Assembly: GCA_947459205.1 (NCBI GenBank)
Contig: CANHCR010000029.1
Coordinates: 1 to 32,275 of the forward strand
DNA from: Caryophanales bacterium
Lineage (GTDB): Bacteria > Bacillota > Bacilli > Paenibacillales > CANHCR01
DNA length: 32,275 nt
Direction of reading: 5' to 3'
In this document: positions 1 to 32,275 of the stretch, piece by piece
Layout: each line of letters begins with the position of its first letter
Position numbering within the stretch: the stretch's first letter is position 1
Position numbers and translations under genes: made by a program
Notes under the pieces: generated by a model
Databases searched by the model: none
What the model saw: the letters and a program-made list of their open reading frames with translations, nothing else
What the model was told of the DNA's origin: nothing

Positions 1-582
1 CACGGCGAGTTTTCGTTTTATATGAATCAGCAACTTGGTACGTTGCGTCATGCAGAGATCACGCATTCGTTTCACGAACTGCGCGCCGACCTCGACCGTG
101 CCGCGTACGCCGCCTATTTGAACGAATTGATCGATTGGATGACACCTGAAAAAACGCCGGATGAAGCGCTGTTCGAATCCTTTGTAAGAGCACTGGACGC
201 GATTGAATCGGGACTGCATGCTGCCATCGTGCTTCATATTTTTGAATTAAAAATGTTGCAGGAGACCGGCTATGCGCCGCAACTTCAGCAATGCGTCGTC
301 TGTCGCGCGGACAAAGGAAAATTCGTGCTAAGTGCCAAGGCCGGCGGCGTCGTCTGTGCGAACTGCACGCATGCTGATCCGACCGCCAAACCGCTCGCCG
401 AAAACATCCGCCGCTTGCTTTTCACATTGCAGCAGATTGAGGTTCAGCAACTTGGCGATGTCAACCTAAGCGAACAGACGCGGCTCGTGTTGTTTCACAG
501 CCTGCGCTATTTTATCGACTACCATATTGAGCATCGCTGGAAATCGCGCACCTTCCTCGACCAATGGCTGTCGCTTTCTTGA
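1..582 (+). CDS. recO: DNA repair protein RecO, 3' part (5' end outside window)
   Basis: This is the C-terminal 193 residues of RecO; the reading frame is already open at base 1 and the N-terminal OB-fold lies upstream. RecO acts with RecF and RecR in recombinational repair, loading RecA onto SSB-coated single-stranded DNA and annealing strands. The visible part is the helical domain with a four-cysteine zinc site, CVVC followed by CANC, typical of Bacillus and Deinococcus RecO and absent from E. coli RecO. An ATG at base 22 is internal, not the start. The position just before glyQS matches the B. subtilis order era-recO-glyQ-glyS. The stop codon lies inside the -35 box of the glyQS promoter, so there is no spacer between the two units. 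Confidence 0.93.
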   Translation, partial: HGEFSFYMNQQLGTLRHAEITHSFHELRADLDRAAYAAYLNELIDWMTPEKTPDEALFESFVRALDAIESGLHAAIVLHIFELKMLQETGYAPQLQQCVVCRADKGKFVLSAKAGGVVCANCTHADPTAKPLAENIRRLLFTLQQIEVQQLGDVNLSEQTRLVLFHSLRYFIDYHIEHRWKSRTFLDQWLSLS

Positions 583-607
583 CTTGCACATCAGCAAAGC
601 ATATAAT
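579..607 (+). promoter_or_regulatory. SigA-type promoter of the glyQS leader
   Basis: TTGACT (579-584) and TATAAT (602-607) are separated by 17 bases, one mismatch from the vegetative consensus. The -35 box covers the recO stop codon (580-582). Transcription should begin near base 614 and run straight into the T-box leader. Confidence 0.85.
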
Positions 608-613
608 ATTGGC

Positions 614-859
614 GTTCGTTAGTTGCTAATAATCGCATACACGCGATGATGGAACAAGTAGTCGGCAACAAGTGTTTTTTAGCGAGTCGGGGGTGGTGCG
701 AGCCCGGTAGACACGGTCGATGAACGGCGCTCCGGAGCGTATAACAATAAAGTGGGGAATGTCAGTGGGCCGATTGTTCGCTCAGTCCCAAATAGGGTGG
801 AACCGCGAGCCAGACGCTCGTCCCTATGCCGATTCATTGGCGTAGGACGGGCGTTTTTT
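614..859 (+). promoter_or_regulatory. T-box riboswitch, glycyl-tRNA responsive
   Basis: This leader senses uncharged tRNA-Gly and controls glyQS by antitermination. The conserved T-box sequence AGGGTGGAACCGCG lies at 794-807, directly before a strong intrinsic terminator, and the imperfect helices of Stem I fill the region from about 630 to 750. A GGC triplet at 726-728, in a GAAC-GGC context on the 3' side of Stem I, is the likely glycine specifier. That assignment is by analogy with B. subtilis glyQS and was not folded. The leader fills the 307 bases between recO and glyQ. Transcription should stop near 859 when charged tRNA-Gly is plentiful and continue into glyQS when it is not. Confidence 0.92.
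815..859 (+). terminator. Intrinsic terminator of the glyQS T-box
   Basis: The left arm 815-830 pairs with 839-853, with one bulged C and an eight-base loop, followed by six Ts (854-859). The 5' arm overlaps the region that would form the antiterminator with the T-box bases, as expected for a T-box switch. Confidence 0.9.
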
Positions 860-889
860 GTATTTTCAATTCGAAAATGAGGTGCTAGG

Positions 890-1777
890 ATGAACTTTCA
901 AAACATCATTTTGACGTTGCAAAACTTTTGGGCGCAACAAAACTGCATCATCGTACAACCGTATGACATCGAAAAAGGGGCAGGTACGATGAACCCGATG
1001 ACGTTTTTGCGGACAATCGGACCGGAGCCGTGGAATGTTGCTTATGTAGAACCTTCGCGTCGTCCAGCAGACGGTCGCTACGGCGAAAATCCGAACCGGC
1101 TTTACCAGCATCATCAGTTTCAGGTCATCATGAAGCCGTCGCCGCCGAACATTCAGGAGTTGTACCTCGAGAGTTTGCGTCAACTTGGCATTGAACCGCT
1201 CGACCACGACATTCGCTTCGTTGAAGACAACTGGGAATCGCCGACGCTCGGTGCGTGGGGACTCGGTTGGGAAGTTTGGTGTGACGGCATGGAAATTACG
1301 CAGTTCACCTATTTTCAGCAAGTCGGCGGTTTGGATGCGCAACCGGTATCTGTGGAGATCACATACGGTTTGGAGCGACTCGCGTCCTACATTCAAGATA
1401 AAGAAAACGTCTACGAACTCGAGTGGGTGGACGGCGTCATGTATGGCGACGTGTTCCATCAACCAGAGTACGAACATTCGAAATATACGTTTGAAATTTC
1501 CAACGAAAAAATGTTATTTGAACTGTTTGCTATGTATGAGGCAGAGGCGCGCCGTACGCTAGAACAGCAACTGGTATTTCCTGCATTCGATTATGTTTTG
1601 AAATGCTCACACACGTTCAATTTGCTCGATGCGCGCGGAGCAATCAGCGTTACCGAACGCACGGGCTACATCACGCGCGTGCGCAACTTGGCGCGGACTT
1701 GCGCGCAGACGTATTTCAACGAGCGCGAGCGACTCGGATTTCCGATGTTGAAAGGGGAGGTGGCGCCGCATGAGTAA
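890..1777 (+). CDS. glyQ: Glycine--tRNA ligase alpha subunit
   Basis: GlyQ is the catalytic subunit of the bacterial alpha2beta2 glycyl-tRNA synthetase, which attaches glycine to tRNA-Gly using ATP. The 295-residue length is normal for the family. The N-terminal half is very conserved, including the stretches [16 protein letters not shown] and [17 protein letters not shown], which belong to the class II catalytic core (motifs 2 and 3). The ATG at 890 follows a GAGGTG ribosome site and sits just after the T-box terminator. The 3' end overlaps glyS by eight bases, which suggests coupled translation of the two subunits. Confidence 0.97.
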
Positions 1778-3851
1778 GTCTTTGTTATTGGAAATCGGTC
1801 TTGAAGAATTGCCGGCGCGGTTTGTCGAACCGGCACTCACGCAATTACAGCAAAAAGCGGAACAATGGTTTGCGCAGCAACGCATTGCCCATGGCACCGT
1901 TCGCCCATACGCTACGCCGCGCCGATTGGCGTTGGTCGTTGAAGATGTAGCCGAGCAACAGGCTGACGTCAGCGAGGAAGTGCGCGGTCCTGCGAAAAAA
2001 ATCGCGCTCGACATGAGTGGCAATTGGTCGCAGGCGGCGCTCGGATTCGCGCGCAGTCAAGGGATGGCGGCCGAACAGTTGTTTGTGCGTGAACAAAATG
2101 GCATAGAATATGTGTACGCCAACAAGCAAAGCAAAGGCGTCGCGACTGCAGAGTTGCTCGCTGCTGGCCTGAAAACGCTGGTCGAATCGCTTGCGTTTGC
2201 GAAAAACATGCGCTGGGGCACGTGCGATTTGCGCTATGCCCGGCCGATTCGTTGGCTGATTGGATTGTTTGGTACTGAAGTGATACCGTTTACCGTCGCA
2301 GAAGTGACGAGTAGCAACGTTACGCAAGGACATCGTTTCCTAGGGAAAGAAACATTAGTCGCCGAGCCAACTGGATACGAAGCGACATTGCGCTCGCAGT
2401 TTGTCATCGCTGACATGGCGGCGCGCCGGGCTGAGATTGTCGCGCAAATCGAAGCGTTGGCCGCTCGGAACGGCTGGCACGTGCCAATCGATGAAGACTT
2501 GCTGACGGAAGTGACTTCGCTTGTCGAATATCCGACGGTATTGAACGGCGGATTTAGCGCTGAATTTTTACAAATTCCGCAGGAAGTGCTGATCACCTCG
2601 ATGCGCGAGCATCAGCGCTACTTCCCTGTGCTCGATGGAAACGGCAAAATGCTGCCATTTTTCATCACTGTCCGCAATGGTGACAGTCGTTCCTTGCAGC
2701 AAGTTGCGAAAGGCAACGAAAAAGTGCTGCGCGCTCGCTTGTCGGACGCTCGCTTTTTCTACGTCGAAGATCAAAAAATGCAAATTGCGACAGCCTTGGC
2801 TAAACTCGAAAACATCGTCTACCAAGTCGAACTCGGTACCATTGCCGATAAAGTTCGACGCATCGTTCGCAACGCCGGCGCGATTTGTCGATTGTTGCAG
2901 ATAGACGAGCAGACGTCACGCGCTGTGCAACGCGCAGCCGAAATTTGCAAATTCGATTTGGTCACCTCGATGGTCTATGAATTTCCTGAGTTGCAAGGTG
3001 TGATGGGCGAAGACTATGCGCTCAAACTTGGCGAAACGCAGGCGGTTGCACGTGCCGTCAAGGAGCACTACCAGCCGCGCTTCTCTGGTGACCGCTCGCC
3101 GTCCGAGCAGATTGGCGCAATCGTCGCGATTGCTGACAAAATCGATACGCTAGTCGGCTGTTTCTCGCTTGGCATGATTCCTACCGGTTCCCAAGATCCG
3201 TATGCGTTGCGCCGACAAACCGCAGGTATCGTGCAAATCATCGAGGAGCATGCGCTGGACGTGCACATTTCGCAACTGGTGCAAATCGCGTGCGAAGCCT
3301 ATCGCGCCGCGGAACGACTGAAGCGCGAAGAATCTGTACTGCAACCTGAAATCGCAGATTTCTTTAGTCTGCGTCTCAAAAATACGCTCAACGAGCGCGG
3401 TATTCGCTACGACGTTATCGATGCTTTACTGGCAGGCGGGATTGACGATGTGCGTGCAACATTGGCGCGTGCCGCTGCACTGATGGAAGTGGTCGCCGAA
3501 CCGACATTCAAAGCGGTGTGCGATGCCTTTACACGCGTAGTCAATTTGGCCAGCAAGCACACTTCAGAGTCCGATGTCATCAATGAACAGTTGTTTCTGG
3601 AAACGGTCGAATCCGAACTGTATCACGCATGGCGCGCTGCTCACGAACAATACGATGTGAACACGGCAACTCGGCAAATGAGCGCCGCCCTTCAAGCGCT
3701 TGCATCGTTAGACCAGGCAATCAACCGCTTCTTTGAAAGCGTCATGGTCATGGCGGAGGATGCGAACATTCGTAACAATCGCCTGACGCTACTTTATGTC
3801 GTCGCACGCGACATCAAATCGTTCGCCGACTTCGGCAAATTGGTTTGGTGA
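1770..3851 (+). CDS. glyS: Glycine--tRNA ligase beta subunit
   Basis: GlyS is the large subunit of tetrameric glycyl-tRNA synthetase; it binds tRNA-Gly and is needed for aminoacylation. At 693 residues the length is normal. The start reads [19 protein letters not shown], a hallmark of the family, and the conserved block [11 protein letters not shown] lies near residue 275. The C-terminal part is the anticodon-binding helical domain. The ATG overlaps glyQ by eight bases and has a GGGGAGG ribosome site inside glyQ. The next gene starts about five bases after the stop, so transcription probably continues. Confidence 0.97.
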
Positions 3852-3856
3852 GCGAC

Positions 3857-4672
3857 ATGACTTCTGCGAAACCGACAGCCGCAGCCTATGTAGTCTCCGA
3901 TTCGCTCGGCGAGACGGGCGAATTGGTCGTTCGTGCGGCGCTTAGTCAGTTCGATCAACCGAACGTCAAGTTCAGGCGATTCCCTTTTTTGCAACGTACT
4001 GAGGAGATAGACCGTATACTATGTGAGGCCGAAGGCGAACGGGCATTTATCATTTTCACTTTGGTTGTACCTGACCTGAGGGCCTACATGGTTGCCAAGG
4101 CGACTGAACTTGAACTGCCGTTTCTCGACGTCCTCGGCCCAGTGCTGCAACATTTCGAACATCATCTGGGTGCGTTGGATGGTCACCGGCCGGGACTTTT
4201 GCATCGATTAGACGAGCACTATTTTCGCAAAATGGAAGCCGTTGAGTTTGCCGTCAAATATGACGATGGGCGCGATCCCAAAGGTCTGCATGAGGCCGAT
4301 TTGGTGCTGATTGGCGTCTCGCGCACGAGCAAAACACCACTCTCTATGTATATGGCCACCAAAGCGCTTAAGGTTGTGAATGTACCGCTCGTTCCGGAAA
4401 TTCAGCCGATGCGCGAGTTGTTCCAAATCGGAGCGTCCAAGATTGTCGGGCTTCGCGTCGATCCGCTGATCCTGCAGCGTATTCGCACAGCGCGCTTAAA
4501 AAATCTCGGATTGGACGCAGATGCGAGCTATGCATCGCTCGAAAGGATAAAGTATGAACTCGATTTTGCCGATAAAGTAATGGAGCGTCTTCATTGTTTG
4601 ACGATTGATGTATCGGACCGCGCAGTAGAGGAAACAGCAGGCCGAATCATGCAAATGAAGGATTTTTCATGA
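3857..4672 (+). CDS. YqfL/PPDK-regulatory-protein family bifunctional kinase-pyrophosphorylase (DUF299)
   Basis: Members of this family phosphorylate a threonine in pyruvate,phosphate dikinase or PEP synthase using ADP, and reverse this by Pi-dependent pyrophosphorolysis, switching the enzyme between gluconeogenic and glycolytic states. The product has 271 residues from ATG 3857. Its P-loop-like motif GVSRTSKT lies at residues 153-160, and the N-terminal AYVVSDSLGETGE is typical. TTG 3845 and GTG 3848 are in-frame alternatives; 3857 is preferred because GGTGAG lies just upstream. In B. subtilis the homologue YqfL follows ccpN between glyS and dnaG; here ccpN is absent. No target enzyme (PpdK or PpsA) is encoded in the window, so the substrate is not shown. 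Confidence 0.9.
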   Translation: MTSAKPTAAAYVVSDSLGETGELVVRAALSQFDQPNVKFRRFPFLQRTEEIDRILCEAEGERAFIIFTLVVPDLRAYMVAKATELELPFLDVLGPVLQHFEHHLGALDGHRPGLLHRLDEHYFRKMEAVEFAVKYDDGRDPKGLHEADLVLIGVSRTSKTPLSMYMATKALKVVNVPLVPEIQPMRELFQIGASKIVGLRVDPLILQRIRTARLKNLGLDADASYASLERIKYELDFADKVMERLHCLTIDVSDRAVEETAGRIMQMKDFS

Positions 4673-4774
4673 AATTGTTGAATATTATATGCTTGTCAAC
4701 GAGAAATGAATGATTTTTTTAAGGTATACTACGATTGAGAGGTCGATATATCTTACGATAAGGTGTTGTAGTAG

Positions 4775-6649
4775 ATGAGCAACAATATCATACCTCAAGA
4801 CAAAATTGACGAAATCCTCGCAGCGAATGATATTGTCGCCACCGTTTCGAAATATGTGCGCCTTGCCAAAAGCGGAAAAAATTACAGCGGTCTTTGCCCG
4901 TTTCATTCGGAAAAGACGCCGTCATTCTCCGTTTCTCAACATTTGCAACGGTTTAAATGTTTTGGCTGTGGGGCCGGAGGCAATGCCATCAGTTTCATGA
5001 TGAAAATGAGCGGCAACGATTTTATCACGATTTGCAAAGAGATGGCGGATGCGTCTGGTATCGCCTTGCAAATCAATCCGGCGGACCAAGTTGAGGACGA
5101 GAAACAGCGGCAACGGAAAGCATTATTCGATGCTTATCAAGTGGCTGCCAACTTATATCAACATATTCTGCTCGCTACCGAACAAGCGAAGCCTGCGCTC
5201 GAATATTTAGAACAACGCGGGTTCACGCGCGAGATGGTGACGACCTTCCAAATTGGATATGCTCCGCATTTATCTGGGGCAGGGCGCGATGTGCTGGCAC
5301 ACGTTTTGCGGAAGCGCGGTTACGATTTGCAGGCGCTCGCCGAAAACGGATTGCTCCGAAGCGGCGGCTCGATTGATGGACATGGCGATAAGTTTATTGG
5401 TCGAATTATGTTTCCGATTCACGACGAAAAAGGTAGGGTTGTTGCGTTTGGCGCTCGCTCGTTCGAGTTGCCGGGTCATGCCGGTGAAGGCGCCGCACAT
5501 CCCAAATACTTGAACAGTCAAGAATCGGAATTATTTCATAAGAGTGCAATGCTTTACGGATTTCATCATACGCGACCTGAAATCAAAAATTCGCAAACAG
5601 CCGTTATTTTTGAGGGTTACGTTGATTTTATCAAAGCTTGGTCAGCAGGAATCAGCAACGGTGTGGCAACACTCGGTACGGCATTGGGACAAGCGCATGT
5701 GCAAGTGCTGAAGCGCTATGCGAATCGCATTATCCTCTGCTATGATGCCGATGCAGCCGGACAGGCAGCCATCGATCGAAGCATAGAATTGCTGCAGAAT
5801 CAACAAATGCAAGTGAAAGTCGCGCTCATTCCCGACGGCAAAGATCCAGATGAGTACATCATGAAACACGGAGCTGAAGCGTTTCGTGAACAAATCGCTA
5901 ACGCTGTATCGGCGACGCGCTTCAAAATGATCTACCGGCGCACCAAGTACAACTTGCAGGACGAGCAGGAACGTTTGAATTACATTCGCTACTGTTTGAC
6001 CGTGTTAGCGGACGTTCGTTCGCCGACCGAGCGCGAATTGTACATGAAAGAATTGTCCGATGAATTTGACGTATCGTTATCTACGCTAAAAGAGGAATTT
6101 CAAGGTCTGCTCAAAAAGCGACCACGATCGCAGGACCAACGCGATTTCGATTCATTAATGGCTTTCGCTCCGGCATCAACAGCTGGACAAACGAATCATT
6201 TGTTGCCCGCTTATCAGCGTGCCGAGCGTTTTTTACTCGCGTTGATGATGGACAACCCTAACATGACAGAGTATGTAATGCGTCAACTTGGCGATGAATT
6301 CCATGTTGCTGAGCATGCGGCAATCGCCGCGCACTTGTACGCTTACTATAGCATCGACGCTAATGCGTCACCGCAAGCTTTTATTTTTCAGTTGGAAGAC
6401 GAACATCTGGCCGATATCGCTACCTCAATTATGATGATTGACGATGTTGTTGCCGCTTCGGCACTCGACCAGTCGATGAACATCATTGACGACTACATCA
6501 ATGAAATCAAAAAACGCACCTTCGAACTACGCATCGTTTCACTCAAAGAAGAGATGATGAGCGCTGAGCGTAGCGGCGACTTGCAACGGTCAGCACAACT
6601 GGCGGCAGAAATGGTCGCTATGCAAAAACAGTTGAAGCAACTTTCGTAG
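4775..6649 (+). CDS. dnaG: DNA primase
   Basis: DnaG makes the RNA primers for replication and works with the DnaB-type helicase. At 624 residues it is slightly longer than usual. The N-terminal CHC2 zinc ribbon has C41, H44, C62 and C65 (CPFH and CFGC). The TOPRIM polymerase core has the conserved glutamate in IFEGY (E280) and the metal-binding pair D324/D326 in CYDAD. The C-terminal 150 or so residues are the helical helicase-interacting domain. ATG 4775 follows AAGGTG with nine bases between. A TATACT at 4725-4730 could be a -10 box, but no -35 fits it, so a separate promoter is unproven. The order dnaG, sigma factor, sigA is the macromolecular-synthesis operon with an added gene. Confidence 0.97.
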   Translation: MSNNIIPQDKIDEILAANDIVATVSKYVRLAKSGKNYSGLCPFHSEKTPSFSVSQHLQRFKCFGCGAGGNAISFMMKMSGNDFITICKEMADASGIALQINPADQVEDEKQRQRKALFDAYQVAANLYQHILLATEQAKPALEYLEQRGFTREMVTTFQIGYAPHLSGAGRDVLAHVLRKRGYDLQALAENGLLRSGGSIDGHGDKFIGRIMFPIHDEKGRVVAFGARSFELPGHAGEGAAHPKYLNSQESELFHKSAMLYGFHHTRPEIKNSQTAVIFEGYVDFIKAWSAGISNGVATLGTALGQAHVQVLKRYANRIILCYDADAAGQAAIDRSIELLQNQQMQVKVALIPDGKDPDEYIMKHGAEAFREQIANAVSATRFKMIYRRTKYNLQDEQERLNYIRYCLTVLADVRSPTERELYMKELSDEFDVSLSTLKEEFQGLLKKRPRSQDQRDFDSLMAFAPASTAGQTNHLLPAYQRAERFLLALMMDNPNMTEYVMRQLGDEFHVAEHAAIAAHLYAYYSIDANASPQAFIFQLEDEHLADIATSIMMIDDVVAASALDQSMNIIDDYINEIKKRTFELRIVSLKEEMMSAERSGDLQRSAQLAAEMVAMQKQLKQLS

Positions 6650-6683
6650 GAACGGCCAACTTTAATAAGATAGGGGGGCTTTT

Positions 6684-7535
6684 ATGAGAGACAACAAAAC
6701 AGAGAGAACAGACAGTTTGACAAGGTATTTGCTTGAAATCGGGAAGTATCCGCTACTGACCAAAGAAACGGAGCAGCAGCTTGGCGAGCAAGCGCTGGCA
6801 GGCGACAAAGAGGCCATCTTACAATTGACACAGTCCAATTTGCGGCTCGTCGTCAGTATCGCTAAGAAGTATGTCGGTCGAGGCATGGTTTTGCCGGACT
6901 TGATTCAAGAAGGAAACTTAGGTTTGCTGAAGGCCGCTGAACGCTTCGATCCTCGCATGAACTGCCGCTTTTCAACGTATGCTACATGGTGGATCAAACA
7001 GGCGGTGCTGCGAGCATTGTCTGAGAAGGGGCAACTGATCAGATTGCCAGTCCACATTCACGATCAAAAAGTCAAAGCAGAACGCTTCATTCAAGCGTAC
7101 GCACGCACTCACGATGTGGATCCGAGTCCTGAAGAGATTGCCAGTCATTTAGGTGTGACCGTTGATAAATACATGGAATTGCTTGAATGCGGTTTCGATA
7201 TCGTATCCATCCACTCGCCAATTTCGCCGGATGAGGATGATGAGCAGGGCGAAATCATTGAAGATACAGCCATCCAATCACCCGACAAAGTTGCAGAATC
7301 GAATGATTTGGAACGTGGAATCGTTTCGCTGCTCTCGGTTCTGACGGAAAAGGAAAAACAAGTGATTATCCGCCGTTTTGCACTTTTCGGAAGCGAGCAA
7401 CAGACGCTCCAAGAAATTGGCAAAGACATGTCAATTACGAGAGAACGGGTGCGCCAAATCGAAAATTCGGCTTTGAACAAATTAAAACAGCATCCGAAGA
7501 TTCACACATTACAAGATTATTTGAGTCAAAGTTGA
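6684..7535 (+). CDS. Second primary-like RNA polymerase sigma-70 factor (group 2 type) adjacent to sigA
   Basis: This 283-residue protein has sigma regions 1.2, 2, 3 and 4 but no region 1.1. Region 2 spans about residues 50-120 ([42 protein letters not shown]), region 3 about 120-180, and region 4 about 213-270 with the helix-turn-helix TRERVRQIE at 252-260. Compared with the adjacent SigA, the -35 recognition helix is kept. In region 2.4 the glutamine equivalent to E. coli Q437 is kept (Q106), but the threonine equivalent to T440 is leucine (L109), and the following ADQART reads SEKGQL. It should bind core polymerase and perhaps read a modified -10. The start is ATG 6684 after AGGGGGG. It sits 34 bases after dnaG and 27 before sigA with no terminator between, so it is probably cotranscribed. 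The specific role is unknown. Confidence 0.9.
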   Translation: MRDNKTERTDSLTRYLLEIGKYPLLTKETEQQLGEQALAGDKEAILQLTQSNLRLVVSIAKKYVGRGMVLPDLIQEGNLGLLKAAERFDPRMNCRFSTYATWWIKQAVLRALSEKGQLIRLPVHIHDQKVKAERFIQAYARTHDVDPSPEEIASHLGVTVDKYMELLECGFDIVSIHSPISPDEDDEQGEIIEDTAIQSPDKVAESNDLERGIVSLLSVLTEKEKQVIIRRFALFGSEQQTLQEIGKDMSITRERVRQIENSALNKLKQHPKIHTLQDYLSQS

Positions 7536-7562
7536 CTCTGCATATGAAAAGGGAGTTGTCTT

Positions 7563-8669
7563 ATGTCTAATAGTACAGGATCTGGAACGGGTGTTGAACT
7601 CACGCTCCAGCAAGTCAAGGATGATCTGATTGAAGAGGGGAAAAAGAATGGGTTTCTAAACCAAGAGACCATATTCGACCGCCTCGCGACGTTCGATCAA
7701 GATGAAGAGCAGATGGATGAATTTTTCAAAACGCTCGCCGAACAGGAAATTAAAGTCGTCGAGGAAACGGATGCGGTCGCTGAATTGCGTGAAATGGACG
7801 AATTGACGTTCGCCGAAGAAATGGCCAACTCCGTCGGTTTGAAAATTAACGACCCTGTTCGCATGTATCTCAAAGAGATCGGACGTGTGCCGCTTCTTAA
7901 GGCTGAAGATGAGGTCGTGCTAGCGAAACGGATTGAGAATGGTGACGAGGAAGCGAAAAAACGGCTGGCAGAGGCGAACTTGCGTCTGGTCGTCAGTATC
8001 GCAAAACGTTACGTTGGTCGCGGTATGCTTTTCTTGGATCTTATTCAAGAAGGGAACATGGGCCTGCTCAAAGCGGTTGAAAAGTTTGACTACGGCAAAG
8101 GGTATAAATTCAGTACGTATGCAACCTGGTGGATACGCCAGGCGATTACACGTGCGATTGCCGATCAAGCGCGGACGATTCGTATTCCGGTGCATATGGT
8201 AGAGACAATCAACAAGTTAATTCGCGTCTCGCGTCAGTTGTTGCAAGAGAACGGTCGCGACCCGTCGCCAGAAGAGATTGCGAATATGATGGAAATGTCG
8301 GTAGACCGGGTGCGTGAGATTCAGAAAATTGCTCAGGAGCCTGTCTCGTTGGAGACACCGATTGGTGAAGAAGACGATTCGCATCTCGGGGATTTTATTG
8401 AGGACCAAGACGCTGTTGCGCCGGATGATGCTGCCTCCTATGAGTTGCTGAAAGAAGAACTGGAAAATGTCATGCAAGGACTTTCGAAACGCGAAAAAGA
8501 TGTCATCATTTTGCGCTTTGGTCTGCAGGATGGAAGACAACGTACACTTGAGGAAGTAGGCAAGGAATTTAATGTGACACGCGAACGGATTCGCCAAATC
8601 GAGGCGAAAGCATTGCGCAAGTTACGTCATCGCAATCGCAGTGTGCGTTTGCGCGATTTTCTTGATTAA
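7563..8669 (+). CDS. sigA: RNA polymerase primary sigma factor SigA (RpoD)
   Basis: SigA directs RNA polymerase to housekeeping promoters. The 368 residues match the B. subtilis SigA length. An acidic region 1.1 (about residues 10-85) is followed by region 1.2 ([17 protein letters not shown]), region 2 with [14 protein letters not shown] (Q193 and T196 at the -10-reading positions), region 3 from about 205, and region 4 ending in [18 protein letters not shown] and a C-terminal FLD. ATG 7563 follows GGGAG with seven bases between. A strong terminator lies right after the stop, closing the dnaG-sigma-sigA operon. Confidence 0.97.
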
Positions 8670-8688
8670 TTTTTATTTTAATAAGCGG

Positions 8689-8724
8689 AAAACCTGCTGC
8701 ACGCAGATGCAGGCAGGTTTTTTT
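8689..8724 (+). terminator. Intrinsic terminator after sigA
   Basis: CCTGCTGCA (8693-8701) pairs with TGCA and GCAGG (8708-8717) around one bulged G, with a six-base loop. An A run precedes it and seven Ts (8718-8724) follow. It separates sigA from trmK. Confidence 0.88.
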
Positions 8725-8751
8725 GTGAAAAAGGGTGGTTGTTTAGACAAC

Positions 8752-9507
8752 ATGATGATTTCAAAAAGATTGAAGACGATTGCCGATTACGTACCGCCTG
8801 GCAGTCGTTTGGCTGATATCGGCTCGGATCATGCGTTGTTGCCTGTTTTTTTGCTGACGCGTCAGATTTGCACGTTTGCGATTGCTGGCGAGGTGGTCGA
8901 TGGACCGTTGCAGGCGGCTAAGCAGCAAATTGCCCGTGCCGGTTTGTCGAAACAGATTGAAGCGCGCAAGGGTGACGGGTTAGCGGTAATCGCGGGCGAG
9001 GAGATTGATGTGGTGACGATTGCCGGTATGGGGGGCAGTCTGATTCGCTCGATTTTGGAGAATGGTAATCATTTGCTGCGCGGTGTGCGAATGCTGGTGC
9101 TTCAACCAAATGTCGGCGAGGAAACGGTTCGCCAATGGCTTCACGAGCACGATTGGTATTTGACCGATGAAACGATTTTGGAAGAGGACGGGCGAATCTA
9201 TGAAATACTCGTTGCTGAACGGTTGGATGGTGCCCGTACTGAGAGTGAGCGTCTATACGCTGGCAATCGTTTGGCGCTGAACGCAGGAGCGAACGAGTGG
9301 AACTTTCGCATGGGACCGTGGTTGCTTTGGCGCGCAGAACCGCTACTGAGCAAAAAATGGCAGGCAGAGCTGCAAAAATGGCAAACGGTGTATCGCCAAT
9401 TGGAGCAATCGCAGTCTGCTGAAGCGGCGCTCCGACGCGCGGAGGTGGGGCAACAAATGAGGGAGCTGGAGGAGATTTTGCGATGTTTGCAAACGGACAA
9501 ACGGTAA
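8752..9507 (+). CDS. trmK: tRNA (adenine(22)-N1)-methyltransferase TrmK
   Basis: TrmK uses S-adenosylmethionine to methylate N1 of adenine 22 in the D-arm of certain tRNAs. The Rossmann core shows LADIGSDHALLPV (SAM motif I), the AGEVVDGPLQAA segment and TIAGMGG, all family hallmarks. The C-terminal third is a charged, leucine-rich coiled coil (LEQSQSAEAALRRAEVG and onward). The frame is open back into sigA, but the terminator lies in that stretch, so the start must be downstream. ATG 8752 or 8755 fits family alignments (MISKRLKTIADYVPPG). The GGGTGG at 8733-8738 is rather far from it, so the exact start is uncertain. It overlaps the NIF3 gene by 25 bases, the usual trmK-yqfO pairing. Confidence 0.9.
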   Translation: MMISKRLKTIADYVPPGSRLADIGSDHALLPVFLLTRQICTFAIAGEVVDGPLQAAKQQIARAGLSKQIEARKGDGLAVIAGEEIDVVTIAGMGGSLIRSILENGNHLLRGVRMLVLQPNVGEETVRQWLHEHDWYLTDETILEEDGRIYEILVAERLDGARTESERLYAGNRLALNAGANEWNFRMGPWLLWRAEPLLSKKWQAELQKWQTVYRQLEQSQSAEAALRRAEVGQQMRELEEILRCLQTDKR

Positions 9508-10607
9508 TCCAATGGATGGAGCAGTGGGCGCCAAAATCGCTTGCATATCCAGATGATAAAATCGGGTTGCAGCTCGGCACGTTGAATAAAGAAGTGAAGC
9601 GTGTTTTGGTGGCGCTCGATGTGACGGAAGCGGTCGTAGACGAAGCGATTGCATTAGGTGTGGATGTAATCATCGCGCATCATGCGATTATTTTTCGTCC
9701 GCTCACACATCTGCGTACCGATTTGCCGGCCGGGAAGTTGTATGAAAAATGCATCAAACACGATATTGCAGTGTACATCGCGCATACGAATCTGGACATC
9801 ACAGAAGGCGGCGTCAATCATTTGCTCGCTGATGCGCTTGGATTAGTCGATTGCGTACCGCTTGATGAAACGTATAGTGAACAACTTTACAAACTGAGCG
9901 TGTTTATCCCTCATCCCGATAGTGAGCGCGTGCGGGCGGCGATGTTTCGCGCTGGTGCGGGATTCATCAATGGCGTGAGCAACTACAGTCATTGCAGTTT
10001 TAATATCGCTGGAAACGGCACGTTTTTGCCGCTGGACGGGGCGAAACCACACATTGGCGAAGTCGGGCAGTTGGAGTCGGTTGAAGAGTTGCGCGTTGAG
10101 GTTGTCGTTGGTGAACGTGAACTTAAGGCTGTCATTCGCGCGATGAAAGACGCACACCCTTATGAAGAAGTTGCGTATGATGTCGTCGGCTTGCACAATA
10201 AAGGGGCAAAAATGGGGATTGGGCGCGTCGGACGCGTGCTGCAAGCGGAAACACTCGGACAGTGCTGTGAACGCGTGAAGCAGGCGTTTTCGCTTGATTA
10301 CGTGCGTGTGGTCGGCGATTTGCAGTCTAGGGTGCGAAAAGTCGCCGTTTTAGGCGGTTCCGGCGCACGTTTTGTAGGAAAAGCGAAGTTTGCAGGTGCG
10401 GATGTAATCGTTACTGGCGACATCGACCATCATACTGCGCACGACGCACTTGCATCCGGCATGTGCATCATCGACGCCGGACATCATATCGAGAGCATTC
10501 TCAAAGCGGCGGTTGCGGCTCGCTTGCAAACATCGGTCAGCGAGCAAGGCTACGAGACGGAGATCATCGCTTCGGCGCTCAGTACCAATCCGTTTCGTCT
10601 TGTATAG
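9483..10607 (+). CDS. NIF3/YqfO family dinuclear-metal-binding protein
   Basis: The NIF3 family (DUF34) forms a toroidal hexamer with a two-metal site. Links to GTP cyclohydrolase I-type chemistry or metal trafficking have been proposed but the role is unsettled. The metal ligands are visible: HH at residues 66-67 in IIAHHAIIF, H101 and D105 in AHTNLD, and the C-terminal GDIDHH and DAGHHIES clusters. At 374 residues it is the long Bacillus-type form, with a PII/CutA-like insert (about 130-230) between the NIF3 halves. ATG 9483 lies inside trmK with GGAGG upstream, so translation is coupled. The next element downstream is the independent rnpB promoter. Confidence 0.92.
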   Translation: MFANGQTVIQWMEQWAPKSLAYPDDKIGLQLGTLNKEVKRVLVALDVTEAVVDEAIALGVDVIIAHHAIIFRPLTHLRTDLPAGKLYEKCIKHDIAVYIAHTNLDITEGGVNHLLADALGLVDCVPLDETYSEQLYKLSVFIPHPDSERVRAAMFRAGAGFINGVSNYSHCSFNIAGNGTFLPLDGAKPHIGEVGQLESVEELRVEVVVGERELKAVIRAMKDAHPYEEVAYDVVGLHNKGAKMGIGRVGRVLQAETLGQCCERVKQAFSLDYVRVVGDLQSRVRKVAVLGGSGARFVGKAKFAGADVIVTGDIDHHTAHDALASGMCIIDAGHHIESILKAAVAARLQTSVSEQGYETEIIASALSTNPFRLV

Positions 10608-10641
10608 CAAGGCCGCACGACACAAAAGGGGATTTTTTCAG

Positions 10642-10671
10642 TTGCTTGCCGTTTGCTGTCAATGATATAAT
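10642..10671 (+). promoter_or_regulatory. Promoter of rnpB
   Basis: TTGCTT (10642-10647) and TATAAT (10666-10671) are 18 bases apart, with an extended TGA directly before the -10. The predicted start at about 10678 coincides with the first base of the RNase P RNA P1 helix, which supports both calls. Confidence 0.85.
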
Positions 10672-10677
10672 GCAAAC

Positions 10678-11080
10678 GAAGTTTGACAGACAATCGCTGA
10701 TGACGCAAGTCATGAGAGGAAAGTCCGGGCTCCGTAGGGCGAGGATGCTGGATAACGTCCAGTCAGCGCGAGCTGAAGGAAAGTGCCACAGAAATGGACC
10801 GCCGATGACGTCCGCGTGACGAACAGGTAAGGGTGGAACCGAGGTGTAAGAGACCCCGAGTTTGTATGGTGACATACATCCTGGTAAACCCCATCTGGTG
10901 CAAGACCTAATGGAGCGGTGCGGTGTATGCCGCAAGCCTTGCCCGGGCTCGCTCAGGTTGGTCGCTCGAGCCGTACAGCAATGGACGGCCTAGATAGATG
11001 ATTGTCACTTCATGTGGGAGGACGCAAGTCTGCTTGACCACGCGAAGCACAGAACCCGGCTTATGGCAAACTTCACCTTA
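10678..11080 (+). ncRNA. rnpB: RNase P RNA (M1 RNA), type A architecture
   Basis: This is the catalytic RNA that cleaves 5' leaders from pre-tRNAs, working with the RnpA protein. The 5' GAAGTTTG (10678-10685) pairs with CAAACTTC (11067-11074) to form P1. Universal core elements are present: GAGGAAAGTCCGGGCTCC (10716-10733, P4 5' side), AGGTAAGGGTGGAA (10825-10838) and ACAGAACCCGGCTTAT (11049-11064, P4 3' side). Between them, GTAAACCCCATCTGGTGCAA and the CCTAGATAGATGATTGTC stretch line up with the E. coli-like type A layout, including the P13/P14 and P16/P17 regions. The P5.1/P10.1 and P15.1 features of B. subtilis type B were not recognised. The type call is by eye, without a covariance model. 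Confidence 0.95.
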
Positions 11081-11089
11081 TAATCAGAG

Positions 11090-11118
11090 ACCCGCATCCA
11101 ACAACGGTGCGGGTTTTT
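11090..11118 (+). terminator. Intrinsic terminator of rnpB
   Basis: ACCCGCA (11090-11096) pairs with TGCGGGT (11108-11114), followed by a short T run. The T run contains the stop codon of the converging subtilase gene. Read leftward there is no T run, so it probably serves only rnpB. Confidence 0.8.
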
Positions 11119-12805
11119 ATTTATCTTTCTCGATGCTATGCAAATAATGGAGGAAGCGTACACGCAGCGGATGATTGGCAACGGTACATTTTTCAAGCGC
11201 AGCCCGCATCGCTCGTTCAGCGTTGATTAGACCGTGACCGTACAGCGGATCGTGCCCTTTTGGACCGAGGTCAGTAGCGGTCGCGCGGATAATGGACATC
11301 ACTTGCGTGTTTTTCAGTGATTGACACCTTGAGCGCATCATCGCCGCCAAGGCCGTGACATGGGGGGCTGCCATCGAAGTGCCAGATAGTGCCGCGTAAG
11401 ATAGGCCAGGAAACGTGCTGGCTACGTGGAGCCCCGGGGCTGCGACGTCGACATAGTTGCCGAAATTCGAAAAACTAGCGCGCCGTTTTTGATCGTCGAC
11501 GGCAGCGACAGCGAGCACTTCTGGATAAGCGGCAGGGTAACTGAACTGATCGGTATTTTCGTTGCCGGCGGCGGCCACTAAGACCACGTCACGCGTGTGA
11601 GCGTAGCGCACTGCATCGTGTAAAAACTGGCTACGCGCGTAGTTGCCGAGACTGAGATTGATGACTTTCGCACCTTGTTCGGTCGCCCAAATGATGCCTT
11701 CCGCGACAGCAAACGATTGGCCGCTCCCAGTCTCATCGAGTACTTTGACGGGCAACAACGGATTAAACCACGACATGCCTGCAATCCCTTCATAATTGTT
11801 GACCCCGGCCGCGATGATGCCGGCGACGTGTGTGCCATGACCGACATCGTCAAATGGCGGTGCACCGTTTAGGATGGCGTTGTATCCGTTAGCCAAATGT
11901 CCGCGTAGGTCGGGATGCTGCAAATCAATTCCCGTATCGATGACCGCGACTTTCACTTTGCCGTTCCCTTTGCCGATTTTCCACGCTTTTTCCGCTTTGA
12001 TGAGCGGCAAATTCCATTGATACGGTGTATAGAGGAGATCGTTCGGGCGGATTGGCTTGGTGGTCGCTTGATTGGTCATGTACAGGTAGTGTGCCTCGAC
12101 GTACTGTGTCTGTCCGCTTCGCAAAAAGTAATCGCGCATATGCTCGAATGTGTGTTTCGTGGATTCGAAAATATATACGTTTTGCCACTGCTTGACGATG
12201 CGGGCGTGCAAGGTAGCAGTCATCTTCTGCAATTCCTCTGAATGCGGGCGCTGCTTGAATTTGACGACCACTTGCAGGCGATGAAAATGGCTGGTCTGTT
12301 GCTTGCCGGCAGGTACCGTGCGAATGTGCGGACCCTTTAAAGTCGTAGCAGGTGCCATACGTATGCCGGCACGACTGTTGCTCGCTAACTTGTTCAGTGC
12401 AGGCAGGCGAACGTAGGCGGTCGTTTGTTGTGGTTGCGAGAATGATAACCGGGTTAGCTGCTTGTTCGTATGCGTTGTGTGACGCGACCACTCAAAGCCA
12501 TCTGCTTTTTTTAGATAGACGATGTCCGTTTGCTGCGTCAGCCATTGACGCAGTCGCTGATGATCATTGCCGAAACTTGCGATGCGCTTCGCAAGTTGTT
12601 GCCGCACTGCTTGCGCCATTAGTCTTTGCGAGCTGCGCACATCTTCCTCAATGACCGCCCAACGCTGACTTTTCGAAATTGCAATCGAGGCTTCATTGGG
12701 ATGCGGAGCGATGCGAGCCTGGGTATAGGAAATGGCAATCAGTAGCGCGGCGCAAAAGAAGAGCATGATGAAGGGAAAGCGAGATTTGCGTCGAAGACGT
12801 ATCAT
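11117..12805 (-). CDS. Membrane-anchored S8 family serine peptidase (subtilase)
   Basis: This 562-residue secreted or anchored protease has a basic N-terminus and one hydrophobic segment at about residues 11-27 (signal peptide or anchor). A region of about 230 residues follows, whose end (about 178-240) may be an I9-like propeptide or inhibitor domain. The catalytic domain starts near 265. The triad is visible: D290 in VIDTGIDLQHPDL, H323 in GHGTHVAGI and S477 in SGTSMAAPH, with N415 of AAAGN as the oxyanion residue. All key residues are intact. An AGGAG ribosome site precedes ATG 12805. The gene is alone on its strand between rnpB and ypuI. The substrate is not predictable; general extracellular proteolysis or envelope protein processing are possible. 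Confidence 0.93.
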   Translation of the reverse strand: MIRLRRKSRFPFIMLFFCAALLIAISYTQARIAPHPNEASIAISKSQRWAVIEEDVRSSQRLMAQAVRQQLAKRIASFGNDHQRLRQWLTQQTDIVYLKKADGFEWSRHTTHTNKQLTRLSFSQPQQTTAYVRLPALNKLASNSRAGIRMAPATTLKGPHIRTVPAGKQQTSHFHRLQVVVKFKQRPHSEELQKMTATLHARIVKQWQNVYIFESTKHTFEHMRDYFLRSGQTQYVEAHYLYMTNQATTKPIRPNDLLYTPYQWNLPLIKAEKAWKIGKGNGKVKVAVIDTGIDLQHPDLRGHLANGYNAILNGAPPFDDVGHGTHVAGIIAAGVNNYEGIAGMSWFNPLLPVKVLDETGSGQSFAVAEGIIWATEQGAKVINLSLGNYARSQFLHDAVRYAHTRDVVLVAAAGNENTDQFSYPAAYPEVLAVAAVDDQKRRASFSNFGNYVDVAAPGLHVASTFPGLSYAALSGTSMAAPHVTALAAMMRSRCQSLKNTQVMSIIRATATDLGPKGHDPLYGHGLINAERAMRAALEKCTVANHPLRVRFLHYLHSIEKDK

Positions 12806-12949
12806 GAGTAGCTTCTCCTGACTACTTTGGTTTCTGATTTTTGCTTAGTATGCACCGCAAGAAAAAGATTCATGTGATGAATGAATGTCTTTTTTTTGTT
12901 AACAATGTATGATAAAATTTAACTAAATACGGGACTGGGGGGTACACTT

Positions 12950-13450
12950 GTGCAGAATGAAAATGTCAAGGAACTTTGTGTAAACACGCAAGTGAAATTG
13001 AAGGAAGCAATCGCTCAATTGGAAACGTTTTTGAACAACCACTCATTGCCGCAGCTGAATCCAGGGAACGACGAGGAGTTGGCGCAATTTTACCGCGGAT
13101 ATCTTTCAGACTTCAGACATTTGCTCGTATTCTGTGAAGTTTCGTGGGAAAAGTTAGGCGTCAGTCTGCGTCGTCCGAACTTCAACATGGATTATGCAGA
13201 GCGTGTGCTCTATGATGTGTATCATTCATGCGTCAACTTGTTCTTTTATCCGAAACATGAAAGTTACAGTGAAGACGGCCGTTATGCCTACACTGGTCAG
13301 GATGCGATTCGTTTTCGCAAACCGCCAATACGTGGCGTGCGTGACATCACGGTGGGATTGTCGAAAATTTTTGAACAGTTGCGCGAAGAACTGGCATATT
13401 ATGAGACGGATTATTTGACGCAACGTAATTTGCAAACGCAAAAGCAATAG
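12950..13450 (+). CDS. YpuI-like protein (DUF3907 family)
   Basis: A 166-residue soluble, helix-rich protein resembling B. subtilis YpuI, whose function is not known. No signal peptide or membrane segment is visible. The central motif YAERVLYDVYHSCVNLFFYPK and the following SYSEDGRYAYTGQDAIRF are the recognisable conserved part. It starts with GTG 12950 after a GGGGGG ribosome site. TAAAAT (12913-12918), preceded by TGA, may be an extended -10, with no good -35. It lies divergent from the subtilase and is followed about 56 bases later by the DUF1540 gene. Family assignment is from memory. Confidence 0.75.
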   Translation: MQNENVKELCVNTQVKLKEAIAQLETFLNNHSLPQLNPGNDEELAQFYRGYLSDFRHLLVFCEVSWEKLGVSLRRPNFNMDYAERVLYDVYHSCVNLFFYPKHESYSEDGRYAYTGQDAIRFRKPPIRGVRDITVGLSKIFEQLREELAYYETDYLTQRNLQTQKQ

Positions 13451-13506
13451 TTCTGTGCGAATAGAATGTGGACATTTGGGGCACGATGGATGCAGGGGGT
13501 GAGTGC

Positions 13507-13719
13507 ATGCCGACTGTATCTTGCAGTGTATCCGAATGTACGTTTTGGCGGAAGGGCAACGAATGCAATGCGAAACAAATTTTGATCAAAGTAAATGAGC
13601 GGGCATCCGATGCGTTTTATGCGGAGTTCGCTAGCGAGGATTTTGTTGAAGATCGCAAACAAATGACGGCGATCAGTGAACAAACTTGCTGTCACACGTT
13701 CGAGCGAAAAGCAGATTAA
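13507..13719 (+). CDS. Small cysteine-rich DUF1540 protein
   Basis: A 70-residue protein with the DUF1540 signature: C6, C11 and C20 in CSVSECTFWRKGNEC, followed by NAKQILI and a C-terminal CCHTF. The cysteines suggest metal binding, but no function is established; related proteins are common in spore-forming Firmicutes. The frame is open further upstream (GTG 13468, ATG 13486). ATG 13507 is chosen because AGGGGGTGAG lies just before it and the motif begins right after. The gene ends before a bidirectional terminator shared with motB. Confidence 0.75.
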   Translation: MPTVSCSVSECTFWRKGNECNAKQILIKVNERASDAFYAEFASEDFVEDRKQMTAISEQTCCHTFERKAD

Positions 13720-13756
13720 ACGGAAAAACGCTCATTAAAAACGGGCAAGCAAACCA

Positions 13757-13786
13757 AAAGCCGTTGTCGGAAACGACAACGGCTTT
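13757..13786. terminator. Bidirectional terminator between the DUF1540 gene and motB
   Basis: A perfect 13-base-pair stem (13757-13769 with 13774-13786) is closed by a GAAA tetraloop. AAA precedes and TTT follows, so it can act on both strands. It separates convergent genes. Confidence 0.85.
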
Positions 13787-13805
13787 ACTGTTTGTATTCA
13801 GAGCT

Positions 13806-14693
13806 TTAAGGTTTGATCGTCAGCACTTCGCTAGATTCGCCTTTGAAGTTACGCATGATTTGAATCTCAACGCGGCGGTTCTTTTGTCTGCCATCTGTCG
13901 TATCATTCGTAGCAATCGGACGGAATTCGCCGTAACCGACGGAACTGAAGCGGTCTTGTTTCAATTTATCGCTGCGGAACAAATACGTCATGAAGTTCAA
14001 TGAACGAGCAGCACTCAAGTCCCAGTTGGAGCGGAAGTTCGCCGTTTTGATCGGGCGGTCATCCGTATGTCCTGCTACAATCATCTCGTATTGAGAGTAG
14101 TTTGCGAGCAACTCTGCAATCGTTCCTGCAAGACGCTGTGACTCCGGCTTGACAGTCGCTTGACCTGACTCGAACAATGCATTGTCACGAATCGTGATGA
14201 GCAACATGTTCTGGTCAAGTTTTGTATCAAGATCGGCTTTCAAATTGTTTTCTTCGATGTACTTGTCGATTTTCTTCTTGAGTTCTTCAAGTTGCACTTG
14301 TTCTTCTTTAATTTGCTGTGATTGCGACTGACTTTGAGACTGCGACTGGGAAGACTGATCCTGCTTTTCTTTCGACTCTTTGTCGATGTACTTCTCGGTG
14401 TCTTCTTTGGAGCGATTTTGCTCTTTGTCATTTTCTTCACGTGCTTTGATATCAGGTACTTCTTTAATTGGCGGTGAGTTCGATTTCTCCGTCATGATTC
14501 CGAGTCCGTCACGAAACGCCGCGCTGAAGGCAATCAGTTGCTCTTCAAACTTTTTGATGTCCTGAACGACGAGTGCGTAGAGGACGATAAAAAGTGCCAG
14601 TAGCAAGGTCAGCAAGTCAGCGTACGGAATGAGCCACGTCTCATCGATGTGCTCTTCGTGATGCTCGCCACGTTTGTTTTTACTATTGGCCAT
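13806..14693 (-). CDS. motB: Flagellar stator protein MotB
   Basis: MotB forms the ion-conducting stator with MotA and anchors it to peptidoglycan to drive flagellar rotation. From ATG 14693 the product has 295 residues; the longer open frame to 14771 lies inside motA and is not needed. The single membrane helix begins at about residue 25, with the proton-binding aspartate D26 in WLIPYADLLTLLLALFIVLY. This stretch is much closer to B. subtilis MotB (H+) than to Na+-type MotS. A long charged linker (about residues 75-150), including an SQ-dipeptide repeat, leads to the OmpA-like peptidoglycan-binding domain (GHTDDRPI, NWDLSAARS). The start overlaps motA by 11 bases, indicating coupling. Confidence 0.95.
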   Translation of the reverse strand: MANSKNKRGEHHEEHIDETWLIPYADLLTLLLALFIVLYALVVQDIKKFEEQLIAFSAAFRDGLGIMTEKSNSPPIKEVPDIKAREENDKEQNRSKEDTEKYIDKESKEKQDQSSQSQSQSQSQSQQIKEEQVQLEELKKKIDKYIEENNLKADLDTKLDQNMLLITIRDNALFESGQATVKPESQRLAGTIAELLANYSQYEMIVAGHTDDRPIKTANFRSNWDLSAARSLNFMTYLFRSDKLKQDRFSSVGYGEFRPIATNDTTDGRQKNRRVEIQIMRNFKGESSEVLTIKP

Positions 14694-15477
14694 CCTCTGC
14701 CTCCTTGTTCTGCTCTTCGAGCTTGCGCTCTTCCGGCGAAATGTAAACAGAAAGCTTTTGCTCAATCGCAAGGCTGGAGATACCGGCTTGGATGGAGAGC
14801 AAACCTTCTACCATGACCATTTTTAATTCGATTTCTTGCGCCGACAGACGTTTCAATTTGTTCGCCATCGGATGCCAGAGAACGTAACCAGTGAAGATAC
14901 CGACCATCGTTGCAACGAACGCGGCAGCAATCGCGTGACCGAGTACGTTAATGTCACTCAAGTTGGCGAGGGCGGCGATCAAACCTACGACCGCACCCAA
15001 AACCCCGAGTGTCGGAGCGTACATACCCGCTTGTGAGAAGATGAGCGCTTCTGCACGGTGGCGCGCTTCAACGACGGAAATTTCTTCGAGTAAGATGTCA
15101 TGGACGAGATTGCTATCGTTTCCGTCGATGATCATCTTGAGACCATTCTGCATAAACTCGTCGGATACTTCCTCGACGTGTGATTCAAGGGCGAGAATTC
15201 CTTCGCGGCGAGCGATTTGCGCCCATTTGATAAACATGTTGATGATTTCGCGTTTCGCAATGAGCTTTTGCTCGCGGAAGATTTTACCGAACAGGCGGGG
15301 AATCGTTTTCATCTCGTTCATTGGGAATGCGATGAATACCGAACCAGCCGTACCACCAAGGATAATAATGAATGCCGCTGGATTCGCTAGAGTACTAAAC
15401 GGAGCGCCTTTCATGAGATATGCAACTAACAATGAAACCAAACCAATAACGAGACCTAAGATTGTCGATAATGCCAT
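14683..15477 (-). CDS. motA: Flagellar stator protein MotA
   Basis: MotA is the torque-generating subunit of the MotA5MotB2 stator. The 264-residue protein has four membrane segments: near residues 3-22, 32-52, and two between about 150 and 205. The large cytoplasmic loop (about 55-145) contains WAQIARREGILALE, where conserved charged residues contact FliG. The prolines in MYAPTLGVLGAVVG, needed for torque, are present. A GAGGGAG ribosome site precedes ATG 15477. It forms an operon with motB, driven by a SigD-type promoter about 92 bases upstream. No other flagellar gene is in the window, the same isolated arrangement as in B. subtilis. Confidence 0.96.
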   Translation of the reverse strand: MALSTILGLVIGLVSLLVAYLMKGAPFSTLANPAAFIIILGGTAGSVFIAFPMNEMKTIPRLFGKIFREQKLIAKREIINMFIKWAQIARREGILALESHVEEVSDEFMQNGLKMIIDGNDSNLVHDILLEEISVVEARHRAEALIFSQAGMYAPTLGVLGAVVGLIAALANLSDINVLGHAIAAAFVATMVGIFTGYVLWHPMANKLKRLSAQEIELKMVMVEGLLSIQAGISSLAIEQKLSVYISPEERKLEEQNKEAEDGQ

Positions 15478-15568
15478 GAGTTCAAATCTCCCTCTTCATA
15501 CGTAATATAGTGTATGTATAATTCCAATTCATATCTTTTCGACATGAACATGAATTTTCCTTCTTAAT

Positions 15569-15595
15569 ATATCGGCAATTCTCACAACTTTTTTA
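15569..15595 (-). promoter_or_regulatory. SigD (sigma-28) flagellar promoter of motAB
   Basis: Read leftward, TAAA (15595-15592) is followed after exactly 15 bases by GCCGATAT (15576-15569). The B. subtilis SigD consensus is TAAA-N15-GCCGATAA, so 11 of 12 positions match. This would express motAB as a late motility operon. Confidence 0.88.
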
Positions 15596-15672
15596 TGAAA
15601 TTTTGGCCCCTAGTCTGCAGAAGTTAAAGTCTGTGGGGCGATGCCACTTTCATTTTTGTCATTAGTTGGCCG

Positions 15673-15681
15673 TGCTATAAT
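15673..15681 (+). promoter_or_regulatory. Possible extended -10 promoter for pxpBCA
   Basis: TGC followed by TATAAT (15676-15681) forms a perfect extended -10 about 40 bases before pxpB. The best upstream TTGTCA (15656-15661) is only 14 bases away, too close for a normal -35, so this rests on the extended -10 alone. Confidence 0.5.
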
Positions 15682-15719
15682 AAAACAAAACAAGTGAAAG
15701 CAGCGAATGGAGGATGTAG

Positions 15720-16397
15720 ATGCAAGAGAATGTTGTCAACTGGCAAGCGCTTGGTGAGCAGGCCGTCATTTTGCAATGGCCGCAGTATCATGCCGATGTG
15801 ACGTCACAAATCATGCAACTGGTACAAAGTTTACAACAGTCACCGTTTGCCGGTTTTGTCGAAAGTGTGCCGGCCTTTCAGTCGTTGAGCATTCATTTCG
15901 ACTTGTCAGAAATGGGCACAGTTATCGATCCACACCCGTTCGTCGCAGATTACGTGAAGCAACTTATGAAATCGGTTCCATCTCATTATATATCAAAATC
16001 TCGCAAAATAGAAATCCCTGTTTTTTATGATGATAGTCCGGATTTGGCGGAACTTTGCCGTTTGAGTGGGTTGTCGCGAGAGCGGTGGATCGAACTGCAT
16101 ACATCTGCTGAATATACGGTCGTTTGTGTCGGATTTGCTCCTGGGTTTCCCTATTTGGCAGGTTTGCCGGAAGCGCTGCAAATGCCGCGCCGGGCGGAAC
16201 CGCGTCTACACGTACAAGCAGGGAGTGTGGCCATCGGCGGTGCTTACTGCGGCATTTATCCGCAACAATCGCCGGGAGGTTGGCACATTGTAGGGCGCAC
16301 GCAAGTTTGTTTGTTTGATGCGGCTCAGCAACCGCCGGCATTGCTACAGACTGGAGATAAAGTGCATTTTCGTGCGGTGAGGGAGCGTGTTGAGTAA
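15720..16397 (+). CDS. pxpB: 5-oxoprolinase subunit PxpB (KipI family)
   Basis: PxpB works with PxpA and PxpC in ATP-dependent opening of 5-oxoproline (pyroglutamate) to glutamate. The B. subtilis homologue KipI also inhibits the sporulation kinase KinA. The 225-residue length is normal. The C-terminal cyclophilin-like domain shows VGFAPGFPYLAGLP, PRRAEPRLHVQAGSVAIGG and YPQQSPGGWHIVGRT, all family hallmarks. ATG 15720 follows GGAGG. The stop codon TAA shares its last A with the ATG of pxpC, so the two are translationally coupled. Confidence 0.94.
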   Translation: MQENVVNWQALGEQAVILQWPQYHADVTSQIMQLVQSLQQSPFAGFVESVPAFQSLSIHFDLSEMGTVIDPHPFVADYVKQLMKSVPSHYISKSRKIEIPVFYDDSPDLAELCRLSGLSRERWIELHTSAEYTVVCVGFAPGFPYLAGLPEALQMPRRAEPRLHVQAGSVAIGGAYCGIYPQQSPGGWHIVGRTQVCLFDAAQQPPALLQTGDKVHFRAVRERVE

Positions 16398-17356
16398 TGG
16401 CGGTTGAGATTGTGCAATTCGGGGCACCGGCATCGTTGCAAAATTTTGGACAAACAGGCTTGCGTGCATATGGGGTAACGGTCGGTGGTGTGATGGACAA
16501 GGATAGTGCGGCGATCCCGAATTTGCTGGTCGGCAATGAAGTCGAAGCGGCGGTCATCGAGTTCACGCAACCAGGATTGACTGTGCGGTTTTTGCAGGAT
16601 GCGTGGGTCGCCGTGGGCGGTGCACAAATGAGTGTCACGCTGGATGGCAGTGAAATCTCGATGTGGCGTGCGGTTTTTGTGGAGCGAGGTTGCGTGTTGC
16701 GTTGCGCGCTGAACGGAGACGGTGTGTGGGCGTATTTGGCCGTAGCCGGCGGATTTTGTTTTGCTAACGATGGAGCGATTACCTCGGATCGTGGTGTGGT
16801 TTCAGGGATGAGATTGTCGATCGCGACGGATGGTCACCATTCAACGGGGACTTCGCTAAACCCGAAAAGGATGACACAGATGAGGGCGCAACCGCCGCAA
16901 CGAAATCGTCAACGGATTCAGCGCGACGGGGGGACGACGGTCCACCTCATCCGCGTGTTGCCAGGTGAGCATGTCTCGTTGTGGCCGACTGCGTTGTTTG
17001 CCGATTGGTTCAAGCAGCCGTTCCGAGTTTCGCATCAGCGCAATCGCATCGGTTACCGTTTGGAAGGGAAGCCACTACCTTTGAACACGAATTTGCCCTC
17101 GCAACCGGTCGTGGCGGGTACTGTGCAGCTGCCCCCTTCGGGCTTGCCGATTGTGCTTCAGGCTGATTGCCAAACGATTGGTGGCTATCCGGTGATTGCC
17201 CACGTGATCGAGGCTGATCTCGGGGCGATGGCGCAGGTCGGGGCAGGACAGTTGGTTTGTTTTCAAGAAGTGACGATGGAAATGGCACGGGCGGCATGGA
17301 TGCGCCAACGAATGGACTGGCAACAATTAAAGGTGGGATTAGCATGTTGTCGATAG
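16397..17356 (+). CDS. pxpC: 5-oxoprolinase subunit PxpC (KipA family)
   Basis: PxpC forms the biotin-dependent-carboxylase-like partner of PxpB in 5-oxoprolinase. Its 319 residues match the family. Typical blocks are LQNFGQTGLRAYGVTVGGVMDK near the N-terminus, AVAGGF in the middle, RNRIGYRLEG in the C-terminal half and GGYPVIAHVIEADLGAMAQ near the end. All are intact. It starts by one-base overlap with pxpB and overlaps pxpA by 13 bases, so the three are made together. A basic, glutamine-rich stretch (about residues 155-180) is likely a surface loop. Confidence 0.94.
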   Translation: MAVEIVQFGAPASLQNFGQTGLRAYGVTVGGVMDKDSAAIPNLLVGNEVEAAVIEFTQPGLTVRFLQDAWVAVGGAQMSVTLDGSEISMWRAVFVERGCVLRCALNGDGVWAYLAVAGGFCFANDGAITSDRGVVSGMRLSIATDGHHSTGTSLNPKRMTQMRAQPPQRNRQRIQRDGGTTVHLIRVLPGEHVSLWPTALFADWFKQPFRVSHQRNRIGYRLEGKPLPLNTNLPSQPVVAGTVQLPPSGLPIVLQADCQTIGGYPVIAHVIEADLGAMAQVGAGQLVCFQEVTMEMARAAWMRQRMDWQQLKVGLACCR

Positions 17357-18099
17357 ATTTGAATGCAGATGCCGGGGAAAGTTGCACGCACGAGCAGTGG
17401 TTGCGCGAACAGGCTGTGATCCCGATCGTCAGCAGTGTGAACGTTGCATGTGGCTGGCATGCGGGGTCGGCTGCACTGATGATGCAGACGGTGCAATGTG
17501 CGTTGCGACATCGTGTGGCCATCGGTGCTCATCCAGGTTTGCCAGATGAGGGTGGTTTTGGCCGGCGTGCGCTGGCGATGAGTGCCTCTGAACTGTATAC
17601 GGCGGTGCTCTATCAGGTGGGAGCGTTGCAAGCGGTCGTGCAAGCGGCAGGTGGGACTCTGAGGCATGTCAAACCGCACGGCGCACTTTACCATATGGCG
17701 GCGGAGGATGCGACAATCGCTGTGGCGGTAGCGTCAGCGGTTGCGGATGTGGATCGGAATCTGCTGCTGTTTGCCCCGTCGTCGAGTGCGTTAGCTGTTG
17801 CAGGACATGAAAAAAGGCTTCGCGTGATTGGCGAAGCCTTTGCCGATCGAACGTATGAGGAAAGTGGAAAACTGACGTCGCGCAATCGGGCGAATGCGGT
17901 GATTACATCGCAAACCGAGGCTGTGCGCCAAACCTTGGCGATTGTGTGTCAACAAAAGGTACAGGCAACGTCCGGCACCATCATGCCACTGTCTGCCCAA
18001 ACCGTCTGTGTACACGGAGATAACGAACATGCGGGCAACTTGCTGAGGGCCGTTCGCACCGCTTTAGAAGACGTCGGTGTGACCATCGCCGCTCCTTGA
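17344..18099 (+). CDS. pxpA: 5-oxoprolinase subunit PxpA (LamB/YcsF family)
   Basis: PxpA is the third subunit of ATP-dependent 5-oxoprolinase. The product is 251 residues from ATG 17344, which follows AAGGTGGGA inside the end of pxpC; the frame is open further upstream but family members begin at IDLNADAGE. Family blocks are SVNVACGWHAG, AIGAHPGLPDEGGFGRR, VKPHGALYH, EAFADRTY and CVHGDN. The product of the pathway is glutamate. Unlike several Bacillus loci, no NRAMP-like transporter is alongside. The coding sequence carries a perfect 11-base-pair inverted repeat that acts as a terminator on the opposite strand (see the leftward terminator entry). Confidence 0.94.
   Translation: MLSIDLNADAGESCTHEQWLREQAVIPIVSSVNVACGWHAGSAALMMQTVQCALRHRVAIGAHPGLPDEGGFGRRALAMSASELYTAVLYQVGALQAVVQAAGGTLRHVKPHGALYHMAAEDATIAVAVASAVADVDRNLLLFAPSSSALAVAGHEKRLRVIGEAFADRTYEESGKLTSRNRANAVITSQTEAVRQTLAIVCQQKVQATSGTIMPLSAQTVCVHGDNEHAGNLLRAVRTALEDVGVTIAAP
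17810..17841 (-). terminator. Leftward intrinsic terminator inside pxpA, probably for pepF
   Basis: An 11-base-pair perfect stem (17813-17823 with 17831-17841) has a seven-base loop. Read leftward it ends in a run of Ts down to 17810; read rightward there is no T run. It lies about 275 bases beyond the pepF stop codon, and no terminator is visible in the 16 bases between pxpA and pepF. Confidence 0.7.
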
Positions 18100-18115
18100 T
18101 TGCTGCTTGTTGAGG

Positions 18116-19906
18116 TTACGGATTCAACGCTTCCATCTCGCTGATTAGTTCCTCAAAGACACTGAGCGCTTGGCGAATCGGCTCCGGCGAAGCCATGTCG
18201 ACGCCAGCTTTTTTCAAAATATTGATGGAGTAGTCACTTCCACCGCTTTTTAAGAAACCGAGATAGCGGTCGACGGCCGGTTGCCCTTCGTCGAGAATCT
18301 GTTTGGCAAAACTGGTCGCGGCGCTGAAGCCGGTTGCATATTTGTAGACGTAGAAGCTGGTGTAAAAGTGTGGAATGCGCGCCCATTCCATGGCGATGTC
18401 CTCATCGACGACCATCTCTGGTCCGTAATATTTTTTGTTCAAATCGTAGTAAATTTCGCTCAGCGTTTGCGGCGTGAGCGCCTCGCCAGCGGCTGCCTTG
18501 CTGTGGATGATTTTCTCGAATTCGGCGAACATCGTCTGCCGGAAAACGGTCGTCCGGAACTGATCGGCATAGTAGGTGAGCAGGTACATTTTTTGCTTCT
18601 TGTCCTGCGTATTCTTGAGCAGGTGCTCCATCAGCAACGCTTCATTGAGCGTTGAGGCGACTTCCGCAAGGAAAATCGTATATTGTGCGTAGCGATACGG
18701 CTGTGCTTCATCGGAAAAATAGGAGTGGAGCGCGTGCCCCATCTCGTGCGTCAAGGTGAACATGCTGTTCAAATTGTTCTTGTGGTTGAGTAGCACGTAC
18801 GGGTGTGTGCCGTATGCGCCCCAACTGTAGGCCCCGGAACGCTTGCCGGCATTTTCATAAACATCGATCCAGCCTTCGTTGAAGCCTTTATCGAGCACTT
18901 CGACATACGCAGGTCCGAGCGGCTGCAAACTTTTGCTGACCGTGCGCTTCGCCTCGTCATACGTAATTTTCATCTCGACTTCATCGACGAGCGGCACGAA
19001 CAAATCGTACATGTGCAGTTCGTCAACTTTCAACAATTTTTTGCGCAACTTCATGTAGCGGTGCATGAGCGGCAAATGTTCGTGCATCGTCGCAATCAAA
19101 TTATCGTAGACGGTCTGCGGCACGTTGTCGCCGAACAGCGACATCTCTAACGCCGACGGATACTTGCGCACCTTGGAGTAGAACAAATTTTTCGTCACGT
19201 TCGCGCTGAGCGTGGCAGCGATTGTGTTTTTCTGTTTGCTATACGTTTCGTACATCGCTTGAAAAGCGTTTTTGCGCACTTCACGGTTTTTGCTCTCCAA
19301 AAACTCGACGTAGCGGCTATGCGTCAGTTCGATCGATTCGCCCTGATCGTTCGCAATGCGCGGGAACTTCATGTCGGCATTGTTGAGCATACTGAAAATG
19401 TGCCCAGGCGCACGCGACAGGTCGCCGACTTGGGCGAGCAGCGCTTCCTCCGCTTTCGACAAAATGTGCTTTTTCTCGCGCACCATCTCTTCCAAACTGA
19501 AGCGATAGTCAGCAAGTTCAGTTGCATTCAACAATTGCTCAATCCACTCGTCCGGTTTCGCCAAAATTTCCGGCACAATAAATGACGTCGCCTCTGATAC
19601 GGCAACGCTCAGTTTCGTAACTTTGTCCGTCAACGCCTGATACGTTGTGTCGGCCATATCCTCGTGGTGGCGCATGTTGGCATATACATAAAGGCGCTCC
19701 ATTTTGAGTGCCAATTGATCATTCAACTCGATGCAGCGGCGGACCGTTGCGGCGTCGTCCAATTTTTGTTGAAACTCGCTGATTTGCTTCGTCAGTTCGC
19801 TAACTTCACCATATTCACGGTCCCAATCCGCTTGTGTCGCAAATAAATCTTCAAGTTGCCAGCGATCTTGCGCCGGCACTTCATTCCGTTTCATTACTTC
19901 AGTCAT
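18116..19906 (-). CDS. pepF: Oligoendopeptidase F (M3B family zinc metallopeptidase)
   Basis: PepF degrades oligopeptides of roughly 7-17 residues in the cytoplasm. From ATG 19906 it has 596 residues, the normal family size, and starts MTEVMKRNEVPAQDRWQLEDLF. The zinc site HEMGH is at residues 387-391 (in FTLTHEMGHALHSYF), with a downstream glutamate in EVASTLNEALL as the third ligand. A near-perfect AAGGAGG lies seven bases before this ATG, inside the palindrome GGAGGCCTCC. The frame stays open upstream for at least 42 more codons, which could add a signal anchor; see the separate entry. It is the last gene on the leftward strand and converges on pxpA with 16 bases between. Confidence 0.95.
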   Translation of the reverse strand: MTEVMKRNEVPAQDRWQLEDLFATQADWDREYGEVSELTKQISEFQQKLDDAATVRRCIELNDQLALKMERLYVYANMRHHEDMADTTYQALTDKVTKLSVAVSEATSFIVPEILAKPDEWIEQLLNATELADYRFSLEEMVREKKHILSKAEEALLAQVGDLSRAPGHIFSMLNNADMKFPRIANDQGESIELTHSRYVEFLESKNREVRKNAFQAMYETYSKQKNTIAATLSANVTKNLFYSKVRKYPSALEMSLFGDNVPQTVYDNLIATMHEHLPLMHRYMKLRKKLLKVDELHMYDLFVPLVDEVEMKITYDEAKRTVSKSLQPLGPAYVEVLDKGFNEGWIDVYENAGKRSGAYSWGAYGTHPYVLLNHKNNLNSMFTLTHEMGHALHSYFSDEAQPYRYAQYTIFLAEVASTLNEALLMEHLLKNTQDKKQKMYLLTYYADQFRTTVFRQTMFAEFEKIIHSKAAAGEALTPQTLSEIYYDLNKKYYGPEMVVDEDIAMEWARIPHFYTSFYVYKYATGFSAATSFAKQILDEGQPAVDRYLGFLKSGGSDYSINILKKAGVDMASPEPIRQALSVFEELISEMEALNP

Positions 19907-20032
19907 CGGAGGCCTCCTTGAAATCGTCGGTACCGCTCGCTGTTTGCCCTCATTTGGATAGGTTGCCAGCAGTCCGCAAATACTGACCGTTGAGATTGCT
20001 AGTAGAATGGTCATTCGAACGCGCTTTCGCAT
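19907..20032 (-). other. In-frame signal-anchor-like extension or leader upstream of pepF
   Basis: From ATG 20032, preceded by CGGAGTG with ten bases between, 42 codons run without a stop into pepF in the same frame. They encode a basic start (MRKRVRM), then a hydrophobic stretch (TILLAISTVSICGLLATYP), then a polar linker. If used, PepF would be membrane-anchored or exported. If not, it is an untranslated or remnant segment before the much stronger internal ribosome site. Further in-frame GTG codons lie at 20041 and 20050. No function is claimed. Confidence 0.4.
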
Positions 20033-20099
20033 GCGTTTCACACTCCGCACCGTTTTTGTAAAAATTTTGTCCGGAGAGTGGCGATTCTATTCGAAAAAC

Positions 20100-20273
20100 T
20101 TAAATGAAAAACGAGATCATCATCAGAACGAAGGCGCAAACGACGAGGAAAATCGCGAAAATCGCGAGCGGTCGCCGGGCTCTTTCGGGAATCGACTCGC
20201 GTTGCCAAATGATGATAATCGCAAATGAGAATGCGACAATCATGAACGTCAAAATCATTTGCGCCTGATTCAT
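20100..20273 (-). CDS. Small two-helix membrane protein, 57 residues, unknown function
   Basis: A short gene starting at ATG 20273, with a strong AAGGAGA ribosome site eight bases upstream, and ending at TAA 20100. The product begins MNQAQMILTFMIVAFSFAI and ends VLMMISFFI. It has two hydrophobic helices (about residues 5-22 and 38-57) joined by a charged loop WQRESIPERARRP, so both ends should be on the same side of the membrane. Its ATG overlaps the stop of the upstream 79-residue gene as ATGA, so the two are translationally coupled. I do not recognise the family; it resembles the many two-helix small proteins of Bacilli only in shape. Confidence 0.72.
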   Translation of the reverse strand: MNQAQMILTFMIVAFSFAIIIIWQRESIPERARRPLAIFAIFLVVCAFVLMMISFFI

Positions 20274-20509
20274 TGGCAAATCTCCTTGAACAACGTCAAA
20301 ATCCGCAAGCGCTCGGCTTCCTCAAACTCACAGCGATCGGCAGCAAAACGTTGCTCGGCGTAATGCAGCACCTCATGGCGGCTGACGAAAGTATGGCACT
20401 CTTCACCCCATTCAGTGGAGATGTCGCGGACGATAAAGCGCGTCCCTTGGCGTTCGACTTTCATCATGTTCCACTTATCAATTTTGAAAATTTCATGCGT
20501 TTGTTGCAT
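20270..20509 (-). CDS. Small conserved-looking hypothetical protein, 79 residues
   Basis: A soluble, charged small protein starting at ATG 20509 after a GGTGG site; internal methionines at residues 14-15 (MMKVERQGTRF) are possible alternative starts. It contains a strand-like N-terminal part and a charged helical C-terminal part (FEEAERLRILTLFKEI). I do not recognise a family. Evidence that it is real: a plausible leftward promoter at 20569-20597, an ATGA overlap with the following membrane protein gene, and no competing frame. It is the first gene of a leftward unit that may extend into pepF. Confidence 0.65.
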   Translation of the reverse strand: MQQTHEIFKIDKWNMMKVERQGTRFIVRDISTEWGEECHTFVSRHEVLHYAEQRFAADRCEFEEAERLRILTLFKEICQ

Positions 20510-20568
20510 CGTGCTGCCACCATTCCTTTGCGCCCGTGCAGGCGAAGTGTTAATCTAATGTTACGCAA

Positions 20569-20597
20569 ATCATACCATTTTTGCAGAAAGAAGTGAA
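20569..20597 (-). promoter_or_regulatory. Leftward promoter of the two small genes before pepF
   Basis: Read leftward: TTCACT (20597-20592), 17 bases, TATGAT (20574-20569), with a TGG extended -10. It lies in the divergent gap with the helicase gene. Rightward, TTGCGC-N17-TAATCT (20528-20556) is a weaker candidate for the helicase. Confidence 0.6.
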
Positions 20598-20604
20598 CTG
20601 AACT

Positions 20605-22089
20605 ATGACGAAAAAAGATTTTGCACAACTCGGAATCAGCGAACGTTGGACGGAGGCACTCTCACGCCAAGGCATCCACGAACCGACTGACATCCAGTTG
20701 CAATCGATTCCGCAAATTTTAAAAGGACGAGATTTGATCGGACAGGCGCAGACGGGCACCGGCAAGACGCTGGCGTTTCTGTTGCCTATTTTACAGACGT
20801 TGAATATCCAAAAAGATGCATTGCAGGCGCTCGTCTTGTCGCCGACGCGTGAATTGGCGATGCAAATTGTGCGTGAGCTGCGCGATTTGAATGCGGCGCC
20901 GAATGACCCGAATGCTTACGACGTGCTGGCGGTAGTCGGCGGCACCGACATCGAGCGACAAATTCAACGTCTGAAACGGCAACCGCACATCATCGTGGCG
21001 ACTCCGGGCCGACTGGTCGACTTAATTTTGCGCAAGAAGATCATGCTCCATACGGCGAAGACGCTCGTGATCGATGAAGCGGATCAAATGATTGAAATGG
21101 GCTTCATTGAGGATGTCGAACGAATCATGCGTCACATACGTAAAGATCGGCAGACGCTGTTATTTTCGGCGACGTTCCCGCAGCGTATCCGCAAGTTGAC
21201 GCTCGATTACATGCGCAACCCGCTACACGTGCATGTGAATCAAAATTTGCAGACCGTACCGGAAATCGAACTCCACTATATGATGGTGACGGAGCGCAAT
21301 CGTGACGAGTTGTTTGCTGAGATGATCCGCTTGTACAATCCGTACCTCGGCATCATTTTCGCCAACACGCGTGAGCAGGCCGATTTATTGGCGCAGGCGC
21401 TCAACCGACGCGGGATGTCGATTGATGTGCTGCACGGTGATTTGCAGCAGTGGCAGCGAAAGCAGGTGTTGCAAAAATTCCGCGAGGCGAAAATTCAGTT
21501 TCTTGTCGCCTCTGATTTGGCGGCGCGGGGCCTCGATATCGAAGGTGTGACGCACGTTTTTAACTATGAATTTCCGCGGGATTTGATGTGGTTCATCCAT
21601 CGCATCGGGCGTACCGGTCGAGCGGGTGAGAGCGGCATCGCCGTTAGTTTGTTTACGAGCAAAGATATGTTCAAATTGAGCAAAGTCGAGAAAAGTCTCG
21701 GTCGGCGGATGAAGCAGATGGAAATTATCGACGGTGAATTGGTCGCCAAAACGCGGGCGCTGAAGCCGCTTGCTGGCGGTACAGGCAAGCCGGGCAAGGA
21801 GCGCAAGGGTACGGTGCGCCAAATGGTGACGGAGGAGGGCGAAGCGTGGTCGACGCGCAAACCGCGGACGGCGAAAACGGCGGAGAAAGCGGGTGGCAAG
21901 CCAAGTGGCAAACCAAACGGCAAGGCAAACGGCAAGCCGATTGGAAATCGCGACGGAAAACCTGTTGGAAAACCTTTTGGCAAGCCAGGAACCAAGTCAG
22001 GAACTAAGCCTGGAACTAAGCCTGGAACTAAGTTTGGCAAAACGAACGGCAGACCATCGAGCAATGCTAAGCCTCGCGGTAGACGCTAG
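20605..22089 (+). CDS. DEAD-box ATP-dependent RNA helicase, CshB/YqfR-like
   Basis: An ATP-driven RNA-unwinding enzyme of 494 residues. Motifs in order: Q motif (DIQLQSIPQ), motif I AQTGTGKT, Ia PTRELA, Ib TPGRLVD, II DEAD (VIDEADQM), III SAT, then in the second RecA domain NTREQAD, ASDLAARGLDIEGV and HRIGRTGRAGE. The core ends near residue 385. The last 110 residues are a basic G/K/P/T-rich, probably disordered RNA-binding tail with tandem repeats. Family relatives act in ribosome assembly, RNA decay and cold adaptation. ATG 20605 has only a weak AAGAAGTGA site. The 3' end overlaps the opposing MFS gene by 23 bases. Confidence 0.93.
   Translation: MTKKDFAQLGISERWTEALSRQGIHEPTDIQLQSIPQILKGRDLIGQAQTGTGKTLAFLLPILQTLNIQKDALQALVLSPTRELAMQIVRELRDLNAAPNDPNAYDVLAVVGGTDIERQIQRLKRQPHIIVATPGRLVDLILRKKIMLHTAKTLVIDEADQMIEMGFIEDVERIMRHIRKDRQTLLFSATFPQRIRKLTLDYMRNPLHVHVNQNLQTVPEIELHYMMVTERNRDELFAEMIRLYNPYLGIIFANTREQADLLAQALNRRGMSIDVLHGDLQQWQRKQVLQKFREAKIQFLVASDLAARGLDIEGVTHVFNYEFPRDLMWFIHRIGRTGRAGESGIAVSLFTSKDMFKLSKVEKSLGRRMKQMEIIDGELVAKTRALKPLAGGTGKPGKERKGTVRQMVTEEGEAWSTRKPRTAKTAEKAGGKPSGKPNGKANGKPIGNRDGKPVGKPFGKPGTKSGTKPGTKPGTKFGKTNGRPSSNAKPRGRR
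21985..22032 (+). repeat. Four tandem 12-base repeats in the helicase tail
   Basis: Four adjacent copies of a CCTGGAACTAAG-type unit (the first two slightly diverged) encode PGTK or SGTK tetrapeptides. They follow a run of imperfect GKP-type units (about 21895-21984). The repeat is in frame, so copy changes would alter only tail length. Confidence 0.85.
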
Positions 22090-23206
22090 CCGTGAATTTT
22101 GCAAGCACGAGGAAACCACAAGCTGCGATTAGTGCAAGCACTGAAGCAGTCCAATAGAGCGCGCTAGCTCCTAATGTTTCGAACAATTGGCCGCCGAGCA
22201 GCGATGCGCTGATGCCTGATAAGCTGACCCAAGTCATCGTGAAGATTGCTTGCCCGGTGGCACGGAATTGTTCAGGGATGGCGTCTTGCAACCAGCGGAT
22301 GGCGGCGTATAAGAAGATGCCAAAGGTGACGCTGTGCATCGCTTGAATGAGCAGTGCAAGCGCGGGGTGTTCAATGAACGTCATCAAAAAGAAGCGGACG
22401 CCGTACAGCAATCCGGCAAGCGCCAGCAAATGTAGCGGTTTGAAACGTCCGCCGAATGCAGCCAATAGCAGAAACACTGGAATTTCACTGAGCGCCGAGA
22501 TGAGCCATGCCCAGCCAATGAGCGACTCGCCCGCGCCGAGTGACTGCATGAACAAGCCGAGATAGTGATCGTTCATGCGGTGACTGAGTGCGAGCACAAA
22601 GATGATGCCGAGAAATAAGTAGACAGGCGGAGCACTTAGGATGCGCGCCAATTCTGCGAAGCGCACGCCGGACGGATGTGGCTTGCGCTCTGGCAGCAAA
22701 TAGGCGAATAGACAGGTGAGCAGTGTGCAGGCTATGTAGATCCAGAGGATCGAGGCGATGCCCGTAAGTTGCAGCAACCAGCCGATGCATGCGGCGCCGA
22801 TCGCAAATCCGAGCGATCCCCAAAGCCGATAGGACATGTAGTTTTGGCCGGATTCGCGCGTGATGAGCATGATCAAACTGTCACTCATCGAGGCGAGTGG
22901 CGTGTAGGCGATGAAAAAGCATTGCAGCGCGATCCAGATGACGAGTTTGTCGTCCGTTGCAAACATGAGTGTGGCAAATACCATTTGCATGATAACAAGC
23001 AACAAAAGCAAAGATTTTAAAATCTGCCGCTTATCGCTGATCATGCCGGCGAGCAGATTGGAAATGGTGCCGAGCGCAAGCGCTACAGCGAGCGCGATGC
23101 CGATTTGTGGCTTGCTAAATCCTTGTTCATGAAGGTAGAGCGGCAAAAAGCAGATGACCAACGCACTTAGCGTGTAGAGAAAGAAAAGAAATGTTTTTAG
23201 TGACAA
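22067..23206 (-). CDS. Major facilitator superfamily transporter, MFS_1-like
   Basis: A 379-residue integral membrane protein with about 12 hydrophobic helices and the usual two-bundle layout. Cytoplasmic loop 2-3 carries GMISDKRQILK, corresponding to MFS motif A. The start and the SYRLWGSLGFAIGA block after helix 4 resemble the LacY/PPP-type permease group (MFS_1_like, B. subtilis YwbF-like). The substrate cannot be inferred. Translation starts with TTG 23206 after a perfect AGGAGG eight bases upstream. It is divergent from ytpB and overlaps the helicase gene tail-to-tail by 23 bases. Confidence 0.85.
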   Translation of the reverse strand: MSLKTFLFFLYTLSALVICFLPLYLHEQGFSKPQIGIALAVALALGTISNLLAGMISDKRQILKSLLLLLVIMQMVFATLMFATDDKLVIWIALQCFFIAYTPLASMSDSLIMLITRESGQNYMSYRLWGSLGFAIGAACIGWLLQLTGIASILWIYIACTLLTCLFAYLLPERKPHPSGVRFAELARILSAPPVYLFLGIIFVLALSHRMNDHYLGLFMQSLGAGESLIGWAWLISALSEIPVFLLLAAFGGRFKPLHLLALAGLLYGVRFFLMTFIEHPALALLIQAMHSVTFGIFLYAAIRWLQDAIPEQFRATGQAIFTMTWVSLSGISASLLGGQLFETLGASALYWTASVLALIAACGFLVLAKFTASVYREA

Positions 23207-23234
23207 GGCGTTGACCTCCTATTTTTGTGCTTTT

Positions 23235-23262
23235 ATTATAGCAAATAATTTTATATAATGAA
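23235..23262 (-). promoter_or_regulatory. Leftward promoter of the MFS gene
   Basis: Read leftward, a perfect TATAAT (23240-23235) is preceded by TGC (extended -10) and by TTCATT (23262-23257) at 16 bases. On the opposite strand TATAAT (23254-23259) could serve ytpB, so the two divergent promoters would overlap. Confidence 0.55.
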
Positions 23263-23293
23263 CGTTATATGGATGAAATTGGGGGCGCGGCTG

Positions 23294-24379
23294 ATGAGCA
23301 GAAAAGCGGTCGGACACGTTGCTTATCCGCAAAGTCCGCTTCCTTTGATGGCGAAACTATACACGCACATTTTACCAGCGGTCAACGAAGAGTTGAACGG
23401 GTGGAAAGAGCGGGCAACGGCGATTCCTGATGCGGAACTGCGTAAGCAGGCGCTAGCCAGTATTGCTAGCAAGAAGTTTCATTGCCAGGGAGGCGCCGTG
23501 TATGCCAGCGGGATTGCGGATCGCAACCTGGCACGCGCGTTGATTGCATGGATCGTCGCTTTTCAGACGATTAGTGATTACCTTGACAACTTGTGCGATC
23601 GCAGCACATCTTTGAGTGCTGACGACTTCCGCTCACTCCACCAAGCGATGCTTGATGCGATTGAACCGCACGGATCGCTCCACGATTACTATGAAAATCG
23701 GGGCGAACAAGATGACGGCGGCTATTTGCGCGATTTGGTGGTCGCTTGTCGTGAACGGAGCGCATCGTTTCCGGCATATGAACAGGTGAAAGCGGAACTG
23801 CGCACGCTCGTTCAATGGTATTGTGACCTGCAAGTACATAAGCATATTCAACGAGAGTTACGAGAACCGGCATTGCTCGCATGGTGGGAAGGAATTCGCC
23901 AACAATTTCCGCAACTGTACTGGCAGGAGTTTGCTGCCGCTACTGGTTCAACACTCGGTGTGTTTTGTTTGTTGACAGCGTCTGCACAGCCTGATTTGAG
24001 CACACAGCAGGCTCGTCAAATTCGCGAGTCTTATTTTCCCGGCATTTGCGGACTGCACATTTTGCTCGATTACTTGATCGATCGCGAAGAGGACCGTGCC
24101 GGTGGAGATTTGAATTTTTGTTTTTATTATTCGTCCGAGCAGCAATTGATTGAACGCTATCAGATGATTTTGGCGGAAGCACGCGCCGGTGCGCAGCGTT
24201 TGCCAGGCAGTGCCTTTCACCACATGATCGTTGAAGGTTTGCTCGCGCTTTATTTATCCGACGAGAAAGTGACACAGTCGCCGCAACTGCGTGTGACGAG
24301 CCGTGCACTGCTCGCAGGTGGCCCGTTCAGTCGCACCTTTTTCTACTGGAACTGCCGACTGATTCGACGCTTGTTTTAA
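23294..24379 (+). CDS. ytpB: Tetraprenyl-beta-curcumene synthase family protein (YtpB, DUF2600)
   Basis: YtpB-type enzymes cyclise heptaprenyl diphosphate (C35) to tetraprenyl-beta-curcumene, the first step to sesquarterpenes in Bacillus. The product is about 361 residues. The aspartate-rich motif DYLDNLCDR is at residues 95-103, and a second acidic motif, DYLIDREED, is at 259-267; both probably bind Mg-diphosphate. The fold is all-helical. ATG 23294 is preferred because GGGGG lies eight bases upstream; ATG 23258 overlaps a likely -10 box and 23273 is also possible. It is divergent from the MFS gene and 48 bases ahead of pfkA. No SqhC-like second cyclase is in the window. Confidence 0.85.
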   Translation: MSRKAVGHVAYPQSPLPLMAKLYTHILPAVNEELNGWKERATAIPDAELRKQALASIASKKFHCQGGAVYASGIADRNLARALIAWIVAFQTISDYLDNLCDRSTSLSADDFRSLHQAMLDAIEPHGSLHDYYENRGEQDDGGYLRDLVVACRERSASFPAYEQVKAELRTLVQWYCDLQVHKHIQRELREPALLAWWEGIRQQFPQLYWQEFAAATGSTLGVFCLLTASAQPDLSTQQARQIRESYFPGICGLHILLDYLIDREEDRAGGDLNFCFYYSSEQQLIERYQMILAEARAGAQRLPGSAFHHMIVEGLLALYLSDEKVTQSPQLRVTSRALLAGGPFSRTFFYWNCRLIRRLF

Positions 24380-24427
24380 CAATTGTATCATCATTGCATC
24401 GATTTTTATTCGCAGGGGGAACGATAT

Positions 24428-25396
24428 ATGACAGCAGTTAAGTCCATCGCCGTAATGACGAGCGGCGGAGATTCACAAGGAATGAATGCAGCGGTGCGTG
24501 CAGTCGTAAGAAGCGCACTATATCACGGTTTAGAGGTGTACGGCATCCAGCGCGGTTACAAGGGATTGATTACCGATGATATCCGTCCGATGGATTTGCG
24601 TAGTGTCGGCGACATCATTCAACGCGGGGGCACGATTTTGCAGACGGCGCGCTGCAAGGAGTTTCATTTGCCTGAGGTGCAGCAACAAGCGGCGGACATT
24701 TTGCGCAAGCGCGGCATCGATGGTTTAGTCGTCATCGGCGGCGACGGTTCGTATCAAGGGGCGAACAAACTGAGTAAATTAGGCATCAAAACGATGGGCC
24801 TGCCAGGCACCATCGACAACGATATTTCTTACACCGATTACACGATCGGCTTCGATACGGCGGTCAGCATCGTCGTCGACGCCGTCAATAAATTGCGCGA
24901 CACGATGAGTTCGCATGAGCGTTCGTCAGTGGTCGAAGTGATGGGTCGTCATTGCGGCGACATTGCCTTGACTGCAGGGATTGCGAGCGGGGCGGAATCG
25001 ATTCTCGTGCCGGAAGTGCCGTTTGAGATTGAGAACGTCGCGGCGCAAATGAAAGCGAATTTTGAAAAAGGCAAGCGTCATAGCATTGTCATCGTGGCGG
25101 AAGGTGTTGGCAGCGGTGAAGAGATTGCTGCCAAAATCACCGAACTTTCGGGTATCGAACCGCGAGTGACCGTGCTTGGACATATCCAGCGCGGTGGTAC
25201 GCCGACTCACAACGATCGCAATCTCGCGAGCATGCTTGGTGATTTCGCGGTGCGCAAGTTGATTGAAGGCGACTCCGGCAAAGCGTGCGGCATCATCAAA
25301 GGCGAATTGGTGGCGACAGATATCGACTTGGTCGTCCATTCGAAAAAAACGTTCAATCATGAGTTGTACGAGTTAGCAGCTAGATTGGCGAAATAG
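24428..25396 (+). CDS. pfkA: ATP-dependent 6-phosphofructokinase
   Basis: PfkA phosphorylates fructose 6-phosphate to fructose 1,6-bisphosphate, the committed step of glycolysis. The 322-residue length is normal for the allosteric bacterial enzyme. ATP-type GGDGS is at residues 104-108, and PGTIDND at 126-132 contains the catalytic aspartate. MGRHCGDIAL and the AEGVGSG and GHIQRGG blocks are intact. Differences from B. stearothermophilus PFK are Q17 where the family usually has proline (TSGGDSQGMNA) and SYTDYT after PGTIDNDI instead of PGTDFT. ATG 24428 follows AGGGGG; an upstream in-frame ATG at 24383 would add 15 untypical residues. No pyk follows, unlike in B. subtilis. Confidence 0.96.
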   Translation: MTAVKSIAVMTSGGDSQGMNAAVRAVVRSALYHGLEVYGIQRGYKGLITDDIRPMDLRSVGDIIQRGGTILQTARCKEFHLPEVQQQAADILRKRGIDGLVVIGGDGSYQGANKLSKLGIKTMGLPGTIDNDISYTDYTIGFDTAVSIVVDAVNKLRDTMSSHERSSVVEVMGRHCGDIALTAGIASGAESILVPEVPFEIENVAAQMKANFEKGKRHSIVIVAEGVGSGEEIAAKITELSGIEPRVTVLGHIQRGGTPTHNDRNLASMLGDFAVRKLIEGDSGKACGIIKGELVATDIDLVVHSKKTFNHELYELAARLAK

Positions 25397-25411
25397 AACG
25401 GAGCGAAGAAT

Positions 25412-25618
25412 ATGCATTTATTTAAAATAGAAGTGGAATTGCCAGATCAGACGGTATATTTGCTTGTCGTTGCTGAAAACGAGGAAAAGGCGTTCGGCTA
25501 CATCGATGAACATTTGGCGCATCATTTCGTCAAACGTCCGGAAGTGAAAGAAGCGTCGATCATTCAGAAAAAGTCGCTGCGTTCGGGACAAGGGTATGTG
25601 ATTGAGACTAACGGTTGA
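25412..25618 (+). CDS. Small hypothetical protein, possibly DUF3906-like
   Basis: A 68-residue soluble protein starting at ATG 25412 with GGAG eight bases upstream, 15 bases after pfkA. The N-terminal part (LFKIEVELPDQTVYLLVVAENEEKAF) suggests a beta-strand pair and helix, with a short basic C-terminal part (IQKKSLRSGQGYVIE). It brings to mind small Bacilli proteins grouped as DUF3906, but this is from memory and uncertain. Close spacing on both sides indicates cotranscription with pfkA and the PilZ gene. Confidence 0.72.
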   Translation: MHLFKIEVELPDQTVYLLVVAENEEKAFGYIDEHLAHHFVKRPEVKEASIIQKKSLRSGQGYVIETNG

Positions 25619-25632
25619 TTGGAGGAGCGGCG

Positions 25633-26034
25633 ATGTCTGAAGTTTTAGCGCAGATGTTAGAGTTAGCGATGCAGAAATATAGGACGATGGGAGCCGGTTA
25701 TGAGCAAGACGGCCGTAAATTCCCGCGTTTTAAAGTAGATGTGCCGGCTGCGTTGGCGGGCGACAAAAAAATTGCGCCCATACAAATCGTAGACATCAGC
25801 CAGCGTGGTGTCGGCTTCGTCATTGAAGAAGCGTTCGAGATTGTCGAGCAGCAAACGTATTTACTGCTCGTCTCATTCGCCAAACTGCAGTTGCAACCGA
25901 CGATTCAAATCGTCCATACCTCGCAGGCGGACGGCAAGATTCAGGTCGGCGCTGTATTCAAAAACATCAGCGAGGATGACATGCAGCGACTATTGTTGCT
26001 CGTGTTGCTGAGCCGCATACAGGACGAAGAATGA
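25633..26034 (+). CDS. PilZ domain protein, predicted c-di-GMP receptor
   Basis: A 133-residue protein with a short helical N-terminus and one PilZ domain. Both c-di-GMP signatures are present: RKFPR (RxxxR) at residues 28-32 and DISQRG (DxSxxG) at 54-59. It therefore probably binds c-di-GMP, though no output domain is fused. There is no membrane segment. ATG 25633 follows GGAGGAG with five bases between; an open frame back to 25615 is less likely. It is the last gene of a pfkA-small gene-pilZ unit ending at a clear terminator. Its partner could be a flagellar, exopolysaccharide or metabolic protein; the sequence does not say. Confidence 0.86.
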   Translation: MSEVLAQMLELAMQKYRTMGAGYEQDGRKFPRFKVDVPAALAGDKKIAPIQIVDISQRGVGFVIEEAFEIVEQQTYLLLVSFAKLQLQPTIQIVHTSQADGKIQVGAVFKNISEDDMQRLLLLVLLSRIQDEE

Positions 26035-26046
26035 TGGCACACTGCG

Positions 26047-26070
26047 AATACCCCCGCAAGGGGTATTTTT
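26047..26070 (+). terminator. Intrinsic terminator of the pfkA-pilZ unit
   Basis: AATACCCC (26047-26054) pairs with GGGGTATT (26060-26067) around a five-base loop, continuing into a T run to 26070. Confidence 0.85.
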
Positions 26071-26085
26071 ATGCGGATTTTATGC

Positions 26086-26114
26086 AAAAAAACACCCCTT
26101 CTAATGAAGGGGTG
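26086..26114 (-). terminator. Leftward terminator of the small gene next to hemW
   Basis: A nine-base-pair stem (26114-26106 with 26101-26093) has a four-base loop and is followed leftward by seven Ts (26092-26086). The stop codon of the small gene (26103-26101) reaches into the loop and stem. Confidence 0.82.
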
Positions 26115-26289
26115 CCTGTTGCTGATGCTTGTAAATACTGTGGTGGATGATTTCCCACACGTCCTGGCGGTCTACGGATTCGAGCCCATTGCGCAATACA
26201 ATCAGGTAATCGAGTTCGGTTTCCGTCAGCATTTCGTAAAACTCAGGAAGGATTTTCATTACAATCTTGGATAAACTGACTGTTTCCAC
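26101..26289 (-). CDS. Small hypothetical protein, 62 residues
   Basis: A short leftward gene beginning with GTG 26289, six bases after AGGTG; a second GTG at 26298 overlaps that site and is less likely. The product is helix-rich and acidic in the middle (LPEFYEMLTETELDYLIVL, VDRQDVWEIIHHSIY). No membrane segment, cysteines or recognised family. It is supported by its own promoter (26359-26386) and a terminator that contains its stop codon. It is divergent from hemW. The compact helical form is compatible with a small regulatory protein, but that is only a guess. Confidence 0.68.
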   Translation of the reverse strand: METVSLSKIVMKILPEFYEMLTETELDYLIVLRNGLESVDRQDVWEIIHHSIYKHQQQAPLH

Positions 26290-26358
26290 GACTATCACCT
26301 GCTTTCGTTAGAGTGAACTTACGAGAGACACAAAGTGATGCGTAATGAGATTACTATT

Positions 26359-26386
26359 ATTATAACACAAGATTCGCGTTTGTGAA
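26359..26386 (-). promoter_or_regulatory. Leftward SigA-type promoter of the 62-residue gene
   Basis: Read leftward: TTCACA (26386-26381), 16 bases, perfect TATAAT (26364-26359) with TGT extended -10. The untranslated leader would be about 60 bases. Confidence 0.75.
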
Positions 26387-26420
26387 TGTTTATTTATGCC
26401 AAAATGGGAGGTGATGAGTG

Positions 26421-27587
26421 ATGTTTTCGCAACAGGGAGCGGATGCGCTGTACGTGCATATTCCGTTTTGTCCGCACAAATGTTTTTACTGCGATTTCAA
26501 TTCGTATGTTGTAGAAAGTGAGGACCCGGTATGGAAATATGTATATGCATTGGAGCGGGAGATGGCGCTGACAGTCGCACAGCATCCGCCTGCGGAAATC
26601 CGCACGATTTTTATTGGTGGCGGCACACCGACGTCGCTCTCGCCAGCGCAGATGGAAGTGGTGTTTGAAGCATTGCACCGACATGTTCCGAACCGTTCTG
26701 CACAGCTCGAGATGACGATGGAGGCGAATCCAGGGACGCTTGATCGTGCAAAGTTGCAGGCGATGCGGGCGGGTGGCGTCAATCGCATCAGTCTTGGTGC
26801 GCAGACGTTTGATGAACGTTTGCTGAAGGAGATTGGCCGCATTCATTCGGCGGATGATGTGACGCACAGCATCGAGATCGCGCGTCAGGAAGGTTTCGAG
26901 AACTTGTCCATCGATTTGATGTTCGGTTTGCCTGGACAGACGCTAGCGATGGTGCGCGAGGCGGTGGAGCGTGTGCTGGCTTTTGACTTGCCGCACATTT
27001 CGCTATACGGCCTTAAAATTGAGGAGAATACGGTGTTTCATTCGCTCTACATGCGCAATCAACTGGTGTTGCCTGATGAAGATACGGAAGTGGAAATGTA
27101 TCGCCTGATTATTGAGGCGATGAAGCAACGCGGCTATGAGCAATATGAGGTAAGCAACTTTGCCAAGCCTGGTTTTGCTAGCCGGCACAACATGGCATAT
27201 TGGCAAAACCACGCTTATTACGGCGTCGGTGCGGGAGCGCACGGCTACATGAATGGTTGGCGGCATGTGAATGTGAAAGGTGTGCAGGCTTACATCGATG
27301 CGTGTGCACATGGTTTGCCGCGACTCGAGACGAATGAGGTGGAGCGCAAAGAGGCAGAGGAAGATTTTATGATGGTCGGTTTGCGATTGCTTGCGGGCAT
27401 TCGCGCACAGGATTATTTGGCGCAGTTCGGTGAGCATTGGACAGCGAGTTTTCAAACAATCTTCGATGAACTTTGCGAAAAGCGCTTGCTGGAACGGACG
27501 GCGAGCGGCTATCGACTGACGGATAGCGGATTATTCGTCGGCAACGAGGTGTTTGGACGATTTGTTGGGGCGATTAGCGACTTGTAA
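26421..27587 (+). CDS. hemW: Radical SAM heme chaperone HemW (HemN-like)
   Basis: HemW is a radical SAM protein related to oxygen-independent coproporphyrinogen III oxidase that binds heme and is thought to deliver it to respiratory enzymes. From ATG 26421 it has 388 residues. The iron-sulfur motif CPHKCFYC has C17, C21 and C24; SAM-binding GGGTPT follows, then EANPGTL, RISLGAQTF and DLMFGLPGQT. The C-terminal HemN domain contains NMAYWQNHAYYGVGAGAHGY. It starts after GGGAGGTGA; GTG 26418 is one codon upstream. In B. subtilis the homologue (formerly hemN/yqeR) lies before hrcA-grpE-dnaK, the same order as here with one gene inserted. Confidence 0.93.
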   Translation: MFSQQGADALYVHIPFCPHKCFYCDFNSYVVESEDPVWKYVYALEREMALTVAQHPPAEIRTIFIGGGTPTSLSPAQMEVVFEALHRHVPNRSAQLEMTMEANPGTLDRAKLQAMRAGGVNRISLGAQTFDERLLKEIGRIHSADDVTHSIEIARQEGFENLSIDLMFGLPGQTLAMVREAVERVLAFDLPHISLYGLKIEENTVFHSLYMRNQLVLPDEDTEVEMYRLIIEAMKQRGYEQYEVSNFAKPGFASRHNMAYWQNHAYYGVGAGAHGYMNGWRHVNVKGVQAYIDACAHGLPRLETNEVERKEAEEDFMMVGLRLLAGIRAQDYLAQFGEHWTASFQTIFDELCEKRLLERTASGYRLTDSGLFVGNEVFGRFVGAISDL

Positions 27588-27643
27588 TCTTTATTCATTT
27601 TGTTGTATATTTATACATATCATGTTTGGCGGAGGTGAGGACG

Positions 27644-28108
27644 ATGACAGTCGTTTGCCGGAAAGCAACGGAAAAGGATTTGGATGCGCTCGTGACGCTT
27701 ATTCAATTGTACGCAGAGCAAGGGATTATGCTTCCGCGCTCCCGTGAAGCGTTGCAACGACAACTGGATACGTTCATCGTCGCCGAAGATGAGGGAGAGA
27801 TTGTCGGTTGCGGATCGCTGATGAAACTGGGCGATGATTTGATTGAAATTCGTTCGCTCGGATTGCTCAACAAATATCGCGGCAAAGGTTTGGGGCGGCA
27901 AATTGTCGAGTTCCTGATTGAGCAGGCGAGACAGATGAAAGTACCGAAAGTGATGGCGCTCACTTACCAGGTTGCTTTTTTTGAGCGATTGGGATTCACC
28001 GTCGTGCCGAAAGAAATTTTCCCGGAAAAAGTGTGGAAGGACTGCATCTTCTGCAAAAAGCAGCATTGTTGCGACGAGATTGCCGTGATGAAACGGATTG
28101 ATTTATAA
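27644..28108 (+). CDS. GNAT N-acetyltransferase, ArgA-like (N-acetylglutamate synthase type)
   Basis: A 154-residue single-domain acetyl-CoA-dependent N-acetyltransferase. The acetyl-CoA pyrophosphate loop is YRGKGLGRQIV; EIRSLGLLNKYRG before it and FFERLGF after it are typical of short ArgA-like proteins that acetylate glutamate for arginine synthesis. The C-terminus carries three cysteines (CIFCKKQHCC), which might bind a metal. No arginine genes are nearby, so the substrate is uncertain. ATG 27644 follows GGAGGTGA with five bases between. It is inserted between hemW and hrcA. Confidence 0.82.
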   Translation: MTVVCRKATEKDLDALVTLIQLYAEQGIMLPRSREALQRQLDTFIVAEDEGEIVGCGSLMKLGDDLIEIRSLGLLNKYRGKGLGRQIVEFLIEQARQMKVPKVMALTYQVAFFERLGFTVVPKEIFPEKVWKDCIFCKKQHCCDEIAVMKRIDL

Positions 28109-28150
28109 CAAAATGAAACGACAAAATCTTTGCCAAATGGCGTGAAGCGG

Positions 28151-28179
28151 TTGACACTTTACGACTCGTTTGGTATTTT
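28151..28179 (+). promoter_or_regulatory. SigA-type promoter of the hrcA operon
   Basis: A perfect TTGACA (28151-28156) is followed after 17 bases by TATTTT (28174-28179) with TGG extended -10. The start would be near 28186, just before the CIRCE element, as expected for HrcA control. Confidence 0.8.
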
Positions 28180-28191
28180 TATTATATCATG

Positions 28192-28218
28192 TTAGCACTC
28201 GACTACTATGAGTGCTAA
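28192..28218 (+). promoter_or_regulatory. CIRCE operator (HrcA binding site)
   Basis: TTAGCACTC, nine bases, GAGTGCTAA: an exact match to the CIRCE consensus inverted repeat. HrcA bound here represses the operon until heat shock; GroE normally keeps HrcA active. Confidence 0.98.
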
Positions 28219-28245
28219 CACAACGAGCGAAAGGTGGTTCGGTTC

Positions 28246-29271
28246 ATGCTAACGGAGAGACAAAAATTAATTTTGGCCGCTGTCATTATGGACTACGTGC
28301 GCTTCGCCGAACCGGTCGGTTCGCGAACCATCTCACGGCGCGGAGATTTTCAATTAAGCCCTGCGACGATTCGCAACGAGATGTATGATTTAGAAGAGTT
28401 AGGCTATCTGCAACAGCCGCACACCTCGGCAGGGCGCGTGCCATCCGATAAGGGGTACCGCTTTTATGTCGATCACTTGTTGCAGATGGATCAGTGGTCG
28501 GCTGAACATTTGCCTGATTTGCAACAATTTGTGACGGACAGCTTTTTCAGTATCGAACGCGTCATTCAGCAGACAGCGCAAGTGTTGTCGCAAGTGTCGC
28601 AATACACGACGGTCATTTTGAAAAATGAGTCGTCCCGCCAGTTGCTGCGTCACGTGCAGTTGCTGCCGCTGACCGAACGCAAAGCGGTCGTCATCCTGGT
28701 GACGAGCACCGGACATGTCGAGAATAAAATTGTCGAAATTCCGGATGACATTTCACTGGACGAGCTGGTGCGGATGGTCAATGTGATGAATGAGAAATTG
28801 GTCGGCGTGCCACTTTATCAGTTTCGCACGAAGTTATTTGCGGAAATTAGTGAAGTGCTCAACCATAATGTGAATAAATATGAAAAGGCGATGAGTTTCA
28901 TCGAATCGCTTTTGCAAGATGTGCAGGAGCAAAATGTGGTCGTCGGCGGGGCAACGAATATGTTGCGTCAGCCTGAATTTCAGGACGTCGGCAAGGTGCA
29001 GGCGATTTTGGAGCAGTTGGAACAAACGACGAAGTTGGCGCGCATTATCGGGCATCCAGCGGATGGCGTACAAGTGCGGATTGGAACGGAGAACAACGAT
29101 CAGATTTTCAATGACTGCAGCATTGTCACCGCCTCGTATCACTATGATGGGCAAGATCTCGGCACGATCGGTGTGCTCGGTCCGACACGTATGGATTACG
29201 GGAAAGTGATGCGGTTGTTGCAACATTTGTCGACGCAGTTGAGCGAAACGCTCGACCGTATATATAAATAG
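28246..29271 (+). CDS. hrcA: Heat-inducible transcription repressor HrcA
   Basis: HrcA binds CIRCE and represses class I heat-shock genes, including its own operon. From ATG 28246 it has 341 residues, normal for the family. The N-terminal winged helix contains PVGSRTISRR, LSPATIRNEMYDLEELGYL and HTSAGRVPSDKGYRFYVD, all hallmark sequences. The C-terminal region is the GAF-like dimerisation domain with IGTENN and GVLGPTRMDYGKVM. AAGGTGG is eight bases upstream of the ATG. The CIRCE element lies directly ahead, so the gene is autoregulated. Confidence 0.97.
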   Translation: MLTERQKLILAAVIMDYVRFAEPVGSRTISRRGDFQLSPATIRNEMYDLEELGYLQQPHTSAGRVPSDKGYRFYVDHLLQMDQWSAEHLPDLQQFVTDSFFSIERVIQQTAQVLSQVSQYTTVILKNESSRQLLRHVQLLPLTERKAVVILVTSTGHVENKIVEIPDDISLDELVRMVNVMNEKLVGVPLYQFRTKLFAEISEVLNHNVNKYEKAMSFIESLLQDVQEQNVVVGGATNMLRQPEFQDVGKVQAILEQLEQTTKLARIIGHPADGVQVRIGTENNDQIFNDCSIVTASYHYDGQDLGTIGVLGPTRMDYGKVMRLLQHLSTQLSETLDRIYK

Positions 29272-29298
29272 TCATTTTAAGGAGGTGAGAGAACTCAT

Positions 29299-29865
29299 AT
29301 GAAAAAAGAGAACACAACAGATGTGAATGTTGAGACTGCTGAGGTTGCTGAAACTGTGGAGGCGAACGAAGCGGCGCAAACAGAAGCAGTGCAAGCGGAA
29401 GTGGTCGAGCGAGTTGATGAATCGGCTGCGTTGAAAGCGCAGGCTGAGGAATGGCAACAAAAGTTGCTACGTTTGCAAGCCGATTTTGATAACTTCCGAC
29501 GCCGCACACGTATGGAAAAAGAAGAGTCAGCCAAATATGCCGCGTTGCCGGTCGTCAGCAAATTGCTGCCGGCGCTAGACAACTTGGAGCGGGCCATCGC
29601 TGCCAGCAAACAATCGCAAGATTTTGACGTATTGGCTAAGGGTGTAGAGATGACCGCACGCTTGTTGCTTGAGGCACTCCAACAGGAAGGCTTGCAGGCG
29701 ATGCAAACGGTTGGTGAGACGTTCAACCCTGAGTTGCATCAAGCGGTGATGCAAATCGATTCCGATGAGCATCGCGATGGTGAAGTCGTCGAAGAATTGC
29801 AACGCGGTTATTTGCTCAAAGATAAAGTCATTCGACCTGCGATGGTCAAAGTAAACAAAGGATAA
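29299..29865 (+). CDS. grpE: Nucleotide exchange factor GrpE
   Basis: GrpE releases ADP from DnaK and acts as a thermosensor of the chaperone cycle. The 188-residue protein has an acidic, disordered N-terminus (about residues 1-40), a long coiled coil with [15 protein letters not shown], and the C-terminal beta domain with [11 protein letters not shown] and [19 protein letters not shown] 29299 follows AAGGAGGTGAG. Gene order hrcA-grpE-dnaK is standard. Confidence 0.97.
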
Positions 29866-29881
29866 TGAGGAGGAAACACAG

Positions 29882-31738
29882 ATGAGTAAAGTAATCGGTA
29901 TTGACTTAGGAACGACAAACTCCTGCGTGTCGGTGATGGAGGGCGGCGAACCGGTCGTTATTGCAAACTTAGAGGGAAATCGTACGACGCCTTCCGTTGT
30001 CGGTTTCAAAAAAGATGGTGAGCGCATCGTCGGTGAGGTGGCAAAGCGTCAAGCAATTACCAACCCGGACCGCACGATTATTTCGATTAAACGTCACATG
30101 GGGACGAATTATTCGGTGAAAATCGATGACAAATCGTTCACGCCACAAGAAATTTCGGCGATGATTTTGCAAAAGTTGAAAGCTGATGCAGAGGCGTATC
30201 TCGGACAAACCGTGACACAAGCGGTCATCACAGTGCCGGCATATTTTAACGATAGCCAACGTCAAGCAACGAAAGATGCGGGCAAGATTGCCGGTCTCGA
30301 AGTGTTGCGGATTGTCAATGAGCCGACGGCTGCGGCGCTTGCTTACGGTTTCGAAAAAACAAGTGACCAAAAGATTCTTGTTTACGATTTGGGTGGCGGT
30401 ACGTTCGACGTCTCGATTCTCGAGTTGAGCGACGGCTTGTACGAGGTACTTGCAACGAGCGGTGATAACATGCTCGGCGGTGACGATTTTGACCAAGTGG
30501 TGATTGATCATCTCGTGACAGAATTCAAGAAAGAAAATGGCATCGACCTCAGCAAAGACCGGGCGGCGGTGCAACGTTTGAAAGATGCGGCTGAAAAAGC
30601 GAAGAAAGAGTTATCGACGGTTTTGACGACGACTATTTCCTTGCCGTTCATCACGATGTCAGATGGCGTTCCGCAACACTTGGAGTTGAATTTGACGCGT
30701 GCGAAGTTCGAAGAGTTGTCGCGTGGTTTGGTTGAGCGCACGCTTGGACCGACACGTCAAGCGTTGTCGGATGCCGGGTTGTCGGCAAGCCAGTTGGATA
30801 AAGTGGTATTGGTCGGTGGATCAACGCGCATTCCGGCAGTGCAGGAAGCGATTAAGCAACTGACCGGCAAAGAGCCGCACAAAGGTGTCAATCCAGATGA
30901 GGTTGTCGCTTGCGGCGCTGCGATTCAGGCGGGTGTATTGACAGGTGATGTCACCAATATCGTCTTGCTGGACGTTACACCGCTTACGCTTGGTATCGAA
31001 ACAGCGGGTGGCATTTGCACGAAAATGATCGAGCGCAATACGACGATTCCAACGAGCAAATCGCAGGTGTTCACAACGTACGCGGACAGCCAAACGTCCG
31101 TTGAAGTGCACGTATTGCAAGGTGAGCGTGAGATGGCTGCAGGCAACAAAACACTTGGTCGATTTACATTGAATGAAATTTTGCCGGCCCCGCGCGGCAT
31201 TCCGCAAATTGAAGTGACATTTGATATCGATGCGAATGGTATCGTCAACGTATCGGCGGTCGACAAAGGTACGGGTAAAAAGCAAAGCATCACCATCACT
31301 GCGTCGACAGGCTTATCGTCTGATGAAATCGATCGCATGGTCAAAGAGGCGGAAGCGAACGCTGATGAAGATCGAAAGCGCAAAGAGTCTGCTGAACTAC
31401 GTAACCAAGCGGATCAACTCGTCTATGCGACCGAGAAAAACTTGAAAGATCTTGAGGGCAAAGTGGACGCGGCGGAGATTGAGAAAGCCAATGCAGCGAA
31501 AGAAAAAGTGAAGCAGGCGCTCACTGGAACGGATGAAGAAGCGTTGAAAGCAGCTGTCGATGAGTTGAGCGAAGTTGTGCAACAGCTTTCGGTGAAAGTA
31601 TACGAGCAAGCGGCGCAAGCTGAGGCTGCTAACCAGCCGCAGGGCGATGCGGCTGCTGATGATGCAAACGGTAAAACGAAAGACAACGTGGTCGATGCTG
31701 ATTATGAAGTGGTGGACGAAGACGGCAAGCAAAAGTAG
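29882..31738 (+). CDS. dnaK: Hsp70 chaperone DnaK
   Basis: DnaK is an ATP-dependent protein-folding chaperone. Its 618 residues match Gram-positive DnaK, which lacks the 24-residue insert near the N-terminus of proteobacterial homologues. The ATPase domain has [23 protein letters not shown] and [11 protein letters not shown]. The linker VLLDVTPL precedes the substrate-binding beta domain, and the helical lid runs to the C-terminus, which ends [20 protein letters not shown] 29882 is preceded by GAGGAGG. The gene is followed 34 bases later by an unusual short J-domain gene instead of directly by dnaJ. Confidence 0.98.
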
Positions 31739-31772
31739 TCAATCACTTTGACTTGAGCGGGGGGGAAGCGCG

Positions 31773-32153
31773 GTGACTCAATTAACACATTACGAAATCC
31801 TTGGAGTAGCCACTGGCGCATCTTCAGAGGAAATTAAAAAAGCACGAAATACGAAGATAAAAGAATTCCATCCCGATCGAAATAAAGCTTCTAATGCTTC
31901 GGAAATGTTGAAGCAAATTGAAGAAATTTACGAAGTTTTATCGAATGCTCAAAGAAGAATGGACTATGATAGAAAGATTGGATTAATTAAGTCCGTTCAG
32001 TCTGATGGGAAGGGTTCAACTCAGCAAGAGTCATCGCAACCGACTTCAACACAATCTGCACGCAAAGAACAAATAAATAATCTTAGTGAAAAAATTAGAA
32101 AAGATATTGCAAATTTAGATCCGCGAAATAAGAAAAATAGTGGATTAAGTTAA
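31773..32153 (+). CDS. Short stand-alone J-domain protein inserted between dnaK and the next J-protein gene
   Basis: A 126-residue protein with an N-terminal J domain (residues 4-68: HYEILGV, helix [13 protein letters not shown], the catalytic HPD at 33-35, and helix III ending at MDYDRKIG). A polar S/T/Q-rich linker (about 73-95) and a charged C-terminal helix (residues 97-114) complete it. It has no G/F region, zinc fingers or C-terminal DnaJ domains, and no membrane segment. The HPD suggests it can stimulate an Hsp70, most simply the adjacent DnaK. GTG 31773 follows a GGGGGGG ribosome site. By hand count the gene is about 35% G+C, far below its neighbours (roughly 50-57% in sampled dnaK stretches), so it looks acquired or under different selection. 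The tail is not recognised. Confidence 0.85.
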
Positions 32154-32175
32154 AATAGTGGGTGGTGGAGCGTCG

Positions 32176-32275
32176 TTGAGCAAGCGTGATTATTATGAAG
32201 TGCTTGGTGTCAGTAAAAACGCCTCGCCAGAAGAAATCAAAAAAGCACACAAAAAAAAGGTGATGGAGTACCACC
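32176..32275 (+). CDS. dnaJ: DnaJ chaperone, N-terminal part (3' end outside window)
   Basis: A J-domain start encoded from TTG 32176 after [22 protein letters not shown] followed by [15 protein letters not shown], truncated at the window edge just before the expected HPD. By position (hrcA-grpE-dnaK-dnaJ) this is the operon's full-length DnaJ. Only about 33 residues are visible. Helix II reads [10 protein letters not shown] rather than the usual AYRKLAKKYH, so identity with canonical DnaJ is likely but not proven. Confidence 0.8.

Follow-up and report, generated by a model that had tools for sequence, protein, structure and literature searches.

Known systems and the locus under study

The dnaK operon is among the most conserved chaperone operons. 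In the case of Thermus thermophilus it carries an extra small gene after dnaJ, whose product DafA has about 78 aa and no J domain. In Shewanella oneidensis, the short J protein AtcJ binds AtcC through a tail of 21 residues, and its J domain works with DnaK (PMC6715715). Regarding the contact between the two chaperones, simulations of the E. coli complex identified Y25, K26, H33, D35 and F47 of the J domain as residues making key DnaK contacts (PMC13012618). Changes at Tyr25 or at the basic residue 26 disrupt function in tested J domains, and F47L is tolerated in A. tumefaciens DnaJ (PMC1906734).

Here we describe a real, intact and compositionally foreign class C J-protein gene at the dnaK-dnaJ junction, which is polymorphic within one population. 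The window, i.e. the whole analysed stretch of 32,275 nucleotides, is contig C29 of a 73-contig, 2.52-Mb assembly and stops inside dnaJ. The protein is unusual, yet of a known kind; its place is unusual as well.

A small J-protein gene between dnaK and dnaJ

The original prediction placed a complete 126-residue J-domain protein with HPD between dnaK and dnaJ, and the reading frame is indeed intact. Its product passes the Pfam DnaJ model PF00226 (69.3 bits vs a cut-off of 27.8, 3e-19), the HPD motif at residues 33-35 being conserved. An intact frame holding a full J domain is not a matter of chance. As PF00226 is the only model to pass its Pfam cut-off, and the G/F region, the zinc finger and the C-terminal beta domains are all absent, the protein belongs by test to class C. 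The frame starts 34 bp past the dnaK stop, has a usable ribosome-binding site of its own, and leaves slightly more than 20 bases to the TTG start of dnaJ (about 32177). The coordinates of these features are collected in Table 1.

Table 1. Features of the dnaK operon and of its dnaK-dnaJ junction in the window.
Feature	Position	Strand	Description
CIRCE operator, the HrcA site, upstream of hrcA	28192..28218	+	perfect, 0 mismatches; chance expectation 0
hrcA	28246..29271	+	named from its place in the operon and its translation
grpE	29299..29865	+	named from its place in the operon and its translation
dnaK	29882..31738	+	
Left flank common to contig C42, dnaK 3' end	31624..31732	+	109 bp, identical
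Stretch found only in the filled allele	31733..32166	+	434 bp, G+C 0.371; 36 bp instead in C42
Small J-protein gene, 126 aa	31773..32153	+	GTG start, TAA stop; J domain at residues 5-66, then a 60-residue tail
Tail, residues 70-126	31980..32150	+	polar linker, then predicted helix at residues 94-115
Right flank common to C42, dnaJ ribosome-binding site and 5' end	32167..32275	+	109 bp, identical; C29 stops here

Between dnaK and dnaJ, no promoter or terminator match was found on the + strand. Taken with the perfect operator before hrcA, this suggests that dnaK and the small J gene probably share a transcript and, as far as can be read from the DNA, that the latter is probably heat-induced along with dnaK.

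Two further features of the region were observed. Firstly, 18 of the 52 dnaK-dnaJ spacers compared (e.g. L020, L028, L035) contain an inverted repeat, GTCAAA...TTTGAC, 3' of dnaK, and the filled allele keeps a short form of it (AGTCAA-TCACT-TTGACT, window 31736-31753); this repeat is possibly an attenuator or an mRNA processing hairpin. Secondly, tandem sigma-70 genes follow dnaG (window 6684-7535 and 7563-8669), another extra paralogue adjoining a master gene. The second of the pair is the housekeeping RpoD (608.6 bits vs a cut-off of 572). The first, with 283 aa, is without the N-terminal part of RpoD and passes no RpoD/RpoS cut-off among those shown.

Regarding base composition, the G+C content of the frame is 0.349, as compared to a mean of 0.517 in nearby coding DNA (sd 0.031, minimum 0.431), the reference being 165 coding chunks from the same region, each of 378 bp and thus equal to the frame in length. 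This computed 34.9% agrees with an earlier hand count of about 35%. The gene is likewise an outlier in codon usage: its GC3 is 0.244 (24%), 28 other genes lying at 0.47-0.65 and dnaJ at 0.512, and among 29 genes it has the poorest codon-usage score.

Two alleles in one assembly

The window ends within dnaJ because the assembly forks there. A second contig, C42, opens on the dnaK 3' end found also in the window and reaches the same dnaJ through a spacer free of genes; its dnaJ is complete (380 aa, above the NCBIfam DnaJ cut-off). In the filled allele the dnaK frame is kept and closes as KQK*, one codon earlier than the KQSK* of the empty allele. The two common flanks are equally long. Their equality as a k-mer signature of the assembler was considered and dropped, as other forks have unequal overlaps; it may be due to chance, and the two-allele conclusion is independent of it.

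To place this fork among the others, contig ends were compared, taking in 103 of the 146. Thirteen pairs simply overlap with identical sequence, and six (C11/C24, C20/C4, C25/C37, C30/C5, C39/C2 and C14/C60) are two-allele forks of SNP type, with 3-13 mismatches over 224-358 bp, or about 1-4% divergence. The dnaK-dnaJ fork is the only gene-sized difference among the ends compared. Given the six other forks, the assembly mixes strains and the small J locus is a presence/absence polymorphism. The simplest reading is therefore a mixed population of close strains, either a metagenome bin or a mixed culture, in which some cells carry the small J gene and others miss it.

It is very improbable that the filled junction is chimeric or that one genome holds both junctions at separate places. 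Such an artefact would fit the fact that both contigs end exactly within the junction, as at an assembler fork. However, the junction is unlikely to be a chimera or to have been joined to reads of foreign origin, because the filled allele supplies an in-frame dnaK stop, one codon early, and the dnaJ ribosome-binding site is retained as well. Two loci in one genome were likewise judged unlikely, since C29 and C42 are the only contigs matched by the dnaK 3' end, which has no other copy in the genome, and both junction flanks continue as long single contigs. The strain forks at six other joins speak against either version.

Occurrence in relatives and origin

The dnaK-dnaJ junction was legible in 52 cases outside this genome (27 from the same order and 25 from named records), and in none of them does a J gene lie between the two genes. 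This bears out the expectation that the standard operon has none in this slot. The gene is not universal and vertically inherited at this locus, as it is not fixed and no relative has it there. The set of relatives is without another member of the window's own family, so that the nearest comparison is a distant one; the best DnaJ match among named records comes from Paenibacillus hemerocallicola (68%). A reading by eye of 100 genomes of the order revealed no second J domain close to that of dnaJ.

A full-length relative or a donor was sought in a collection of genome contigs (genome_contigs), in IMG/VR, in phages and plasmids, and in genomes sampled across the order, class and phylum, yielding generic J domains only. 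The best outside matches are the J domains of DnaJ proteins, at about 50% identity, and in PHROGs only J-domain matches of unknown function were obtained. PADLOC gave no match, and neither did Rfam. Among 71 J domains placed in a tree, the small J protein forms a very long branch of 1.93 changes per site without a supported place. Constraining it with the other small J proteins of the order was not rejected (p 0.519).

An origin within the operon has to be weighed here, namely a partial duplication of the 5' end of the resident dnaJ in this lineage, followed by fast divergence and by loss in some strains. The small J gene lies directly 5' of dnaJ, and both proteins share K28, E31 and R36, which are rare in the order. 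The tree likelihood also rises by 2.2 when the two are held together, although this test does not discriminate (p 0.617) and may be affected by long-branch attraction. Against such a paralogue stand the identity of only about 50% between the two J domains (over 64 residues), the length of the branch and the distance between the two GC3 values. We consider this origin somewhat unlikely.

Altogether, composition favours an outside, A+T-rich source and the shared rare residues favour the resident DnaJ, and we lean weakly towards acquisition. The gene was gained or lost recently, because one strain in the assembly has it and a sister strain is without it at this position. Thus, of the original prediction of an acquired or recently recruited gene, the part on a recent change and a foreign composition is supported, given the two alleles, the composition and the absence of a relative with the gene there. 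An outside donor is less secure: the searches gave none, and the tree of J domains (72 columns) does not reject descent from the resident dnaJ. Either strain may be the derived one.

Predicted contacts with DnaK

Positions in the J domain follow E. coli DnaJ numbering, for which the sequence fragment shown in PMC4063869 served as a check. The helix II contacts differ in the small J protein, which has R25 and N26, while among 69 compared J domains Y25 occurs in 66 and K or R at position 26 also in 66. Position 53 is I, where A is invariant, and position 47 is L; H33 and D35 are kept. These helix II contacts are a functional trait and not strictly needed for membership of the J-domain superfamily. 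With R25 and N26 in place, the HPD motif alone is therefore no guarantee of DnaK activation, which may be weak. Judged by these residues, activation appears plausible, not assured. The resident DnaJ (L001, 556-1698, - strand) also has a helix II that is unusual within its order, the common form there being AYRKLARQYHPDVN.

The altered contact residues, including the change of the invariant A53 to I, could also point to a non-functional or interfering passenger, i.e. a decaying or selfish gene that does no more than disturb DnaK or the expression of dnaJ, or a decoy for DnaK. Its being missing from the sister allele would agree with this, as would the slightly weaker ribosome-binding site of dnaJ in the filled allele (-10.5 vs -12.1 kcal/mol). 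On the other hand, the frame is intact over 126 codons, the HPD motif and the core residues of the J domain are kept, and the gene has a usable ribosome-binding site. A passenger of this kind seems quite improbable to us.

Proposed role

The explanation we prefer, held with a little better than even confidence, is a strain-variable class C co-chaperone gene that one strain of the species has within its hrcA-grpE-dnaK-dnaJ operon, under HrcA/CIRCE control, with a role in docking on DnaK and as an adaptor through its tail. The alleles differ in that a 434-bp A+T-rich cassette stands in place of a short dnaK-dnaJ spacer, and this cassette is most likely a recent gain. The gene would be transcribed together with dnaK and probably translated from its own ribosome-binding site, and the J domain of its product would dock on DnaK in the ATP state. 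Through its C-terminal linker and helix, the protein would recruit a single partner or client to DnaK, comparable to the tail of Shewanella AtcJ.

Regarding this tail, a single-sequence AlphaFold model places a helix at residues 94-115 (mean pLDDT 76, pTM 0.27). A PDB fold search with the model gave no match, because the model is poor, as its pTM indicates. The tail had been called unrecognised, and a homologue search of residues 70-126 found nothing significant in 300 genomes of the order. A specialised DnaK task through the tail, as first proposed, may be suggested, though R25 and N26 make the step from HPD to DnaK stimulation less secure.

A bolder version is doubtful: that genes turn over within the population at the dnaK-dnaJ spacer, and that an orphan J protein with altered helix II, acting as a strain-specific DnaK modulator or dedicated adaptor, was caught just after recruitment. 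A junction with and without a co-chaperone gene in one population provides a natural allele pair for how Hsp70 networks gain J proteins. The pair also bears on the question of whether DnaK is still driven by a J domain that keeps its HPD motif while its helix II is altered.

Comparison with known systems

In the case of DnaJ itself (class A, TIGR02349), the likeness is limited to the J domain with HPD: the small J protein scores 72.3 bits against a cut-off of 377.2 and is without the domains that follow in DnaJ (G/F, zinc finger and C-terminal). The other small J proteins of the order (about 142-167 aa; L129-L140) resemble it in build, with a J domain and a short tail. However, their tails show an (F)ERFFGF...YFG pattern that is absent here, and their genes, in many genomes, lie away from dnaK and do not adjoin dnaJ.

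In the case of AtcJ, the small J protein is not a member of the family (NF050028, 37.9 bits vs a cut-off of 150), and AtcJ belongs to another operon and another phylum. AtcJ has atcABC downstream, whereas the small J gene is without them, is followed by dnaJ and has no adjoining partner gene. Like the small J protein, AtcJ is a short, stand-alone class C protein consisting of a J domain and a short C-terminal tail. AtcJ is the best functional parallel and the tested precedent for the small J protein.
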